From Longimicrobium sp. (GTDB lineage: Bacteria; Gemmatimonadota; Gemmatimonadetes; Longimicrobiales; Longimicrobiaceae), in contig NZ_DATIND010000137.1 in assembly GCF_035474595.1 (NCBI RefSeq), positions 1 to 64,000 on the forward strand: a stretch of DNA of 64,000 bases, in the 5' to 3' direction. Both the position numbers and the translations under genes were made by a program. The first letter of the stretch is position 1. Each line of letters starts with the position of its first letter. The notes under the pieces are model-generated. The model was not told the DNA's origin and ran no database searches. It was given only the letters and a program-made list of their open reading frames with translations. Below, piece by piece: positions 1 to 64,000 of this stretch.

Positions 1-1188
<1,188 letters not shown>

Positions 1189-1295
1189 CAGCGGCCCACC
1201 CGGCAACGGGGCGCCACAAGCGCCCGCCCATCCCGGGGGGACGGGCGGGGCCGGAACACGAGTGCGGAGATCGGCGGAAGCACGCTCATGCCTTC

Positions 1296-1324
1296 AATGT
1301 AAACACACGCGGAGCGCTGGTCAC
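1296..1324 (-). promoter_or_regulatory. Candidate sigma70-type promoter of rel
   Basis: On the minus strand GTGACC (1324-1319) and TACATT (1301-1296) are separated by 17 bp. This would give a leader of about 100 nt ahead of the ATG at 1188, containing the GC-rich stem at 1222-1251. It rests on sequence match only. Confidence 0.4.
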
Positions 1325-1450
1325 GTCCCCCGTGCGCCACCCGCAAGTTCCCGACCCGGTCCGGGGCACGATCTCCGCCTTCCTCGTCCCAGCGCCGCAT
1401 TCCAACGGCGACCGGAACGCTCCGTCGCCGCTCGCCGCCGCGCACCGCGG

Positions 1451-2209
1451 CTACGCCGCCGCGAGCGCCCGGGGTGCCTCCGCCCCCTGGCGCAGCTGGC
1501 CGCGCTCGCCGAACGAGAAGTAGCGCCCCTCGCCGATGATCACGTGGTCCGAGACGGGCACGCCCAGCAGGTCGCCGGCCTGCACCAGCTCCCAGGTGAT
1601 CAGGCGGTCGTCGGGCGAGGGCGCCGGCTCACCGCTGGGGTGGTTGTGCACCAGCACGATGGAGGCGGCGCCGTCGTGCAGCGCGTGGCGGAACACCTCG
1701 CGGGCGTGCACCAGCGAGGCGTCGAGGGTGCCGCGGCTGATGAAAACCTCGCGGAGGATCTCGTTCTGGACGTTCAGGACCAGGATGTGGAACTCTTCCT
1801 GGTCCATGTCGCGCATGCGGAAGCGGAAGCGCTCGTACACGTCGCGGGCGTCCTGCACGCGCACGCGCCCGGGGCGCGCCTCTTCGGCGGCGCGGCGCCC
1901 CAGCTCCAGCGCGGCCAGGATACGCCCGGCCTTGGCCTCGCCGATCCCGGCGACGCGGCCCGCCAGCACGCACAGCGGCGTGCTCATCAGGCGCCGCAGC
2001 GAATCGCCGCCGTCCTCGCCGTGGAAGGCGGCCAGGAGGTCGGTGGCCAGCTCCAGCGCGGTGCGCCCGGGCCGGCCATCGCGGGGCGGCTGCCCGGTTT
2101 CCACCAGCAGCGCCAGCAGCTCGCGGGTGGACAGCGCCCGCACTCCCAGCGCGCGCACCCGCTCGCGCGGACGGTCGTCGGCGGGCCACTGCTTGATCGT
2201 GAAGTGCAT
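1451..2209 (-). CDS. radC: RadC-family JAB1/MPN (JAMM) metalloprotein
   Basis: RadC/YeeS-type protein of 252 aa. It has an N-terminal helix-hairpin-helix region (STRELLALL, then VAGIGEAKAGRILAALELG) and a C-terminal JAMM domain. The metal motif HNHPSGEPAPSPDD is complete (H-x-H...S...D) and is preceded by EEFHILVLN. The family was once linked to DNA repair but its true role is unsettled. I chose ATG 2209 (MHFTIKQWPADDRPRERV) because the family begins with this IK-WP-DRPRE motif and GGGGG precedes it; an upstream TTG at 2224 is possible. It stands alone, with its own promoter (2252-2280) and the secA terminator upstream. Confidence 0.93.
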   Translation of the reverse strand: MHFTIKQWPADDRPRERVRALGVRALSTRELLALLVETGQPPRDGRPGRTALELATDLLAAFHGEDGGDSLRRLMSTPLCVLAGRVAGIGEAKAGRILAALELGRRAAEEARPGRVRVQDARDVYERFRFRMRDMDQEEFHILVLNVQNEILREVFISRGTLDASLVHAREVFRHALHDGAASIVLVHNHPSGEPAPSPDDRLITWELVQAGDLLGVPVSDHVIIGEGRYFSFGERGQLRQGAEAPRALAAA

Positions 2210-2251
2210 GATGAACCCCCGCAAAAGGTGAACGCCGAGCGCACACCGAAC

Positions 2252-2280
2252 AAAATACGAAAGTGCTCTCCCCCTGTCCA
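2252..2280 (-). promoter_or_regulatory. Candidate promoter of radC
   Basis: Minus-strand TGGACA (2280-2275) and TATTTT (2257-2252) with a 17-bp spacer, about 45 bp before the ATG at 2209. Good hexamers in a very GC-rich background make it credible. Confidence 0.5.
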
Positions 2281-2309
2281 GAACCTTCTCCCACTTCCCG
2301 CATGGCGAA

Positions 2310-2343
2310 GCGGGGCGGCGCGCCTCCCGGCACGCCGCCCCGC
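2310..2343 (-). terminator. GC-rich hairpin downstream of secA
   Basis: Inverted repeat with 11-bp perfect arms (2310-2320 and 2333-2343, GCGGGGCGGCG and its complement) about 27 bp past the secA stop. On the minus strand it is followed by only a weak T stretch, so it may be an attenuating hairpin, not a full intrinsic terminator. Confidence 0.5.
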
Positions 2344-2369
2344 TGCTTTCCCCTGTCCCCTGCCGAACG

Positions 2370-5300
2370 TCAGCCCCGCCCGTGGCAGTTCTTGTACTTC
2401 TTCCCGCTCCCGCAGGGGCACGGGTCGTTGCGCCCCACCGCCGCCTGCGCGGCGGGCTTCGCGGCGCCGGCTTCCTCGCGGTTGGTGCGCAGCTGCCGCG
2501 CGGAGGGGGGAACCGCCGCGTACGGGTTGATCCCCAGCGACGAGCGCGGGCGCGGGGCCGGCGGCGCCTCGGGGGCGGGGGTCTCCTCGCCGCCGTAGCT
2601 GGCCTCCACCGGCTCGCCGGGCTGCCCGGGGCCGCCGTAGAAAAGCGGCGGCGGGGGCGGCGCCTGCTCGGGCGGCGCGATCTGCGCGCGGAAGGCGAAG
2701 CGCGCCACCGACAGGTACAGGTCGCGCATCAGCGACTCGAACATGTCGTACGCCTCGGCCTTGTACTCCACCAGCGGGTCCTTCTGCCCCCACCCGCGGA
2801 ACCCGATCGACGCCTTCAGGTGGTCCAGGTCGTAGAGGTGGTCCTTCCACTTCTCGTCGATCGTGGACAGCACGATGAAGCGCAGCACCGCGTCGCCCGC
2901 CTCGCCGAACTGGTCGAGCTTGCGGTGGTAGGCCTCGTGCGCCAGCTCCTGCACGTAGTCGGCGACCTCCTGGCGGCTCTCGAAGTCGTCGCCTCCCTCG
3001 CCGTCGGGGCCGGGAAAGCGGTCGGCGGTGAGGAAGAAGTCCAGCGTCAGCCGCTGCCGCAGCCCCGCCAGGTCCCACTCCTCGGGGTGCGCGCCCTCGG
3101 TGTACTCGTCGACGATCGGCGGCAGCGACCGCTCGATCATCTCCCACACCTCGCCCTGCAGCTCGCCGCCGCCTTCCAGCGCGAAGGTGCGCAGGTCGTA
3201 GATCACCTCGCGCTGCTGGTTCATCACGTCGTCGTAGTCCAGCAGCCGCTTGCGCGCCTCGAAGTTCTGCATCTCCACCCGCTGCTGCGCGCCCGAGATC
3301 GAGTTGGTGATCCACGGGTGGGTGATGACCTCGCCCTCCTGCGCGCCCAGCCGGTCCATGATCCCGGCGATGCGGTCGGAGCCGAACAGGCGCATCAGGT
3401 CGTCTTCCAGCGACAGGAAGAACTCGCTGGCGCCCGGGTCGCCCTGGCGGCCCGCTCGGCCGCGCAGCTGCCGGTCGATGCGCCGGCTCTCATGCCGCTC
3501 GCTGCCGATGATGTGCAGCCCGCCCGACTCGACCAGGTAGTCGTCGGGCTTGGCCGACAGGTCCTCGCTCTGCTCCGGGTCCGGCAGGGTGCCCACCAGC
3601 TTCAGGTCCACCCCGCGCTCCTTCAGCCACGCCACCGTGCGCGGATCGGTAACGCCCGGCCCCAGCTTGATGTCGGTGCCGCGCCCGGCCATGTTCGTGG
3701 CGATGGTCACGGCCCCCGGCTGCCCGGCGCGCGCCACGATCTCGGCCTCGCGCTGGTGCTGCTTGGCGTTCAGCACCTCGTGCGGCACCCCGGCGCGCTT
3801 CAGCATCCGCGACAGCGTCTCGGAGACGTCGACCGACACCGTGCCGACCAGGACGGGGAGCTCCATGGCGTGCAGCCGCTGCGCCTCGGTGATGATGGCG
3901 TTCAGCTTCTCGCGCTTGGTCTTGTAGACCAGGTCGTGGCGGTCGTCGCGCTGGACGGGGCGGTTGGTGGGGATCACCATCACGTCCAGCCCGTAGATCT
4001 GGTGGAACTCGCCCTCCTCGGTCTCGGCGGTGCCCGTCATGCCGCCGAGCTTGTCGTACATGCGGAAGTAGTTCTGGATGGTGATGGTGGCCATGGTCTG
4101 CGTCTCGGCCTTCACCGAGACCGCCTCCTTGGCCTCCACCGCCTGGTGCAGCCCGTCGGACCAGCGCCGGCCCTGCATCATGCGGCCGGTGAACTCGTCC
4201 ACGATCATCACCTCGCCGTTCTGGATGACGTACTGCTCGTCCTTGTTGAAGAGCGTGTACGCCTTCAGCAGCTGGTGGATGACGTGGATCTTCTCGCTCT
4301 TCTCCGCGTACTCGCGCTCCAGCGCGGCAATGGCGTCGCGCTTCTCGTCGACCCCCAGCTCGGGGTCGATCTCCACGCGGTGCACCTCCTCGCTGATGTC
4401 GGGCACGATGAACGCGTCGTGCTCGCCCGGCGCCAGCACGTCCAGCCCCTGGTCGGTCAGGTGCACGTTGTGCCCCTTCTCGTCCATCGAGAACAGGAGC
4501 TGCTCCTCCAGCTCGTGCACCTTCTTTTCCTGCATGTAGTCGCGCTCGACCTTGCCGATGGTCTTCACCAGCCCGGGGTCGTCGGAAAGCAGCTTCAGCA
4601 GGCGCTTGTTGCGCGGGGTGCCGCGGCGAGCCAGGAACAGCCGCTCGCCGGCCGAGTAGGGGTCGCCCGCGGCGATGTCCTTCTCGGCCTGCGCGATCAG
4701 CTCGTTCACGATGCGCGTCTGCCGGCGGAAGAGGTCGGCCACCGACGGGTTGTAGCGCGCGTACGCCTCGTTGGTCTCGTTGCCCACGGGGCCGCTGATG
4801 ATGAGCGGCGTGCGCGCCTCGTCGATCAGCACGCTGTCGACCTCGTCGACGATGGCGTAGGCGTGGGCGCGCTGCACGCGCTGCTCCAGCGCGTGCACCA
4901 TGTTGTCGCGCAGGTAGTCGAAGCCGTACTCGTTGTTGGTGCCGTAGGTGATGTCGGCGTGGTAGGCCTCGCGCCGCTCCGGGCCGTTGGGCTCGTGCAG
5001 GTCGATGCACCCCACCGTCAGCCCCAGATAGCGGTACACGTGGCCCATCCACTCGCTGTCGCGCTGGGCCAGGTAGCTGTTCACCGTCACCAGGTGCGCG
5101 CCGCGGCCGGTGAGCGCGTTCAGGTACAGCGGCAGGGTGGCGACCAGGGTCTTCCCCTCGCCCGTCGCCATCTCGGCCACCTTCCCCTGGTGCAGCACGA
5201 TCCCGCCGATCAGCTGCACGTCGTAGGGCACCATGTCCCAGGTGAGGGCCTGGCCGGTGACGGCCACCTCGGTGCCCACCAGCCGCGCGCACGCCGCCTT

Positions 5301-5642
5301 CACGGTGGCGAAGGCCTCGGGAAGGATCTCGTCGAGCGCGGCCTCGGTGGCGCTCTTCAGCTCCTTCTCCACGCGCCCCATGTCCACCGCCAGCTGCTCG
5401 CGCTCGGCGGCGCTCTCGGAGCTGCGCTTCTTCTCGCGCAGCTCGTCGACCTCGGCCTGCAGGTCGGCCGTGGCCTCGCGGATGTAGGCGCGGAACTTGT
5501 CGGTCTGCGCCTTCAGCTCTTCTTCGCTCACGCCCTGCAGGCGCTCGAAGTGGCGGTTGATCTCGTCCACGATCGGCTGCAGGCGCTTCAGCTCGCGCTG
5601 GTGGCGCGTGCCGAACACCGCCCGGATCACGCTCTTCAACAT
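2370..5642 (-). CDS. secA: Preprotein translocase ATPase SecA
   Basis: Motor ATPase that drives unfolded preproteins through SecYEG at the inner membrane. It is 1090 aa, longer than the about 900 aa of E. coli SecA. Walker A is at 157-164 (ATGEGKT), the Walker B region reads VDEVDSVLID, and the helicase motif is ATNMAGRGTDI. The C-terminus carries the zinc-binding SEC-C motif (CPCGSGKKYKNC) that in the family binds SecB or phospholipid. The extra length lies mainly between the first nucleotide-binding fold and the preprotein cross-linking domain (after PLIISGPVG), with an acidic/proline linker before the zinc motif. The ATG at 5642 gives the normal MLKSVIRAVFG start. It follows nadD by 28 bp and ends at a GC hairpin. 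Confidence 0.99.
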   Translation of the reverse strand: MLKSVIRAVFGTRHQRELKRLQPIVDEINRHFERLQGVSEEELKAQTDKFRAYIREATADLQAEVDELREKKRSSESAAEREQLAVDMGRVEKELKSATEAALDEILPEAFATVKAACARLVGTEVAVTGQALTWDMVPYDVQLIGGIVLHQGKVAEMATGEGKTLVATLPLYLNALTGRGAHLVTVNSYLAQRDSEWMGHVYRYLGLTVGCIDLHEPNGPERREAYHADITYGTNNEYGFDYLRDNMVHALEQRVQRAHAYAIVDEVDSVLIDEARTPLIISGPVGNETNEAYARYNPSVADLFRRQTRIVNELIAQAEKDIAAGDPYSAGERLFLARRGTPRNKRLLKLLSDDPGLVKTIGKVERDYMQEKKVHELEEQLLFSMDEKGHNVHLTDQGLDVLAPGEHDAFIVPDISEEVHRVEIDPELGVDEKRDAIAALEREYAEKSEKIHVIHQLLKAYTLFNKDEQYVIQNGEVMIVDEFTGRMMQGRRWSDGLHQAVEAKEAVSVKAETQTMATITIQNYFRMYDKLGGMTGTAETEEGEFHQIYGLDVMVIPTNRPVQRDDRHDLVYKTKREKLNAIITEAQRLHAMELPVLVGTVSVDVSETLSRMLKRAGVPHEVLNAKQHQREAEIVARAGQPGAVTIATNMAGRGTDIKLGPGVTDPRTVAWLKERGVDLKLVGTLPDPEQSEDLSAKPDDYLVESGGLHIIGSERHESRRIDRQLRGRAGRQGDPGASEFFLSLEDDLMRLFGSDRIAGIMDRLGAQEGEVITHPWITNSISGAQQRVEMQNFEARKRLLDYDDVMNQQREVIYDLRTFALEGGGELQGEVWEMIERSLPPIVDEYTEGAHPEEWDLAGLRQRLTLDFFLTADRFPGPDGEGGDDFESRQEVADYVQELAHEAYHRKLDQFGEAGDAVLRFIVLSTIDEKWKDHLYDLDHLKASIGFRGWGQKDPLVEYKAEAYDMFESLMRDLYLSVARFAFRAQIAPPEQAPPPPPLFYGGPGQPGEPVEASYGGEETPAPEAPPAPRPRSSLGINPYAAVPPSARQLRTNREEAGAAKPAAQAAVGRNDPCPCGSGKKYKNCHGRG

Positions 5643-5670
5643 CGGGAAAGAACCCTTCCGCTCTTCGTTT

Positions 5671-6276
5671 CTAGAGATTGGTCTGGTACAGCCCCAGCCG
5701 CGCGATCACCTCTCGCACCGCCTGGGGCACCAGGTACCGCACCGTCTGCCCCGCGCCGATGCGGCGCCGCACCTCGGTGCTCGACACGTCGACCCGCGTG
5801 ACCGGCACCGCCATGGCGGGATACGCGAGCCCCGCGGGCACTCCCTCGCCGCCGCGCGACACCACCACCAGCCGCGCCAGCCGCACCACCTCGTCGGGCT
5901 CGCGCCACTGCGGGAGCTCGCGCAGGTTGTCGGCGCCGGTCAGGAAGAAAAGCTCCGCTCCGGGGTGCCGCGCGTGCAGCTCCCGGAGCGTGGCCACCGT
6001 GTAGCTCGGACCGGCACGGCGCAGCTCCAGGTCGCACGCCTCGAAGCGCTCGTCGCCCGCGACCGCCGCGCGCACCATCTCCAGCCGGGCCTCGGGCGGT
6101 GCCGCCACGGCACCCAGCTTGAACGGGTGCACCGCGGCGGGGATCCACAGCACGCGGTCCAGCTTCAGCGCCAGCGCGGCGTCCGAGGCGGCCACCAGGT
6201 GCCCCAGGTGCGGCGGGTCGAAGGTGCCGCCGAACACGCCCAGCCTTGCCGCGCCGCCCTCTGCCCCCGTGGCCAC
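5671..6276 (-). CDS. nadD: Nicotinate-nucleotide adenylyltransferase NadD
   Basis: Transfers AMP from ATP to nicotinate mononucleotide in NAD synthesis (cytosol). 201 aa, normal for the family. The nucleotidyltransferase signature is complete: GVFGGTFDPPHLGHL at about 13-27, where the T/HxGH residues bind ATP, and the C-terminal SSTEVRRRI. The start is GTG at 6276, nine residues longer than usual; no better in-frame start precedes the GGTFDPPH motif. It lies 9 bp after bamD and 28 bp before secA, so bamD-nadD-secA are probably co-transcribed. Confidence 0.96.
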   Translation of the reverse strand: MATGAEGGAARLGVFGGTFDPPHLGHLVAASDAALALKLDRVLWIPAAVHPFKLGAVAAPPEARLEMVRAAVAGDERFEACDLELRRAGPSYTVATLRELHARHPGAELFFLTGADNLRELPQWREPDEVVRLARLVVVSRGGEGVPAGLAYPAMAVPVTRVDVSSTEVRRRIGAGQTVRYLVPQAVREVIARLGLYQTNL

Positions 6277-6285
6277 TTCCGCGCG

Positions 6286-7092
6286 CTACGGCGTGGGCGC
6301 GGCGGGCGAGGCCGCGGTGCGCGCCGCCGAGTCGGCGGGCGCCGGCGCGGGCGCGGCCGACAGCGCGCGCGCCTCGGCGCTCTGCGGGAAGTCGCGCAGC
6401 AGCCGCTGGCGGGCCTCGTCGGCCTCCTCGCGGTAGTTGATCCTGCCGTACGTCTCCACCAGCCGGGCCAGCGACGCCGGCGCCCAGGGGGTGTCGGGAA
6501 AGCCGTTGGCGGTGTCGTGGAAGTAGATGGCGGCGGCGTCGTACGCACCCCGGCGGTAGTAGAACATCCCGTTCAGGTACGACTTGTACGCCATCTTGTC
6601 GCGCATCTCCTTCACCCACGTGCGCACCGTGTCGGCCTGCGCCGTCGCGCCGTAGTACTGCGCGAAGCTCTCGCAGTAGGTGATGGCGGTCTCGGTGTAC
6701 TGCTGGTCCAGCTGCGCGCGCGGCGACAGGTTGTGGTACGCCTCGCACAGCCGGTAGCGGGCCTCCTGCTGCTCGGCCTGCTGCGGGTAGTCGGTGATGA
6801 GGCGCAGCAGCTCCGAGGCGCTGGTCAGGTACTCGCCGGTGTGGATGTGCGAGATCCCGAGCGCCAGCAGGGCCTGCGGCATGCGCGCGTCGCCCGCCGA
6901 GTTGGCGTCCACCCACCGCTTGATGAGCTCCGCGGCGCGCGGATAGCGGTGGGCCTGGTACGCGGCCATGCCGCGCACGTACGCCATCTCCGGGGTGAGC
7001 GGAAGCTCCTTCTTGAAGACGGCGCAGGCGGGCAGGAAAAGCGCTGCCATGAGCGCGGGGGCGAGCCTGCGCCCGAGTCGGGTTCTGGTCAT
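6286..7092 (-). CDS. bamD: BamD/YfiO-like outer-membrane assembly lipoprotein
   Basis: 268-aa lipoprotein of the BAM complex that folds beta-barrels into the outer membrane. The N-terminus has a basic region, a hydrophobic core and the lipobox LPAC with C23 as lipidation site. The mature part is built from TPR-like helices (YVRGMAAYQAHRYPRAAELIKRWV, then FYYRRGAYDAAAIYFHD), the order expected for BamD. The last 30 residues are an Ala/Pro-rich tail without predicted fold. The protein implies a diderm cell, in line with the Wzi-like porin at 52137-53747. It sits directly before nadD (9-bp gap). Confidence 0.85.
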   Translation of the reverse strand: MTRTRLGRRLAPALMAALFLPACAVFKKELPLTPEMAYVRGMAAYQAHRYPRAAELIKRWVDANSAGDARMPQALLALGISHIHTGEYLTSASELLRLITDYPQQAEQQEARYRLCEAYHNLSPRAQLDQQYTETAITYCESFAQYYGATAQADTVRTWVKEMRDKMAYKSYLNGMFYYRRGAYDAAAIYFHDTANGFPDTPWAPASLARLVETYGRINYREEADEARQRLLRDFPQSAEARALSAAPAPAPADSAARTAASPAAPTP

Positions 7093-7362
7093 GGAAGCCG
7101 AGTACCCCGCCGGGCGGGGGCTTGTTCATTCCGTGTGGCCCCGGTGCATTCCGGCACTGGGGCGGGGGTCCGCAAGGCGCGCGCCGCGCAGGGGCTGCCG
7201 TTTCGGCGGCGCGCCCGGCGCGGCGCATTCGTACTTGTCAGCATGCCGTGCGGTTCCGGCAGCCTCGTTCCATCTTCGTCCAACCATCCAGCGACGAGCG
7301 GGCAAAAGCGGAAGTTCGGAGGACTGCCCTTTCGTACTTCCGTACTTCCGCACTTCGTCCGA
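7093..7362. other. Intergenic region with tandem 8-mers
   Basis: 270 bp between the TPR gene and bamD (both minus). I see no gene. The only structure is the tandem octamer block at 7333-7356 and a partly complementary GCGGAAGT stretch at about 7318-7327. Confidence 0.5.
7333..7356. repeat. Tandem octamer CGTACTTC x3
   Basis: Three adjacent octamers: CGTACTTC, CGTACTTC and CGCACTTC, just downstream of the TPR gene stop. A GCGGAAGT stretch 10-15 bp away can pair with them, so the block could form a hairpin after the TPR gene. Confidence 0.6.
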
Positions 7363-8085
7363 TCAGCTCGCCTCGCGCTGCCTCGCCAGCATCCCCAGGT
7401 AGCCGGAGACCTGCGCGTTGTCCGGCTGCTGCTGCTCGCACCGGCGCCACTCGCGCTCGGCGTCGTCCAGGCGGCCGGCGCGGTAGTGCGCCAGCCCCAG
7501 GTTGGCGCGGGCGGCCACGAACGACGCGCGGCGGTCCAGGATCGACTCCAGCTCGGCCACGCCTTCGTCGGCGCGGCCCAGCTCGATCAGCGTGCGTGCC
7601 AGCTTGTTGCGGATGTCCAGGAACTGCGGGCGCAGCGCCGCGGCCTTGCGGTACTCCTCCAGCGCCTCGTCGCCCGCGCCGGCGGCGGCGTAGGTATCGC
7701 CCAGCTCGGCGTGCATGTTGGCCAGCTTGGCCGCCGCCGCGCTGCTGAAGCGCCCGCCCGACTTCTCCTCGTCGGCCTCGGCGGCGCGCTGGAAGCTTTC
7801 GCGCGCCTCGTCGGTGCGCCCCAGGTCGTTCAGCGTGATGGCGCGGTTCAGGTGCGCCTCCACGTAGCCGGGGTTCAGCTCGGTGGCGCGCTCGAAGGCC
7901 GGCAGCGCCTCTTCGCCGCGCCCCAGCAGCGACAGGCACAGCCCGATCAGGTTCTGCACGTCGGCGAACGCCGGGTGCCGCTCGGCCACGCCCTGCAGGT
8001 CCTCGAGCGCGGCCACGTACGCGCCGCGCGCGAAGCTCTCCTTGGCCCGCGCGATCGTCTGCTCGACGGCAGGGTCCAGCGCCAT
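7363..8085 (-). CDS. Tetratricopeptide-repeat protein
   Basis: 240-aa protein made almost wholly of TPR helical pairs, for example YVAALEDLQGVAERHPAFADV, EALPAFERATELNPGYVEAHLNRA, EALEEYRKAAALRP and LDDAEREWRRCEQQQPDNA. It has no signal peptide or membrane segment, so it is probably a cytosolic scaffold or co-chaperone-like protein. The partner is unknown. It has its own promoter (8131-8159). It precedes bamD by 270 bp, so it may or may not belong to the same transcript. Confidence 0.88.
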   Translation of the reverse strand: MALDPAVEQTIARAKESFARGAYVAALEDLQGVAERHPAFADVQNLIGLCLSLLGRGEEALPAFERATELNPGYVEAHLNRAITLNDLGRTDEARESFQRAAEADEEKSGGRFSSAAAAKLANMHAELGDTYAAAGAGDEALEEYRKAAALRPQFLDIRNKLARTLIELGRADEGVAELESILDRRASFVAARANLGLAHYRAGRLDDAEREWRRCEQQQPDNAQVSGYLGMLARQREAS

Positions 8086-8130
8086 GCAGACCTCTCGGGT
8101 CGGTGAACCTGGAAAGGAAAAAGGCGGGGG

Positions 8131-8159
8131 AAGATATCCATCCCGCCCACCCCCATCAA
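8131..8159 (-). promoter_or_regulatory. Promoter of the TPR gene
   Basis: Minus-strand TTGATG (8159-8154) and TATCTT (8136-8131) with a 17-bp spacer, about 45 bp before the ATG at 8085. A good sigma70-like match. Confidence 0.55.
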
Positions 8160-8340
8160 GCCGCCGCGACGTTCCGTCTCCCGTGTCCGGCGTCCTTCAT
8201 CTCACATCCGGTCCAATCCCCCGCGTCCTTCAAAGCACGAACGCGCCACCGGCTCGATGAGGAGGCGCGAACGCAGGAGTATCGATGCGATATTGGCCGG
8301 GACAATCGGATGCCGGCCACGACGACTGCCGTCGCCGCGG

Positions 8341-8694
8341 TCAGGTGCCGGCGCGGCCGTAGCGGTCTTCCAGGCGCACCACGTCGTCCAGCTCGGGGGT
8401 GCTCACCTCGAGGATCACCGCGTCTTCCAGCGCCTCCACGCGGTGCACGTCGCCGGGGCGCACGGTGATGCACTGCCCCGCCGCCATCTCGAAGTCGGTG
8501 CCGTTGAAGTGGTACAGCAGGCGGCCGGAGAGCAGGTACATGGTCTCCATCTTCCGCTCGTGCTTCTGCAGCGACAGCGCGTGTCCGCGCGTGACCTCGA
8601 TGATCTTTCCCGCGTAGCGCTCCTCGTGCGCGTACCAGATCTCGCGCCCCCACGGCTTGGGGACGATCTTGGGCTCGGTGACGGGAACGGTCAT
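8341..8694 (-). CDS. Cupin, phosphomannose-isomerase-like
   Basis: 117-aa single-domain cupin. KPWGREIWYAHEERYAGKIIEV and HERKMETMYLLSGRL match the mannose-6-phosphate isomerase type II cupin fold; the metal-ligand pattern H(x)...E...H is present (LQKHERKMET, then GDVHRVEA). Family members isomerise Man-6-P/Fru-6-P or sit as a domain in GDP-mannose pyrophosphorylases, so it could feed GDP-mannose to the gmd/rmd route at 55-57 kb. It is the last gene of the ugd operon, 45 bp after the PHP phosphatase. The substrate is inferred from context only. Confidence 0.75.
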   Translation of the reverse strand: MTVPVTEPKIVPKPWGREIWYAHEERYAGKIIEVTRGHALSLQKHERKMETMYLLSGRLLYHFNGTDFEMAAGQCITVRPGDVHRVEALEDAVILEVSTPELDDVVRLEDRYGRAGT

Positions 8695-8739
8695 GGACGG
8701 GGGCAGGAGACGTCGAGTTCGAAAGGAGCGCGGAAGCGG

Positions 8740-9522
8740 CTACCCGCGGCGGAAGAGCTTCTGCCAGACCGAGGGCTTGCCGGGAAGCGGCGGCACCGCG
8801 ACCGGCGGCTCGCCGCGCCAGAGGCGCTCGGGGTTCTCGCGGGTCAGCAGGCGCCCCTGCAGCTCTCCCCCGGCGCGCTCCAGCGCGGCCAGGAAGGCGG
8901 TGGTGTGCAGCGTTCCGCGGGCGTGGTAGTCGCTGCAAACATAATCCGCCAGCCCGCCCCTCAACAGCCCCCACGCCCGCTCGGCCGCCTCGGGTCCGTA
9001 CTTTCCCAGGACCGAGCCGGCGTTCACCTGCAGGAACGCCCCCATCCGCTTCCACTCGCCCGCCGCGGCCAGGTCCGCCGCCAGGTTGGAGTAGCGCTCG
9101 GGGTGCGCGATCACCGGCGTCCACCCGCGCAGCTTCAGCTCGAACAGCACGTTCTCGGCGTGGGGCGGAACGCTGAAGAAGGGGAACTCCACCAGCACCA
9201 GCGCGCTGCCTCCCAGCCGGATGCGGGGGTCGGAAAGGTCGGGGGTGGGCGTGTCGAGCAGCACCTCCACCCCGCGCTGCAGGCGGAGATCGGGGAACTC
9301 GGCCGCCGCCATGGCGCGCACCGCCTCCCACGCGGCGTCCAGCGCCCCCATCGCGCCCGCCATCTCCTCCGGCCGGCCGGCCACCGAGGCCTGGAAGTGC
9401 GGGGTGACGATGATCCCCGTGGCCCCCTGCGCCCGGAACTCGGCCATGGCCGCGCGCGTCTCGTCCAGGTCGGCCGCGCCGTCGTCCACCCCGGGAAGGA
9501 GATGGTTGTGGAAGTCGATCAC
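8740..9522 (-). CDS. CpsB/YwqE-type PHP-domain tyrosine-protein phosphatase
   Basis: 260-aa PHP-family metal-dependent phosphatase. It opens with DFHNHLLPGVDDGA (H5, H7 metal ligands), then TPHFQ, RGVEVLLD, IAHPERYSNL and SDYHARGT, all PHP signatures. In CpsB/YwqE/Wzb-like systems this enzyme removes phosphate from the tyrosine tail of the BY-kinase; its likely substrate is the Wzc-like protein at 13756-16212. The start is GTG 9522, which overlaps the stop of the epimerase gene (GTGA), suggesting coupled translation. Confidence 0.88.
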   Translation of the reverse strand: MIDFHNHLLPGVDDGAADLDETRAAMAEFRAQGATGIIVTPHFQASVAGRPEEMAGAMGALDAAWEAVRAMAAAEFPDLRLQRGVEVLLDTPTPDLSDPRIRLGGSALVLVEFPFFSVPPHAENVLFELKLRGWTPVIAHPERYSNLAADLAAAGEWKRMGAFLQVNAGSVLGKYGPEAAERAWGLLRGGLADYVCSDYHARGTLHTTAFLAALERAGGELQGRLLTRENPERLWRGEPPVAVPPLPGKPSVWQKLFRRG

Positions 9523-10505
9523 GGCGTCTCTCCCCGTGAGCCCCGGAACCACTCCACGAAGCGCGGGATCCCGTCCTCGATCCGCGTCCGCGGGTCGTAC
9601 CCCAGCATCTCCCGCGCGCGGGAGATGTCGGCGCAGGTGCGCTCCACGTCGCCCGGCTGCGGCGGCTGGCGGTCGATCTTCGGCTCCACCCCCATCGCCT
9701 CGCCCAGCAGCTCCACCAGGCGCGAGAGGGTGACGGTGTCGCTCTCGCCCAGGTTGAAGACCTCGAAGCAGCCGGGGTGCGCCGCGGCGAAGTCCACCGC
9801 CGCCTCCACCCCCTGCACGATGTCGTCCACGTAGGTGTAGTCGCGCCGCGTGGACCCGTCGCCGAAGAGGGGGATGGGGCGCCCCTCGGCCATCAGCCGC
9901 GCGAACTTGTGGATCGCCAGGTCCGGCCGCTGCCGGGGCCCGTACACGGTGAAGAAGCGCAGGCAGACGATGGAGAGGCCGTACAGGTGGTTCCAGGTGC
10001 GGCACAGCAGCTCGCCCCCGCGCTTGGTGGCCGCGTAGGGAGAGATGGGGTCGGCCGCCGCGTCGTCCTCGCGGAAGGGTACCGGCGCGCTGTTCCCGTA
10101 CACGCTGGAGCTGGAGCCGAAGACGAAGTCGCGCACCCCCAGCCGCCGCGCCAGCTCCAGCATGGCCGCCGTGCCGGTGAGGTTCACGTCGGCGTAGACC
10201 TCGGGCTGCTCCAGCGAGGGGCGCACCCCGGCGCGCGCGGCCAGGTGCACGATCGCCGCCACCTCGCCCGGCCCGGCGCCCGCCGCGGCGAGTCCCGCGG
10301 CGACGGCATCCGGGTCGCGGATGTCGGCCTCCACCAGGCGGAAGCGGTCGCTCGCGGCCAGCTCGGCCACCGCGGCGCGCTTGATGGCCGGGTCGTAGAA
10401 CGAGTCGAAGCTGTCGACCGCGGCCACGCGCTCGCCGCGGTCCAGCAGCCGCCGGCAGACGTGGCCGCCGATGAAGCCGGCGCCGCCGGTCACCACGATG
10501 GTCAT
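9519..10505 (-). CDS. NAD-dependent sugar epimerase, UDP-glucuronate 4-epimerase-like
   Basis: 328-aa extended short-chain dehydrogenase. The NAD motif GGAGFIGG (7-14) and the catalytic SSS-Y157-K161 set (SSSSVYGN, SPYAATK) are intact. DSFYDPAIKR and HLAARAGVRPSLEQP match UDP-glucuronate 4-epimerases better than UDP-galactose epimerases, so the likely product is UDP-galacturonate. It follows the UDP-xylose synthase-like gene by 2 bp and overlaps the phosphatase by 4 bp. The exact sugar is inferred. Confidence 0.8.
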   Translation of the reverse strand: MTIVVTGGAGFIGGHVCRRLLDRGERVAAVDSFDSFYDPAIKRAAVAELAASDRFRLVEADIRDPDAVAAGLAAAGAGPGEVAAIVHLAARAGVRPSLEQPEVYADVNLTGTAAMLELARRLGVRDFVFGSSSSVYGNSAPVPFREDDAAADPISPYAATKRGGELLCRTWNHLYGLSIVCLRFFTVYGPRQRPDLAIHKFARLMAEGRPIPLFGDGSTRRDYTYVDDIVQGVEAAVDFAAAHPGCFEVFNLGESDTVTLSRLVELLGEAMGVEPKIDRQPPQPGDVERTCADISRAREMLGYDPRTRIEDGIPRFVEWFRGSRGETP

Positions 10506-10507
10506 GG

Positions 10508-11470
10508 CTAGAGCGTGCGGGCGGACAGGTCGTGCCGCTCCACCAGCGTGCGAAAGTGGGGGATGGTGCGCTCCAGCCCCTCGCGCAGCGGCACCCTGGG
10601 CTCCCACCCCAGCACCTCGCGCGCGAGGGTGATGTCGGGGCGCCGCACCTTGGGGTCGTCCTCGGGAAGGGGATGGCGCTGCACGACCGAGCCGGTCCCC
10701 GGGATCATCTCCAGCACCTGGTCGGCCAGCTGCTGCACGGTGAATTCGATGGGGTTGCCGATGTTGGTGGGGTCCACGCGGTCGGAGTGGAAGAGGCGGA
10801 AGATCCCCTCCACCAGGTCGTCCACGTAGCAGAACGAGCGCGTCTGCGACCCGTCTCCGTAGACGGAGAGCGGCTCGCCGCGCAGCGCCTGCACGATGAA
10901 GTTGCTCACCACGCGCCCGTCGCCGGGACGCATCCGCGGGCCGTAGGTGTTGAAGATGCGCACGATGCGCGTCTCCACCCCGTGGAAGCGGTGGTAGGCC
11001 ATCGTCATCGCCTCGGCGAAGCGCTTGGCCTCGTCGTACACCCCGCGCGGGCCCACGGGGTTCACGTGGCCCCAGTAGCTCTCGGGCTGCGGGTGCACCA
11101 GCGGGTCGCCGTACACCTCGCTGGTCGAGGCGAGCAGGAAGCGCGCGCCCTTGGCCTTGGCCAGCCCCAGCGCCTTGTGCGTCCCCAGCGACCCTACCTT
11201 CAGCGTGGGAATCGGCTGCTCCAGGTAGTCGACGGGCGAGGCGGGCGAGGCGAAGTGCAGCACCCCGTCCAGCGGGCCCTCGACGTAGATGAAGTTGGTG
11301 ACGTCGTGCCGGACGAAGGAGAAGTCGCCGCGCCCGAACAGGTGCGCGATGTTGTCGGGGTGGCCGGTGATGAAGTTGTCCATCCCGACCACCTGGTGCC
11401 CCTCGGCCAGGAAGCGGTCGCACAGGTGCGAGCCCAGGAACCCCGCGGCTCCGGTGATGAGGACCTTCAT
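10508..11470 (-). CDS. UDP-glucuronate decarboxylase (UDP-xylose synthase)-like SDR
   Basis: 320-aa [11 protein letters not shown] (7-14) binds NAD, the STSEVYGDP stretch is typical of Uxs/RmlB-like enzymes, and the catalytic pair is Y145/K149 ([12 protein letters not shown]). [22 protein letters not shown], the [15 protein letters not shown] block and [10 protein letters not shown] are family marks of UDP-xylose synthase, which turns UDP-GlcA into UDP-Xyl. It is one step after ugd in the same operon (14-bp gap), which supports the call. Confidence 0.85.
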
Positions 11471-11484
11471 GCGCGCGCCGCCCC

Positions 11485-12870
11485 TCAGCTCGCGGCGCCG
11501 GCCACGGCCGGCCGGGCGGGCACCACCGAGGGCGGCGGGTACGCCGGCGCGCGGCCCACGGACACGTACTCGAACCCCATCTCGCGCATGCGCGCGGGAT
11601 CCCAGAGGTTGCGCCCGTCGAACACCACCGGCTGGGCCAGCCCGGCGCGGATGCGGTCGAAGTCGGGAACGCGGTACGGCGCCCACTCGGTCAGCACCAG
11701 CAGCGCGTCGGCGCCGGGAAGGCAGTCGTAGTTGCGCGGGCACAGCTCCAGCGCGCCGCCGGCCAGCAGGTCGGCGAAGTGCCGCTCGGCCTCGTGCCCT
11801 GCCTCGGGGTCGTGCGCGCGCACCGTGGCCCCCGCCTCGCAGAGCCGGCGCACGATGGTGAGCGAGGGCGCCTCGCGCATGTCGTCGGTCTCGGGCTTGA
11901 AGGCCAGCCCCCACACCGCGAAGGTGCGCCCCGAGAGGTCGGCGCCGAAGCGCTCCGTCACCCGCTCGACCAGCACGCCCTTCTGCTGCGCGTTCACCTT
12001 CTCCACCCCCTCCAGGATGGCCGGGTCGACCCCGCACTCGCAGAGGGTGTGCACCAGCGCCTTCACGTCCTTGGGAAAGCAGCTCCCGCCGTAGCCGATG
12101 CCGGCGAAGAGGAAGGCCGGGCCGATGCGCTCGTCGCTGCCGATCCCCCGCCGCACCTCGCCCACGTCGGCGCCCACCGCCTCGCACAGCGCGGCGATGG
12201 TGTTCATGAACGAGATGCGCGTGGCCAGCATGGCGTTGGCCGCGTACTTGGTGATCTCGGCCGAGGCGATGTCCATGAACAGCACCGGGTTGCCGGTGCG
12301 CACGAAGGGGGCGTACAGCTCGGCCAGCCGGTCGCGGGCGTGCTCCGAGTCCACCCCCACCACCACGCGGTCGGGCTTCATGAAGTCCTGGACCGCGGCG
12401 CCCTCCTTCAGGAACTCGGGGTTGGAGCAGACGTGGAAGCGGCGCGCGGTGTGGCGGCGGATGGCGTCGCGCACCTTGTTGGCCGTGCCCACCGGCACCG
12501 TGCTCTTGGTGATGACGATCTTCTCGGGGCCGTCGTCCGGCATGCTGCGCCCGATGGTCTCGGCGACGGCGAGAACGTGCTTCAGGTCGGCCGAGCCGTC
12601 CTCGCCCGGCGGCGTGCCCACGGCGATGAACACCACCTCGGCCGCGGCCACGGCGGCAGACACGTCGGTGGTGAACGACAGGCGCCCCTCGCGCAGGTTG
12701 CGCTCCACCAGCGGCTCCAGGCCGGGCTCGTAGATGGGGATCTCGCCGGCGTTCAGGCGGTCGATCTTGGCCCGGTCGATGTCGGCGCACGCGACCTGGT
12801 TTCCCGTCTCGGCCAGGCAGGCGCCCGCCACCAGCCCCACGTACCCCGTTCCCACCACCGCGATTTTCAT
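11485..12870 (-). CDS. ugd: UDP-glucose 6-dehydrogenase
   Basis: 461 aa. Oxidises UDP-glucose to UDP-glucuronate, the precursor for the two genes that follow. N-terminal NAD fold with [16 protein letters not shown], central STVPVGT and SNPEFLKEG, active-site C264 in [10 protein letters not shown], and a C-terminal UDP-binding fold ([17 protein letters not shown]). The ATG at 12870 starts directly at [12 protein letters not shown]. It is the first gene of the minus operon ugd-uxs-epimerase-phosphatase-cupin and is divergent from the wza/wzc genes with a shared promoter region. Confidence 0.96.
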
Positions 12871-12934
12871 GTAGCTTCGGTCTCGGTCTGGACGCGTTCC
12901 CGGTTCCAGGCACCCGCCCGGCCGGAGCGGGCGC

Positions 12935-12963
12935 AGAATAGCCGGACGTTCCTTCGGACGCAA
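12935..12963 (-). promoter_or_regulatory. Promoter of the ugd operon
   Basis: Minus-strand TTGCGT (12963-12958) and TATTCT (12940-12935), 17-bp spacer, about 65 bp before the ugd ATG. It lies back-to-back with the wza promoter (12983-13010), with about 19 bp between the two -35 boxes. Confidence 0.55.
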
Positions 12964-12982
12964 GCCGAGAACAGGCGCGTAC

Positions 12983-13010
12983 TTGTAACCCCGCGACGGT
13001 CGCTTATATT
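12983..13010 (+). promoter_or_regulatory. Promoter of the wza/wzc genes
   Basis: TTGTAA (12983-12988) and TATATT (13005-13010) with a 16-bp spacer, about 62 bp before the ATG at 13073. The AT-rich -10 stands out in this GC-rich DNA. Confidence 0.6.
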
Positions 13011-13072
13011 ACCGGTCTCCACGCCGCCGGCCCCCGGGGTCCGCGGCAGTCTCCGTCAGCCGTTCGGGACAC

Positions 13073-13705
13073 ATGCGCCGATTTTTCGCGATCCTCGTGG
13101 CGGGCGCCGCCGTGCTGTCCGCCATGCCTCTGTCCGCCCAGCAGCAGCAGCCGCTGCCGGCGGCCATCGACAGCTCCACGCTCATGCTGAACCCGGGCGA
13201 CCTGGTGCGCATCCAGATCTGGCGCGAGGCCGACATGAGCGGCGACTTTCCGGTGGACGAGGGCGGAGTGGTCACGCTCCCGCTGATCGGGCCCAAGCGG
13301 GTCACCGGCATCCCCATCCCGCGGCTGCGCGACGAGCTGATCGAGGCGTACCGCGCGCACCTGCGCAACCCGTCCATCAACATCACCCCCCTGCGGCGGG
13401 TGAACGTGCTGGGCGAGGTGGCGCGCCCCGGGCTGTACCCGGTGGACCCCACGGTGAGCCTGGCCGGGGTGGTGGCCCTGGCCGGCGGCGCCACGCCCAC
13501 GGGTGACCTGCGCCGCATCCGGATCGTCCGGGGGGGGCAGGTGCTGACCGAGCACGCGGCCACCACCCAGACCGTGAGCTCGATGGACGTACGCTCGGGC
13601 GACCAGATCTACGTGGACCGCCGCGGCTGGTTCGACCGCAACAGCACTTTCGTGGTGAGCGCGCTGCTCTCGATCACCAGCATCGTGATCACGCTGGCCC
13701 GCTGA
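13073..13705 (+). CDS. Polysaccharide export protein, short Wza-like (Poly_export/SLBB)
   Basis: 210 aa. Cleavable signal peptide (RRFFAILVAGAAVLSAMPLSAQ) without a lipobox cysteine, so unlike E. coli Wza it is not an obvious lipoprotein. A Poly_export domain follows (LMLNPGDLVRIQIWREADMS...VTLPLIG) and one SLBB domain (VNVLGEVARPGLYPVD...AGGATPTGDL). A hydrophobic segment (STFVVSALLSITSIVITLA) closes the protein. At 210 aa it is far shorter than Wza (about 380), so it probably has one SLBB and a minimal outer-membrane helix. It lies 50 bp before the BY-kinase gene and would form the export channel with it. Confidence 0.88.
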   Translation: MRRFFAILVAGAAVLSAMPLSAQQQQPLPAAIDSSTLMLNPGDLVRIQIWREADMSGDFPVDEGGVVTLPLIGPKRVTGIPIPRLRDELIEAYRAHLRNPSINITPLRRVNVLGEVARPGLYPVDPTVSLAGVVALAGGATPTGDLRRIRIVRGGQVLTEHAATTQTVSSMDVRSGDQIYVDRRGWFDRNSTFVVSALLSITSIVITLAR

Positions 13706-13755
13706 GGGCCTTTTCGCGACCGCGCGCCCAACTTCCTCGCTACCCGTATTCGCAG

Positions 13756-16212
13756 ATGCCCAACGTGAACCGGCCCGGCTCGGACGCCGGGAAGGAGCTG
13801 GACCTTCGGGACCTGACCCACATGCTGTTCGGCAACCGCTGGGTCATCCTGTCGGTTACCGCCATCGTGCTGGCGCTGGCCGGCGTGTTCACGTGGATGC
13901 AGCACCCGGTGTACGAGTCGGGCACCACGCTGCGCATCGACGACAAGGACGCCTCGCGCAACCCCCTGCAGGAGTACCAGCAGGCCATGGGGATGCGGAA
14001 GGGCGTGATCGAGACCGAGACCGTGGTGCTGCAGAGCCGCACCATGGCCGAGGCCGTGGCCGACTCGCTGGCGCTGCACGTGGAGCTGGTGAAGCCGCAC
14101 GTGGCCCGCGGCAACGTGCTGCGGGTGCTGCGCGCGCCGCGCGACGCGCGCCCCAACCAGTACCGGCTGTCGCTGCGCCCCAACCGCACCTACGCGGTGA
14201 CGTCCGAGGCCCCGGTGGCGGGGCTCCCCACGGCGGTGCGGCTGGACGGCGCGCCCTTCCTGCTGGGCGACCTGAGGCTGGCGTTCAGCCCGTCGCTGCT
14301 GCGCAACCCGCCCGAGCAGGTGGTGGTGCGGGTGCGCAGCTTCCGCGCGGCGGTCGACGGCGTGCGCCGGCAGCTGACGGTGCAGCGGGTGAACCCCGAC
14401 GCCGACGTGCTGGCCATCCGCTACACCAGCGGCGACCAGGAGCTGGTGGCCGAGGTGCCCAACGCGCTGACCTCCACCTTCATCCGCTACAAGAACGCCG
14501 GGGCCAAGACCGAGGCGCGCAGCACCGTGGAGTTCCTGCGCACCCAGGTGCAGCAGAAGAGCGGCGAGCTGCGCGACGCCGAGGTGCGGCTGCAGAGCTT
14601 CCGCGAGCAGGCGCAGGTGGTGAACCCGGGCGAGGAGGCCAGCTCGCAGGTGAAGCGCCTGGCCGACCTGCAGGCGCAGCGCGACCAGCTGGTGGGTGAG
14701 CGCGACGCGCTGTCGCAGCTGCTGGCGCGGGTGCAGAGCGCCGGCCGCTCGCCCACCGACCACTCGCCCTACCGGCAGCTGGCCAGCTTCCCGGTGTTCC
14801 TGTCGAACCCGGCGTTCCAGGACATGCTGCGCACCATCACGCAGCTGGAGAACGACCGCTCCACGGCCATGGTCCGCCGCACCGAGACCGACCCCGACGT
14901 GGAGGCCATCACCCAGCGCATCCACGCGCTCGAGCTGCAGCTGTACACCACGGCCACCAACTACCTGCAGAGCCTGAACAGCCAGATCAACTCCATCCAG
15001 GCCAACCTGGCGCGCTTCGGCGGGCAGCTGCAGACCATTCCCGCGCGCGAGGTGGAGTACGCCCGCCTGCAGCGCCAGCAGACGCTGCTGGAGCAGCTGT
15101 CCAGCCTGCTGCAGACGCGCCTGAAGGAGGCCGAGATCCAGCAGGCGGTGGAGCCCGGCAACGTGCAGGTGATCGACGCGGCGCTCCGCCCGCAGGCCCC
15201 CATCTCGCCCAACCCGGTGCGCAACCTTACGCTGGCCTCGGTGTTCGGGCTGATGCTGGGGATCGCGCTGGTGCTGGGCCGGCAGGCGCTCGACACCAAG
15301 ATCCGCACTCCCGAAGACGCCGCCACGGTCACCGAGGCGCCGGTGCTGGGCACCATCCCGCGCATCGTCCTGCAGACCGAGCGCAACGGCAAGGGGGCGT
15401 ACGCCGCCGCGGGGAACGGCAACGGGAATGGCAACGGCAACGGCAAGAACGGGCACGGCAAGGGCGCCATCGTTCCCGCCAGCCCGGGCGACTTCCTGGA
15501 CACCCGGCTCATCACCCAGCGCGACCCGCGCAGCCCGGCCGCCGAGGCGTACCGCGCGCTGCGCACCAGCCTGACCTTCTCCAGCACCGACAAGCCGCCG
15601 CAGGTGGTGGTGGTGTCGAGCGCGCTTCCGGGCGACGGCAAGTCGACCAGCGCGTCGAACCTGGCGGTCACGCTGGCGCAGCAGGGCACCCGCACGCTGG
15701 TGGTGGACGGCGACCTGCGCCGCGGCCTGCTGCACACCATCTTCGGGCTGAAGCAGGAGCCCGGGCTCACACACGTGCTGCTGGAGCGGGCCACGCTCGA
15801 CGAGGCCATCCGCGAGGTTCCCATCAACGGGACCGAGCACGTGCTGCACGTGCTGCCGGCCGGCGTGTTCCCTCCCAACCCGTCGGAGATGCTGGGGTCG
15901 GAGCGGATGCGCAACCTGCTGCTGACGCTGCGCGAGCGGTACGAGATGGTGATCTTCGACGCGCCGCCGCTGAACCTGGTGACCGACGCGGCGGTGCTGG
16001 GAACGCTGGCCGACTCGACCGTGCTGATCGCCCGCGCGGGGAGCACCGACAAGGGCGCGCTGCACCACGCGGCCGCGCAGCTGCACCACCTGCGCGCGCC
16101 TCTGGGCGGAATCGTGCTGAACGACTTCCGCGTGAGCGCCGGGCGCTACTACGGCGGCTATGGCTACGGCTACTACGGGTACGGCGTCTACGGCTACTCG
16201 CCGCGCGAGTAG
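13756..16212 (+). CDS. wzc: Wzc-like polysaccharide co-polymerase / BY-kinase
   Basis: 818-aa inner-membrane autokinase that controls chain length and export. TM1 is about 27-48 and TM2 about 488-512, flanking a periplasmic Wzz domain with coiled coil. The cytosolic kinase has Walker A SALPGDGKST (622-631, K629), Walker A' TLVVDGD (647-653) and Walker B VIFDAPP (732-738). The C-terminus (about 797-815) is a tyrosine cluster with nine Tyr among Gly, the autophosphorylation tail. A low-complexity Asn-Gly linker (about 550-570) separates the Wzz part from the kinase. Its likely phosphatase is the PHP protein at 8740-9522. A hairpin terminator follows. Confidence 0.95.
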   Translation: MPNVNRPGSDAGKELDLRDLTHMLFGNRWVILSVTAIVLALAGVFTWMQHPVYESGTTLRIDDKDASRNPLQEYQQAMGMRKGVIETETVVLQSRTMAEAVADSLALHVELVKPHVARGNVLRVLRAPRDARPNQYRLSLRPNRTYAVTSEAPVAGLPTAVRLDGAPFLLGDLRLAFSPSLLRNPPEQVVVRVRSFRAAVDGVRRQLTVQRVNPDADVLAIRYTSGDQELVAEVPNALTSTFIRYKNAGAKTEARSTVEFLRTQVQQKSGELRDAEVRLQSFREQAQVVNPGEEASSQVKRLADLQAQRDQLVGERDALSQLLARVQSAGRSPTDHSPYRQLASFPVFLSNPAFQDMLRTITQLENDRSTAMVRRTETDPDVEAITQRIHALELQLYTTATNYLQSLNSQINSIQANLARFGGQLQTIPAREVEYARLQRQQTLLEQLSSLLQTRLKEAEIQQAVEPGNVQVIDAALRPQAPISPNPVRNLTLASVFGLMLGIALVLGRQALDTKIRTPEDAATVTEAPVLGTIPRIVLQTERNGKGAYAAAGNGNGNGNGNGKNGHGKGAIVPASPGDFLDTRLITQRDPRSPAAEAYRALRTSLTFSSTDKPPQVVVVSSALPGDGKSTSASNLAVTLAQQGTRTLVVDGDLRRGLLHTIFGLKQEPGLTHVLLERATLDEAIREVPINGTEHVLHVLPAGVFPPNPSEMLGSERMRNLLLTLRERYEMVIFDAPPLNLVTDAAVLGTLADSTVLIARAGSTDKGALHHAAAQLHHLRAPLGGIVLNDFRVSAGRYYGGYGYGYYGYGVYGYSPRE
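15415..15456 (+). repeat. Coding hexamer repeat (Asn-Gly linker)
   Basis: Short AAYGGS hexamers in tandem encode repeated Asn-Gly in the linker between TM2 and the kinase domain of the Wzc-like protein. Such a repeat can change length by slippage without breaking the frame, since the unit is 6 bp. Confidence 0.7.
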
Positions 16213-16243
16213 CCGGCGCCCCGCCGGAATGCGGAGGGACGAG

Positions 16244-16280
16244 ATGGAGAGCGGCAAGCCGCCGCTCTCCATTTCGTTGC
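16244..16280 (+). terminator. Intrinsic terminator after wzc
   Basis: 12-bp perfect stem (ATGGAGAGCGGC at 16244-16255, complement 16261-16272), 5-nt loop, then TTTCGTT. It is placed 32 bp after the kinase stop and before the first GNAT gene, so the GNAT cassette probably has its own transcription or depends on read-through. Confidence 0.7.
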
Positions 16281-16314
16281 CCCCCCGCGCCGCTGCCGCC
16301 CCGGCGGCCGCGCG

Positions 16315-17415
16315 ATGAAGATCGAGACCGTTCCCGTGTCCGGGCTCGAGGAGCTCGCGCGCCGCGCCCGCAACTTCGCGGTGGTGCCCATGACGGTGCA
16401 CCGGGCGCGGTCGCAGATGCTGAACCCGCTGGCGCGTCCCGGCGACGTGGCGATGGTCACGGCGTGGGACGAGGGCCGCCTGGTGGGCTACCTGGGGCTC
16501 ATTCCCGCCGTGCTGCGGCACGACGGGCGGCGCACCCGGGTGGCGTGGATGTCGGGCTTCTTCGTGGCGCCGGAGCTGAACGGGCGCGGGGTGGGGCGGC
16601 GGATCCTGCAGGCCGCCACGGCGCTCCCGGTCGACATCTTCACCACGCTGTACACACCCACGGCCGGCCGGGTGCAGGAGGCGGCCGGCTTCCGCGTGGT
16701 GGGCGAGCTCGCCTACGCGGTGCTGGACCTGCGGCGCGCGGCGCCCTGGAACCTGGTGGCCTCGCGCATCGGCCTGGGGGCGGTGCGCGCCTCACGCGCG
16801 CTGAAGCGGGCCACCGCCGGGCCCATGCGCCGGCTGGCGTGCCGGCTCCTGCGCCGGGGCCTGCGCGCGCCGGCGGCGGAGTGGGAGCGGGTGGACCAGC
16901 TCCCGGCCGGGGCGGCGGTGCCTCCCTCGGCCGAGGCCGAGTTCGAGCGGGGACGCGAGGTGCTGAACTGGATGGTCGGCCACCCGTGGATCGTGGAGCC
17001 CGGCACGCTGGCCGAGGAGCCCGCGCCCGGATACTACTTCTCCAACGTCCGCGAGATCTTCCGCTACGTCCCCCTGGTCCGCCGCGGCGCCGCCGCCGGG
17101 GGTGTGGAGTGGCTCCTGCTCTCCCTCACGCGCACGGACGCGATCACCACGCTGAAGGTGCTGGACCACGCGGTGGCGGACCCCGCGGTGGCCGCGGCCG
17201 CGGTGCTGGAGTGGGGCGAGCGGCTGGAGGCGGAGGTGCTGGTGCTGCCGGTGGAGATGGCGGAGCCGCTGCGCCGCGTGCCCCTGGCGCGCGCGATGCT
17301 CCTGGCCAAGCGCCGCCCGTACATGGCGCACCTGCGCGATCCCCAGGGTGAGCTGGCGCGGGTGCTCCCCTGCGTCCGGTGGCACTTCTGCGACAGCGAC
17401 GCCCCGTTCCTGTAG
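16315..17415 (+). CDS. GNAT-family acyltransferase, copy 1
   Basis: 366 aa. An N-terminal GNAT domain is seen at about 20-140: MVTAWDEGRLVGYLGLIPA (beta4) and FFVAPELNGRGVGRRIL with the acyl-CoA loop GRGVGR at 90-95. A C-terminal region of about 200 residues has no family that I know and ends VRWHFCDSDAPFL. It is a close paralog of the gene at 18745, with shared ARSQ-LNP--ARP-DVAM, FTTLY-P, AVLDLRRAAPWN and the WHFCD-DA-F end. It probably acylates a sugar or glycan precursor; the acceptor is unknown. It lies after the wzc terminator and before a deacetylase. Confidence 0.85.
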   Translation: MKIETVPVSGLEELARRARNFAVVPMTVHRARSQMLNPLARPGDVAMVTAWDEGRLVGYLGLIPAVLRHDGRRTRVAWMSGFFVAPELNGRGVGRRILQAATALPVDIFTTLYTPTAGRVQEAAGFRVVGELAYAVLDLRRAAPWNLVASRIGLGAVRASRALKRATAGPMRRLACRLLRRGLRAPAAEWERVDQLPAGAAVPPSAEAEFERGREVLNWMVGHPWIVEPGTLAEEPAPGYYFSNVREIFRYVPLVRRGAAAGGVEWLLLSLTRTDAITTLKVLDHAVADPAVAAAAVLEWGERLEAEVLVLPVEMAEPLRRVPLARAMLLAKRRPYMAHLRDPQGELARVLPCVRWHFCDSDAPFL

Positions 17416-17574
17416 GCCGTCCTCCACCCGCCGCGAACGAAATCCTTCCCCGTTGCGCCGGACCCCTTCCACGCCGTACCCCGCCTTCCCCGTGATTCCG
17501 TTCATCCCCTCCATCGCCCCATCCACAAGACCTGACATGTCGTGCCGGACCGCTCCCGCCGCGGGAGCGCGCTC

Positions 17575-18630
17575 GTGAAGGCGCGGCTGGCCGGCGCGGC
17601 CATGGCGGCGGCGCGGGTGGTGCCGAATGTGGCCTACCGGCGGCTGATCGTGCGCAACGGGTTCGGCCTGTGCTACCACCTGGTCTCGGACCGGGCGCGG
17701 GCGCACGTGCGGAACCCGTCCAAGACGCCGGAGCAGTTCGAGCGCGACCTGGTGTACCTGAAGCGCCACTTCCGGGTGCTCTCGTACGCGGAGTTCAGCG
17801 CGGCGCGCGCGGCGGGGAGGGGACCGGGGCCCCGGGACGTGCTGCTGACCTTCGACGACGGGCTGGCGGAGTGCTACGCGGTGGCGCGGCCGCTCCTGCT
17901 GAAGCACGGGCTGCCGTGCACCTTCTTCGTGGCCACCGACGCCCTGGACAACCGGCAGATCCTGGGCGTTTCGCTGGCGCCGCTGGCGCTGGAGCGCTTC
18001 CGGGAGCTGGGGCCCGATGCGGCCGCGCTGATGAACCGGGAAGCGGAGCGGCTGGGCCGCGGGTCGGACACGGCGGAGGGGTGGGCGGCCTGGCTGGCGG
18101 GGCTGCGCTTCCTGGGGCGCACGCCGGAGCTGGACGGCGCCTGCGCGGTGCTGGGGGTGGACGAGGCCGGGTACCTGGCGAAGGAGCGCCCGTACATGAC
18201 CACGGCCGAGGTGCGCGCGCTGGCGGCCGACGGGTTCACCATCGGCGGGCACACGCGCTCGCACCGGCTGGTGCGGGCGATGAGCCAGGCGGAGATGGAG
18301 GACGAAGTGGCGGGGTCCTGCGCCCGGGTGCGGGAGATCACGGGCGACGCGGAGGTCCCGTTCGCCTTTCCCTTCACCGGCACGGGCGTCCGCATCGCCG
18401 ACGTCGAGGCGGTGCGGGCGCGGCATCCGTACGTCGGGCTGTTCTTCGGGATGGGGCTGCGGCGCTCGCCGCCCTACGTGGTGGACCGCGTCTGGGCCGA
18501 TCCCCCGCCGCCGCCGGAAAGCCGCGGCTCGTCGCTCCCCGCCAACCTGAACGCCGAGTACGCGGCACGGATGATCGGGAAGGTGGCCGGCGCTCTCCGC
18601 CCGGGGCGGCGCATCTCCACGACGCTGTAG
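17575..18630 (+). CDS. Polysaccharide deacetylase (NodB-type)
   Basis: 351-aa protein with the NodB motifs: TFDDG (F93 to G96 region) with the metal and catalytic aspartates, and GGHTRSH (about 223-229) with metal histidines. The family removes N- or O-acetyl groups from polysaccharides. The stretch between the two motifs is longer than in short NodB proteins and carries extra helical sequence. I chose GTG 17575 because GGGAG at 17563-17567 lies 7 nt upstream; a GTG at 17542 is the alternative. It is framed by two paralogous GNAT genes, so acylation and deacylation may act on the same glycan. Confidence 0.88.
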   Translation: MKARLAGAAMAAARVVPNVAYRRLIVRNGFGLCYHLVSDRARAHVRNPSKTPEQFERDLVYLKRHFRVLSYAEFSAARAAGRGPGPRDVLLTFDDGLAECYAVARPLLLKHGLPCTFFVATDALDNRQILGVSLAPLALERFRELGPDAAALMNREAERLGRGSDTAEGWAAWLAGLRFLGRTPELDGACAVLGVDEAGYLAKERPYMTTAEVRALAADGFTIGGHTRSHRLVRAMSQAEMEDEVAGSCARVREITGDAEVPFAFPFTGTGVRIADVEAVRARHPYVGLFFGMGLRRSPPYVVDRVWADPPPPPESRGSSLPANLNAEYAARMIGKVAGALRPGRRISTTL

Positions 18631-18744
18631 CCGGGGATTCTCGGGCGGGGAGCCGCCCCGGTCGGAGCCGGGGCTTGCCCGACCGGCCCTCCCCCTCCCA
18701 CCTTCCTCCCTTATCCAATCTCCTCGCGCCACGAAACGCCACGC

Positions 18745-19848
18745 ATGGAAATCGAGAGGATCGCGCTCCGCGATCTTGAATCCTTCGCCGCGCGCGCACG
18801 GTGCTGCGGCATGGTGCCCATTTCCGCGCGGCGGGCGCGCTCGCAGGCGCTGAACCCGCACGCGCGGCCGGACGACGTTGCGATGCTGGCGGCGTGGGAG
18901 GGCGCGCGGATGATCGGCTACCTGGGGCTCCTCCCCGCGGCCATCCGCAACGGCGAGACGCGGGCGCGGGTCAGCTGGATCAGCACCATCTTCGTGGACC
19001 CGCAGCGGACGGGGCGCGGGATCGGCAGCACGCTGGTGAAGTACGCGGCCGCCATCCCCCTGGACCTGTTCACCACGCTCTACCTCCCCCGTCTCCGCGG
19101 GCCGCAGATCGCGGCCGGGCTGCGGCCGGCGGGCGACCTGCCCCATGCCGTTCTGGACCTGCGGCGGGCCGCGCCGTGGAACCGCGCCGCCGCCCAGGCC
19201 GTGCGTTTCGCGCCGTTCCTATCTCCCGTGGCGGCGGGGCTGGAGCGGGTGACCGGGCCGCCGGTGCGGGCACGCGTCTACCGTTCGCTGCGCCACGAGA
19301 TGCGCGGCGCCGAACGCGCGTGGGAGCCCGTCCCCGAGCTGCCGGCCGACGCCGCGCCGCCGCCCGCCGCGCCGGTGGAGTTCGAACGGGGGATGCCGGT
19401 GCTGCGGTGGATCGTGAAGAATCCGTGGATCGTGGAAGCGGGGGCGGAGAGCAGCGGCGAGCCCCGCTATCACTTCTCCGCCGTCCGCGACGTGTTCCGC
19501 TACATCCCGCTGCGGCTGTCGGCGCGGGCGGGCGGGGGCGACGGATGGCTCCTCCTCTGCGTCACCCGCTCGCGGGGGATCACGCAGCTGCGGGTGCTGG
19601 AGCACGCGGTGGACGACGCCGCGGCGGGCGTCGCGGCGGTGCTGGAGCAGGGCGAGCGCCACGGCGCGGACCACCTGGTGGTGCCGGAGTCCTTCGCCGC
19701 GGTGCTGGGGCGCGTGCGGGCGGCCCGGCCGCTGCTGGTGCGCCGGCGCCGGCCGTACATGGCCCGCGTGCGCCCCGGCGGCAAGGCGGAGGCGGCGCTC
19801 CCGCACGTCCGCTGGCACTTCTGCGACGGCGACGCGGCGTTCGTCTGA
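18745..19848 (+). CDS. GNAT-family acyltransferase, copy 2
   Basis: 367 aa, paralog of the gene at 16315 over its whole length (same start MKIE/MEIE, same end WHFCDGDAAFV). The acyl-CoA loop TGRGIGST and the beta4/beta5 strands are kept. The middle and C-terminal parts differ more than the ends. It forms the third gene of the GNAT-deacetylase-GNAT cassette. The transcript runs into a 31-bp perfect hairpin at 19881-19950. The function on surface glycan is inferred from the locus. Confidence 0.85.
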   Translation: MEIERIALRDLESFAARARCCGMVPISARRARSQALNPHARPDDVAMLAAWEGARMIGYLGLLPAAIRNGETRARVSWISTIFVDPQRTGRGIGSTLVKYAAAIPLDLFTTLYLPRLRGPQIAAGLRPAGDLPHAVLDLRRAAPWNRAAAQAVRFAPFLSPVAAGLERVTGPPVRARVYRSLRHEMRGAERAWEPVPELPADAAPPPAAPVEFERGMPVLRWIVKNPWIVEAGAESSGEPRYHFSAVRDVFRYIPLRLSARAGGGDGWLLLCVTRSRGITQLRVLEHAVDDAAAGVAAVLEQGERHGADHLVVPESFAAVLGRVRAARPLLVRRRRPYMARVRPGGKAEAALPHVRWHFCDGDAAFV

Positions 19849-19880
19849 TCCCCAGTCATCCCCAGTCTCCAGAAACAGCA

Positions 19881-19950
19881 GGATCACACGGAGGAAACGG
19901 AGGGAACGGAGGTGGATTTCTCCGTTCCCTCCGTTTCCTCCGTGTGATCC
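19881..19950. terminator. 31-bp perfect palindrome between convergent genes
   Basis: Arms 19881-19911 and 19920-19950 are exact reverse complements (31 bp) with an 8-nt loop (19912-19919). It sits between the GNAT gene (plus) and the 4,6-dehydratase gene (minus), so it can work as a bidirectional terminator. The arms contain the ACGGAGG motif seen in hairpins at 36026-36085 and 58855-58901. Confidence 0.8.
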
Positions 19951-20053
19951 ATGTCTTTTGGTGTTCGGAGAGATGAAAAAACGCGGAGCAGCAGAGGATT
20001 CCACTCTGCTGCTCCGCTTGTTCATCTACCCGACAACTGCTTCTGATCGACCG

Positions 20054-21997
20054 TCAGCGCGAGCGCCCCTGCTGGCGGCGGGCCCGCTCGTCGCCCGGGG
20101 CGCCTTCCTCCACGCCGTCGGCCTCCGCGGGGGTGCGGGTGGAGCGCAGAGGGGGGACGCTCTCGGGAACCAGGCCGCAGATGGCGCCGCGCAGCTCGTC
20201 GGCACTGGAGAGCGCCAGCGCCGCCATCAGCCGGTCGACGCCCATCCGCAGCAGCCCCGCGTCGGTCTCGTCGGTGCGGATGACCCGGATCTTGTCGACC
20301 GGCGTGGGCACCGTGGCCTCGACCGCCGAGGTCAGCTCCTCGTGCAGCTTCTCGCCGGGGCGCAGGCCGCAGAAGGCGATCTGGATGTCGCGGTACGGCT
20401 CCAGCCCCGACAGGCGGATCAGGTTCTCGGCCAAGTCGGTGATGCGCACCGGCTCGCCCATGTCGAGCATGGCGATGTGGCCGGCCGTCTCCTCCATGGC
20501 CGCGGCCTGCAGCACCAGCTGCACCGCCTCGGGAATGGTCATGAAGTAGCGCGTGACCTCGGGGTGCGTCACGGTGAGCGGCCCCCCCGCGGCCAGCTGG
20601 CGCTCGAAGAGCGGCACCACGCTGCCGTCGGAGCCCAGCACGTTGCCGAAGCGCACCGCCCGGAAGGCCGTGCGCGAGCGCGCCAGCCCCGGCCACCCCA
20701 GCACCACCCGCTCGGCCACCCGCTTCGTCGCCCCCATCACGCTCGACGGGTTCACCGCCTTGTCGGTGGAGATGAGCACGAACTTGCGGGCGCCGTGGCG
20801 CGAGGCGCACTCGGCCACGTTCAGCGTGCCCAGCACGTTGTTGCGCACCGCCTCGACCACGTTCTGCTCCATCAGCGGAACGTGCTTGTAGGCGGCGGCG
20901 TGGAACACGTAGTCCGGCCGGTGCTCGGAGAAGACCCGCTCCAGCCGGGCCTCGTCGTTGATGTCGGCCACCACCGGGTACAGCTGGATCTCGCGGTGCG
21001 CCTGCGAGATCTCCAGGTGCACGAAGTACAGCGGGCTCTCGGCCTGGTCCACCAGCACCACCCGTCGCGGCGCGAACCCGGCCACCTGCCGCGCCAGCTC
21101 GGAGCCGATGGACCCCGCGCCGCCGGTGATGAGCACCACCTTGTCCTGCAGGTCGCTGCGCACCGGTGCGGGGTCCAGCTCCACCGGCTGGCGCCCCAGC
21201 AGGTCCTCGATCTTCACGTTGCGGATCTGCCCCAGCTTGGCGCGCCCGTCCATCAGCTCGCGCCATGAGGGGATGATCTTGAACTCCACGTTGGTGGCGA
21301 TGCACTGCTGCACCAGCCGCTGCATCTCGGCGCGCGTGGCCGAGGGGATGGCGATGACCACCAGGCGCGCGCCGGAGCGCTTCACCACCTTCTGCAGGTC
21401 GTCGGTGGGGCCCACCACGGGCACGCCGTGCAGGCTCATCCCGATCTTCCCCGGGTCGTCGTCCACCAGCGCCACGGGGCGCAGCCCGCCGTCGTCGGTG
21501 CGGCGGCACTGCCGGATGAGCCGCTCGCCCCCCTCGCCCGCGCCGATGATGACCGCGGGGGTGCCGCTGGCCGCGCCCCAGCCGATCAGCGCGCCCTCGC
21601 GCAGCGTGCGCACCACCAGGCGCCCGCCGCCGAACACCATCATCGCCACGCCCCAGTCCAGCAGCAGGATGCTGCGCGGGAAGCCGGCGAGCTGCCCCAG
21701 CACGTACAGGCCGGCCAGGAAGATCCCCGAGCTCAGCGTGACCGCCTTCAGCAGCGCCACCAGGTCCGAGATCCCGGCGTGGCGCCACCACCCGCGGTGC
21801 AGCCCGAAGCCCAGGAACAGCCCCATCCGGATGGGAAGGAGGTACAGCAGCGTGGCCCAGTACATCGGCCACACCCCGCGGGGGAGGGGGAGGTCGAAGC
21901 GCAGCGCGAAGGCCGCCAGGTAGCCCAGGGGAATCAGCAGCAGGTGACCGATGACCGACGCCACGCGCCGCCCCACCACCCCTCGGTTCATCTCCAT
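20054..21997 (-). CDS. Membrane-bound UDP-sugar 4,6-dehydratase (PglF/CapD/WbpM type)
   Basis: About 647 aa. The N-terminus has four hydrophobic segments (about 13-35, 45-67, 80-104, 110-131), then a CoA-binding-like Rossmann domain (VIIGAGEGGERL) and a catalytic SDR domain with ITGGAGSIGS and STDKAVNPSSVMGATK. The Met in place of the catalytic Tyr (MxxxK) is the mark of this dehydratase class. It makes a UDP-4-keto-6-deoxy-HexNAc, the substrate of the aminotransferase next door. The start is ATG 21997; GTG 22003 or 22000 also follow the GGGAGG site. Confidence 0.93.
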   Translation of the reverse strand: MEMNRGVVGRRVASVIGHLLLIPLGYLAAFALRFDLPLPRGVWPMYWATLLYLLPIRMGLFLGFGLHRGWWRHAGISDLVALLKAVTLSSGIFLAGLYVLGQLAGFPRSILLLDWGVAMMVFGGGRLVVRTLREGALIGWGAASGTPAVIIGAGEGGERLIRQCRRTDDGGLRPVALVDDDPGKIGMSLHGVPVVGPTDDLQKVVKRSGARLVVIAIPSATRAEMQRLVQQCIATNVEFKIIPSWRELMDGRAKLGQIRNVKIEDLLGRQPVELDPAPVRSDLQDKVVLITGGAGSIGSELARQVAGFAPRRVVLVDQAESPLYFVHLEISQAHREIQLYPVVADINDEARLERVFSEHRPDYVFHAAAYKHVPLMEQNVVEAVRNNVLGTLNVAECASRHGARKFVLISTDKAVNPSSVMGATKRVAERVVLGWPGLARSRTAFRAVRFGNVLGSDGSVVPLFERQLAAGGPLTVTHPEVTRYFMTIPEAVQLVLQAAAMEETAGHIAMLDMGEPVRITDLAENLIRLSGLEPYRDIQIAFCGLRPGEKLHEELTSAVEATVPTPVDKIRVIRTDETDAGLLRMGVDRLMAALALSSADELRGAICGLVPESVPPLRSTRTPAEADGVEEGAPGDERARRQQGRSR

Positions 21998-22018
21998 CAC
22001 CACGCGTCCTCCCGGGCC

Positions 22019-23176
22019 TCAGGCGGCGAAGGTGTCGGCCACGTCGCGCACGGCGGCCACCACGTCGGAGACATCGGCATCGCTCATGCCCGCGTGCAGC
22101 GGGAGCGAGAGGATGCGCTGGTACTCGCGGTGCGCCACCGGGAAGTCTTCCGGCCGCCAGCCGTACTTGCGGGCGTAGTAGGGGTGCATGTGCACGGGAA
22201 TGAAGTGCACGCTCACGCCGATGTTGCGCTTCGCCAGCTCCTCGATGAAGCGGTCGCGGCCGATCGACAGCTGGTCCAGCCGCAGCCGCAGCACGTACAG
22301 GTGCCAGGCGTGCTCCACGTCGGCGCGGCATGACGGCGGCTCGAGCGCCGGGTGGCTGCAGAAGCCCTCGTGGTACGCCGCCACCACCTCGCGCCGGCGC
22401 TGCTGGAAGGCCGCCAGCTTCCGCAGCTGCCACAGCCCCAGCGACGCCTGGATGTCGGTCATGTTGTACTTGAAGCCGGGAAGCACCACCTCGTAGAACC
22501 AGCTTCCCCCCTTCTCGTACCGCTTCCACGCGTCGCGGCTCATCCCGTGGAGGCTGACCACGCGCGCGTCGTCGAGGAAGGCGGGGTCGCCGGTCAGCAT
22601 CCCCCCCTCGCCCGTGGTCAGGTTCTTGGTGGCGTAGAAGCTGAACGCCACCGGGTTGCTCCCCGAACCGATGCGTCGGCCCCGATAGCTGGCCGGCAGC
22701 GCGTGCGCCGCGTCTTCCACCACCGCCAGCCCGTGCGCGGCGGCGATCTCGTTCAGCGGGTCCAGGTCGGCCGGGTGCCCCGCGAAGTGCACCGGGAGCA
22801 GCGCCTTCGTGCGCGGGGTGACGGCGGCGCGGACCCTCTCGGGCGACACGTTCAGCGTGTCGGGCTCCACGTCGGCCAGCACGGGGGTGGCGCCGGTGTG
22901 CTCGATCACGTTCACGCTGGCGGCGAAGGTCACCGGCGTGGTGACCACCTCGTCGCCCGGCCCGATGCCCAGCGCCACGAGCGCGGTGTGCAGCCCGGCG
23001 GTGCAGGAGTTCAGCGCCAGCGCGCCGGGGGCGCCCAGGTATTCCGCGAACGCCTGCTCGAAGCGGCGGGTCTTGGGGCCGGTGGTGATCCAGTCGGAAC
23101 GCAGGGTCTCGACGACTTCGGCGATTTCTTCCTCGCCGATGTTGGGCGGCGAGAAGGGGAGGAACGTGCTTCGCAT
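22019..23176 (-). CDS. DegT/DnrJ/EryC1-type sugar aminotransferase
   Basis: 385 aa PLP enzyme. TTGPKTRRFEQAFAEYLG, ALNSCTAGLHTAL and the PLP lysine in SFYATKNLTTGEGGM are diagnostic. It would aminate the 4-keto group made by the dehydratase encoded just downstream, giving a UDP-4-amino-4,6-dideoxy-HexNAc. The nearest family analogues are PglE/PseC-like enzymes. It leads a two-gene operon; the WecD-like acyltransferase at 27339 may finish the sugar. Confidence 0.93.
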   Translation of the reverse strand: MRSTFLPFSPPNIGEEEIAEVVETLRSDWITTGPKTRRFEQAFAEYLGAPGALALNSCTAGLHTALVALGIGPGDEVVTTPVTFAASVNVIEHTGATPVLADVEPDTLNVSPERVRAAVTPRTKALLPVHFAGHPADLDPLNEIAAAHGLAVVEDAAHALPASYRGRRIGSGSNPVAFSFYATKNLTTGEGGMLTGDPAFLDDARVVSLHGMSRDAWKRYEKGGSWFYEVVLPGFKYNMTDIQASLGLWQLRKLAAFQQRRREVVAAYHEGFCSHPALEPPSCRADVEHAWHLYVLRLRLDQLSIGRDRFIEELAKRNIGVSVHFIPVHMHPYYARKYGWRPEDFPVAHREYQRILSLPLHAGMSDADVSDVVAAVRDVADTFAA

Positions 23177-23218
23177 CTGGCAGGGGCCCGGGAAATGAAC
23201 GGCGTCGGCTCGGCGTGG

Positions 23219-23246
23219 AATCTAGCCCGAACGCCGCGAAGGACAA
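23219..23246 (-). promoter_or_regulatory. Promoter of the aminotransferase-dehydratase operon
   Basis: Minus-strand TTGTCC (23246-23241) and TAGATT (23224-23219) with a 16-bp spacer, about 43 bp before the ATG at 23176. Confidence 0.5.
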
Positions 23247-23619
23247 GTCGCGCCCCGTGTTGCGGGCTTCGTGCCACCCCGCCGGCGCCGCGTACGGGGA
23301 TGACGATGCCCCGGCGGCGCACGTCACCGGCGACGACATTACGCACGGGAACGCCCTCTCCCGTCCGCTCTTCGCGTGCGCGGACCGCCGCGCGGAAGGG
23401 CCCGCGGCCGCGGTGCGCCGGCGGCGGCACCGTCTTCGCAAAGGCATCGCCCCCGCCCGCCTCCGCGACAGCCGTGTTGCGCTGCGGCACAGTCCCGCGC
23501 CGGACGGGCGGGATGGGGAGACGCATCTTCATCCCGACGGGTCCGCGACGGCTTCTCCACGCGTCCGCCCCTTCGGGTGATCGCGTGCTAAGCGTTGCGG
23601 CGCATGCGGGTGGGGCGTG

Positions 23620-23647
23620 TTGACAGGGCGGGCGCCCCGGTTAGGTT
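23620..23647 (+). promoter_or_regulatory. Promoter of the 23680 operon
   Basis: TTGACA (23620-23625) and TAGGTT (23642-23647), 16-bp spacer. The -10 is within TTAGGTTTC, shared with the rpmB promoter. It rules out an ATG at 23617 as start and supports ATG 23680. Confidence 0.65.
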
Positions 23648-23679
23648 TCCCCGCGCGAACGCCCGGGCGCCGGGCGGCC

Positions 23680-25380
23680 ATGAACCCGGGGGAGAGCGAC
23701 TTGCGCGGGGCCGGCACCTTCACCATCTCGATCGACACGGAGTTCGCCTGGGGGGTGCGCCACTACGGCGAGCTGGCGCCCGGCCGGCGCGAGGAGATCC
23801 GCAGGGAGAGAGAGATCGTGACGCGCCTGCTGGCGCTGTTCTCCCGCTACGACGTGCGCGCCACCTGGGCCGTGGTGGGCCGCCTGCTGGAGCGCGACCC
23901 CGGGGTGGCCGAGGCGGAGCTGGACCTGTGGTACACGCCCGACGTGATCGAGGAGATCGCGGCCGCCGTGCCGAGGCAGGAGATCGGCAGCCACAGCTAC
24001 GCGCACCTGTTCTTCGACGAGGGCGCCGCCCCGCGCGAGGCGGCCGAGGCCGACGTGGCCGCGGCCCGCCGCGTGCACGAGCAGCACGGGCTGGCGTTCG
24101 ACTCGTGGGTGTTCCCGCGCAGCATCGTGGGGTACCGCGACGTGCTGGCCCGGGCCGGGGTGCGGGTGTACCGCGGCGCGGGGCGCCGCTGGTACTCGGG
24201 CCTTCCCGTGCGGCCGGTGCGGCGCGTGCTGAACCTGGGGTCGTTCGCGGTGGGGGCCACGCCGCGCACGGTGCGCCCCAGGGTGGACGAGCTGGGGATG
24301 ACCGACGTTCCGGACAGCATGCTGCTGTTCGGCCGCGGCGGCGTCCGGCGGCTGGTGCCGCCCCGCAGCCTGGTGCGCATGGCCAGCGCGGGGCTGGAGC
24401 GGGCCGCGCGGCGCGGCGAGGTGTTCCACCTGTACTTTCATCCGTCGAACTTCGCGCACGACACCGACACGCAGTTCCGGATCCTGGAGGAGATCCTTGC
24501 CCACGCGCAATCCCTCCGGTCCGCCAACCGATTGGAGATCCGAACGATGGGCGAGTTGCATCAGAACACGGGCAGTGCCGGGGTGGCCGACGAGCGGATG
24601 ATCGAGTTCCGGCGCGCGGCGCTGGAGTTCCACAACGACAACGTGGGCCGCTTCGAGAACCACTACAGGCAGGCGGCCGCCGACCCGTTCACCTCGTCGT
24701 TCACCTACGGCCGCCGCCAGCTGGACCGCGAGCTGGACTCGGTGCTCGACACGCTCCCCCAGGGCGCCGCCGTGCTCGACATCGGCTGCGGCACGGGCGA
24801 GCACCTGAAGGCCATGCGCGAGCGCGGCCTGACCGTCACCGGGCTGGAGCCGGCGCCCAACATGCGCGCCGCGGCCCAGCGCACCAACCCCGGGGTGCAG
24901 ATCGTGGACGGGTCGGTGCTGGCGCTTCCCTTCCCCGACAACAGCTTCGACTTCCTGATCGCCACCGAGGTGCTGCGGTACTTCGACCGCAAGGACATCC
25001 GCCGCGCCTACGCCGAGATGCTGCGCGTGCTGAAGCCGGGCGGGCGGATGTTCTTCACCATGGTAAACCTGTTCGCGCTGGACATGTTCAACCTGCACTA
25101 CGCCGTGCGCCGGGTGGCCGCCAAGGCCCTGGGCCGCACCGGCCCGGTGCCCACCGAGTTCGTGACCCCCGGCGAGGTGCGGCGCGAGCTGCTGGAGCTG
25201 GGCGCCGGCGACGTGGAGATGCGCGGCCGCGTGTTCGCGCCGGTGCGCATCGCCTACAAGCTGAACCGCGGGCTGGGGCGCATGGTGGGGCGGGCGCTGG
25301 ACGGCTTCGACCAGAAGGTGTCGGGGAGCCGCTGGCACGTTCCGCTGGCCGGCCACCTGGTGGCCATCGCCCGGAAGTAA
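23680..25380 (+). CDS. Fused polysaccharide deacetylase - SAM methyltransferase
   Basis: 566 aa with two catalytic domains. Residues about 12-290 are a NodB-like deacetylase (SIDTEFAWG, EIGSHSYAHLFF, VFHLYFHPSNF). Residues about 330-566 are a class I SAM methyltransferase (VLDIGCGTGEHL at about 365-376, then ALPFPDNSFDFLIATEVL and EMLRVLKPGGRMFFT). A linker (QNTGSAGVADERMIEFRR) joins them. The likely role is modification of a lipid-linked or nascent glycan in the cytoplasm, since no signal peptide is seen. ATG 23680 was chosen because a promoter overlaps the upstream ATG. It starts an operon with a GT4, the initiating transferase and a GNAT. Confidence 0.88.
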   Translation: MNPGESDLRGAGTFTISIDTEFAWGVRHYGELAPGRREEIRREREIVTRLLALFSRYDVRATWAVVGRLLERDPGVAEAELDLWYTPDVIEEIAAAVPRQEIGSHSYAHLFFDEGAAPREAAEADVAAARRVHEQHGLAFDSWVFPRSIVGYRDVLARAGVRVYRGAGRRWYSGLPVRPVRRVLNLGSFAVGATPRTVRPRVDELGMTDVPDSMLLFGRGGVRRLVPPRSLVRMASAGLERAARRGEVFHLYFHPSNFAHDTDTQFRILEEILAHAQSLRSANRLEIRTMGELHQNTGSAGVADERMIEFRRAALEFHNDNVGRFENHYRQAAADPFTSSFTYGRRQLDRELDSVLDTLPQGAAVLDIGCGTGEHLKAMRERGLTVTGLEPAPNMRAAAQRTNPGVQIVDGSVLALPFPDNSFDFLIATEVLRYFDRKDIRRAYAEMLRVLKPGGRMFFTMVNLFALDMFNLHYAVRRVAAKALGRTGPVPTEFVTPGEVRRELLELGAGDVEMRGRVFAPVRIAYKLNRGLGRMVGRALDGFDQKVSGSRWHVPLAGHLVAIARK

Positions 25381-25390
25381 AGCGGCGCCG

Positions 25391-26665
25391 GTGCCCACCT
25401 CCACACCCGTGACCCCCGCCCCGCGCGCCGGCGCCCCGCCGGCGCGCGCGTCCGCGTCCGCGCCGGCCACGCGGACGGTGCTGTACTTCATCGCCTATCC
25501 GCAGCGGATGGCGGGCGCCAACCGCTCGCTCTTCGAGCTGGTGCGCAACCTTCCCCCCCGCATCCGCCCGTTCGTGGTGATCGCGGGCGAGGGGCAGGTG
25601 GCGGACAGCTACCGGCAGGCGGGGATCCCCTGCACGGTGCTGGCCCCCGGGGGGTCGCTGGGCACGTACGGCCGCGGGCTGATGCGCACCTCGCGGCTGC
25701 AGCGCATGCGCATCGCCCTTTCCGAGCTCCTTCCCTTCACGCTGAAGCTGCGCCGGCTGATCGTGGAGACCGGGGCCGACCTGGTGCACGTGAACGACCC
25801 GCGCGGCGCGCTGATGGCGGGCCCCGCCGCGCACCTTGCGCGGCGCCCCGTGGTCGCCCACGTGCGCGGCGAGATCCCCTTCAGCCGCCTGGCGCGCGGC
25901 GCCTTCGTGCACGGCGCCCGGCGGCTGATCACCGTCTCCGAGGGCGTCCGCCGCACCCTTCCCCCGCGGGGGCGCGAGCAGGCGGTCACCGTGTACAACG
26001 GAATCCGCGAGCTTCCCCGCCCCGAATCCCCCATCCCCTTCCTGCAGCACCTGCGCGGGCGCGGCGTGACGGTGGTGGCCTGCTTCGCGTCGGTGGTGCC
26101 GTTCAAGGGGTTCCACCACCTGCTCCGGGCGGCGGCGCTGCTGCGCGACCGCGGCTGGGCGGAGCGGGTGGCGTTCGTGTGCGTGGGCGACATGGTGGAG
26201 GGGTACGAGAAGTACCACGCGTGGCTGGCCGCCCTCGCGGCCGAGCTGGGGGTCGACAACGTGACCTTCACCGGGTGGCAGGCGGACCCGTTCGCGTTCT
26301 ACGCCTCGGCCGACGTGGCCGTGCTCCCCTCGGTGAGCCACGAGCGCGCGGTCATCGCGGGCGAGGAGGTGGACGTGCGGGGGAACGAGGGGTTTCCGCG
26401 CACCCACCTGGAGGCGATGGTCTTCGGCCTCCCGGTGGTGGGCACCCGCATCGCCGGCGTTCCCGAGCAGGTGGAGGAGGGGGTGACGGGGCTGGTGTGC
26501 GAGCCCTCGGACCCCGCGGGGCTGGCCGGCGCGCTGGAGGTGCTGCTGCGCTCCCCCGAGCTGCGCCGGAAGATGGGCGAGGCCGGGCGCGAGCGGGTGC
26601 ACCGGCTGTTCTCCACCCGCGCGTACGTGGACGGGGTGATGGCCGTGTACGACGGGATCCGGTGA
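25391..26665 (+). CDS. Glycosyltransferase, family 4 type
   Basis: 424 aa GT-B enzyme, GTG start at 25391, 10 bp after the preceding gene. The N-terminal fold opens with VLYFIAYPQRMAGANRSLFELV. The C-terminal nucleotide-sugar fold has FKGFHHLLRAAALL and the E-x7-E motif in the stretch RTHLEAMVFGLPVVGTRIAGVPE. It adds a sugar to the lipid-linked repeat unit; donor and acceptor are unknown. Its stop overlaps the next start by one base (TGATG). Confidence 0.9.
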   Translation: MPTSTPVTPAPRAGAPPARASASAPATRTVLYFIAYPQRMAGANRSLFELVRNLPPRIRPFVVIAGEGQVADSYRQAGIPCTVLAPGGSLGTYGRGLMRTSRLQRMRIALSELLPFTLKLRRLIVETGADLVHVNDPRGALMAGPAAHLARRPVVAHVRGEIPFSRLARGAFVHGARRLITVSEGVRRTLPPRGREQAVTVYNGIRELPRPESPIPFLQHLRGRGVTVVACFASVVPFKGFHHLLRAAALLRDRGWAERVAFVCVGDMVEGYEKYHAWLAALAAELGVDNVTFTGWQADPFAFYASADVAVLPSVSHERAVIAGEEVDVRGNEGFPRTHLEAMVFGLPVVGTRIAGVPEQVEEGVTGLVCEPSDPAGLAGALEVLLRSPELRRKMGEAGRERVHRLFSTRAYVDGVMAVYDGIR

Positions 26666-27342
26666 TGGGCGCGCCGCCCGCCCGTCCCGACGAGGGCGCG
26701 CCCGTCGCGCCGCCGCCGCGGGGTGCCTGGCCGGCCGCCAAGCGCGCGATCGACGTGGCCGGCTCGGCGGTGCTGCTGGCGGGGCTCTCGCCGCTGCTGG
26801 CGGTGCTGGCGGTGGCGGTGCGGGTGGAGGGCGGCGGGCCGGTGTTCTACCGCCAGGAGCGGCTGGGGCAGGGCGGGCGCACCTTCCGCATGTTCAAGTT
26901 CCGCACGATGCGCCCGGGAAGCGACCGGGCCATGGAGCTGAACCCCGACGGCTCGGTGCGCACCTCGGACCAGGACCCGCGCATCACCCGCGTGGGGCGC
27001 GTCCTGCGCCGGCTGAGCCTGGACGAGCTGCCGCAGCTGCTGAACGTGCTGCTGGGCCACATGAGCCTGGTGGGCCCCCGCCCCGACCTTCCCTTCCACG
27101 CGCAGTACTACGGACCGCGCGAGCGCGCCAAGCTGGCCGTGCGCCCGGGGATCACCGGGCTGGCGCAGGTCTCCGGGCGCAACGCGCTTCCCTGGCCCGA
27201 GCGGCTGCAGCTGGACGCGGAGTACGTGGAGCGCTTCTCCCCGGGGATGGACCTGCGCATCGTGGGGCGTACGCTACGGAACGTCGTCCGCCAGGAGGGG
27301 ATCTACGCCCACACGTCCACGCCCGGCGACGGACGCAAGTGA
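26665..27342 (+). CDS. Undecaprenyl-phosphate sugar-1-phosphate transferase (initiating PGT)
   Basis: 225 aa small monotopic phosphoglycosyltransferase (bacterial sugar transferase). One N-terminal hydrophobic segment (AIDVAGSAVLLAGLSPLLAV), then RQERLGQGGRTFRMFKFRTMR, DELPQLLNVLLGHMSLVGPRP and RPGITGLAQVSGRN, all family marks with the catalytic D-E pair in the DELPQ region. It starts repeat-unit synthesis by moving a sugar phosphate onto undecaprenyl phosphate. Being short (no WbaP-type N-terminal membrane domain) it resembles PglC, in agreement with the PglF/PglE-like genes nearby. Confidence 0.95.
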   Translation: MGAPPARPDEGAPVAPPPRGAWPAAKRAIDVAGSAVLLAGLSPLLAVLAVAVRVEGGGPVFYRQERLGQGGRTFRMFKFRTMRPGSDRAMELNPDGSVRTSDQDPRITRVGRVLRRLSLDELPQLLNVLLGHMSLVGPRPDLPFHAQYYGPRERAKLAVRPGITGLAQVSGRNALPWPERLQLDAEYVERFSPGMDLRIVGRTLRNVVRQEGIYAHTSTPGDGRK

Positions 27343-28304
27343 CGGCCGATCTCCGCGCACTCGCGCCGGGCGATCTTCCCGCGATCGCGTCGGGGATCGA
27401 GCGCTGGGCCAGCGAGCACCCGGACCGCGCGGCGGGGCTCTCCGCGGCGGCGCAGGCGGAGCTGGCGCTGGCCTCGCTCGCCGCGGATGCGGAGGCGGGC
27501 GCCCGCCTCCTGCTGGCGGGGGATGCGGACGCCGGCACGGTGTGCGGATGGACGCCGCTGCCGTGGGACAGCGAGGTGCTCGGCGTCCCCTCCGCGCGCG
27601 TTTCCGTCCTCTCCTGGGGCGGGTGGGACGATGCGGGGGCGATGCGGATCGGCGCGGTGGTCGGAGGCGCGGTGCGCGAGGCGGACGCCTCCGGCGCGCG
27701 CCTCCTGGTCCTCCGCGCCGATGCGCGCGACGCCCGCGCCGTCCCCGCGCTGGAGGATGCGGGGTTCCGCCTGGCCGACACCCTCGTCACCTTCGCCACG
27801 CAGCGGCTGGAGGCGCCGGAGGATGCCGCGCGCGGCGTGGATGCGGCGGAGGAGCGGGACCTGGACGCGCTGCGGCGGATCGCGCGGGGCTTCCGCACCG
27901 GTCACTTCCACGCGGATCCGCGGATCCCGTCCGCGCGGGCGGAGGATGTCTACGTCCGCTGGATCGAGAACTCGCTGGCGGGGCGGGCCGACGCGGTGCT
28001 GGTCGGGCGGGACGAGCGGGACGCGGTGGAGGGATTCATCACCTGCCGCATGGACCGCCGCCGGAGCGCCTCGCTCCCGCGCCCGCACGGGGTGATCGAG
28101 CTGGTGGCGGCGGACGCAGCGGCGCAGGGGCGCGGCGTCGGCGGGCGGCTGGTGGCCGCAGCGCTGCGCTGGTTCGCCGCGCAGGGCGCCGGCTCGGCCG
28201 AGGTGGGGACGCAGATCGACAACCTGGGCGCGGTGCGGCTGTACGAGCGCTCCGGCTTCCGCATCGCCGGCTTCAGCCACACCTTCCATCGCTGGTCGCC
28301 CTGA
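27339..28304 (+). CDS. WecD/RffC-like amino-sugar N-acyltransferase (GNAT)
   Basis: 321 aa, GTG start overlapping the PGT stop (GTGA). The stretch LPWDSEVLGVPSARV is the mark of WecD/RffC-type dTDP-4-amino-sugar acetyltransferases. A second half has the GNAT acyl-CoA site (AAAQGRGVGGRLVAAAL) and NLGAVRLYERSGFRIAG. It would N-acylate the 4-amino-sugar made by the 22019/20054 pair, whose product the PGT in the same operon could load. That pathway link is inference. Confidence 0.85.
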   Translation: MTADLRALAPGDLPAIASGIERWASEHPDRAAGLSAAAQAELALASLAADAEAGARLLLAGDADAGTVCGWTPLPWDSEVLGVPSARVSVLSWGGWDDAGAMRIGAVVGGAVREADASGARLLVLRADARDARAVPALEDAGFRLADTLVTFATQRLEAPEDAARGVDAAEERDLDALRRIARGFRTGHFHADPRIPSARAEDVYVRWIENSLAGRADAVLVGRDERDAVEGFITCRMDRRRSASLPRPHGVIELVAADAAAQGRGVGGRLVAAALRWFAAQGAGSAEVGTQIDNLGAVRLYERSGFRIAGFSHTFHRWSP

Positions 28305-28752
28305 GGAACTCATACCGAATCCGGGAATTCAGTTCGAGAATCCGCGCCGCATCAACCCGACGTCATCCTGAGGCCGACCACACCGTAACCAGTATCTATA
28401 CAAGAGGTTGCAGGCCGAAGGATCTATCGGCGCGGCAGCACGTGATTCGGCGAGATGCACGGATTCTTTCGCCGGATTGTTATCATTCACGCAGAGGACC
28501 GGAGCTGCGCGAGCCGGCCCCCCTCACCGGCTGAAGCCGCAGCAACAACTACGGGAAGCCTCGCAAACCGCGCGAGGCTGTTCGGCTCGGCAACGGTTTC
28601 GGCTCCCGAGGACGCCCTCCCTTTCATCCATCTGGGTCGCGCGAGGCGCGTGTTCGACTCTGCCTGAGACGATTACGATTCTTTTCAAACGCGAAGAGCG
28701 CGAAAGGGGTGATTTTCCCCTGCCGCGCTCTTTCGTCCATCTACCTGCCGCC
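28305..28752. other. Intergenic region between convergent genes, filled by repeat copy A
   Basis: About 450 bp between the acyltransferase (plus) and a glycosyltransferase (minus). Most of it (28307-28676) is a dispersed repeat also found at 50035-50330. No gene is supported. Confidence 0.6.
28307..28676. repeat. Dispersed intergenic repeat, copy A
   Basis: Shares with 50035-50330: CTCATACCG-ATCCGG at the left; a 31-nt identical block (28538-28568 = 50192-50222) and a 22-nt block (28570-28591 = 50224-50245) in the same orientation; CTCCCTTTCATCCAT; and GTGTTCGACTC. A 20-nt block (28408-28427) and GACGTCATCCTGAG (28359-28372) occur inverted in the other copy. Not coding. Confidence 0.85.
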
Positions 28753-30003
28753 TCAGTGCCGTGCGGACGCGTCGGGCGGAGCGAGGCGGTCGTACACCTC
28801 CAGCACGGTGCGCATGAAGCGCTCGCGAGAGTGCTCCTGCGCGCGGGCGGCGGCCGTGGCGCCCATCCGCGCGGCCAGCTCGGGGTCGTCCAGCAGGCGC
28901 AGCAGCGCGGCGGCCAGCGCGCCGGCGTCCCGCGGCGGCACCAGCAGCCCTGTGCCGCCGTCGATCACCGCCGCGCGCGTCCCAGCGTTCGAGGCGGCTA
29001 CGACGGGGATCCCCATCGCCCCCGCCTCGAGCAGCACCTGCCCCAGCGCCTCGCGGTACGACGGGAGCGCCAGCACGTCGAACGCCGCCACGGTGGACTG
29101 CGGCGCGTCGACCAGCCCGGCGAAGGTCACGGCGCCCTCCAGCCCGTAGCGGGCCACGCGCTCGTGCACCTCGCGCGCAGTTTCCTTGTCGCGCTCGCTG
29201 GGGTCCACGCCGCCCACCACCACCAGGTGCGCGTCGCGGCCGGCGGCGCGCACCTCGCGGAACGCCTCCACCAGCTCCAGGATTCCCTTCTCGGCCACCA
29301 TCCGCCCCACGAACCCCACCACCCGCGCCCCCGGCGGCACCCCCAGCTCCTGGCGGCGCCGCTCGCGCGCGGCCGCGTCGAAGCGGCCGGGGTTCCACGC
29401 CTGCAGGTCCAGCCCGCAGCCACCCACCCCCAGGCAGGTCACGCGCTCGGCGGGGTGGCGGCCGCGCTCCACCATGTAGCGCGCGTCCTCGGCCCCCAGC
29501 GTGAGCGTCCACCCGGTGGACGGCGCCAGCATCCGCTCCAGCCGTGGGTACAGCCACAGCAGCAGCGGGTCGGCGCGCCCGCCCAGCCCGTCGGTGAAGA
29601 AGGTGCCGCGGGCGTGGTGCAGCACCGGGGTGCCGGTGGCCCGCGCCGCCAGGCGCCCCAGCAGCGAGGGGATGGGCCCGTGCAGGTGCACCACGTCGTA
29701 CCGCCCGCGCCGCAGCACGCCCACCAGGCGCGCCAGCGTGGCCAGGTGCCGGGCGGACCCCATCTTCCGCGAGAACTCCACGGGGATGTAGCCCACCCCG
29801 GTCCCCTCCAGCTCCGCCACGTGGGGGCCGCGCCCGCAGGCGATGTCGACCTCCCACCCATCCCGCACCAGGGCACGGGCGATGGGAAGCATCTGCCGGG
29901 GGATGGCCAGCGAGAGCGTGGCCACGTGCAGTGCCCGGCGCGGCCGAGCCGGCGCCGCGGCCGCCTCCGCGGGCGCGGAGCGCGCCGGCGCCCGCGTGCT
30001 CAC
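28753..30003 (-). CDS. Glycosyltransferase, family 4 type
   Basis: 416 aa, GTG start at 30003 that overlaps the methyltransferase stop (GTGA). GT-B fold: ALHVATLSLAIPRQMLPIARAL at the N-terminus, VVGFVGRMVAEKGILELVEAF in the hinge, and EALGQVLLEAGAMGIPVVAASNAGTRAAV (EX7E motif) in the donor domain. HLHGPIPSLLGRLAARATGTPVLHHARG matches GT4 sugar transferases. Last gene of the carbamoyltransferase operon. Donor and acceptor unknown. Confidence 0.9.
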   Translation of the reverse strand: MSTRAPARSAPAEAAAAPARPRRALHVATLSLAIPRQMLPIARALVRDGWEVDIACGRGPHVAELEGTGVGYIPVEFSRKMGSARHLATLARLVGVLRRGRYDVVHLHGPIPSLLGRLAARATGTPVLHHARGTFFTDGLGGRADPLLLWLYPRLERMLAPSTGWTLTLGAEDARYMVERGRHPAERVTCLGVGGCGLDLQAWNPGRFDAAARERRRQELGVPPGARVVGFVGRMVAEKGILELVEAFREVRAAGRDAHLVVVGGVDPSERDKETAREVHERVARYGLEGAVTFAGLVDAPQSTVAAFDVLALPSYREALGQVLLEAGAMGIPVVAASNAGTRAAVIDGGTGLLVPPRDAGALAAALLRLLDDPELAARMGATAAARAQEHSRERFMRTVLEVYDRLAPPDASARH

Positions 30004-30884
30004 CCGCCCACCACCCCGGCCCGCTCCCGCCGCTCCGCGGGTGACGCGTCGCCGCGGGCGCCCGGCGCCGTCATCCACACGTACATCTGCTGGCGGCCGC
30101 CCACGCGCTGGATGCCGCGCAGCACCGCCCGCTTGGCGCTCCGCAGCAGCGACCGCCGGGCCGGCGGCGAGCCGCGCATCCCGGGAATCGCCCGCTGCTC
30201 CACGCCGGCGAAGCCCGCGTTGCGTGCCAGCAGGTCCATCGACTCGCGGGTGAAGAACTGGATGTGCGCGGGCGCCTGCAGCACCGAGCCCGCCAGCCGC
30301 CGCGGGGCCAGGCCCACCACCCGGAACGCCCACGCCCCCACCGTGGGCACCTTCATCACCAGCACCCCGCCCGGCGCCAGCAGCTCGCGGGCGCGGCGCG
30401 CGAAGGCGGTGGGATCGGGAAGGTGCTCCAGCACGTCCCACATGGTCACCGCCTGGAACGGGCCCGGGAGGTCGGCGCTGAGGAAGTCGCCCGAGACGGC
30501 GTCCAGCCCGCGCGCGCGGCAGAGCTCCGCCGCCGCGGGAGAGAGGTCGATGCCGAAGGGGCGATACCCCGCCTCGGCGGCGGCGGCCAGGAACTCGCCG
30601 TTGCCGCATCCCACGTCCAGCACCGCGCCCCCGGCGGGCACGCGGGGGACGAAGTCCTGCGCGATGCGCTCGCGCACCGAGCGCTGGAACACCGGATCGT
30701 CGCGGAACCCCGAGTAGTCGTGGTGATACAGGTCGCCCAGCGCCTCGGCCTCTTCCCGGCCGCCGTGCCCGAAGTGGTGCCCGCAGGCGCGGCACCCGGC
30801 GAAGGTCCACCCGTCCAGCCCGAAGTAGCGCTTCAGCGCCGCGCCCCCGCACACCGGGCAGCGCGCGTCGTTGGCTTCGCTCAT
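30000..30884 (-). CDS. Class I SAM methyltransferase with zinc-ribbon-like N-terminus
   Basis: 294 aa. The N-terminus has two CxxC pairs (CPVCGG and CRACG), as in methyltransferase_13-type proteins of sugar loci. The SAM fold follows: VLDVGCGNGEF, then DLPGPFQAVTMWDVLEHLPDP and RELLAPGGVLVMKVP. A C-terminal stretch (RESMDLLARNAGF) suggests a sugar or lipid-linked substrate. ATG 30884 overlaps the asparagine-synthase stop (ATGA). Confidence 0.88.
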   Translation of the reverse strand: MSEANDARCPVCGGAALKRYFGLDGWTFAGCRACGHHFGHGGREEAEALGDLYHHDYSGFRDDPVFQRSVRERIAQDFVPRVPAGGAVLDVGCGNGEFLAAAAEAGYRPFGIDLSPAAAELCRARGLDAVSGDFLSADLPGPFQAVTMWDVLEHLPDPTAFARRARELLAPGGVLVMKVPTVGAWAFRVVGLAPRRLAGSVLQAPAHIQFFTRESMDLLARNAGFAGVEQRAIPGMRGSPPARRSLLRSAKRAVLRGIQRVGGRQQMYVWMTAPGARGDASPAERRERAGVVGG

Positions 30885-32851
30885 CCCGCCCGTCCTCCCA
30901 TGCCCGCCACCGCCACCTGCACGCCGGAAGCGCGCGCCGGCACGTCCAGCCGGTCGTGCGGCGACAGCGTCCGGTCGATGAAGATCCGCATCCACAGCTC
31001 CAGAAGAAGGAGGAGCCAGATCCGGCTCCCGTGCTCCTCGCGCCCGCTCCGGTGCGCGTCCAGCAGCGCGCGCACCGCGTCGGGGCGGAAGAATCCCCGC
31101 GACGCCGCCGCGTCGTCCAGCAGCACCCCGGCGGCCGCGCGCCCCAGCGGCCCACGCAGCCACGCGCCCACCGGCACCGCGAAGCCCTGCTTGCGCCGGT
31201 AGATCCCCTCGCGGGGAACGTAGCGCGCGGCCAGGCGCTTCAGCAGGTGCTTGGGCTCCCACCCGGCCAGCTTCACCCCCGCGGGGATGCGCGCGGCCAG
31301 CTCCATCAGCGCGGGGTCCAGCAGCGGACTGCGCAGCTCCAGCCCGTACGCCATGCTGGCCACGTCGGCCTTGGCCAGCATCAGGTCCGGAAGGACGGTG
31401 GCGATCTCGGCCGCCAGCACCCGGTCGGCGTCCGTCGGCCCGTCCGCCCGCGCGAAGGCGTCCAGCCAGTGCGCGTCCGCATCGCCCGCGGGGAGACGGC
31501 GGGCGAAATCCGGCTCCAGCAAGCCGTCCAGCCGGCCCCGGAAGCCGCGCTCGGCCAGCGGATCGAACACCCACTCCAGCCGCGCCCCCCGCGCCGGCTC
31601 CGCCAGCCGCCGCAGCCGCCGGGCGGCCCGCGCGGCCGCGCCCCCGGCGCGCTCCGCCGCGCGCAGCGCGCCCGGGAGCGCGCCCCGGCGGAGCGCCGAC
31701 GGCACCACGCGCATGTAGGTGGACGCGGCGCGCGCCAGCAGCGGCCCCGGGTACCCCGCGAAGAGCTCGTCCCCGCCATCCCCCGTGAGCGCCACGGTCA
31801 CGTGCTCGCGCGCCGCCTGCGACAGGTACATGGTCGGCAGCGTGGCCGCGTCTCCGAACGGCTCCCCCGCCGCGTACACCAGCCAGGGGAGGACGGCGGC
31901 CGCGTCGGCGCGGACCATGTGCTCGTGGTGGTCGGTGCCCAGGTGGCGGGCCACGCGGCGCGCGTGCTCCAGCTCGCTGAACCCCGCCTCCTCGAACCCC
32001 GCGGAGATGGTGGTCACCTTCCCCGGCGAGAGCTCGGCCATCACCCCCGCCACCAGGCTGGAGTCCACCCCGCCGCTCAGGAAGGCGCCGATCGGCACGT
32101 CGGCCACCAGCCGGCGCCCCACCGCCGCGCGCACCTCGCCGTCGATCGCCCCCAGCCACTCCTCTTCCGAGCGCCGCTCCTGCCGGGCGAAGCTCAGGCT
32201 CCAGTAAGAGTGGATCGACAAAGTGCCGCCGCGGAACTCGGCGCGGTGCGCGGGGGGAAGCTTGCGGACGCCCTCCACGAAGCTCCCCTCGCCGGGGACG
32301 CACAGGTAGTGGAGGAAGTCGCGCACGGCGCCCGGGCGCACCTCGGGCGCCGCCGGGAGCAGCTCCAGCAGCGCGGGAAGGGTGGAGGCGAAGGCCAGCC
32401 CGCCGCCGTCCTCGGCGTAGTACAGCGGCTTCTTCCCCACGCGGTCGCGGGCGAGGTGAAGGACGCCGCGCGCGTCGTCCCACAGCGCCAGGGCGAACAT
32501 CCCCGACGCGCGGCGCAGCAGCCCTTCGATCCCCCACTCCTCGTAGCCGTGGACCACCACCTCGGTGTCGCTGTGCGAGCGGAAGCGGTGGCGCCCCTCC
32601 AGCTGCCGGCGCAGCTCCTGGAAGTTGTAGATCTCGCCGTTGAAGACCACGCGCACCGTGCCGTCCTCGTTCGCCATGGGCTGGCGCGCGTCGTCCGACA
32701 GGTCGATGACCGAAAGGCGGCGGTGCCCCAGCATGGCCGCGGGGCCGCACCACTCGCCCAGCTGGTCCGGCCCGCGGTGCTCGAGAGCCTCCGTCGACGC
32801 GCGCAGCCGCGCCGGCTCGGGGCGCCCCACGCGCCCGCAGATCCCGCACAT
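30881..32851 (-). CDS. asnB: Asparagine synthase (glutamine-hydrolysing) type amidotransferase
   Basis: 656 aa. N-terminal Ntn glutaminase with Cys2 nucleophile (MCGICGRVG), RHRRLSVIDLS and NGEIYNFQEL. The C-terminal ATP-pyrophosphatase domain has the PP-loop SGGVDSS near residue 260 and ALTGDGGDELFAGYP. In polysaccharide loci this family often amidates uronic acids, which fits ugd and the UDP-HexNAcA dehydrogenase here, but true asparagine synthesis is equally possible. It overlaps the next gene by 4 bp and follows a GT by 4 bp. Confidence 0.92.
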   Translation of the reverse strand: MCGICGRVGRPEPARLRASTEALEHRGPDQLGEWCGPAAMLGHRRLSVIDLSDDARQPMANEDGTVRVVFNGEIYNFQELRRQLEGRHRFRSHSDTEVVVHGYEEWGIEGLLRRASGMFALALWDDARGVLHLARDRVGKKPLYYAEDGGGLAFASTLPALLELLPAAPEVRPGAVRDFLHYLCVPGEGSFVEGVRKLPPAHRAEFRGGTLSIHSYWSLSFARQERRSEEEWLGAIDGEVRAAVGRRLVADVPIGAFLSGGVDSSLVAGVMAELSPGKVTTISAGFEEAGFSELEHARRVARHLGTDHHEHMVRADAAAVLPWLVYAAGEPFGDAATLPTMYLSQAAREHVTVALTGDGGDELFAGYPGPLLARAASTYMRVVPSALRRGALPGALRAAERAGGAAARAARRLRRLAEPARGARLEWVFDPLAERGFRGRLDGLLEPDFARRLPAGDADAHWLDAFARADGPTDADRVLAAEIATVLPDLMLAKADVASMAYGLELRSPLLDPALMELAARIPAGVKLAGWEPKHLLKRLAARYVPREGIYRRKQGFAVPVGAWLRGPLGRAAAGVLLDDAAASRGFFRPDAVRALLDAHRSGREEHGSRIWLLLLLELWMRIFIDRTLSPHDRLDVPARASGVQVAVAGMGGRAG

Positions 32852-32855
32852 GGTC

Positions 32856-34007
32856 CTACTCCGCTGGAAGGTGGCCGTGGGCCACGGCCTGGAAGAACCG
32901 CCCGTACCCGGCGGCGATGGCCGGCGCCGCGAAGTCGTTCGCCCGCGCCCGCCCCGCCTCGCGCAGCCGCCCCGCGAGCGCGCCGTCGCCCAGCACCCGC
33001 GCCAGCGCGCCGGCCAGCGCCCCCGCGTCCGACGGGGGGATGAGGAGCCCGCTCTTGCCGTCGCGGATGATCTCGGCGGGGCCGTGCGGGCAGTCGGTGG
33101 CCACCACCGGGGTGCCCACCGCCATCGCCTCCACGATCACGTTGCCGAACCCCTCCCAGAGCGACGACAGGGCGAAGACGTCCGCCGCGCGCATCAGCTG
33201 GTACGGGTTCGCGCGGAAGCCCGGCATCCACACCGCGTCGGCGATGCCGAGCGCCGCGGCCTGCGCGGTGAGCTCGCCGCGCAGCTCGCCCTCGCCCACC
33301 AGCCAGAGCCGGGCGGCGGGGACGGTGCGCCGCAGGAGCGCGAACGCATCGAGCAGGGTGGAAAAGCCCTTCTGCTCGGTCAGCCGCCCGCAGGCCAGCA
33401 CCACGGGCCCCTCGCCCGGCGGGGGCTCGAAGGGCTCGGCGGCCAGGCGCATCACCTCGTCGTCCACGCCGGCATTGTAGATCACGCGGATGCGGGGCGC
33501 CACCCGCGGCACCACCCGCGCCACCTCGTCCTCGACGCCGCGCGAGATGGCCACCACCCCGGCCGCGCGCGGGTAGAGGGCGCGGATGGCGCGCAGCAGC
33601 GCCCGGCGCCGCCAGTCTGGGTCGCGCAGGAACTCCATCGCGGGCGACACCTGCACGCCGGCCACCACGGGCGGCGCGCCGCGCAGCCCGGCGGTGGAGG
33701 CCAGCGCCACGCAGTTCGCGTGGTCCATGAACGAGCACACCAGGTCGGGGCGCAGCCGGCGGACCAGGCGGCGCAGCGCCAGCGGCGCGCGCGCCATCCG
33801 CCCCCCGGGAAGGGGGTGGAACGCCACGTCGGGGGCAAGCTCGCTTTCGTACGAGCCGCCCCCGCGCGCCACCGCCACCGACACCCGGAACCGCCCGCGG
33901 TCCAGGTGGTTGGCCACTCTCACCAGGTGCTTTTCGGCCCCGCCGCCCCCCAGCGAGGCGGTGAAGAAGAGAACGTGCAGCCGCTCCTCCGCTCTAGGCT
34001 CCGGCAC
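32856..34007 (-). CDS. Glycosyltransferase, family 4 type
   Basis: 383 aa GT-B. N-terminal VLFFTASLGGGGAEKHLVRVANHL (Gly-rich loop), hinge PVVLACGRLTEQKGFSTLLDAFALL, donor domain WEGFGNVIVEAMAVGTPVVATDCPHGPAEI with the EX7E pattern. This set is typical of GT4 enzymes that make repeat units. It overlaps the carbamoyltransferase 3' end by 14 bp, so it is translated from the same message. Confidence 0.93.
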   Translation of the reverse strand: MPEPRAEERLHVLFFTASLGGGGAEKHLVRVANHLDRGRFRVSVAVARGGGSYESELAPDVAFHPLPGGRMARAPLALRRLVRRLRPDLVCSFMDHANCVALASTAGLRGAPPVVAGVQVSPAMEFLRDPDWRRRALLRAIRALYPRAAGVVAISRGVEDEVARVVPRVAPRIRVIYNAGVDDEVMRLAAEPFEPPPGEGPVVLACGRLTEQKGFSTLLDAFALLRRTVPAARLWLVGEGELRGELTAQAAALGIADAVWMPGFRANPYQLMRAADVFALSSLWEGFGNVIVEAMAVGTPVVATDCPHGPAEIIRDGKSGLLIPPSDAGALAGALARVLGDGALAGRLREAGRARANDFAAPAIAAGYGRFFQAVAHGHLPAE

Positions 34008-35751
34008 CGGCCGCGACCGCGGCGGTGCGCATGCGCTCGCCGCCCGCGCGCTCGCCGGGCCGTCCGTTCAGGTGGACGACGAAGGGCCCCGCCGCCAGCA
34101 CGTCCAGGCGGCCGTCCATGAAGGCGCGCACCGCGTCGCGCGGCGTGCAGACGATGGGCTCTTCGTGCATGTTGAAGCTGGTGTTGATCACCGTGGGGCT
34201 TCCCGTCAGCCGCTCGTACTCGGCCAGCATGCGGAACACACCCGGGTTGGAGCGCTCCGTGACCAGCTGCGGCCGCGCCGTGCCGTCCACGTGCACCGCC
34301 GCCGGCGCGATGGCCTTCATGCGGTCGGTGCAGTCGAAGGTCACGGTCATGAACTCGGCCGCGTGCCGCGCGCGCTCCACCCCGTGGAACAGGTCGCCGG
34401 CGCGGTGCGCCAGCGCCATGGGCGCGAAGGGCATGAACTCGGTGCGATTCAGCCGCCGGTTCAGCCAGTCGTTCACGGTGGGGTCGGTGGCCGAGTACAG
34501 GATCGAGCGATTACCCAGCGCGCGCGGGCCGTACTCCATCCGCCCGTCGAAGCGCGCCACCACCTTCCCCTCGGCCACCAGCCGCGCCACCTCGGCGTCG
34601 GGGTCGGCGGCGCGCTCGAAGGGGAGGCCGCTCTCGCGCACCGCCGCCTCGATCTCGCGCTCGGTGAACCCCGGCCCCAGGTACACGTGGTCCAGCGCGC
34701 GGGGCATCAGCCCGTCGCTGCGGGCGGCCAGCCAGAGCGCGGCGCCGGTGCCCACGCCGCCATCGCTCATGGCGGGGTAGACGAAGATCTTCTCGACGCC
34801 GGGGATCTCCATCACCCGCTGGTTCATCTTCACGTTGGCGAAGACGCCCCCGGCGCCCACCACGTGCGTGAGCCCGTGGCGGGCAAGGTACAACGCCACG
34901 TAGCGCTGCACCACCTCTTCCAGCACCGTCTGGTACGCCGCGGCCATGTCCTCGCGCGAGTACTGCCCGGCCAGCCGGCGCGCGCCGTACGGGTCCTGCG
35001 GCGTCTTCAGCCGGTAGTAATCGTCGCGCGACACGTCGAAGCCCTCGCGCACGCGCGGGCCCAGCACCTCGGGGTCGCCGAAGGCGGCCAGCCCCACGAT
35101 CTTCCCCTCGTGGCGGTTGGGCTTGAAGCCCAGCGCCTGCGTCACGCGGCGGTAGAAGGTGCCCAGCGAGTGGGGATAGGGGATGCTCTGCAGCAGCCGC
35201 ATCCGCCCGCCCTCGCACAGGTAGAACGACCCCGCCGCGCCGCTCCCGTAGCCGTCCAGCGACACGCCCAGCGCGCGGTCGAACCCCGAGGAGAAGTAGG
35301 CGCTGGCCACGTGCGCGGCCTGGTGGTCCACGTAATGGATGCGCCCCGCCAGCCCCATCTCCACCAGCGGCTGGGTGATCTCGCGCTCCAAGCGGCGCCC
35401 CGACGCCCAGTTGGGGTCGCGCACGATGTTGCGCGTGTAGTTGGCCAGGTGCGCGCCGCGCTCGCGCAGCGGCGCCCCCGACGTGGCCGCGAAGGGCAGG
35501 TTGCGCGCCCAGTTGCGCGCGTTCAGCATCAGCTCGCGCCGGGGCGCCAGCCAGGGCAGCGCCACCGCGTCCACGTCGCGCGGGCCGATCCCCGCGAGGT
35601 CCAGCACCGCCTGGATGGCCTGGCGCGGCATCCCGCCCTGGTTCTTCACGCGCGTGAACCGCTCTTCGGCCGCCGCGGCGACCACCGTCCCGTCCACTAC
35701 AAGCCCCGCGGCCGACTCGTGCGCCGGGGGCGAAATGCCAAGGATCACCAT
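33994..35751 (-). CDS. NodU/TobZ-type O-carbamoyltransferase
   Basis: 585 aa. N-terminal VILGISPPAHESAAGLV and AAAAEERFTRVKN, central DHQAAHVASAYFSSG, and the C-terminal GRMEYGPRALGNRSIL and SPTVINTSFNMHEEPIV are all signatures of this family. The enzyme uses carbamoyl phosphate and ATP to make carbamoyl-adenylate and puts carbamoyl on a sugar hydroxyl. It leads an operon with a GT, an asparagine synthase, a methyltransferase and a second GT, so a carbamoylated and amidated glycan is likely. No clear -35/-10 was found in the 530 bp upstream. Confidence 0.94.
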   Translation of the reverse strand: MVILGISPPAHESAAGLVVDGTVVAAAAEERFTRVKNQGGMPRQAIQAVLDLAGIGPRDVDAVALPWLAPRRELMLNARNWARNLPFAATSGAPLRERGAHLANYTRNIVRDPNWASGRRLEREITQPLVEMGLAGRIHYVDHQAAHVASAYFSSGFDRALGVSLDGYGSGAAGSFYLCEGGRMRLLQSIPYPHSLGTFYRRVTQALGFKPNRHEGKIVGLAAFGDPEVLGPRVREGFDVSRDDYYRLKTPQDPYGARRLAGQYSREDMAAAYQTVLEEVVQRYVALYLARHGLTHVVGAGGVFANVKMNQRVMEIPGVEKIFVYPAMSDGGVGTGAALWLAARSDGLMPRALDHVYLGPGFTEREIEAAVRESGLPFERAADPDAEVARLVAEGKVVARFDGRMEYGPRALGNRSILYSATDPTVNDWLNRRLNRTEFMPFAPMALAHRAGDLFHGVERARHAAEFMTVTFDCTDRMKAIAPAAVHVDGTARPQLVTERSNPGVFRMLAEYERLTGSPTVINTSFNMHEEPIVCTPRDAVRAFMDGRLDVLAAGPFVVHLNGRPGERAGGERMRTAAVAAGAGA

Positions 35752-36284
35752 CGGTCTGCACCTGCAGGGGAAGAGGGGACGGGGCGGCGCGGCGGGAAAG
35801 CCGTGCAGCGGCTACAAACGCATGCTTTATGCCTGCCACACTCCACGGTAGCACATCGCCCGGCAAAACATATGTTGCTCCACGCGTGAACGGCAACGGC
35901 GGCGGCGCGCATGGATTCCCACGCACCCTCCATCCTTCCCGGAGTACGCGAATCTCCCTGTGGATCGCCCGCATCTCCCTCGTCGCGCGTGCCCGCGTGG
36001 CGGTGCGTCGGGACGATCGTCGGATCTCACGCGGAGGCGCGGAGAACTGCCGTGTTTTTCCGCGTCTCCGCGTCCTCCGCGAGAGTCACGTCTCTCCTGG
36101 CCGGGAGATGTCGAATCCCCCCAAACCGAACGGCCCCGCCGCCGATCATCCGGCAGCAGGGCTGGAAGGAAAGGAACAGCGTGTATGGAGATCGCGGAAA
36201 GCGGCGATCAGGAAAGCGCGATCCATCCCCCGATCGCGCTCCCCCGCAGGCCAGGAGTGCAATCGGGGATTGCGGAAGCGGGCG
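35752..36284. other. Intergenic region with imperfect hairpin
   Basis: 530 bp upstream of the carbamoyltransferase and downstream of the next methyltransferase operon. I see no gene: reading frames are Arg/Ser-rich and motif-free. The notable element is the hairpin at 36026-36085. No good promoter hexamers were found for the carbamoyltransferase, although one must lie here. Confidence 0.5.
36026..36085. repeat. ACGGAGG-family hairpin, imperfect copy
   Basis: Arms about 36026-36045 (CTCACGCGGAGGCGCGGAGA) and 36065-36085 form an imperfect stem over a loop containing TTTTT. Related in sequence to the palindrome at 19881-19950. Confidence 0.55.
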
Positions 36285-37070
36285 CTACTTCCCGCGCGTC
36301 CCCACCGCGACGAGTCCCTCCCAGGCGAAGGAGGGGCGCTCCGTGGTCCAGCGGAGGAACGGGTTGTAGCCGAGGGTGGACACCACCTTCACCCCGGAGC
36401 GCAGCGCCAGGTCCAGCGGCCGCACCCCCACGCCGTCGCGGTAGGCGCGGCTGAAGCGGCGGGGATACTGCCCCTCGACGACGACGGAGGAGAAATAGCG
36501 CTCCATCAGCTCGCGCAGCTCGGGGCCCGAGTACTCCTGGCAATGGTAGGGGTCCTGCGGCTCGCCCGTGGGAAGGCGGTGCGGCGTGGTGAGCGCCAGC
36601 ACGCCGCCGGGCCGCAGCACGCGGCGGACTTCCGCGAGCAGCGCGTCGGGGCGGTCCAGGTGCTCCAGCACCTCCACCATGGTCACGTAGTCCAGCGCCC
36701 CGTCGGCGAAGGGAAGCGCGTACGCCGAGGCGCGCGCCACCTCGACGCCCGCGGCCCCGTGCTCGCGCAGCTTCCCGCTCGCCAGCCGCAGCGCCGTCTG
36801 CTCCATGTCGATGCCCACGGCGCGGCCGCCGTGCAGGGAGATCTTGTACAGCATCACCCCGTCGCCGCACCCCACGTCCAGCCCGCGGGCGCCGGCCAGG
36901 TCCACGCGCGCCGCCACCCGGCCGAGCGCCACGTCGTAGCGGGCGTGCGCGCCGGGGCTGGAGCGGCGCCAGCCGCCCTCGTAGGTCAGGCGCCAGTGGT
37001 AGGCGCCCTGCTCGTCGTACTTCAGGAACTGCTCGGAGGCCGCCGGGGCGGAAGGGTGGGTCATCGTCAC
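36285..37070 (-). CDS. Class I SAM methyltransferase
   Basis: 261 aa. GLDVGCGDGVMLYKIS (SAM motif I), AYALPFADGALDYVTMVEVLEHLD (motif II) and EVRRVLRPGGVLALTTPH (motif III). The N-terminal EQFLKYDEQGAYHW resembles sugar-locus methyltransferases. Last gene of the wzx/wzy operon, 4 bp after the second polymerase. It likely methylates a sugar of the repeat unit; the target is unknown. Confidence 0.88.
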   Translation of the reverse strand: MTMTHPSAPAASEQFLKYDEQGAYHWRLTYEGGWRRSSPGAHARYDVALGRVAARVDLAGARGLDVGCGDGVMLYKISLHGGRAVGIDMEQTALRLASGKLREHGAAGVEVARASAYALPFADGALDYVTMVEVLEHLDRPDALLAEVRRVLRPGGVLALTTPHRLPTGEPQDPYHCQEYSGPELRELMERYFSSVVVEGQYPRRFSRAYRDGVGVRPLDLALRSGVKVVSTLGYNPFLRWTTERPSFAWEGLVAVGTRGK

Positions 37071-37074
37071 CGGT

Positions 37075-38547
37075 TCAGTACCGTTTCAGGCGCAGGATGC
37101 CGAACGCCACGCCAAGGACCACCAGCGGCATCAGCGACATCAGGCCGCCGACCACCGCGTCGCTCGACGGCTCGATCGCGTTCCAGATCACCATGATGTA
37201 CATCAGCATCATCAGCGGCTCGCGCCCGTACGCCAGGAACACGCGCGAGAGCCACCAGTGGAACACCCCGAACGCCGCGAAGGCGAAGAGCACCCCGGGG
37301 ATGTTGAAGTTCCAGTAGGCCTCGCCCACGGCCGTGGCCGGCACCCCCGCGCGCACCCCGAAGAAGGTGCGCCCCACCTGCCCGCCCACCAGGCCCGGCT
37401 TCCCCGGCCAGAACTTGCGCGGCACCGGCGCGGCCAGCGCCGCCAGGTAGCTGGCGCCGTACAGGTGCGGCACCCGGCCGGGCACGTAGGCCAGGATGGG
37501 AAGCGCGCCGTCGGCCACCGTGCGGCGGCTCACGATCTCGCCGGTGGCGCGGGTGCCCACGGCGTGCTTCACCGAGAAGTCGGTGAGGGTGCTCCAGTCT
37601 ACGGACCCCTGCCAGGTGCTGTTGCGCAGGTTCCCCAGCACCGCCAGCAGGATCATTCCCATCACCCCCACCATCGCCATGCGGGTGGGGGCCAGCTTGC
37701 GCTCGCGCAGCATCCACACCAGCACGATGATGACCAGGGTGTAGATGATCCCGCCGCGGCTTCCCGAGCCCAGGAACTGCGTGCACAGCGCCGCCACGAA
37801 GCACATCCAGAAGAGCGGCGACCACGCCGCGCGGCGGTCGACCGCGAACCAGATCAGGCAGGCGCTGGTGGCCAGGCTGGTGAGCTGGAACCAGTAGAAG
37901 TCGCCCGCCAGGCTGACGCCGCGCCCCCGCCCCCAGGAAAGGACGTGCGCCGCCAGGCCGCCCTTGCCCTGCAGGTAGATCATGAACACGAGGGTGGAGA
38001 AGAGCACCACCGCCGGCACCTTCAGCCGCAGGTTGGAGGCCGGGCGGAACTCCAGGCTGGGGATGGGGAAGCGGGGCGCGAAGCGGAAGCCCACGTAGTA
38101 GGCCAGCAGCCCCAGGGCCATGAGCACCAGCTTCCACGACACCAGCTCGCCCAGCTGGTCGGGGGTGTACTGCATGAGCGCCACGTGGTACTGCAGCCCG
38201 AACGCGTACGCGGGAAACTCCTTGGCCAGGTGCACCACGCTGAGCATGGCCGCCAGCACGAGCGGGTGGAACCACCCGTAGTCCGAGCGATACACGATCA
38301 GCGGCAGCATGCGCACGCCGATGAACAGGAAGAGCGAGGGGATGACCAGCTCGGCGGCCGGGGCCGCGGTGAGCAGGGCCAGCACCCCGGCGGAAAGCGC
38401 GTAGACCAGGAAGAAGCCCAGCACCATCACGCGGTGGCTGGGCTTCATGCGCACGAAGGGCGAGCCGTCGGGCTGCGACGGCATCTCCCAGCGTCCGCGG
38501 CGCGACGCCGGGAACGGAACCCGCGGCTGCGAGGCGAGCGTGCTCAT
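37075..38547 (-). CDS. Wzy-like membrane polymerase, second copy
   Basis: 490 aa with about ten hydrophobic segments (starting at VMVLGFFLVYALSAGVLALLT). A long periplasmic loop before the last segments has DGALPILAYVPGRVPHLYG and GRTFFGVRAGVPATAVGEAYWNF, much like the upstream copy. In this class of oligosaccharide-repeat polymerases, these loops hold the active Arg residues. It is a clear paralog of the gene at 38544-40064: same loop motifs and SRGG in the fifth segment. ATG 38547 overlaps the previous stop (ATGA). Confidence 0.8.
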   Translation of the reverse strand: MSTLASQPRVPFPASRRGRWEMPSQPDGSPFVRMKPSHRVMVLGFFLVYALSAGVLALLTAAPAAELVIPSLFLFIGVRMLPLIVYRSDYGWFHPLVLAAMLSVVHLAKEFPAYAFGLQYHVALMQYTPDQLGELVSWKLVLMALGLLAYYVGFRFAPRFPIPSLEFRPASNLRLKVPAVVLFSTLVFMIYLQGKGGLAAHVLSWGRGRGVSLAGDFYWFQLTSLATSACLIWFAVDRRAAWSPLFWMCFVAALCTQFLGSGSRGGIIYTLVIIVLVWMLRERKLAPTRMAMVGVMGMILLAVLGNLRNSTWQGSVDWSTLTDFSVKHAVGTRATGEIVSRRTVADGALPILAYVPGRVPHLYGASYLAALAAPVPRKFWPGKPGLVGGQVGRTFFGVRAGVPATAVGEAYWNFNIPGVLFAFAAFGVFHWWLSRVFLAYGREPLMMLMYIMVIWNAIEPSSDAVVGGLMSLMPLVVLGVAFGILRLKRY

Positions 38548-40064
38548 GGCGCCTCCGCGGGGGAGAGCGGGTGGGCGCGGCCCGTCCGCAGCAGCCCGAA
38601 GGCCGCCGCCAGCACCACGAAGGGAACCGCCATGAACACCACCTGCACCACGGCGTCGCTGGTGGGCTCGGGGGCCAGCCACATCACCAGCACGTAGAAG
38701 AGCATGAGGGTGGGGCTGCGGCCGTGCGCGGCCAGCAGCGAGGCCATCCACTTCAGGAACACGCCGAAGAGCGCGAAGACCAGGATGATACCGGGGATGT
38801 GGAAGTTCCAGTAGGCCTCGCCCACGGCCGTGGCGGGCACGCCGCTGCGTACCCCGAAGAAGGTGCGCCCGATCCGCCCGCCCACCATTCCCGGCTTGGC
38901 GGGCCACATCCCGCGCGGCACCGGAAGGGTGAGCACCGCCAGGTAGCTGGAGCCGTAGATGTGGTCGACCTCGGTGGGAACGCGCGCCAGGATGGGGAGC
39001 GTTCCCTCCTCCACCGTGCGCCGCGACACCAGCTCGGGAAGCGCGCTCTCGTGCACCACCTCGCTCAGCGAGAACTCGGTGAGCACGGTGTAGTCGAGGT
39101 GGCCCCTCCAGAGCCCCCGGCGGAACTCGCCCAGGAGCCCCACCGTGACCACGGCGGCCATGCACAGCCCGCCGAAGCGGACCCACGAGATCCGGCGCTC
39201 GCGCAGCGCCCACAGCAGGAAGCCGGCGATCAGCACCCCCAGCACCGCGCCGCGGCTGCCGGCGGCCAGGAAGTCGATGGCCAGCGACACCGCCGCCGCG
39301 GCCAGGAACAGCGGCCGGCGCAGGGCGGCGCGGTCGTTGGCGAACCAGAGCAGGCAGGCCAGCCCGCCGGTGCTCACCAGCACCACCCAGTAGAAGCTTC
39401 CCGACAGCGCCTCGGCGCGGCCGCCGCTCCACGACAGCAGGTGCCCCGCGATCCCGCCGCGCTGCGACACGTACAGCCAGAAGGCGCCGGCCGCCACGCC
39501 CACGGCCGCCAGCGCCCGCGGCGCCACCGAGGCGCGCGCGGGAAACCTCACCCGGGGCAGCGGAAGCCTGGGGCCGAAGAAGAACCCGGCGTACAGAGAC
39601 AGCACCCCCAGCCCCGACAGCGCCAGCTTCCATCCCAGCAGACGCCCCAGCTCCTCGCCGGCCACTTGCGGGAGCGCCGCGTGGCGGCTGAGCCCCCAGG
39701 CGTACGAGGGGAACTCCTGCAGCAGCGGCCGCGCGCTGAGGAGGGCGCCCAGCACCAGCGGGTGGAACCACCCGGTGGCGCGCAGCGGCAGGTACAGCAC
39801 CATGAGCCGGCACGCCACCAGGAAGGCCAGCCCGGGGATGATCCACTCGGCCCCCGGCGCGCCGGTGAACAGGGCGATGGAGCCGGCCAGCGCCACGTAC
39901 GCCGCCCCGGCGGTCAGCAAGGCCAGCCGGTACGCCGGGCGAATGGGCACGAACGGGTTCAGCTCGCGCGCCACCTCGTCCGGCACGCCGCCGCCCGACG
40001 GCATCCACCGCCCGGCGGGGGCGCCGCCCAGCAAGGCGCCGGGAACCGTGCGCAGCTCAGCCAC
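38544..40064 (-). CDS. Wzy-like membrane polymerase, first copy
   Basis: 506 aa if it starts at GTG 40064, which overlaps the pyruvyltransferase stop by 8 nt (GTGGCTGA). The N-terminal GRWMPS matches the GRWEMPS of the next gene, supporting this start over ATG 40004. Many hydrophobic segments (LALLTAGAAYVALAGSIALFT onward), a loop with EEGTLPILARVPTEVDHIYG and GRTFFGVRSGVPATAVGEAYWNFH. It is a tandem paralog of 37075-38547. One may be the polymerase and the other a ligase or a polymerase for a second linkage; sequence alone does not decide. Confidence 0.8.
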   Translation of the reverse strand: MAELRTVPGALLGGAPAGRWMPSGGGVPDEVARELNPFVPIRPAYRLALLTAGAAYVALAGSIALFTGAPGAEWIIPGLAFLVACRLMVLYLPLRATGWFHPLVLGALLSARPLLQEFPSYAWGLSRHAALPQVAGEELGRLLGWKLALSGLGVLSLYAGFFFGPRLPLPRVRFPARASVAPRALAAVGVAAGAFWLYVSQRGGIAGHLLSWSGGRAEALSGSFYWVVLVSTGGLACLLWFANDRAALRRPLFLAAAAVSLAIDFLAAGSRGAVLGVLIAGFLLWALRERRISWVRFGGLCMAAVVTVGLLGEFRRGLWRGHLDYTVLTEFSLSEVVHESALPELVSRRTVEEGTLPILARVPTEVDHIYGSSYLAVLTLPVPRGMWPAKPGMVGGRIGRTFFGVRSGVPATAVGEAYWNFHIPGIILVFALFGVFLKWMASLLAAHGRSPTLMLFYVLVMWLAPEPTSDAVVQVVFMAVPFVVLAAAFGLLRTGRAHPLSPAEAP

Positions 40065-41250
40065 CGGCGGCCGCGGGCACGGGATCGGGCTCGAACTCGG
40101 GGCGCGGCGCGGGGGCGGGCGCTGCCCCGACGGCCTGCCGCACCAGGGCCCACATCTGCGTGGTGCGCCGCACGTAGTCGGCGCGCCCCGCCGCCAGCCC
40201 GGCGGCCACGCGCTCGCGCCCGGGCCCGTCCAGCAGCGCGTCGAGCCGCTCCAGCGTGGCCTCCACGGGCGCGGCGGCGTCGCACAGGCACTCGGGGCAG
40301 CCGAAGTCCTCGAACAGCTCGCGGTACTTGTGGCTCCACCCGGTGGCCAGCGAGGGCACACCCTGGGTCATGGCCCCCACCAGCGCGTGGTAGCGCGACG
40401 CCACCACCGCGTGCGAGGCGCCCAGGATCCCCTTCAGCGCGCGCGCGTCGGGCTCGGCCACCACCGGCACCCGCCCCCCCGCGGCGTCGCGCACGGCAAT
40501 CGCCAGCTCGTGGTCGTTCCCCGTGTCGTGCACCAGCAGCAGCGGCCGCATGTCGCGCCGGAGCAGGTGGCGCACCACGCCGGTCAGCAGCGAGGCGTAG
40601 GCGCGCGCGGCGTCGGGCCCCGCCTTGTCGGTCATGCGCAGGTTGGGCACCACCGCCACCTGGCGCGGGTGCGGGCGGAACCCGTCGGGAAGGCGACCGG
40701 GAACCGCCACGGTGAAGTCGGGCGCCAGCTCCACCCGCGCGCCGGCCACGCCCAGCCCGGCCACGTGCTCGTACGAGCTGCGGTCGCGCGCGAACACCAG
40801 CGGCAGGTCGGCCAGCGCGCGCGAGAACGCCGCGCGCGTGGCAGGGTCGCGGAACGGCCCCAGCGCCTGCGGGAGGAGCACCGCGGGGACCCCCGCCCGC
40901 CGCCAGCCGCGCGCCAGCCGGGCCAGGTTCCGCGCGCCAGCCGCGCCCCACTGGTCGGTGTAGGCGAAGCCCGACGAGTCCAGCACGGCGCCCACCTCGG
41001 CGTCGGTCACGATCCCCAGCGGGGCGCGCAGCCGCCGCGGCACCAGCGCGCCCACGGCGGCCAACCGGCCGCCCCCGCGCCGCGACACCATCTGGTACAG
41101 CCCCAGCGGCGCGCGCTCGGCGTAGCTCCCGGCGTTGGCCGCCATGGCCAGGCGCGCGCCGCCCCAGCGCGCCACCTCCTGCACCACGGCGTGCAGCATC
41201 AGCTCGGCGCCCTTGTTGCGGAACCCCACGCCGCGCACCCAGACCATCAT
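40057..41250 (-). CDS. Polysaccharide pyruvyltransferase family protein
   Basis: 397 aa (family usual length 350-430). GVGFRNKGAELMLHAV at the N-terminus is the NxGDE-like start motif in diverged form; SHAVVASRYHALVGAMTQGVPSLATGWSHKY is the highly conserved C-terminal motif of the CsaB/WcaK family. It would add a pyruvate ketal from phosphoenolpyruvate to a sugar. It lies between a nitroreductase-like gene (4-bp overlap) and the first polymerase. Confidence 0.9.
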   Translation of the reverse strand: MMVWVRGVGFRNKGAELMLHAVVQEVARWGGARLAMAANAGSYAERAPLGLYQMVSRRGGGRLAAVGALVPRRLRAPLGIVTDAEVGAVLDSSGFAYTDQWGAAGARNLARLARGWRRAGVPAVLLPQALGPFRDPATRAAFSRALADLPLVFARDRSSYEHVAGLGVAGARVELAPDFTVAVPGRLPDGFRPHPRQVAVVPNLRMTDKAGPDAARAYASLLTGVVRHLLRRDMRPLLLVHDTGNDHELAIAVRDAAGGRVPVVAEPDARALKGILGASHAVVASRYHALVGAMTQGVPSLATGWSHKYRELFEDFGCPECLCDAAAPVEATLERLDALLDGPGRERVAAGLAAGRADYVRRTTQMWALVRQAVGAAPAPAPRPEFEPDPVPAAAGG

Positions 41251-42326
41251 GGCGTGTCGTACCTCCGCAGCTCGTCCAGCGGCTTCTTCCCCGAGGCCGG
41301 CACCAGCGCGTCGGGGTCCGGGTATCCCACCGCCACCAGCATCACCGGCCGCTCATCGGGCTCCAGCGAGAGGAGCGCGGCCATCTGCCGCTCCTGCTCC
41401 TCCAGGTCGGGCCAGTTGATGCAGCAGGAGCTGAGCCCCTGCGTTTCCAGCGCGAACACGAAGGCCATGGTGGCCAGCGCCGCGTCGATGTAGATGACGT
41501 GGCGGTCGCGCTCGTCGAAGTAGGCGCGCTGCCGCCCCAGCACCACCACCACCGCGGGAAAGTTGTGCTCGAAGCCGCGCGTGCCCATGGGCACCCCGGC
41601 CACGCTGCGCACCCGCGCGGGGTCGGTGAACACGCGGAACTCGAAGGGCTGGCGGTTGCAGGCGCTGGGCGAGAGCGCGGCCACCGCCACCGCGCGGTCG
41701 ATGAGGTCGCGGGGAACGGGGCGCTGCAGGAACCAGCGCACCGAGCGGCGCCGGTGGGCCAGCTCCAGCAGGTCGTCGTACGCCACCGGGGGCGGCCCCG
41801 ACAGGTCGCGCCGGTAGGGCGCCAGCGGCCGCCCGCACTCCACCCCGGGCACCGCCGTCCGGCCGAACCCCGAGCGCGCGCGGTCCACCCGCGGGTCGGC
41901 GCCGGGCGCGGCCACCGCCTGGAAGTACGACGACAGCACCTCGCCCGCCCACCCCACCTCGGGGCCGGGGGCCTCGCCGCCCTGCACCCGCGCCGAGAAC
42001 GCCTCCACCGTTTCCTCGATGTAGTCGGCCGCGAAGACGTCGCGGCGGGGGCGCATGATCAGCCCCTTCTCCAGCCGGTGCACGTTGCGGCGCAGGAGAT
42101 ACTTCCCCCCCCGCGGCGACACGGCGTCCTCCTCGTAGCGCAGGCGGCCGTACAGCACCGCCCGGTGCTCGCGCCCGAAGGCGCCCGAGGCGAAGCAGTA
42201 GTACAGCGACGCGCTCCAGCGCCAGCGCGAGGCCAGGCGCAGCACGGCCATGCGCACGCCGCGGCGCGCGCGGCGCAGCGCCGGACGGAGCGCGGCCGGC
42301 ACCAGGCGGCGCAGCCCCGCCCTCAC
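41247..42326 (-). CDS. Nitroreductase-family flavoprotein in a polysaccharide operon
   Basis: 359 aa, start GTG 42326 overlapping the flippase stop by 4 bp (GTGA). The C-terminal half has RRSVRWFLQRPVPRDLIDRAVAVA, LSPSACNRQPFEFRVF and GLSSCCINWPDLEEQERQM, the FMN-binding pattern of nitroreductases. The N-terminal 150 residues (YGRLRYEEDAVSPRGGKYLLRRNVHRLEKGL) are extra and have no family that I know. It may reduce or oxidise a sugar or cofactor used by the next gene (pyruvyltransferase). Confidence 0.8.
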   Translation of the reverse strand: MRAGLRRLVPAALRPALRRARRGVRMAVLRLASRWRWSASLYYCFASGAFGREHRAVLYGRLRYEEDAVSPRGGKYLLRRNVHRLEKGLIMRPRRDVFAADYIEETVEAFSARVQGGEAPGPEVGWAGEVLSSYFQAVAAPGADPRVDRARSGFGRTAVPGVECGRPLAPYRRDLSGPPPVAYDDLLELAHRRRSVRWFLQRPVPRDLIDRAVAVAALSPSACNRQPFEFRVFTDPARVRSVAGVPMGTRGFEHNFPAVVVVLGRQRAYFDERDRHVIYIDAALATMAFVFALETQGLSSCCINWPDLEEQERQMAALLSLEPDERPVMLVAVGYPDPDALVPASGKKPLDELRRYDTP

Positions 42327-43657
42327 GCGGCCCTCGCGCGCAGGCGGAAAGGCGCGAACAGCGCCCGGGTCATCATCAGCCCGGCCCTCCAGGTGCGGCG
42401 GTCGGTGAAGCACGCCAGGTAGGTGGCGGCGGTGTACGAGGCCAGCGTGGCCACGGCCGCGCCGGCCGCCCCGTAGCGGGGGATCAGCACCAGGTTCAGC
42501 GCCACGTTCACCACGGCGCCCACCAGGTTGCGGGTCAGCGAAAAGGTCAGCAGGTCCTCCACCACCAGCCAGCGGGAGAGGATGGCCCCCATGAAGATCC
42601 CGGGGCAGGTCCAGATGTGGATCTGCAGGATGCGGCCGGCGCCGTGGTACTGGGGGCCGTACATCAGGTCCATCATGGGCCCGGCGGTCAGCGACACACC
42701 CGCGGCCAGCACGATCCCCGCCCACGCCATCACCACGTACATCTGCTGCAGCCGCCGCTGGTACGCCTCCTCGCCCATCCGCTTGCTCTCCACCATCATG
42801 GGCAGGAGCGAGGTGCCGATGGTGGTGGGAATGAAGTACCAGAGCTCCGAGAGCCGCGCCGCCACCGCGTAGGTGCCCACCTCGCGGGCGCCCACCATCT
42901 CGCCCAGCATCACCTGGTCGATCTTCAGGTAGATGAGGCTGCCGGCCGACGACAGGATGAGCGGCCACGACTGCCCCACCAGCGCCCGCGCGCGGTGCAC
43001 CACCACCCGCCAGCGGCGCAGCGAGTACCCCTGCCTGCGGTACACGTACAGCAGCCCCGCCGCCTGCACCGCCTGCTGCAGCGTGGCGGCGGCGGCGAAC
43101 GCCACCAGCGGCGCGCGCGACAGGATCATGGCCACGCGCAGCGCCGCCCCGATCGCCACCGCGGCGGTGCGCGCCTGCACCGCGTAGCGCGACTCCACCC
43201 GCGACTGGAACCAGAAGTCCACCGAGTTGAAGGCGTCGAACACCATCCCCGCCGCCACCACCGCCACCAGCCACCCCGTGTCGCCGGCGCCCGGGCGCAG
43301 CAGCGACACCGCGCCGATCAGCACGGCGGCCGCGGTGCCGGCGGCCAGCCGCAGCGCCACGGTGGTGCCCAGCAGCTCGTCGCGGTTCTCGGGCTCTTCC
43401 ACCAGCCGCCGGGTGACCAGTCCGTCGAGCCCCAGGTAGGGGATGAAGGCGAAGAGCCCCACCAGCGCGATGGCGTAGTTCAGCCCCCCGAACGCCTCGG
43501 GGCCCAGGTAGCGGGCCATCCACACCGAGACGCCCACGTTCAGCAGCAGCGTGGCCACGCGCTCGGCCATCAGCCAGCCGGCGTTGCGCGCCACCCCCTG
43601 CAGGCTCCGGCTCTGCATCGTGCGCAGGAGCCGCTCGCGCACCTTCGCCATCGCCAT
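42323..43657 (-). CDS. Wzx-type oligosaccharide flippase
   Basis: 444 aa with 12-14 hydrophobic segments of the MATE/MOP superfamily. AGWLMAERVATLLLNVGVSVWMARYLGPEAFG and SSAGSLIYLKIDQVMLGEMVGAREVGTYAVAARLSELWYFIP are the known Wzx/RfbX motifs. It moves the lipid-linked repeat unit from the cytoplasmic to the periplasmic face. It is next to the GT (6 bp) and before the nitroreductase. Confidence 0.95.
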   Translation of the reverse strand: MAMAKVRERLLRTMQSRSLQGVARNAGWLMAERVATLLLNVGVSVWMARYLGPEAFGGLNYAIALVGLFAFIPYLGLDGLVTRRLVEEPENRDELLGTTVALRLAAGTAAAVLIGAVSLLRPGAGDTGWLVAVVAAGMVFDAFNSVDFWFQSRVESRYAVQARTAAVAIGAALRVAMILSRAPLVAFAAAATLQQAVQAAGLLYVYRRQGYSLRRWRVVVHRARALVGQSWPLILSSAGSLIYLKIDQVMLGEMVGAREVGTYAVAARLSELWYFIPTTIGTSLLPMMVESKRMGEEAYQRRLQQMYVVMAWAGIVLAAGVSLTAGPMMDLMYGPQYHGAGRILQIHIWTCPGIFMGAILSRWLVVEDLLTFSLTRNLVGAVVNVALNLVLIPRYGAAGAAVATLASYTAATYLACFTDRRTWRAGLMMTRALFAPFRLRARAA

Positions 43658-43663
43658 CTGCCC

Positions 43664-44959
43664 CTACCCCGCCAGCCTGGCGTACACCGCCTCGAGGTCG
43701 CGGGTCACCACGTCGACGTCGAAGCGGCGCACGTATTCCTCGCCGGCGGCGGCCATGCGGGCGCGCAGCGCGGGGTCGCCCGCCAGGCGCAGCAGGTAGC
43801 CGGCGAACTCGTCGGCGCTGCGGGCGAAGAAGCCGCCCACCTCGTGCCGCAGGGTGCCGCGGATCCCCACCACGTCCGAGGCCACCACCGGCAGCCCGTA
43901 CCCCTGCGACTCGGCCACCACCCGGCCGAACCCTTCCACGATGGAGGGAAAGGCCACCAGGTCGAGCGCGCGGTACCAGCGCCACACCCGGTCTTCCCAC
44001 CCCACGAACCGCACGCGCCCGCTGAGCGCCGGCTGCGCGGCGGCGGCGTGGCAGGCCTCGGCGTAGGCCGGGTCCTTGGCCCCGCCCACCAGGTAGAAGT
44101 GCACGCGCGGGTCGGCCTGGGCCACCCGCGGCGCCACCTGCTCGAGGAACTCGCGCTGCCCCTTCATGGCGAAGATGCCGCCCACGAGCCCCACGGCCAC
44201 CTGCCCCGGGGGGATGCCCAGCTCGGCGCGCGCGTCGTCGCGCGAGAGGGTGCGGCGGTGCTCCCGGATGTGGTCCAGGCGAATGCCGTTGTAGATGCCC
44301 ACCACGCGCGGCGCCACCCGCGCCCGCAGCCGCGGCGACATCGACTCCACGCAGAAGTCGCGGAGCGGCTCGCTCACCGCCACGGTCAGGTCCGACACCG
44401 CCATCGCGGCCTGCACCGCGAACCCGATGCGGTTCCCCGGCTGCAGCCCGCGCACGTGGTGCACCAGGGTGCGCCCCGAGAGCTTGGCGGCGGGCGCCAC
44501 CAGCACCATCCCCTCGAAGTCGGCGTGCACCACCTCGGGCCGCACGCGGCGGATCACCCGCAGCAGGCGCAGGTTGTACCACGCCGCCAGCGCCACGCGG
44601 CGCAGTCGCGCAACCTTCCCCCGGCGGCGGCGCGCGGCCAGCATGGCGCTGGCGTCGAAGAACTCGTGCGACACGCCGGCTTCCTCCAGCTCGGCCAGCG
44701 CGGGGTCGTCGGGGCTCGCGGCGGCCACCACCACGTGCGCGTCGAGCGAGCGCTGCCGCTCCAGGAACAGCAGCAGGCTGCGGGTGCCGCCGTACAGCTT
44801 GGGGTCGCTGCGCAGCATCAGGAACAGCACACGCGGGCGGCGGCGCGGGCCGATGGGGCCGGGCGCGCCGCCGCGTGGGTTCCCTGCCGGTTCCGCCACC
44901 TCCCCGCCGCCGCCACCCTCCCCGTTCGCCCTGGTTGCCGTTGCGAGCTTGTCAGCCAT
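43664..44959 (-). CDS. Glycosyltransferase, family 4 type
   Basis: 431 aa GT-B. N-terminal 40 residues are Gly/Ala/Pro-rich, then VLFLMLRSDPKLYGGTRSLLLFL. Hinge VGLVGGIFAMKGQREFLEQV, and donor domain SIVEGFGRVVAESQGYGLPVVASDVVGIRG with the EX7E pattern. It overlaps the epimerase stop by 8 nt (ATGGCTGA), the same overlap as in 40057-40064. The sugar added is unknown. Confidence 0.92.
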   Translation of the reverse strand: MADKLATATRANGEGGGGGEVAEPAGNPRGGAPGPIGPRRRPRVLFLMLRSDPKLYGGTRSLLLFLERQRSLDAHVVVAAASPDDPALAELEEAGVSHEFFDASAMLAARRRRGKVARLRRVALAAWYNLRLLRVIRRVRPEVVHADFEGMVLVAPAAKLSGRTLVHHVRGLQPGNRIGFAVQAAMAVSDLTVAVSEPLRDFCVESMSPRLRARVAPRVVGIYNGIRLDHIREHRRTLSRDDARAELGIPPGQVAVGLVGGIFAMKGQREFLEQVAPRVAQADPRVHFYLVGGAKDPAYAEACHAAAAQPALSGRVRFVGWEDRVWRWYRALDLVAFPSIVEGFGRVVAESQGYGLPVVASDVVGIRGTLRHEVGGFFARSADEFAGYLLRLAGDPALRARMAAAGEEYVRRFDVDVVTRDLEAVYARLAG

Positions 44960-46046
44960 GGGTCTCCACGGCGCGCGGCGCGTGCGCCGCGACGGGTGGG
45001 GGCGCGCCGTCGCGCGGGGCCGAGAGGTCGGCCACGTACCAGTCCAGGGCGGCGCGCAGCCCCTCGGCCACGGTGTGCGTGGGGGCGTACCCCAGCACGC
45101 GCCGCGCCTTGTCGATCGAGGCCAGCGAGTGGCGCACGTCGCCGGGGCGGAAGTCGGCGTGCTGCAGCCGCGCCGCGGCCGCCGCGGGCGAGCGCGGGGC
45201 CAGCCCGTCTCGCAGCGCGGCGAAGAGCGCGGCCAGGGTGGTGCACTCGCCGCCGGCCACGTTGAACACCTGCCGCGTCACCGCCTCGGCCGGCGCGGCC
45301 GCGGCCAGGAGGTTGGCCTGCACCACGTTGTCCACGTAGCAGAAGTCGCGGCTGGTCTCTCCGTCGCCGTACACCACGCAGGGCTCGCCCTTCAGCAGGG
45401 CGCGGACCCAGCGAGGGATGACGGCCGCGTACGGCCCCTCGGGCGACTGCCGCCGCCCGAACACGTTGAAGTAGCGCAGCCCCACGGCCTCGATCCCGTA
45501 CACCCGCGCGAACACCCCCGCGTACAGCTCGCCCGCCACCTTGCTGGCGGCGTACGGCGAAAGCGGCGCCCCGGTGACCTCCTCGACCTTGGGAAGCGCC
45601 GGGTGGTCGCCGTACACCGAGCTGGAGCTGGCGTACACCAGGCGGCGCACGCCGTGGCGGCGCAGCGCCTGGAGGAGGTTCACGAAGCCGTCCACGTTGT
45701 TGCGGTGGGTGGCCTCGGGGTCGTCGATCGAGCGGGGAACCGAGCCGAGCGCGGCCTGGTGCAGCACCACGTCCACGCCGCGGCACGCCTCGTCCAGGTC
45801 GGCGGCGCGGCACAGGTCGCCCTCCACGAAGTGGAAGCTCCCCGAGCCGGACCCCGACGCCGCGGCGGCGGCCTCGAGCAGGTTGCCGCGGCTGCCGGTG
45901 CTGAAGTTGTCGAGCCCCACCACGCGCTGGCCCAGCGACAGCAGCTCCTCGACCAGCGCCGACCCGATGAACCCGGCCGCGCCGGTGACCAGCCAGGTGC
46001 GCGGCGCCCCGCGCACTTCCCGGCGGACCTCCTGGAGGCGCGTCAT
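44952..46046 (-). CDS. UDP-N-acetylhexosamine 4-epimerase-like SDR (TviC/WbpP type)
   Basis: 364 aa. TGAAGFIGSALVEELL, SSSSVYGDHPALPK and SPYAASKVAGELY (Y/K catalytic) are intact; LRYFNVFGRRQSPEGPYAAVIPRWV is typical of TviC/WbpP-like epimerases on UDP-GlcNAc or its uronate. It follows the dehydrogenase at 46043-47431 by a 4-bp overlap, so together they make UDP-GalNAcA-type sugars. A short Ser/Gly run (ASGSGSGSFHF) and a Pro/Ala tail are unusual. Confidence 0.88.
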   Translation of the reverse strand: MTRLQEVRREVRGAPRTWLVTGAAGFIGSALVEELLSLGQRVVGLDNFSTGSRGNLLEAAAAASGSGSGSFHFVEGDLCRAADLDEACRGVDVVLHQAALGSVPRSIDDPEATHRNNVDGFVNLLQALRRHGVRRLVYASSSSVYGDHPALPKVEEVTGAPLSPYAASKVAGELYAGVFARVYGIEAVGLRYFNVFGRRQSPEGPYAAVIPRWVRALLKGEPCVVYGDGETSRDFCYVDNVVQANLLAAAAPAEAVTRQVFNVAGGECTTLAALFAALRDGLAPRSPAAAAARLQHADFRPGDVRHSLASIDKARRVLGYAPTHTVAEGLRAALDWYVADLSAPRDGAPPPVAAHAPRAVETHG

Positions 46047-47431
46047 ACCGGGGCGGGCTGCAGACGGGACGCCGCCTCGACCGTGCCCGGCCGGGTGAGC
46101 CCCACCACGCGCGCCCCCGCGCCCGAGCCGCTCCGGCGCAGCACGCCGCGCGTGTCCACCACCAGCTTGGCCAGCGCGCTCACGCGGTTGTAGTCCACGC
46201 TGCTGTGGTCGGTGACCACCACCACCAGGTCGGCCGAGGCCAGCGCCTGGTCGGTGAGCGGCACCGAGTGCAGCGGCAGCCCGCGCAGCGCCGTGTCGCC
46301 GTCGTCGCGGATGACGGGGCAGAAGGGGTCGTGGTATTCCACCTGCGCGCCGCGCTCCTGCAGCATCCGGATGATCTCCAGCGCCGGGCTCTCGCGCAGG
46401 TCGTCGATGTCCTTCTTGTAGGCCACGCCCAGCACCAGCACCCGGCTCCCGTTCACCGCCTTGCGCTCCTCGTTCAGCGCCGTGGCGGCCTTGTGCACCA
46501 CGAAGGCCGGCATCTCGGCGTTGATCTCGCTGGCCAGGTCGATCATGCGGGTGCGGAAGGCCAGGCTGCGCATCTTCCACGACAGGTAGTGCGGGTCCAG
46601 CGGGATGCAGTGCCCGCCCAGGCCGGGGCCGGGGGTGAACTTCATGAAGCCGAACGGCTTGGTGGCCGCGGCCTCGATCACCTCCCACACGTCCACGCCC
46701 AGCTTCTCGCACGCCTGCGCCAGCTCGTTGGCCAGCGCGATGTTGATCATGCGGAAGGTGTTCTCGTACACCTTGGTGAGCTCGGCCGCCTCGGCGCTCT
46801 CCACCGGCACCATGGCCTCGAAGATCCCCGAGTACAGCGCCATCCCGGCCTGCAGGCAGGCGGGGGTGATGCCGCCGATGACCTTGGGGGTGTTGCGCGT
46901 GTGCCACACCGCGTTCCCCGGGTCCACCCGCTCGGGGCTGAAGCAGAGGAAGAAGTCCTCGCCCACCTTCAGCCCGCTCTCCTCCAGGATGGGGAGAACC
47001 ACCTCGCGGGTGGTGCCGGGGAAGGTGGTGCTCTCCAGGATCAGCAGCTGCCCGGGGCGCAGCGCGTGCAGCACCGCGTGGGTGGCCGCGATCACATAGG
47101 AAAGGTCGGGGTCCTTGATCTTGTTCAGCGGCGTGGGCACGCAGATCGACACCGCGTCGCACTCGGCCAGGCGGGTGAGGTCGGAGGTGGCCTGGAGCAG
47201 CCCCTCGCCCACGAACGCGCCCACCACGTCGGCGCTCACGTCGGCGATGTGGCTGTACCCGGCGTTCACGCCGTCGACCACCGGCTGGGTGATGTCGAAG
47301 CCGATGCAGCGGTAGCCGCTGCGGGCGATCTCCACGGCCAGCGGCAGCCCCACATAGCCCAGGCCGATCACGCCCACGACGGCCTGGCGCTGCCGGATCC
47401 CGTCCAGCAGGTCTTCGTGCGAAACGCTCAT
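46043..47431 (-). CDS. UDP-N-acetyl-hexosamine 6-dehydrogenase (TviB/WbpA type)
   Basis: 462 aa UDP-sugar dehydrogenase. VIGLGYVGLPLAVEIA (NAD fold), CVPTPLNKIKDPDLSYV, LESTTFPGTTREV, GNAVWHTRNTPKVIGG and active C275 in LGGHCIPLDP. The PGNAVWHTRNTPKVIGG motif separates it from UDP-glucose dehydrogenases such as the ugd at 11485. It is the first gene of a nine-gene operon ending at 36285. An upstream promoter lies at 47532-47560. Confidence 0.93.
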   Translation of the reverse strand: MSVSHEDLLDGIRQRQAVVGVIGLGYVGLPLAVEIARSGYRCIGFDITQPVVDGVNAGYSHIADVSADVVGAFVGEGLLQATSDLTRLAECDAVSICVPTPLNKIKDPDLSYVIAATHAVLHALRPGQLLILESTTFPGTTREVVLPILEESGLKVGEDFFLCFSPERVDPGNAVWHTRNTPKVIGGITPACLQAGMALYSGIFEAMVPVESAEAAELTKVYENTFRMINIALANELAQACEKLGVDVWEVIEAAATKPFGFMKFTPGPGLGGHCIPLDPHYLSWKMRSLAFRTRMIDLASEINAEMPAFVVHKAATALNEERKAVNGSRVLVLGVAYKKDIDDLRESPALEIIRMLQERGAQVEYHDPFCPVIRDDGDTALRGLPLHSVPLTDQALASADLVVVVTDHSSVDYNRVSALAKLVVDTRGVLRRSGSGAGARVVGLTRPGTVEAASRLQPAPV

Positions 47432-47531
47432 CGTACTCTGGTTCGAGTTCGCGTGCCCGCCGCGCGTAAGCGGCGGTGCCACGGCACCTTGCGGCACTTC
47501 GGTGGCAAAGGTCGGCCCCCGTCGGCGTGCA

Positions 47532-47560
47532 AAGCTAACATGGGGTGCGGGATTGTGAAA
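47532..47560 (-). promoter_or_regulatory. Candidate promoter of the wzx/wzy operon
   Basis: Minus-strand TTTCAC (47560-47555) and TAGCTT (47537-47532), 17-bp spacer, overlapping the 3' end of the nucleotidyltransferase-like gene. The -10 lies in TTAGCTTT, a motif shared with other promoters here. About 100 bp before the ATG at 47431. Confidence 0.4.
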
Positions 47561-48731
47561 GCCGCGCTCCGGACGGCACCCGGGCGGCGGCGCGCCCGGC
47601 GCCGGCGGCCAGCGGGAGCGCCGCGGCGGTCCAGAAGGCGTAGCGTGCGCCGCGCACGGCGGTGCGCAGCGCGGCACCCAGCCGCGGCACGCGCCGCTCG
47701 GCCCAGGCCAGCGGCGGCAGGTGCGAGCCGTGTGCGTTGCGCGCGAGGAGCGCCCGGAACTCGCTCCGGTCGGCGGGGGCCCCCACCAGCGGAACCACGG
47801 TCAGCGCCAGCTCGGCGCGCACCCAGGGTGGAAGCCGCAAACGCACCGTCCAGAACTGCAGCCCGTATGCCGCCGCAGCAATTCGCCCGAAACAATCGGT
47901 GCCCGGCGTGCCGGCGGCCAGCGCTCGCCCCGCCTCCAGCACCTCGCCCAGCGGCAGGGCGAAGCGGTGGGCGCCGGCCCGCGCGCCGATCTCCTCCACC
48001 TCGTCCGCCGTGCACTCGCGCAGCGCGGCGGCCAGGAGCAGCAGGTCGCGCAGGCCGCCGCGGCGCAGCGGGTGGTGCAGCGCGGAGTGCACCAGCAGGT
48101 GCCAGGCGTGGTCCAGCGGCGCGGGGCGGCGGAGCGCCGGCCAGCCGGGAAGGGCGACGGCGCGCTCCAGCACCCCGGGCTCCGCCTGGTCCGGTGGGAG
48201 CCCGGTGTGGATCTCCACCGGCACCGCGCCCGGGGCGATCCGGGGCCGCGCGTGCCACTCGTCCGCGTGGCTGTACGGCTGGTATCCCGACGCGTCCAGC
48301 GCCTCGCCCAGGCGCCCGGCGGCGCCCGGCTCCAGCAGCACGTCCACGTCGGCCAGGTCCAGCGGCTCGGCGCCGGGGGTGAGGACCACGCCGCCCTTCA
48401 GCACCACCACGGCGGCCCCGCCGAGCGACGCCGCCGCGCGGGAGATGAGGGCCAGCCCGGCGCGGGCGGAGAGCACGCGCTGCGTCTCGATCCCGGCGCG
48501 CTGGCGAAGGAGCGTGGCGATCTCGGGGGGGAGGCGCGTCGCCCCCGAATCTCCCAGCCGGGCGTGGAGGGGGAGGGCGCAGCGTTCGACGCGGAGGAAG
48601 AGCTCCCATCCCGCCCGATCCCCCGGCGCCTCGCCCGCCTCTTCCCCGAAGAAGACCGCCCACGCCCAGCGGCGGACCGCCAGCGCGGCGGAGACGGCGG
48701 AGCGCCCGGCGGTGTCAGCCGCGGCGGGCAC
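47535..48731 (-). CDS. Nucleotidyltransferase-fold protein (NTP_transf_5-like)
   Basis: 398 aa, GTG start at 48731 that overlaps hemB by 17 bp. [29 protein letters not shown] has the LKG...DxDxL pattern of the NTP_transf_5 family (pol-beta-like fold), found in exopolysaccharide and exosortase loci. The C-terminal half ([28 protein letters not shown]) is also seen in that family. The substrate is unknown and the catalytic residues are only partly clear. Confidence 0.7.
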
Positions 48732-49698
48732 GGGCGAAGCGGCGCGCGTAGTAGCTGATGACCAGGTCGGCGCCGGCGCGGCGGATGGAGGTGAGCGCCT
48801 CCTCGTGCGCGCGCGGGCCGTCGATCCACCCCCGCTCCGCGGCGGCCTCGATCATGGCGTACTCGCCGGAGACGTGGTAGGCGCAGACGGGAAAGCCTGT
48901 CTCGTCCTTCACCCGCCGCACCACGTCCAGGTACGCCAGCGCGGGCTTCACCATCACCATGTCGGCGCCCTCGGCGATGTCGAGCCGCACCTCGCGCAGC
49001 GCCTCGGCCACGTTGCCGGGGTCCATCTGCGCGGTGCGCCGGTCGCCGAACTCGGGGGCGCTTCCCGCGGCGTCGCGGAAGGGGCCGTAGAAGGCGCTGG
49101 CGTACTTGGCGGCGTAGGAGAGGATGGCGGTCTGCTCCAGCCCCGCGTGGTCCAGCGCCGCGCGGATCGCCCCCACCCGCCCGTCCATCATGTCCGACGG
49201 CGCGACGACGTCCGCCCCCGCCTGGGCGTGGGAGACGGCGGTGCGCGCCAGCAGCGGAACGGTGCGGTCGTTGTCCACGTCGCCGTCGACGATGATGCCG
49301 CAGTGGCCGTGGCTGGTGTACTCGCAGAGGCAGACGTCGGTGATCACGAGAAGCTCGGGAAGCTCGCGCTTCAGCAGGCGGACGGCGGTCTGCACGATCC
49401 CCTGCTCGTCGTAGGCCCCGCTCCCCTCCGGGTCCTTGGCGGCCGGAAGCCCGAAGAGAAGCACGCCGCCCAGCCCCAGCCGGAGCGCCTCCTCGGCGTC
49501 CTTCAGCAGCTCGTCGGGCGAGGTCTGCTCCACGCCCGGCATCGATCCCACGGGGCGGCGCACGCCGCTGCCGGGGACGGCGAAGAGCGGGAGGATCAGG
49601 TCGCCGGGGAGAACCGTGGTCTCGCGCACCAGCGCGCGCAGCGGCTCGGTGCGGCGCAGCCGGCGCGGCCGGTACGCGGGGTGACTGGACATCAGCAT
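48715..49698 (-). CDS. hemB: Delta-aminolevulinic acid dehydratase (porphobilinogen synthase)
   Basis: 327 aa. Joins two 5-aminolevulinate into porphobilinogen in heme synthesis. Zn-type site with C123, C125 and C133 ([13 protein letters not shown]), active lysines K198 ([16 protein letters not shown]) and K251 ([12 protein letters not shown]). The start ATG 49698 has an AGAGAG site about 9 nt upstream; ATG 49692 is close by. It lies beside, and partly overlaps, the nucleotidyltransferase-like gene, at the edge of the polysaccharide operons. No other heme gene except cobA-hemD is in the window. Confidence 0.97.
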
Positions 49699-50369
49699 CG
49701 TTGGGACTCTCTTCGCTTGTATCACGATGCGGAGGTGGACCACGGGGTTGCCCCTGCGAGCCTCACGCCGCGTCAGCCTTGGACCAGTCCACGGCCGTGT
49801 TCGCCCGGCGGTCACGCCGATCGGAGCGCTGGCGCCGAGCCGCGGTCATAGCACATAACGTCGCCGTGGCCGCGCGTCCAAGATCGGTGTACTCCGCACC
49901 CGGCGCCGCGTTCGATACGACGGGGAGATATCCGCCGTGCATCGCGCGTCTCCTCCCATCGCATCGGCGCAGGGCCACGAATGCGCGGAAGGCCGGGCGC
50001 GGAGCCTCCATGCCCGATATCGTCAACCGAATTTCTCATACCGGATTCGGAGATCGATCGTGCAATCCGGAAGCGCACGTGCAACCCTGCCTATAGATCC
50101 TTCGGCCTGCAATCGCTCGTGCAGGGACAACGACGCTGGGGCCGGCCTGAATAGAAAGTTCCGGGCGCAGCCGGTCACCGGCGACTGAAGTCGCAGCAAC
50201 AACTACGGGAAGCCTCGCAAACTGCGCGAGGCTGTTCGGCTCGGCGACAGGCTCCGGCTCCGGAGGACGCCTCCCTTTCATCCATCGTGGCCGCGCGAAG
50301 CGCGGTGTTCGACTCAGGATGACGTCTCTCTGTGCGTTTGTAATGCACAGATGATAGCCAGATCCGGTA
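49699..50369. other. Intergenic region: no gene, then repeat copy B
   Basis: 670 bp between hemB and the formyltransferase, both on minus. The first half (49699-50034) shows no gene; short reading frames of 80-90 codons there have no motif and overlap each other. No convincing hemB -35/-10 was found. The second half holds repeat copy B. Confidence 0.5.
50035..50330. repeat. Dispersed intergenic repeat, copy B
   Basis: Homologous to 28307-28676. Blocks 50192-50222 and 50224-50245 are identical and direct; the 20-nt block 50093-50112 is the exact reverse complement of 28408-28427; CTCAGGATGACGTC (50313-50326) is the reverse complement of 28359-28372. Not coding. Confidence 0.85.
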
Positions 50370-51176
50370 TCAGGCGCGGGCGCGGCGCCGGCGGGCGAAG
50401 GCGCGGACGTCGGTGAAGGCGGGCATGGGAAAGAGCCCCGTGCGGTCCGCCGGCGTGCCCTCTCCCAGCATCCCCGCCGGAAGCCTTCCCTCGCGCTCCA
50501 CCTGGCGGAGCAGCTCGGCCAGGAGGGCGCCGCCGCGGCGCTTCTTCTCCACCATCACGTCCAGGAAGTCGCTGGACGGGCCCATCGCCACCGGGAACGA
50601 CGCCAGCAGCCGGCCCGCGTCGACCTTCGGCACCATCTCGTGGATGGAGACGTAGCCCGCGGGCTCGCCCTCCATCATCTCCCAGAAGGTGCCGAAGCTC
50701 CCCCGGTACAGCGGCAGCCGCCCGTTGTGGACGTTCACCGCGGCCACGCGCGGCACCTCCAGCACCGCCGCCCGGAAGATCTCGGGCGCGCCCACCGACA
50801 CCAGCACGTCGGGGCGGAGCGCGCGCAGCTGCTCGATCGAGGCGTTGAGCGAGGCCACCGCGTGCACCTCCGGCGTGCCCGGCCACGCCTGCTCGCGCCG
50901 CAGGTGCAGCCCCGCCGCGCGGTCGCGGCCGCGGGGGAGCCTGGCCGCGGCCGCCGCGAGCCGCAGGCAGCCGCCCACGCCGCAGAGCAGGAGCGGCGTG
51001 GCGGCGCGCTGCCACACCGGCCCGCGCGGCCGCACCTTTCCAGCGACGGCGAACACGGCCGCGAGCGGTGGTCCGTCCGCATCGCGGTACGCCCGCCAGA
51101 ACACGCCCCCCAGCGCATCGTCCGGCGCGGTGGCCAGCACCACCCGCAGCGGACGCGCGCCCGCGTCGTCCGTCAT
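50370..51176 (-). CDS. Formyltransferase-family protein
   Basis: 268 aa of the N10-formyl-THF formyltransferase fold (Met-tRNA/GART/sugar N-formyltransferase). NVHNGRLPLYRGSFGTFWEM has the N-x-H core and the LLPxYRG-like loop; IHEMVPKVDAGRLL has the catalytic D. In sugar loci such enzymes N-formylate an amino-sugar. It overlaps the deacetylase by 4 bp (ATGA), so deacetylation then formylation of one amino group is a fair guess. N-terminal 100 residues are weakly conserved. Confidence 0.78.
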   Translation of the reverse strand: MTDDAGARPLRVVLATAPDDALGGVFWRAYRDADGPPLAAVFAVAGKVRPRGPVWQRAATPLLLCGVGGCLRLAAAAARLPRGRDRAAGLHLRREQAWPGTPEVHAVASLNASIEQLRALRPDVLVSVGAPEIFRAAVLEVPRVAAVNVHNGRLPLYRGSFGTFWEMMEGEPAGYVSIHEMVPKVDAGRLLASFPVAMGPSSDFLDVMVEKKRRGGALLAELLRQVEREGRLPAGMLGEGTPADRTGLFPMPAFTDVRAFARRRRARA

Positions 51177-52057
51177 CCCGCGCGTCCTCGCGCCGCGCGC
51201 GGCTGGGCGGCGCGGGCCGGCGCCGCGGAGGTCCGGCCGCCGGGCGCCGTCTGGTCCACCCGGACCGGCGTGTACCCCAGCGACAGCACGTCGGACAGGT
51301 AGCGGCGCAGCAGCTCCACGTTCTGCGGCCCGATCCCGCGGCGGTGGCGCCGGGGGATGTCCGCCTTCAGCGCCTGCGCCTCCGCGCTCACGAACTCGGC
51401 GGGGTGCACGTAGAACACCAGGGTGTCGGCGCGCGCCCGGATGCGGCGGTTGGCCCAGCGCAGCGGGCGCAGGCCGAACGCGCGCAGGCCGCTCATGTTC
51501 ATGGGCACCACGAACGCGGAGGGCGGCACCTCCACCACCGGGCTGTCACCCGGCACGGCCAGGTGCTCGCGCGACGGATGGTAGGGGTCGCGCGGGGCGC
51601 GGAAGTACCGGGTCTGGTGCCCCAGCTGCCCCATCCCCGCGTCGTAGCGGCGCGCCGGCACCGACGAGTCGTGGGTGTAGCCCAGCGTCTCCAGCACCCG
51701 CAGCGTGGTCTCGCCCACCCACAGGTTGGGCGCGCGGAAGGAGTGCGGCCGCACCCCGGTGGCCTTCTCGACCGCGCCGGTGGTCAGCTCCAGCCAGCGG
51801 AGCTGATCGGCGTACGGCGAGCTCCCGTAGTTCTCGTAGTTGCGCAGCCCGTGCTCCCAGCCATGGCTGCCCACCTCGTGGCCGCGGCGCACCGCCTCGG
51901 CCAGCAGCTCGCCGTACTCGGACGCGAAGCCGCCCACGGAGAAGAAGGTGCCGCGGATCCCCAGCTCGTCGCAGAGGTCGTAGAGCGCTGGAAGGGCGAC
52001 CTCGGAGCCGCGCACCCAGTCCACGTCCACGCTGAAGCAAAACGTCTTATCACCCAT
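51173..52057 (-). CDS. Polysaccharide deacetylase (NodB-type)
   Basis: 294 aa. SVDVDWVRGSE and GHEVGSHGWEHG are the metal and catalytic motifs; RAPNLWVGETTLRVLETLGYTHDSSV is the second half of the fold (conserved R and F/L). LVFYVHPAEF ends the barrel. It is shorter than the other two deacetylases in the window. ATG 52057 was used; GTG 52060 is adjacent. It overlaps the formyltransferase. The lack of a signal peptide suggests a cytosolic lipid-linked or nucleotide-linked substrate. Confidence 0.88.
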   Translation of the reverse strand: MGDKTFCFSVDVDWVRGSEVALPALYDLCDELGIRGTFFSVGGFASEYGELLAEAVRRGHEVGSHGWEHGLRNYENYGSSPYADQLRWLELTTGAVEKATGVRPHSFRAPNLWVGETTLRVLETLGYTHDSSVPARRYDAGMGQLGHQTRYFRAPRDPYHPSREHLAVPGDSPVVEVPPSAFVVPMNMSGLRAFGLRPLRWANRRIRARADTLVFYVHPAEFVSAEAQALKADIPRRHRRGIGPQNVELLRRYLSDVLSLGYTPVRVDQTAPGGRTSAAPARAAQPRAARGRAG

Positions 52058-52136
52058 CACGAATCAGGTTGCGGTGCGGCGGAGGCGGATCGGGCCCGCC
52101 AATGTATCCGGCCCCCGGGCCGGTGCCAACCCGGCT

Positions 52137-53747
52137 TCAGAACAGCCAGGCGAAGGTGGCCTGCAGCGAGTGCTCCGTCCCCCAGTCGCCGTGCTCCAGC
52201 TGCCACCGGGCGCGGGCCTCGGCGCGCGGGAAGAGGCGGAAGGCGGCGTCCAGCCGGCCGCCCTCGCTGCGCCCGGTGCGGGTGGGCGTGTACAGGTTCC
52301 CCCCGTTGTAGCGGGGGATGTGCAGGCTGTAGTCCGAGCGGTCGCGCAGGAAGGCGCGCGCGTCCAGCCGCAGCCGCGCGTCCAGCGCGTCGCCCTGGAC
52401 GTACGCCGCGTACTCGGCGCCCTCGCCGCCCAGCGGGTGCCCCAGCGGCCGGTCGTGCACCGCCCAGTTGCCGCGGAAGGTGGCGCTGGTGTACCACACG
52501 CCGTGGCCGCAGCAGGCGTGCTTGAAGTAGGTGTACTCCGCCCCCAGCGCCGCGTTCGGCACGCCGGGGAGGGCCGGGAGGAAGAGGCCGATGATGCGCG
52601 CCGGCTCCTCGTCCAGCGCCCCCGCCGCGTCGTCGGCGCCCCACTCCACGTACAGCGTGGCGGGAACGACGGTTTCGGTGGGCAGGCGGTAGCGCCCCTC
52701 GAGCGAGAGGATCTGGTTCTCGAAGCGGCTGTGCACGACGCCCACCAGCATGCGCAGCACGCGGCCGGCGGTCACCGGCTCCGCGTCGCCGCCGAACATG
52801 GAGCCGCGGTTGATGGCCAGCGTCACGCGAGGATGCGGCTGCATGGCCGCGCGCAGCCCCCACAGGTCCGGGTTGGTGGGATGCCGCGCCGGGTCGTTCA
52901 CCGGCCCCGCGAAGGTGTGCAGGGTGACGGGGCCCAGGTAGCGGAGGAGCGACGGAAGGCGGAAGGGCCGCGTGGTCTGCAGCTCGATGCGCGGAAGCGC
53001 GTCGGGGTCGGAGTAGACGATTCCCCCCGTGCGCCCGTAGCCGTAGCCGACCGGCGCGCGCCCCACGGAGAGCTGGAAGGGCCCGGCCCCCACGGCCACG
53101 TCCCACTGCCGCAGCACCGCCTCGCCCCCGCGGTAGGCACCCTCGGCGCTGGCGCTGGCCCACGGCAGCGCCACGCCGCCGAGCAGCGACACGCGCGCGG
53201 CCGAGACGTCGGGGAGCGGACGCGGGTCCTGCCGGTTGATCTGGTAGCCGATCACGGCGCCCACGCGCCCGGAGGCGTCGTCCACCCCCGCGGCCGCCTG
53301 TCCGCCGAGCAGCGTCACCGGCCCGGAGGCGCGGTTCGCGAGCCCGTACTCGGGGAACTCCTCCACGAAGCGCGCCTCCCATCCGGTCGCCAGCGCGCGG
53401 AGCGAGGGAGACGATGCGTTCGCGGCGGCCTCGGCCAGCGCGCGGGCCACCTCGGCGCGCGGCACGGCGCGCTGCGCGGGGAGGAAGCGGGTGAGGCCCA
53501 GCGCCTCGGCGCGCCACGCGGCCCGCACCGCCCAGTGGTCCTCGGGAAGGAGGGGAGATGCGTGGAACGACGAGCCGCCGCGCATCCGCGTGTCCGTCAC
53601 CGCCGGCGAGGTATCGGCCGACGCGATCACGGTGTCCGTCACCACGGCGGTGTCGACGGCGACGGCGGTCGTGTCCTGCGCCGCGGCGCGCGCGGAAAAC
53701 GCGGCGGCCACGCAGATCACCGCCACGCCCTGTCTCCCCATCCTCAT
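52137..53747 (-). CDS. Wzi-like capsule assembly outer-membrane protein
   Basis: 536 aa with a signal peptide (RQGVAVICVAAAFSARAAAQ). Many amphipathic beta-strand stretches (VGAVIGYQINRQDP, ASAEGAYRGGEAVLRQWDVAVGAGPFQLSVGRAPVGYGYGRTGGIVYSD, RWQLEHGDWGTEHSLQATFAWLF) end in a C-terminal Phe, as in barrels. The pattern fits the capsule assembly protein Wzi family, which anchors capsule on the outer membrane. ATG 53747 overlaps the cobA-hemD stop (ATGA), so this barrel gene is coupled to a heme gene. Confidence 0.8.
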   Translation of the reverse strand: MRMGRQGVAVICVAAAFSARAAAQDTTAVAVDTAVVTDTVIASADTSPAVTDTRMRGGSSFHASPLLPEDHWAVRAAWRAEALGLTRFLPAQRAVPRAEVARALAEAAANASSPSLRALATGWEARFVEEFPEYGLANRASGPVTLLGGQAAAGVDDASGRVGAVIGYQINRQDPRPLPDVSAARVSLLGGVALPWASASAEGAYRGGEAVLRQWDVAVGAGPFQLSVGRAPVGYGYGRTGGIVYSDPDALPRIELQTTRPFRLPSLLRYLGPVTLHTFAGPVNDPARHPTNPDLWGLRAAMQPHPRVTLAINRGSMFGGDAEPVTAGRVLRMLVGVVHSRFENQILSLEGRYRLPTETVVPATLYVEWGADDAAGALDEEPARIIGLFLPALPGVPNAALGAEYTYFKHACCGHGVWYTSATFRGNWAVHDRPLGHPLGGEGAEYAAYVQGDALDARLRLDARAFLRDRSDYSLHIPRYNGGNLYTPTRTGRSEGGRLDAAFRLFPRAEARARWQLEHGDWGTEHSLQATFAWLF

Positions 53748-55255
53748 CCGGCGCTCTCCGCGTAGAAGCCCCGGATCGCCTCGACGAGCCCCGGGATGGT
53801 GTACTCCGCCGCCTCCACCTCCACCGCCATCCCCATCTCCCGAACCGTTTGCGAGGTGACCGGGCCGATGGACGCCACCTTCGCCCTCCCCACGTCGGCA
53901 CCCACCAGCGACGCGAAGTTGCGCACGGTGGAGCTGGCGGTGAAGGTCACCAGGTCCACCTCGCCCGCGTCCAGCCGCCGCCGCACCTCGTCCGCGCCGG
54001 CGCCGTCCTGCACGGTGCGGTACGCCACCACCTCCACCACCTCCGCCCCACGGGCGCGCAGCCCGTCGGGGAGCACGGCGCGGGCGATCTCCGCGCGGGG
54101 AAGGAGGATGCGCTTCCCGTCCACGCCCGCGGCCGCGAGCGCCTCCACGGCCGCCTCGGCCACGAACTCGTCCGGCACCAGGTCCGCGCGGATGCCGTGC
54201 TTCGCCGCCTCGGCCGCCGTCGCGGGGCCGATGGCGCAGACGCGCGCGGCGCCCAGCGCCCGGGCGTCGCGCCCCATCCCGGCGAGCTCCCGGAAGAAGT
54301 GCTCGACGCCGTTCACGCTGGTGAAGACGATCCAGTCGAACGTCTCCGCACGAGCTGCCGCCTCGCGCAGCGGCGCCGGGTCCGCGGGGGGAACGATGCG
54401 GATGACGGGGAGCTGCAGCACCTCCGCCCCCAGCCGCTCCAGCGTGGCGGCGAATTCGCTGGCCTGCGCGCGGGCGCGGGTGACCACGATGCACCGACCC
54501 GAGAGCGGCCGGCGGTCGAACCAGGCCAGCTCATCGCGCAGCGAGACCACGTTGCCGACCAGGACGATCGACGGCGCGCCGATGTTCGCGGCGCGCGCGA
54601 TCTCGGGAAGGGTGGCCATCGTTCCCATCACCGTGCGCTGGCGGGGATACGTTCCCCACTCCACCGCCGCGGCGGGCGTGTCGGGCGAGCGTCCGGCGGC
54701 GATCAGGCGGCCGAAGTTCTCCTCCATCCGCCCCACGCTCATGTAGAAGACCAGCGTCCCCGTCCCCCGGGCCAGGAACTCCCAGTCGACCTCCGTCTCC
54801 GCCTTCGTGGGGTCCTCGTGCCCGGTCACCAGCGTCACGCTGGTCGACAGCCCGCGGTGGGTGACGGGGATCCCCGCGTACGCCGGCGCGGCGACCCCCG
54901 CGGTCACGCCGGGGACGACCTCGAAGGGGATGCCGGCGCGCGCCAGCTCCAGCGCCTCTTCCCCGCCCCGCCCGAAGACGAACGGATCGCCGCCCTTCAG
55001 CCGCACCACCGTCTCGTGCTTCCGCGCGAGATCGACCAGCAGCGCGCTGATCTCGTCCTGCGAGAGGACGTTCTTCCGCCCGCCGCGCTTCCCGGCGAAG
55101 ATCCGCTCCGCCCGCGTGGCGAGCTCGACGATCCCGGGCGACGCGAGGGCGTCGTAGACGAGCACGTCCGCGCGCGCGAGCAGCTCCGCGGCGCGGACGG
55201 TCAGCAGCCCCGGATCGCCCGGGCCCGCGCCCACCAGGTACACGGTGCCGGTCAC
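53744..55255 (-). CDS. cobA-hemD: Fused uroporphyrinogen-III C-methyltransferase / uroporphyrinogen-III synthase
   Basis: 503 aa. Residues 1-245 are CobA (VYLVGAGPGDPGLLTVRAAELL, VRLKGGDPFVFGRGGEE, VVPGVTAGVAAPAYAGIPVTHRG), which makes precorrin-2. Residues about 250-503 are HemD (RCIVVTRARAQASEFAATLERLGAEV, VFTSVNGVEHFF, TFTASSTVRNFASL). The fused form is known in other bacteria. It sits between rmd (4-bp overlap) and the Wzi-like gene (4-bp overlap), so it is translated with capsule genes. GTG 55255 is the start. hemA, hemC and hemL are not in the window. Confidence 0.96.
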   Translation of the reverse strand: MTGTVYLVGAGPGDPGLLTVRAAELLARADVLVYDALASPGIVELATRAERIFAGKRGGRKNVLSQDEISALLVDLARKHETVVRLKGGDPFVFGRGGEEALELARAGIPFEVVPGVTAGVAAPAYAGIPVTHRGLSTSVTLVTGHEDPTKAETEVDWEFLARGTGTLVFYMSVGRMEENFGRLIAAGRSPDTPAAAVEWGTYPRQRTVMGTMATLPEIARAANIGAPSIVLVGNVVSLRDELAWFDRRPLSGRCIVVTRARAQASEFAATLERLGAEVLQLPVIRIVPPADPAPLREAAARAETFDWIVFTSVNGVEHFFRELAGMGRDARALGAARVCAIGPATAAEAAKHGIRADLVPDEFVAEAAVEALAAAGVDGKRILLPRAEIARAVLPDGLRARGAEVVEVVAYRTVQDGAGADEVRRRLDAGEVDLVTFTASSTVRNFASLVGADVGRAKVASIGPVTSQTVREMGMAVEVEAAEYTIPGLVEAIRGFYAESAG

Positions 55256-56199
55256 GCCGCCTCCGCGTGCGCGGCCAGGGCGCGCTCCTCGTGCTCCAGC
55301 AGCTCCGCCAGCGTCCGCCGCAGCGGGATCTCCGGCGCCCAGCCGAGCCCGCGCAGCGCCGACGCGTCGCCGCAGAGGAGGGGGACGTCCACCGGACGGA
55401 AGCGCGCGGGATCGGTCTCCAGCCGCGCGCCGGTGCCGCTCAGCTCCACCAGCATCTCCACCAGTTCGGCCATCGAGTGCGCCTCGCCCGTTCCCACGTT
55501 GTACGCCTGGCCCGGCTCGCCGCGCTCAATCAGCGTGCGGTAGGCGCGAACCACGTCGCGCACGTCCAGGTAGTCGCGCCGCGCCTGCAGGTTGCCCACG
55601 CGCAGCACCGGCTCGGCGCGCCCCGCGCGGATCTCCGCCAGCTGGCGGGCGAAGGCGGACAGCGCGAAGCGGCCGTCCTGCCCCGGCCCGGTGTGGCTGA
55701 ACGAGCGGGCGATCACCGCGGGAACGCCGCGCGCCGCCGCCTCCACCACCGCCATCTCCGCCGCCGCCTTGCTCGCCGCGTAGGGGTTGGTCGGGCGAAG
55801 GGGACGGGACTCGGGGATCGGCTGCTCGTCCTCGGGGACCGCGCCGTACACCTCGGCGGAGGAGATGAAGAGGAGGCGCGCGCCCTCGGGGAGCGCGCTG
55901 ACCAGCCGCAGCGTCCCCGTCGCGTTCACCTCCCACGTCGCGACGGGATCGACGAACGAGTCCGCCACCGAGGCCTGCGCGGCCAGGTGGAAGACCCGCT
56001 CCGGCCGCGCCTCGCGCATCGCCGCGGCGATCGAGTCGGCCGACGCCAGCTCCATCGGCAGCCAGCGCGCATCGCGGAGCGCGGCCGGGGGCGCGTGGCC
56101 CGCCTGCAGCGTTCCCCACACCTCGCACCCGTCGGCCAGCAGCGAGCGCACCAGGTGGCACCCCGCGAAGCCGGCCGCGCCGGTGACCAGTGCGCGCAC
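55252..56199 (-). CDS. rmd: GDP-4-dehydro-6-deoxy-D-mannose reductase-like SDR
   Basis: 315 aa SDR, GTG start at 56199, 5 bp after gmd. TGAAGFAGCHLVRSLL (NAD fold), SSAEVYGAVPEDEQPIPES and NPYAASKAAAEM (Y/K catalytic), HTGPGQDGRFALSAFARQLAEI. The HTGPGQ motif and the order gmd-rmd point to Rmd, which makes GDP-D-rhamnose from GDP-4-keto-6-deoxymannose. GDP-fucose synthase (Fcl) is less likely since its NPYA motif is followed by other residues. Confidence 0.87.
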   Translation of the reverse strand: MRALVTGAAGFAGCHLVRSLLADGCEVWGTLQAGHAPPAALRDARWLPMELASADSIAAAMREARPERVFHLAAQASVADSFVDPVATWEVNATGTLRLVSALPEGARLLFISSAEVYGAVPEDEQPIPESRPLRPTNPYAASKAAAEMAVVEAAARGVPAVIARSFSHTGPGQDGRFALSAFARQLAEIRAGRAEPVLRVGNLQARRDYLDVRDVVRAYRTLIERGEPGQAYNVGTGEAHSMAELVEMLVELSGTGARLETDPARFRPVDVPLLCGDASALRGLGWAPEIPLRRTLAELLEHEERALAAHAEAA

Positions 56200-56204
56200 G
56201 GCGC

Positions 56205-57309
<1,105 letters not shown>

Positions 57310-57333
57310 TCAAAGGAGATAGGCCGCCAAGGG

Positions 57334-57362
57334 TTGACCGTGGGCCCGGTCTGCCTTAGGTT
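57334..57362 (+). promoter_or_regulatory. Promoter of rpmB
   Basis: TTGACC (57334-57339) and TAGGTT (57357-57362), 17-bp spacer. The -10 lies in TTAGGTTTC, as in the 23620 promoter. GAGGAGATT before the ATG at 57412 is a good ribosome site. Confidence 0.7.
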
Positions 57363-57411
57363 TCATGGCTTGTGACACAACCGGCGAATACGAGAGACTG
57401 AGGAGATTCCG

Positions 57412-57603
57412 ATGGCTTTCTGCGAGGTCTGCGGAAAGGGGCCGCGCAGCGGGAACAACGTCAGCCACGCGAACAACAAGACCAAGCGTGTGTGGCGTCC
57501 GAACCTGCAGCCCGCGCGGATCGTGACCGACAACGGCACGCACAAGCGTGTTCGCGTGTGCACGAGCTGCCTGTCGGCCGGCAAGGTCCGCAAGGCGGGC
57601 TGA
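57412..57603 (+). CDS. rpmB: 50S ribosomal protein L28
   Basis: 63 aa. [27 protein letters not shown] and [12 protein letters not shown] match L28. Four cysteines in two CxxC pairs (C4/C7 and C50/C53) make it the zinc-binding (C+) form. It is a lone gene with its own promoter and terminator, divergent from the gmd operon. Such a ribosomal singleton beside a capsule locus marks the edge of the locus. Confidence 0.97.
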
Positions 57604-57635
57604 AGCCGTCCGGCGCTTCCGCATTGAAGAGTTCA

Positions 57636-57676
57636 GCGGTCGCATCTCCTTCGCGAGGTGCGGCCGCTTCTCTTTT
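57636..57676 (+). terminator. Intrinsic terminator of rpmB
   Basis: 13-bp stem (57636-57648 with 57655-57667, two G-U pairs in RNA), 6-nt loop, then TTCTCTTTT. Lies 33 bp after the rpmB stop. Confidence 0.85.
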
Positions 57677-57795
57677 GTCCGCGTCTTCCTGAACTGCAAA
57701 CCGATCGAACGGCGGGATTGGGTTTGGGCGCGCATTCTCACACAGGTGCGTCTCCTCGGGCTCCGCGCCGCCCTCACCCCGCGCCGGAGGGCGCG

Positions 57796-57820
57796 ACCCT
57801 CTCCCGTTCCGGGAGAGGGT
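57796..57820. repeat. CTCTCCCG hairpin, copy 1
   Basis: Perfect palindrome: 11-bp arms ACCCTCTCCCG and its complement around TTC. The same core stem recurs at 57894-57916. Confidence 0.8.
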
Positions 57821-57893
57821 GGCTTTCCAGCATCCGCGCACTTTCCGACCTCCCTCGCACGGACATATGGAGCCGCGCCGATGCCATCCAGCT

Positions 57894-57916
57894 ACCTCTC
57901 CCGGTACGGGAGAGGT
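57894..57916. repeat. CTCTCCCG hairpin, copy 2
   Basis: Perfect palindrome: 10-bp arms ACCTCTCCCG and its complement around GTA. Sister of 57796-57820, 73 bp further on; REP-like in look. Confidence 0.8.
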
Positions 57917-58031
57917 GGACGGCCTGAGCCGGCCGGAGAGGGCGCGATGCCGCGGCACCGCGCCGAAGCCTCTCCTCGCGATCAAGTCTCCCCATCCCCA
58001 TCGCAGCGCAGCCCAGTCCGCGACGGCCGCC

Positions 58032-58763
58032 TCACCCCGCCGCGGCCGCCGCCTCGCGCCCCAGGTACGTCGGCGTGATCCTCTCCGTCGTCACCTCCCC
58101 CTCCGCCAGCGTGAACCGGAACGCGACCGCCTCGGGGCGCGAGCTGACGGCGCGCACCAGCTGGCCATCGCGGAAGTGCAGGGCCACGCCGTCCTCCGCC
58201 GCCAGCGCCGGCGCGCCGAAGCGCCGCACGAACTCGGGGAAGAGCACCGGGCGCCGCCGGTCGCTGTCGTAGTGCGGCGAGAAGGCGCCGGGAAGGAAGC
58301 CCAGGCCGTTGGTCAGCGGCTTCAGGTCGGGGCTGTAGCTGTCGGTGATCCCCCGCTCGAACCAGCACAGCGCGCCCGCGCTCACCCCGCAGAAGATCGT
58401 CCCCGCCGCCAGCGCCTCGGCCACGGCGCGGTCCATCCCCTGCGCGCGCCACACGGCCAGCAGGTTCACCGTGTTCCCGCCGCCCACGTACACCAGGTCC
58501 TGCTCGCAGAGGAACCCCGCCAGGTCGTCGAACTTGCGGCTGAAGAGCGACAGGTAGGTGGGCTCGCACACGTCCGGCGGGAACGCCTCGCCGAAGCGGT
58601 CGATGTACCCGATCGCATCGCCCGCCGCCGTGGGGACGAAGCAGACGCGCGGGTGGCGCTTGCCGGTCGCGGCCAGCACGTACTGGTCCAGCAGCGGGTT
58701 GTCCGGCTCCATGGTGAAGCCGCCGCCGCCCATCGCGATGATCTGGCCGGGGTGTGAAGGCAT
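58032..58763 (-). CDS. Peptidase E-like (S51 family) serine peptidase
   Basis: 243 aa. IIAMGGGGFTMEPDNPLLDQYVL at the N-terminus, LVYVGGGNTVNLLAVWRAQGMD and the nucleophile elbow CGVSAGALCWFERG (Ser in GxSAG) fit peptidase E/cyanophycinase-like proteins. ATG 58763 was preferred to 58793 because the family starts close to the GGGG motif. The target dipeptide is not known; it is not linked to the polysaccharide genes. Confidence 0.88.
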   Translation of the reverse strand: MPSHPGQIIAMGGGGFTMEPDNPLLDQYVLAATGKRHPRVCFVPTAAGDAIGYIDRFGEAFPPDVCEPTYLSLFSRKFDDLAGFLCEQDLVYVGGGNTVNLLAVWRAQGMDRAVAEALAAGTIFCGVSAGALCWFERGITDSYSPDLKPLTNGLGFLPGAFSPHYDSDRRRPVLFPEFVRRFGAPALAAEDGVALHFRDGQLVRAVSSRPEAVAFRFTLAEGEVTTERITPTYLGREAAAAAG

Positions 58764-58854
58764 CGCCTGCGATCGAGGGTTGAGAGGAAGCACGCGGAAC
58801 GCCGCTCATAATGCGTCCTGGAGCGACCCCGCGAAAGCCCGCACGACAGAGAAA

Positions 58855-58901
58855 GACGGAGGTCACGAAGCTGCTCCTCGCAGTCCTCCGCGACCTCCGT
58901 G
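58855..58901. repeat. ACGGAGG-family hairpin
   Basis: GACGGAGGTC (58855-58864) pairs with GACCTCCGT (58892-58900) over a loop that repeats CTCCTCGC/CCTCCGC. Related to 19881-19950. Between the ABC ATPase and the peptidase gene. Confidence 0.55.
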
Positions 58902-58937
58902 TCCTCCGCGGGAGCCCCCGCCGTCGCGGGGAGCCGG

Positions 58938-59696
58938 TCACCCCGCCGGCGACCGCTCCGGTCCGCGAAGCAGCTCGCGCGTCGCGGCGTGCGACGGCCG
59001 CGCCAGCACCTCCTCCGCGGGCCCCAGCTCCACCATCGTCCCCTCCGCCAGCACGGCCACCCGGTCGCACACCGCGCGCGCGAAATCCACGTCGTGGGTG
59101 GAGATCAGCAGCCCGCGCCCCTGGCCGGCCAGCTCGCGCAGCGTCTCGCCCAGCGCGCCGCGGCGGGCGGGGTCCAGCGCCGCCGTGGGCTCGTCCATCA
59201 GCAGCATCAGCGGGTCCGGCGCCAGCGCGCGGGCGATCGCCACCCGCTGCGACTCGCCGCCGGAGAGCGCGCGCGGATACGCGGTCGCACGATGGGAGAC
59301 GCCCAGCTCGTCCAGCAGCGCCATCGCCGTCTCCCGCGCCTTCGCCCGGGTCCACCCCAGCGCGTGCACCGGCGCCAGCATCACGTTCTCCAGCGCGGTC
59401 AGGTGCTCGAACAGGGCGTGGGCCTGGAACACCATCCCCACCTTGCGGCGCAGCCCCTTCAGCCGCGACTCGCGTGGCAGCGGGCCGGGGCGCAGCGCGA
59501 AGCCGTCCACCTCGATCGCGCCGCCGCTGAACGGCTGCAGCGCCGCGATGCTCCGCAGCACCGTCGACTTCCCCGCGCCCGACGCGCCCATCAGCGCGCA
59601 CACCTCCCCGGGCGCCACCCGCAGGTCCACTCCGCGCAGGATCTCCCGCTTTCCGTGCGCCACGCGCAGCCCGGTCACCGCCAGTCCGCCGCTCAT
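58938..59696 (-). CDS. Amino-acid-type ABC transporter ATPase
   Basis: 252 aa. Walker A GASGAGKST (37-45), Q-loop region MVFQAHALFEHLTALENV, signature LSGGESQRVAIARAL, Walker B LLMDEPTAALD and the switch His in ISTHD. It belongs to the polar-amino-acid class (GlnQ/HisP-like). ATG 59696 overlaps the permease stop (ATGA), so it is the partner of the fused gene upstream. Confidence 0.93.
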   Translation of the reverse strand: MSGGLAVTGLRVAHGKREILRGVDLRVAPGEVCALMGASGAGKSTVLRSIAALQPFSGGAIEVDGFALRPGPLPRESRLKGLRRKVGMVFQAHALFEHLTALENVMLAPVHALGWTRAKARETAMALLDELGVSHRATAYPRALSGGESQRVAIARALAPDPLMLLMDEPTAALDPARRGALGETLRELAGQGRGLLISTHDVDFARAVCDRVAVLAEGTMVELGPAEEVLARPSHAATRELLRGPERSPAG

Positions 59697-61264
59697 GCCA
59701 GGCTCCAGCGCCGCTCCAGCCGCCGCGCGAACCGCGACAGCGGAAGGGAGAAGAGGAGATACAGCCCCGCGCAGATGATCCCCGGCACCACCCAGCTCCC
59801 CACGTTGGTGGCGTAGATCGCCGTCTGCTTGGTCAGCTCCACCACGGTGATGACGGAGACGAGCGACGAGTCCTTCAGCAGCGCCACGAAGTCGTTCGTC
59901 ATCGGCGCCAGCGCCAGCCGGAGCGCCTGGGGCCCGCGCACCAGCCGCAGGATCTGCCCTTCCGAGAGCCCCAGCGTGCGCCCGGCCTCCAGCTGCGCGC
60001 GTGGGATCGCCTCCAGCGCCGCGCGGTAGATCTCCGACTCGTACGCCGCGTAGTTCAGCCCCAGTCCGAGTACCGCGGCGAAAAAAGCGGGGAGCCGGAC
60101 GACGCCGGAAAGGCCGTAGTAGATGACGAAGAGCTGCAGCAGCACCGGCGTCCCGCGCATCACCTCCACGTAGACCGTCAGCAGCGCGCGCAGCAGCGGA
60201 TGCCCGTACACCCGCCCCGCCGCGACCAGGATGCCGATGGTCACCGCCAGCGCCATCGCCAGGCACGACAGCACCAGCGTCACCCCCGCGGCCCGCGCCA
60301 GCGCGGGAAGATAGGTGCGCAGCGCGCGGTTGCTCGCCGGCGCCGGCGCGGCGGCGTCCGTCGCCGGCGCTTGGGCCAGCACCCGGCGGAAGTACGCCGC
60401 CTCGCCATCGTTCCACACGCCCCAGCGCCGGAAGGTCCGCTCCAGCGACCCGTCCGCCATCCGCGCCCGCAGCACCGCGTTGGCCGAGTCCCGCAGCGCC
60501 GCGTCGGCGCGCGCGAACACGGCCACGTAGTGCCCCGTCGCCGCCGGCTCGGGCTGGATGACGAACCCGCCCGTGCGCCGCAGCGAGCGCTCGGCGATGA
60601 CGTTGTCCAGCAGCACCGCGTCCACCCGCCCGGCCACCAGGTCGCTGTACGGGTGCACGTCGTCGTCGTAGGAGATGGGGATGAGACCGGAGCGCGCCTG
60701 CTCGTCGACGAGCATCTGGTACGCCATCGTCTGCCCCAGCGTGGCCACCCGCCGCCCGGCGAGGTCCGACAGCCTGCGGAAGCGGTTCCGGTCGCCCGGC
60801 CGCACCGCCAGCACCTCGTGGAACTCGTAGTAGGGGATGGAGACGGAGTGCCGGGCGCGCAGCTCCGGCCGGTCCTCCACCCCGCTCATCCCCACCTCGA
60901 AGTCGCCCCGCTCCACCGACTGCTCGATCGACGCCCACGCCACCTGCACGAACACGGGCTCGCGCCCCAGCCCGCGCGCGATCATCTCCGCGATCTCCAC
61001 GTCGAACCCGCGCACCTTGCTCGGGTCCGCGGGATCCGCCTCCACGAACGGCGCCCCGCCCTCCGCGTCACCGCCCCACCGGAACGGCGGCTTCGCGGCA
61101 GCGCTCGCCTGCGCCGAAGCGAGATGGGCGGACGTAGCGAAGAGCGCGGCCGCGACGAGCGCGAGCCACCACCGGGCGGAACAGCGAGATGCGGAGATGC
61201 GCAACGGCGTAGCGGAGAGAAGGCCGGCGGAGGAGTTGCGCTCGCGGACGGGTGTGCGGCCCAC
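59693..61264 (-). CDS. Fused substrate-binding protein and permease of an amino-acid ABC transporter
   Basis: 523 aa. A signal segment (WWLALVAAALFATSAHLASAQ) leads to a periplasmic SBP_bac_3 domain (about 60-290; PFVEADPADPSKVRGFDVEIAEMIA, GMSGVEDRPELRARHSVS, DLAGRRVATLGQT). The C-terminal 230 residues are a HisM-type permease (TLVLSCLAMALAVTIGILVAA, MRGTPVLLQLFVIYYGLS, EAGRTLGLSEGQILRLV as EAA loop, ALLKDSSLVSVITVVEL). The start GTG 61264 leaves a long n-region; a TTG at 61204 (giving MRISASRCSARWW) is an alternative. Fused SBP-permeases are known in some Gram-positives but less common here. Confidence 0.92.
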   Translation of the reverse strand: MGRTPVRERNSSAGLLSATPLRISASRCSARWWLALVAAALFATSAHLASAQASAAAKPPFRWGGDAEGGAPFVEADPADPSKVRGFDVEIAEMIARGLGREPVFVQVAWASIEQSVERGDFEVGMSGVEDRPELRARHSVSIPYYEFHEVLAVRPGDRNRFRRLSDLAGRRVATLGQTMAYQMLVDEQARSGLIPISYDDDVHPYSDLVAGRVDAVLLDNVIAERSLRRTGGFVIQPEPAATGHYVAVFARADAALRDSANAVLRARMADGSLERTFRRWGVWNDGEAAYFRRVLAQAPATDAAAPAPASNRALRTYLPALARAAGVTLVLSCLAMALAVTIGILVAAGRVYGHPLLRALLTVYVEVMRGTPVLLQLFVIYYGLSGVVRLPAFFAAVLGLGLNYAAYESEIYRAALEAIPRAQLEAGRTLGLSEGQILRLVRGPQALRLALAPMTNDFVALLKDSSLVSVITVVELTKQTAIYATNVGSWVVPGIICAGLYLLFSLPLSRFARRLERRWSLA

Positions 61265-61337
61265 AATCTAGCGCTGCGAGGCGGATGCGAAAGAACACGC
61301 TTCCCAAGCGGGAACGCGGGGCCAGCCTGCTCAAGCG

Positions 61338-61366
61338 TTGGCGCAAACACTTCGATGCTTTTAGCT
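61338..61366 (+). promoter_or_regulatory. Promoter of the toxin-antitoxin pair
   Basis: TTGGCG (61338-61343) and TTAGCT (61361-61366) with a 17-bp spacer. The -10 is only 7 bp from the ATG at 61374, so the transcript is probably leaderless. Confidence 0.45.
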
Positions 61367-61373
61367 TTCGGGC

Positions 61374-61610
61374 ATGGCTACCATCACCATCTCCGATCTG
61401 CAGCACCTGAGCGTTCCGGAGCGCCTCCGCCTGGTGGAGGAACTCTGGAACAGCATTGCCGCCGAAGCGCATGCGAGCCCGGAGCGGCTGCCGCTCGGCG
61501 ATCCGCTTCGGATGGAGCTTCGGCGCCGTTCCGAGGAGTTCCGGAGGAACCCGCACGACGTGATCCCGGCCGATCAGGCCCTCGATGACATCGAGCGGTC
61601 GCTCGGGTGA
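61374..61610 (+). CDS. Addiction-module antitoxin (TIGR02574 type)
   Basis: 78 aa. LSVPERLRLVEELWNSIAAEA and the C-terminal EEFRRNPHDVIPADQALDDIE match the short antitoxins that accompany RelE/ParE toxins. No ribosome site is visible; the promoter sits against the ATG. Its stop overlaps the GTG of the toxin (GTGA). It would bind and silence the toxin and repress its own promoter. Confidence 0.88.
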   Translation: MATITISDLQHLSVPERLRLVEELWNSIAAEAHASPERLPLGDPLRMELRRRSEEFRRNPHDVIPADQALDDIERSLG

Positions 61611-61855
61611 CCCGCGCGCGCTTTCGCGTGGTGATGCGGCCGGTCGCCAGAACGGAGATCGCCGAAGCGGCCGGGTGGTACGAGGAGCAGAAGCGCGGGC
61701 TGGGCCGCGAACTGACTCGCGAAATGCGAGCCGCGGTGGCCCGGCTGCAGGACAACCCGTTCCAGTATCAGACGGTCGATGAGGAGATGCGGCGCATGCT
61801 GTTGCACGACTTTCCGTACGGCACTTCTTCGAGGTTCACGGATCCAACGTCGTGA
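61607..61855 (+). CDS. RelE/ParE-type toxin, frameshifted at the C-terminus
   Basis: 82 aa as read, GTG start. The first part is normal: FRVVMRPVARTEIAEAAGWYEEQKRGLGREL and LQDNPFQYQTVDEEMRRMLLHDFPYG. After FPYG (about 61822) the frame breaks. In the +2 frame from 61825 the expected last strand appears: FFEVHGSNVVIHGCIHHARNP. One base seems missing near 61823-61825. So the toxin lacks its last beta-strand and is probably dead, unless the base is a sequencing error. The antitoxin is intact. Confidence 0.85.
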   Translation: MTRARFRVVMRPVARTEIAEAAGWYEEQKRGLGRELTREMRAAVARLQDNPFQYQTVDEEMRRMLLHDFPYGTSSRFTDPTS

Positions 61856-61964
61856 TCCATGGATGCATTCACCACGCGCGAAACCCGGCGGCCTGCTGCA
61901 CCGCGTCACGCGGCCCGAACCGCCGGAGTGGTGAGCTCGTAGACACCGATTCCGATGGAAAAGA

Positions 61965-62010
61965 AAAGACCCCGCGGCCGGTGAAGGCCTCGGGGTCTGT
62001 TCTTTTCGAC
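61965..62010 (-). terminator. Intrinsic terminator of rplQ
   Basis: Stem AGACCCCG-GGCC with its complement (61977-62008) about 26 bp after the rplQ stop; on the minus strand it is followed by TTTTCTTTTCC. A GC stem plus T tract makes it a strong intrinsic terminator of the rpsD-rpoA-rplQ operon. Confidence 0.85.
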
Positions 62011-62034
62011 TGACTTCGCGTCCGGAGACGCCGA

Positions 62035-62394
62035 TCAGGCGCGGTCGACCAGCTCGATCAGCGCGCACTCGGCGCCGTCGCCCTGGCGGAAGCCGGTCTT
62101 CAGGATGCGGGTGTAGCCGCCCGGCCGCTCGGCCACGCGCGGGCCGATCTGGTCGAACAGCAGCACCAGCACGTCGCGGTCCTGGATCTCGCGCGCGGCG
62201 AGCCGCTTGGCGTGAAGGTCGCCCTTCTTGGCCAGTGTGATCAGCTTCTCGGCGTACGGCCGCAGCTCCTTGGCCTTGGCCTCGGTCGTCTCGATGCGGC
62301 CGTGGCGGAACAGGCTGGTGGCCATGTTGCGCAGCAGCGCGCTCTTGTGCTCGTGGGTGCGCCCCAGCGCGCGCCCGCGGTTGTTGTGTCTCAT
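62035..62394 (-). CDS. rplQ: 50S ribosomal protein L17
   Basis: 119 aa. RHNNRGRALGRTHEHKSALLRNMATSLFRHGRIETTEAKAKELRPYAEKLITLAKKG is the standard L17 opening. It lies 1 bp after rpoA, the usual order rpsD-rpoA-rplQ, and before a strong terminator. Normal in length. Confidence 0.98.
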   Translation of the reverse strand: MRHNNRGRALGRTHEHKSALLRNMATSLFRHGRIETTEAKAKELRPYAEKLITLAKKGDLHAKRLAAREIQDRDVLVLLFDQIGPRVAERPGGYTRILKTGFRQGDGAECALIELVDRA

Positions 62395-62395
62395 C

Positions 62396-63481
62396 TCACT
62401 GCTCCTCGCCGGACAGGTCGCCGGCCGCGATGTCGGTGTTGCCGCCGTCGTTCTCGGGAAGCACCCAGAACAGCGTGCCGTCGTCGGTCTGCTCCAGCTC
62501 CTGGCCGAAGCGCAGCCCGTGGCCCGCCAGGAACTCGCTGATCTCCTGCAGGCTCTTCTTGCCGAAGTTGTCGATCGAGAGCATCTGCTGCTCGGTGCGC
62601 TGCACCAGGTCGCGCACCGTGTGGATGTTCTCCTTCTGCAGCGAGTTGCGGCTGCGCACCGAGAGCTCGGTCAGGTCCTCGATGGGCCGGTGCAGCAGCT
62701 CCTGCAGCCGGGGCGGCACGGGGGCGCGCCCCGCGGGAACCGCCGCGCCGGCGCCGGCGCCCTCGCCCCAGCTGCGGTCCAGCCGCCACTCGGGAGTGCC
62801 GCCCGCCAGGAAGGCCAGGTGCTCGATGGCCAGCCGCGCCGCGTACTGCACGGCGTTGCGCACGTCGATCGCCCCGTTGGTCTCCACCTCCAGCACCAGG
62901 CGGTCGAAGTCGGTGCGCTGCCCCACGCGCGTGTCCTCGACCACGAAGTTGGCGCGGGTCACCGGGTTGTAGACGGCGTCCACGCGCACCAGGTCGGCGG
63001 GCATCCCGCGCGGGATGGGGTGCGCCTCGGCCAGCACGAAGCCGCGGCCCTTGTTCACGTACAGCTCGATCCTGAGGTCACGGTCCTCGGTGAGCGTCAG
63101 GATGTGGTGGTCGGGGTTCACCACCTCGACCGCCGGGTGGGCGGTGATGTTGCGGGCCGTCACCGGGCCCGAGGCGCGCGCGCGCAGCTCCAGCACCGCC
63201 TCGTCGGCGTCCTCGGTCATCCGCAGCACCAGTGTCTTCAGGTTGCGGATCACCTGGTGCACGTCCTCCACCACCCCCGCGATCGTCTGGTGCTCGTGCA
63301 GCACGCCGTCGGTGCGGAACGCCCAGACCGCGGCGCCGCGCAGGCTCGACAGCAGGATGCGCCGCATGGTGTTGCCGAGCGTGTGGCCGAAGCCGCGCTC
63401 CAGCGGGCGAAGCACGATCTGCCCCGTGCGCGGCTGCTCGGGCAGGTTCGGCATCTGCAGGCCGGTAATATCGAGTTCCAC
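62396..63481 (-). CDS. rpoA: RNA polymerase alpha subunit
   Basis: 361 aa. The N-terminal domain (LRPLERGFGHTLGNTMRRILLSSL, dimerisation) and the C-terminal domain (DLTELSVRSRNSLQKENIHTVRDLVQRTE, DNFGKKSLQEI) are both present. A linker rich in Gly/Ala/Pro (about 250-280) is longer than usual, and an acidic tail (TDDGTLFWVLPENDGGNTD) ends it. The start is GTG 63481, since GGAGGG lies 5 nt upstream; MPEAGP... further up is in the spacer and not supported. Confidence 0.98.
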   Translation of the reverse strand: MELDITGLQMPNLPEQPRTGQIVLRPLERGFGHTLGNTMRRILLSSLRGAAVWAFRTDGVLHEHQTIAGVVEDVHQVIRNLKTLVLRMTEDADEAVLELRARASGPVTARNITAHPAVEVVNPDHHILTLTEDRDLRIELYVNKGRGFVLAEAHPIPRGMPADLVRVDAVYNPVTRANFVVEDTRVGQRTDFDRLVLEVETNGAIDVRNAVQYAARLAIEHLAFLAGGTPEWRLDRSWGEGAGAGAAVPAGRAPVPPRLQELLHRPIEDLTELSVRSRNSLQKENIHTVRDLVQRTEQQMLSIDNFGKKSLQEISEFLAGHGLRFGQELEQTDDGTLFWVLPENDGGNTDIAAGDLSGEEQ

Positions 63482-63577
63482 TCTATCCCTCCGTAGTGAG
63501 GAAAGAATGCGGGAAAGGACCCGCGCGGCGGCCGCCCCGGAAAGGACGGCCGCCGCCGGGCCCGCTTCCGGCACCGG

Positions 63578-64000
63578 TTACTTGCTGTAGAGCTCGACGA
63601 TGAGCTGCTCCTGCACCGCCAGCGGGATGTCGGCGCGCGTCGGGCGCGTCAGCATCCGGCCGGTGCGGCTCCCCTCGTCCACCGCCAGCCAGGCCACGCT
63701 GGTGGGGCGGCTCTTGGCGGCAAGGGCGGCCTCCACCGGGAGGATGTCCTTGCTCTTGGGGGCGATGCGCACCTCGTCGCCCGGGCCCACCTGGGCGCTC
63801 GGGATGTCGAGCTTGCGGCCGTTCACCTGCACGTGCCCGTGCTTGATGATCTGGCGCGCCTCCTTGCGGCTGGCGCCAAAGCCCATGCGGTACACGATGT
63901 TGTCCAGCCGGCTCTCCAGCGCCACGAGCAGGTTCTCGCCCGTCACGCCGGTCTGGTGCGCGGCCTTCTCGAACAGGTTGCGGAACGGCTTCTCGGCCAC
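63578..64000 (-). CDS. rpsD: 30S ribosomal protein S4 (5' end outside window)
   Basis: 140 C-terminal residues of S4 are seen; the N-terminal region of about 60 aa lies beyond base 64000. TGENLLVALESRLDNIVYRMGFGASRKEARQIIKHGHVQVNG is the S4 RNA-binding domain, and LAVQEQLIVELYSK is the normal end. It precedes rpoA by 96 bp in the alpha operon. A GTG at the window edge is not its true start. Confidence 0.96.
   Translation of the reverse strand: MAEKPFRNLFEKAAHQTGVTGENLLVALESRLDNIVYRMGFGASRKEARQIIKHGHVQVNGRKLDIPSAQVGPGDEVRIAPKSKDILPVEAALAAKSRPTSVAWLAVDEGSRTGRMLTRPTRADIPLAVQEQLIVELYSK

Follow-up and report, generated by a model that had tools for sequence, protein, structure and literature searches.

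Two intergenic repeats in a Longimicrobium genome are probable members of a large nest of CGTC-type hairpins, MITEs, and RAYT-like repeats

CGTC-tagged REPs were defined as a superfamily by Di Nocera et al. (2013; PMC3733652), which includes dRS3 of Neisseria and RPE-4 and RPE-6 of Rickettsia. They occur mostly as HH dimers, with the tags outside, and at the 3' ends of genes; they were reported to lack a dedicated transposase, and their mobilization by other elements was left open (PMC3733652). The published members have a stem of 8 to 9 bp, a loop of 4 to 5 nt, and a CCA tail. A few REP dimers were reported within longer palindromes (PMC3733652), and these may be parallel cases to the hairpin cores inside MITEs that we describe here. 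Bacterial MITEs such as RUP, NEMIS/Correia, ERIC, Nezha, and others are noncoding, 100 to 350 bp long, and adjoin genes, and they have imperfect terminal inverted repeats, a short target duplication, and a fold-back structure. In the RAYT and TIRYT systems (REPtrons and TIRtrons), a Y1 (HUH) gene lies between inverted double palindromes that are also found dispersed. Text searches of the literature on the repeat sequences found no paper describing the repeats reported here.

The stretch of DNA that was analyzed, which we call the window, is 64,000 nucleotides long and lies in one contig (C137) of a 6.57-Mb draft genome of 163 contigs. A preliminary description had reported in it a two-copy intergenic repeat. 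That number holds inside the 64-kb window, but genome-wide there are hundreds of copies, and either window copy finds dozens of relatives. Most probably the two repeats are members of a large nest, in which a CGTC-type hairpin lies in alpha or beta MITEs and a RAYT-like REP lies inside the long copies. The exact two-box hairpin core occurs in at least 309 copies in the genome, the terminal repeat TNATACCGRATYYGG at at least 149 sites (one mismatch allowed), and the double palindrome of module B in at least 266 copies (two mismatches allowed), with none of the three present in the control. These counts are lower bounds, as several contigs end inside the repeats. Hundreds of noncoding copies with nothing pseudogene-like about them also rule out that the shared blocks are remnants of one pseudogene, which had been named as the finding that would overturn the preliminary description, along with a failure to find more copies in a genome-wide search.

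When the retrieved loci were annotated with probes for the arms, the core, and the module, three kinds of repeat emerged: the hairpin core, the alpha or beta MITE arms that surround many cores, and module B, which is found in the long copies. The core consists of CGTCATCCTGAGGCC, about 37 variable nucleotides, and GGCCGAAGGATC, and it is central in the short elements, which measure about 173 bp (alpha) or about 167 bp (beta). Both types fold back, the left arm being an imperfect inverted repeat of the right one and each arm starting TACCGRATYYGG (TACCGAATCCGG…), and both have the terminal inverted repeats and the lack of coding capacity that define MITEs. Cores without recognizable arms are also present; the locus sample is enriched for terminal repeats, and we therefore give no genome-wide fraction for them. 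In the long elements, module B, of about 165 nt, splits the core at one fixed point, between CCTGAG and GCCGGCCAC, and this junction is identical whether the copy has alpha arms, beta arms, or none that can be recognized. To judge from the sequences, this suggests that module B was originally inserted once and that cores were later swapped between the arm types. Module B holds a double palindrome of 59 nt, which occurs alone as well; among 17 of its copies in a contig-ordered list, 10 had neither core junction, 5 had the left one only, and 2 had both. At the end of contig C108 (L008, positions 1 to 761), four elements adjoin one another: a long beta (+), a beta (+), an alpha (-), and another alpha (-).

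The first window copy proved to be an alpha element at 28310 to 28485, including its duplications, next to a separate degenerate module at about 28520 to 28660. TCA duplications, read in the sequence at 28310 to 28312 and 28483 to 28485, enclose the alpha-type MITE (TACCGAATCCGG ... GGATTGTTA; 28313 to 28482, plus strand), which was aligned with 17 other alpha copies of the genome and has a slightly decayed right end. Its CGTC-type core (CGTCATCCTGAGGCC ... GGCCGAAGGATC; 28361 to 28424, plus strand) was located by the core search and the DNA fold of the family core. The degenerate module B adjoins this element outside its core (28520 to 28660, minus strand), as judged by its match to query positions 221 to 361 in other genome copies, and it contains a RAYT-type double-palindromic REP at 28525 to 28579 (minus strand, the orientation being that in the long element), which is homologous to the 59-nt inverted repeats at a Y1 gene of this genome (L116). 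The second window copy is a single element of 331 bp, a long-form beta-type MITE on the minus strand (50039 to 50369; TACCGGATTCGG ... CCAGATCCGGTA on the plus strand), which has up to 92% full-length identity to other genome copies and TCA on either side. The left TCA was read in the sequence at 50036 to 50038; the right one (50370 to 50372) is, as TGA on the minus strand, the stop codon of a formyltransferase-like open reading frame at 50370 to 51176, as seen from the sequence and the reading frame. Probe annotation and block comparison place the interrupted core of this copy at 50096 to 50324 (minus strand), with the hairpin halves at both ends. Module B lies within it at 50147 to 50312 (minus strand), between CCTGAG and GCCGGCCAC, the same junction as in alpha, beta, and armless copies, and its RAYT-type double palindrome occupies 50176 to 50233 (minus strand), as placed by the genome copies, the L116 repeats, and the fold. 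The limits first given for the two copies (28307 to 28676 and 50035 to 50330) are thus not the ends of the elements. The characterization of the repeat as modular, noncoding, and probably a small nonautonomous mobile element with hairpin structure has stood up, and many further genome copies fit it.

We folded the core as single-stranded DNA, as the preliminary description had proposed, and obtained a hairpin with a stem of ATCCT/AGGAT, a 2x2 GA/GA internal loop, and a second stem of GGCC/GGCC. In the frame GTCATxyzGAG...CGAx'y'z'ATC, the free positions were complementary in 264 of the 279 instances from this genome, its congeners, and other phyla. Four stem types were found among the cores (CCT/AGG, TCC/GGA, TCT/AGA, and CCC/GGG), of which those other than CCT/AGG were not required by the search patterns. 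Like the published CGTC REPs, the core has an unpaired CGTC tag and compensated A-T and T-A pairs at the start of the first stem, it is intergenic and enriched at 3' ends, it occurs in several phyla, and no repeat-flanked tyrosine transposase is associated with it. Neighboring cores form HH pairs, with the tags outside in 23 of 29 cases (P = 1.3e-9 against 1/4), and some of the facing pairs are two complete elements (L003 and L099). Unlike the published REPs, the core has 5 plus 4 bp with tandem GA/GA between them in place of a stem of 8 to 9 bp, a loop of about 37 nt in place of a short one, and a TATAG or CATAG tail and no CCA; many of its copies lie inside a MITE with a TNA duplication, and its loop is sometimes split by a RAYT-type REP. 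We conclude that the core is a long-loop relative of the CGTC REPs, outside the four published families.

A search of 80 genomes found the two-box pattern in 5, which belong to a single genus and include the genome of the window; an exact 23-nt probe had zero matches in other GTDB genomes. A looser two-box probe gave scattered matches in Acidobacteria, Planctomycetota, Omnitrophota, Chloroflexi, Lachnospiraceae, and others. The core relatives in other phyla have very short loops, with 5 nt between GAG and CGA. Alpha, beta, and old cores have the tag CGTC; in two genomes (G001 and G002) and in other phyla it is TGTC. At two loci in Lachnospiraceae and Eubacterium MAGs (L164 and L173), short GTCATCCTGAGGCC-NNN-GGCCGAAGGATC hairpins are repeated head to tail in tandem arrays. 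At four loci in Planctomycetota, Bacteroidia, and Omnitrophota (L150, L151, L153, and L158), a related CGTC hairpin follows the core in inverted orientation, which makes a heterodimer (in L151, for example, GATTCTTCGCTTCGCTCAGAATGAC).

Sixty elements had both ends recognizable, and in these we compared the three bases just outside each terminal repeat. The two triplets were equal in 33 of the 60, against a mean of 14.3 after permutation of the right ends (maximum, 26 in 5,000), and the duplication was inexact in 27. Where TNA was present at both ends (n = 36), the middle bases were G/G in 20 elements, C/C in 10, G/C in 1, and C/G in none (Fisher P = 2.5e-7). This agreement of the middle base shows that the triplets repeat directly and do not simply prolong the inverted repeat, and it therefore indicates a target-site duplication of fixed length, 3 bp of TNA, as is expected of a MITE. 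The ends and target sites that the preliminary description had wanted defined are thus arms beginning TACCGRATYYGG and a duplicated TNA. The duplicated triplet is the stop codon of the neighboring gene in 16 of the 60 elements, and of the 30 ends that lay at most 60 nt from a stop codon, 16 had a distance of exactly 0. This coincidence results partly from the TNA preference and from the loss of insertions inside genes, and we do not claim a dedicated recognition of stop codons. An insertion into a TGA stop duplicates the stop, so that the upstream gene stays intact, and frequent landing there would explain a harmless buildup at gene ends. No empty site could be demonstrated, because the two flanking genes have diverged too far in the congeners, where the best match reached about 76% identity and covered part of one gene. 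In size, lack of coding capacity, terminal repeats, short duplication, fold-back structure, and position next to genes, the alpha and beta elements resemble the bacterial MITEs named above; they differ in that a cross-phylum REP hairpin lies at their center, that the target is often a TGA stop, and that several arm families share one core.

The terminal inverted repeats, together with the TNA duplication, point to a DDE transposase that acts in trans by a cut-and-paste mechanism. Some groups of the IS5 superfamily duplicate TNA, and it is most plausibly an enzyme of this superfamily that would have moved the MITE. In the 163-contig draft, from which a copy may be missing, searches with PF01609 (DDE_Tnp_1), PF13586 (DDE_Tnp_1_2), and PF13359 (DDE_Tnp_4) found no DDE partner with matching ends; the last two models had zero matches in the genome. 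PF01609 matched two genes, one of the IS4 type (L122) and one of the IS5/IS1182 type (L123); both were rejected as partners because their ends differ from the TACCGRATYYGG repeat. No long element was seen when the sequence was read at three unpaired terminal-repeat sites (L077, L101, and L109). The IS4-family gene at L122 (1032 to 2675, contig C107) is flanked by inverted 35-nt copies of a GCGAATGAATTCGCGGCAACAACTGCACAAAGTC repeat, which resembles the palindromes of the Y1 genes.

The boxes of the hairpin are better conserved than the rest of the element. Among 18 alpha and 24 beta copies, agreement with the consensus was 99 to 100% in the boxes and 87 to 90% in the arms and loop. The boxes were free of mismatches in 19 of 21 copies with a decayed duplication and in 25 of 27 with an intact one. 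Many of these loci were collected through the terminal repeat and not through the core; a mild bias nevertheless remains, as a locus was accepted as an element only if it contained 8 or 9 nt of one of the boxes. Clean boxes may be the result of selection after insertion, or they may be a requirement for mobility seen in young copies; we favor the first with moderate confidence. Taken together, the innermost widespread unit is a DNA hairpin of the CGTC REP type (ATCCT, GA/GA, GGCC, and a variable loop of about 37 nt), which in many copies is the cargo of a fold-back alpha or beta MITE with TACCGRATYYGG ends and a 3-bp TNA duplication, often at a TGA stop codon, and whose boxes would be kept by selection after insertion. 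More tentatively, CGTC REPs may spread in this genome as the cargo of a DDE MITE that favors stop codons, the boxes, and not the arms or loop, being selected afterwards for a role at the level of the host or chromosome. If true, this would explain both the near-invariant boxes and the convergent pairing. The hairpin inside a MITE with a TNA duplication offers a testable answer to how CGTC REPs spread, and the invariant boxes, set against drifting arms and loop, give a way to ask whether the host benefits from REP hairpins or only tolerates them.

It is also conceivable, if rather unlikely, that the repeats are a structured RNA, such as a 3'-untranslated-region element or a terminator, that is kept by the host and for which mobility was only the origin. 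The intact boxes in copies with a decayed duplication would agree with this, and so would the gene context, which we counted for 80 clusters against a background of 182 with a simple purpose-written gene caller based on codon usage. No cluster lay inside a gene (0/80), only 3 of 80 lay between divergent genes (background, 26/182), and 31 of 80 lay between convergent genes (background, 22/182; P = 3e-6). However, the cores show only a weak preference for one orientation with respect to the closest 3' end (34 of 52 single cores, P = 0.04), and between unidirectional genes the preference is not significant (18/30). In addition, no match in the window exceeded the gathering cutoff of any Rfam family, and the two window stretches contain neither an intrinsic terminator nor a sigma-70-like promoter.

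A less likely alternative is that a dedicated hairpin-processing (HUH/Y1) transposase moves the cores and that the alpha and beta arms are simply old neighbors. The hairpin is REP-like, most pairs have their tags outward, cores without recognizable arms occur, and the genome does encode Y1 proteins. Six matches were found (L116 to L121, at C46:148725, C91:105520, C39:10086, C73:8856, C46:79048, and C39:16156), the last of them damaged. However, no CGTC core was present near any of the six, and most adjoin other double palindromes. Moreover, the ends of the arms carry a 3-bp duplication, whereas the HUH enzymes of the IS200/IS605 type are not known to leave a target duplication upon transposition.

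These Y1 genes bear instead on module B. At L116, the 59-nt palindrome occurs twice upstream and once, inverted, downstream of the gene, with 100% complementarity, so that the same palindromes lie inverted on both sides of a Y1 gene, as in RAYT and TIRYT systems. The L116 protein matches Pfam Y1_Tnp and the IS200/IS605 model NF033573 (69.7 bits; cutoff, 55). Unlike a RAYT, it scores below the cutoff of REP_Tyr_transpos (30 bits; cutoff, 80) and fits the general IS200 model. The locus agrees with published accounts of TIRYT genes, whose terminal repeats are double palindromes. Analogous double palindromes adjoin most of the remaining Y1 genes, several of them with a GCAACAAC linker. Module B departs from RAYT and TIRYT systems in that its double palindrome is also found within a different mobile repeat, at one fixed position, and in that this linker is common to the repeats of several Y1 genes here. 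In the nest, a RAYT-type repeat is thus embedded at one constant position of a CGTC repeat. This inner repeat, the REP of a RAYT-like Y1 transposase that the genome encodes, is a mobile repeat in its own right and sits with its flanks inside the hairpin; the Y1 enzyme would have moved it there. The six loci look like several parallel REP-type systems within one genome. At one of them (L120, 1165 to 1860, minus strand), the transposase frame runs on into a TIGR02574-type addiction-module component domain.

The preliminary description had also concluded, from four blocks common to the window copies, that parts of the repeat can flip. The blocks are at the places reported: those of 31 nt (28538 and 50192) and 22 nt (28570 and 50224) are in direct order, and those of 20 nt (28408, plus; 50093, minus) and 14 nt (28359, plus; 50313, minus) are inverted. 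We found one more direct block, of 17 nt (28616 and 50270). Probes of 18 and 27 nt had 2 matches each in the 64-kb window, against 0.01 and 0.00 expected, which is not chance; the 14-nt block alone had two exact matches in the window, and its count at three mismatches was at chance level. The 20- and 14-nt blocks are in opposite orientation because the first copy is an alpha MITE (plus) beside a module (minus) and the second is a beta MITE (minus) with the same module inside its core. Two insertions, made separately by elements with different arms, thus produced the apparent flip, and no inversion took place. A single invertible two-copy element, with an internal module turned by, for example, site-specific recombination, would account for two direct and two inverted blocks but is refuted, since the inverted blocks sit in elements with different arms and insertion sites, the copies differ in architecture and not in the orientation of one module, and the orientation of module B to the core is constant wherever both core junctions are kept. 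A GCACGT box lies 13 to 20 nt downstream of many cores, for example at 28440 to 28452, even where the arms differ; the conserved unit may include it.
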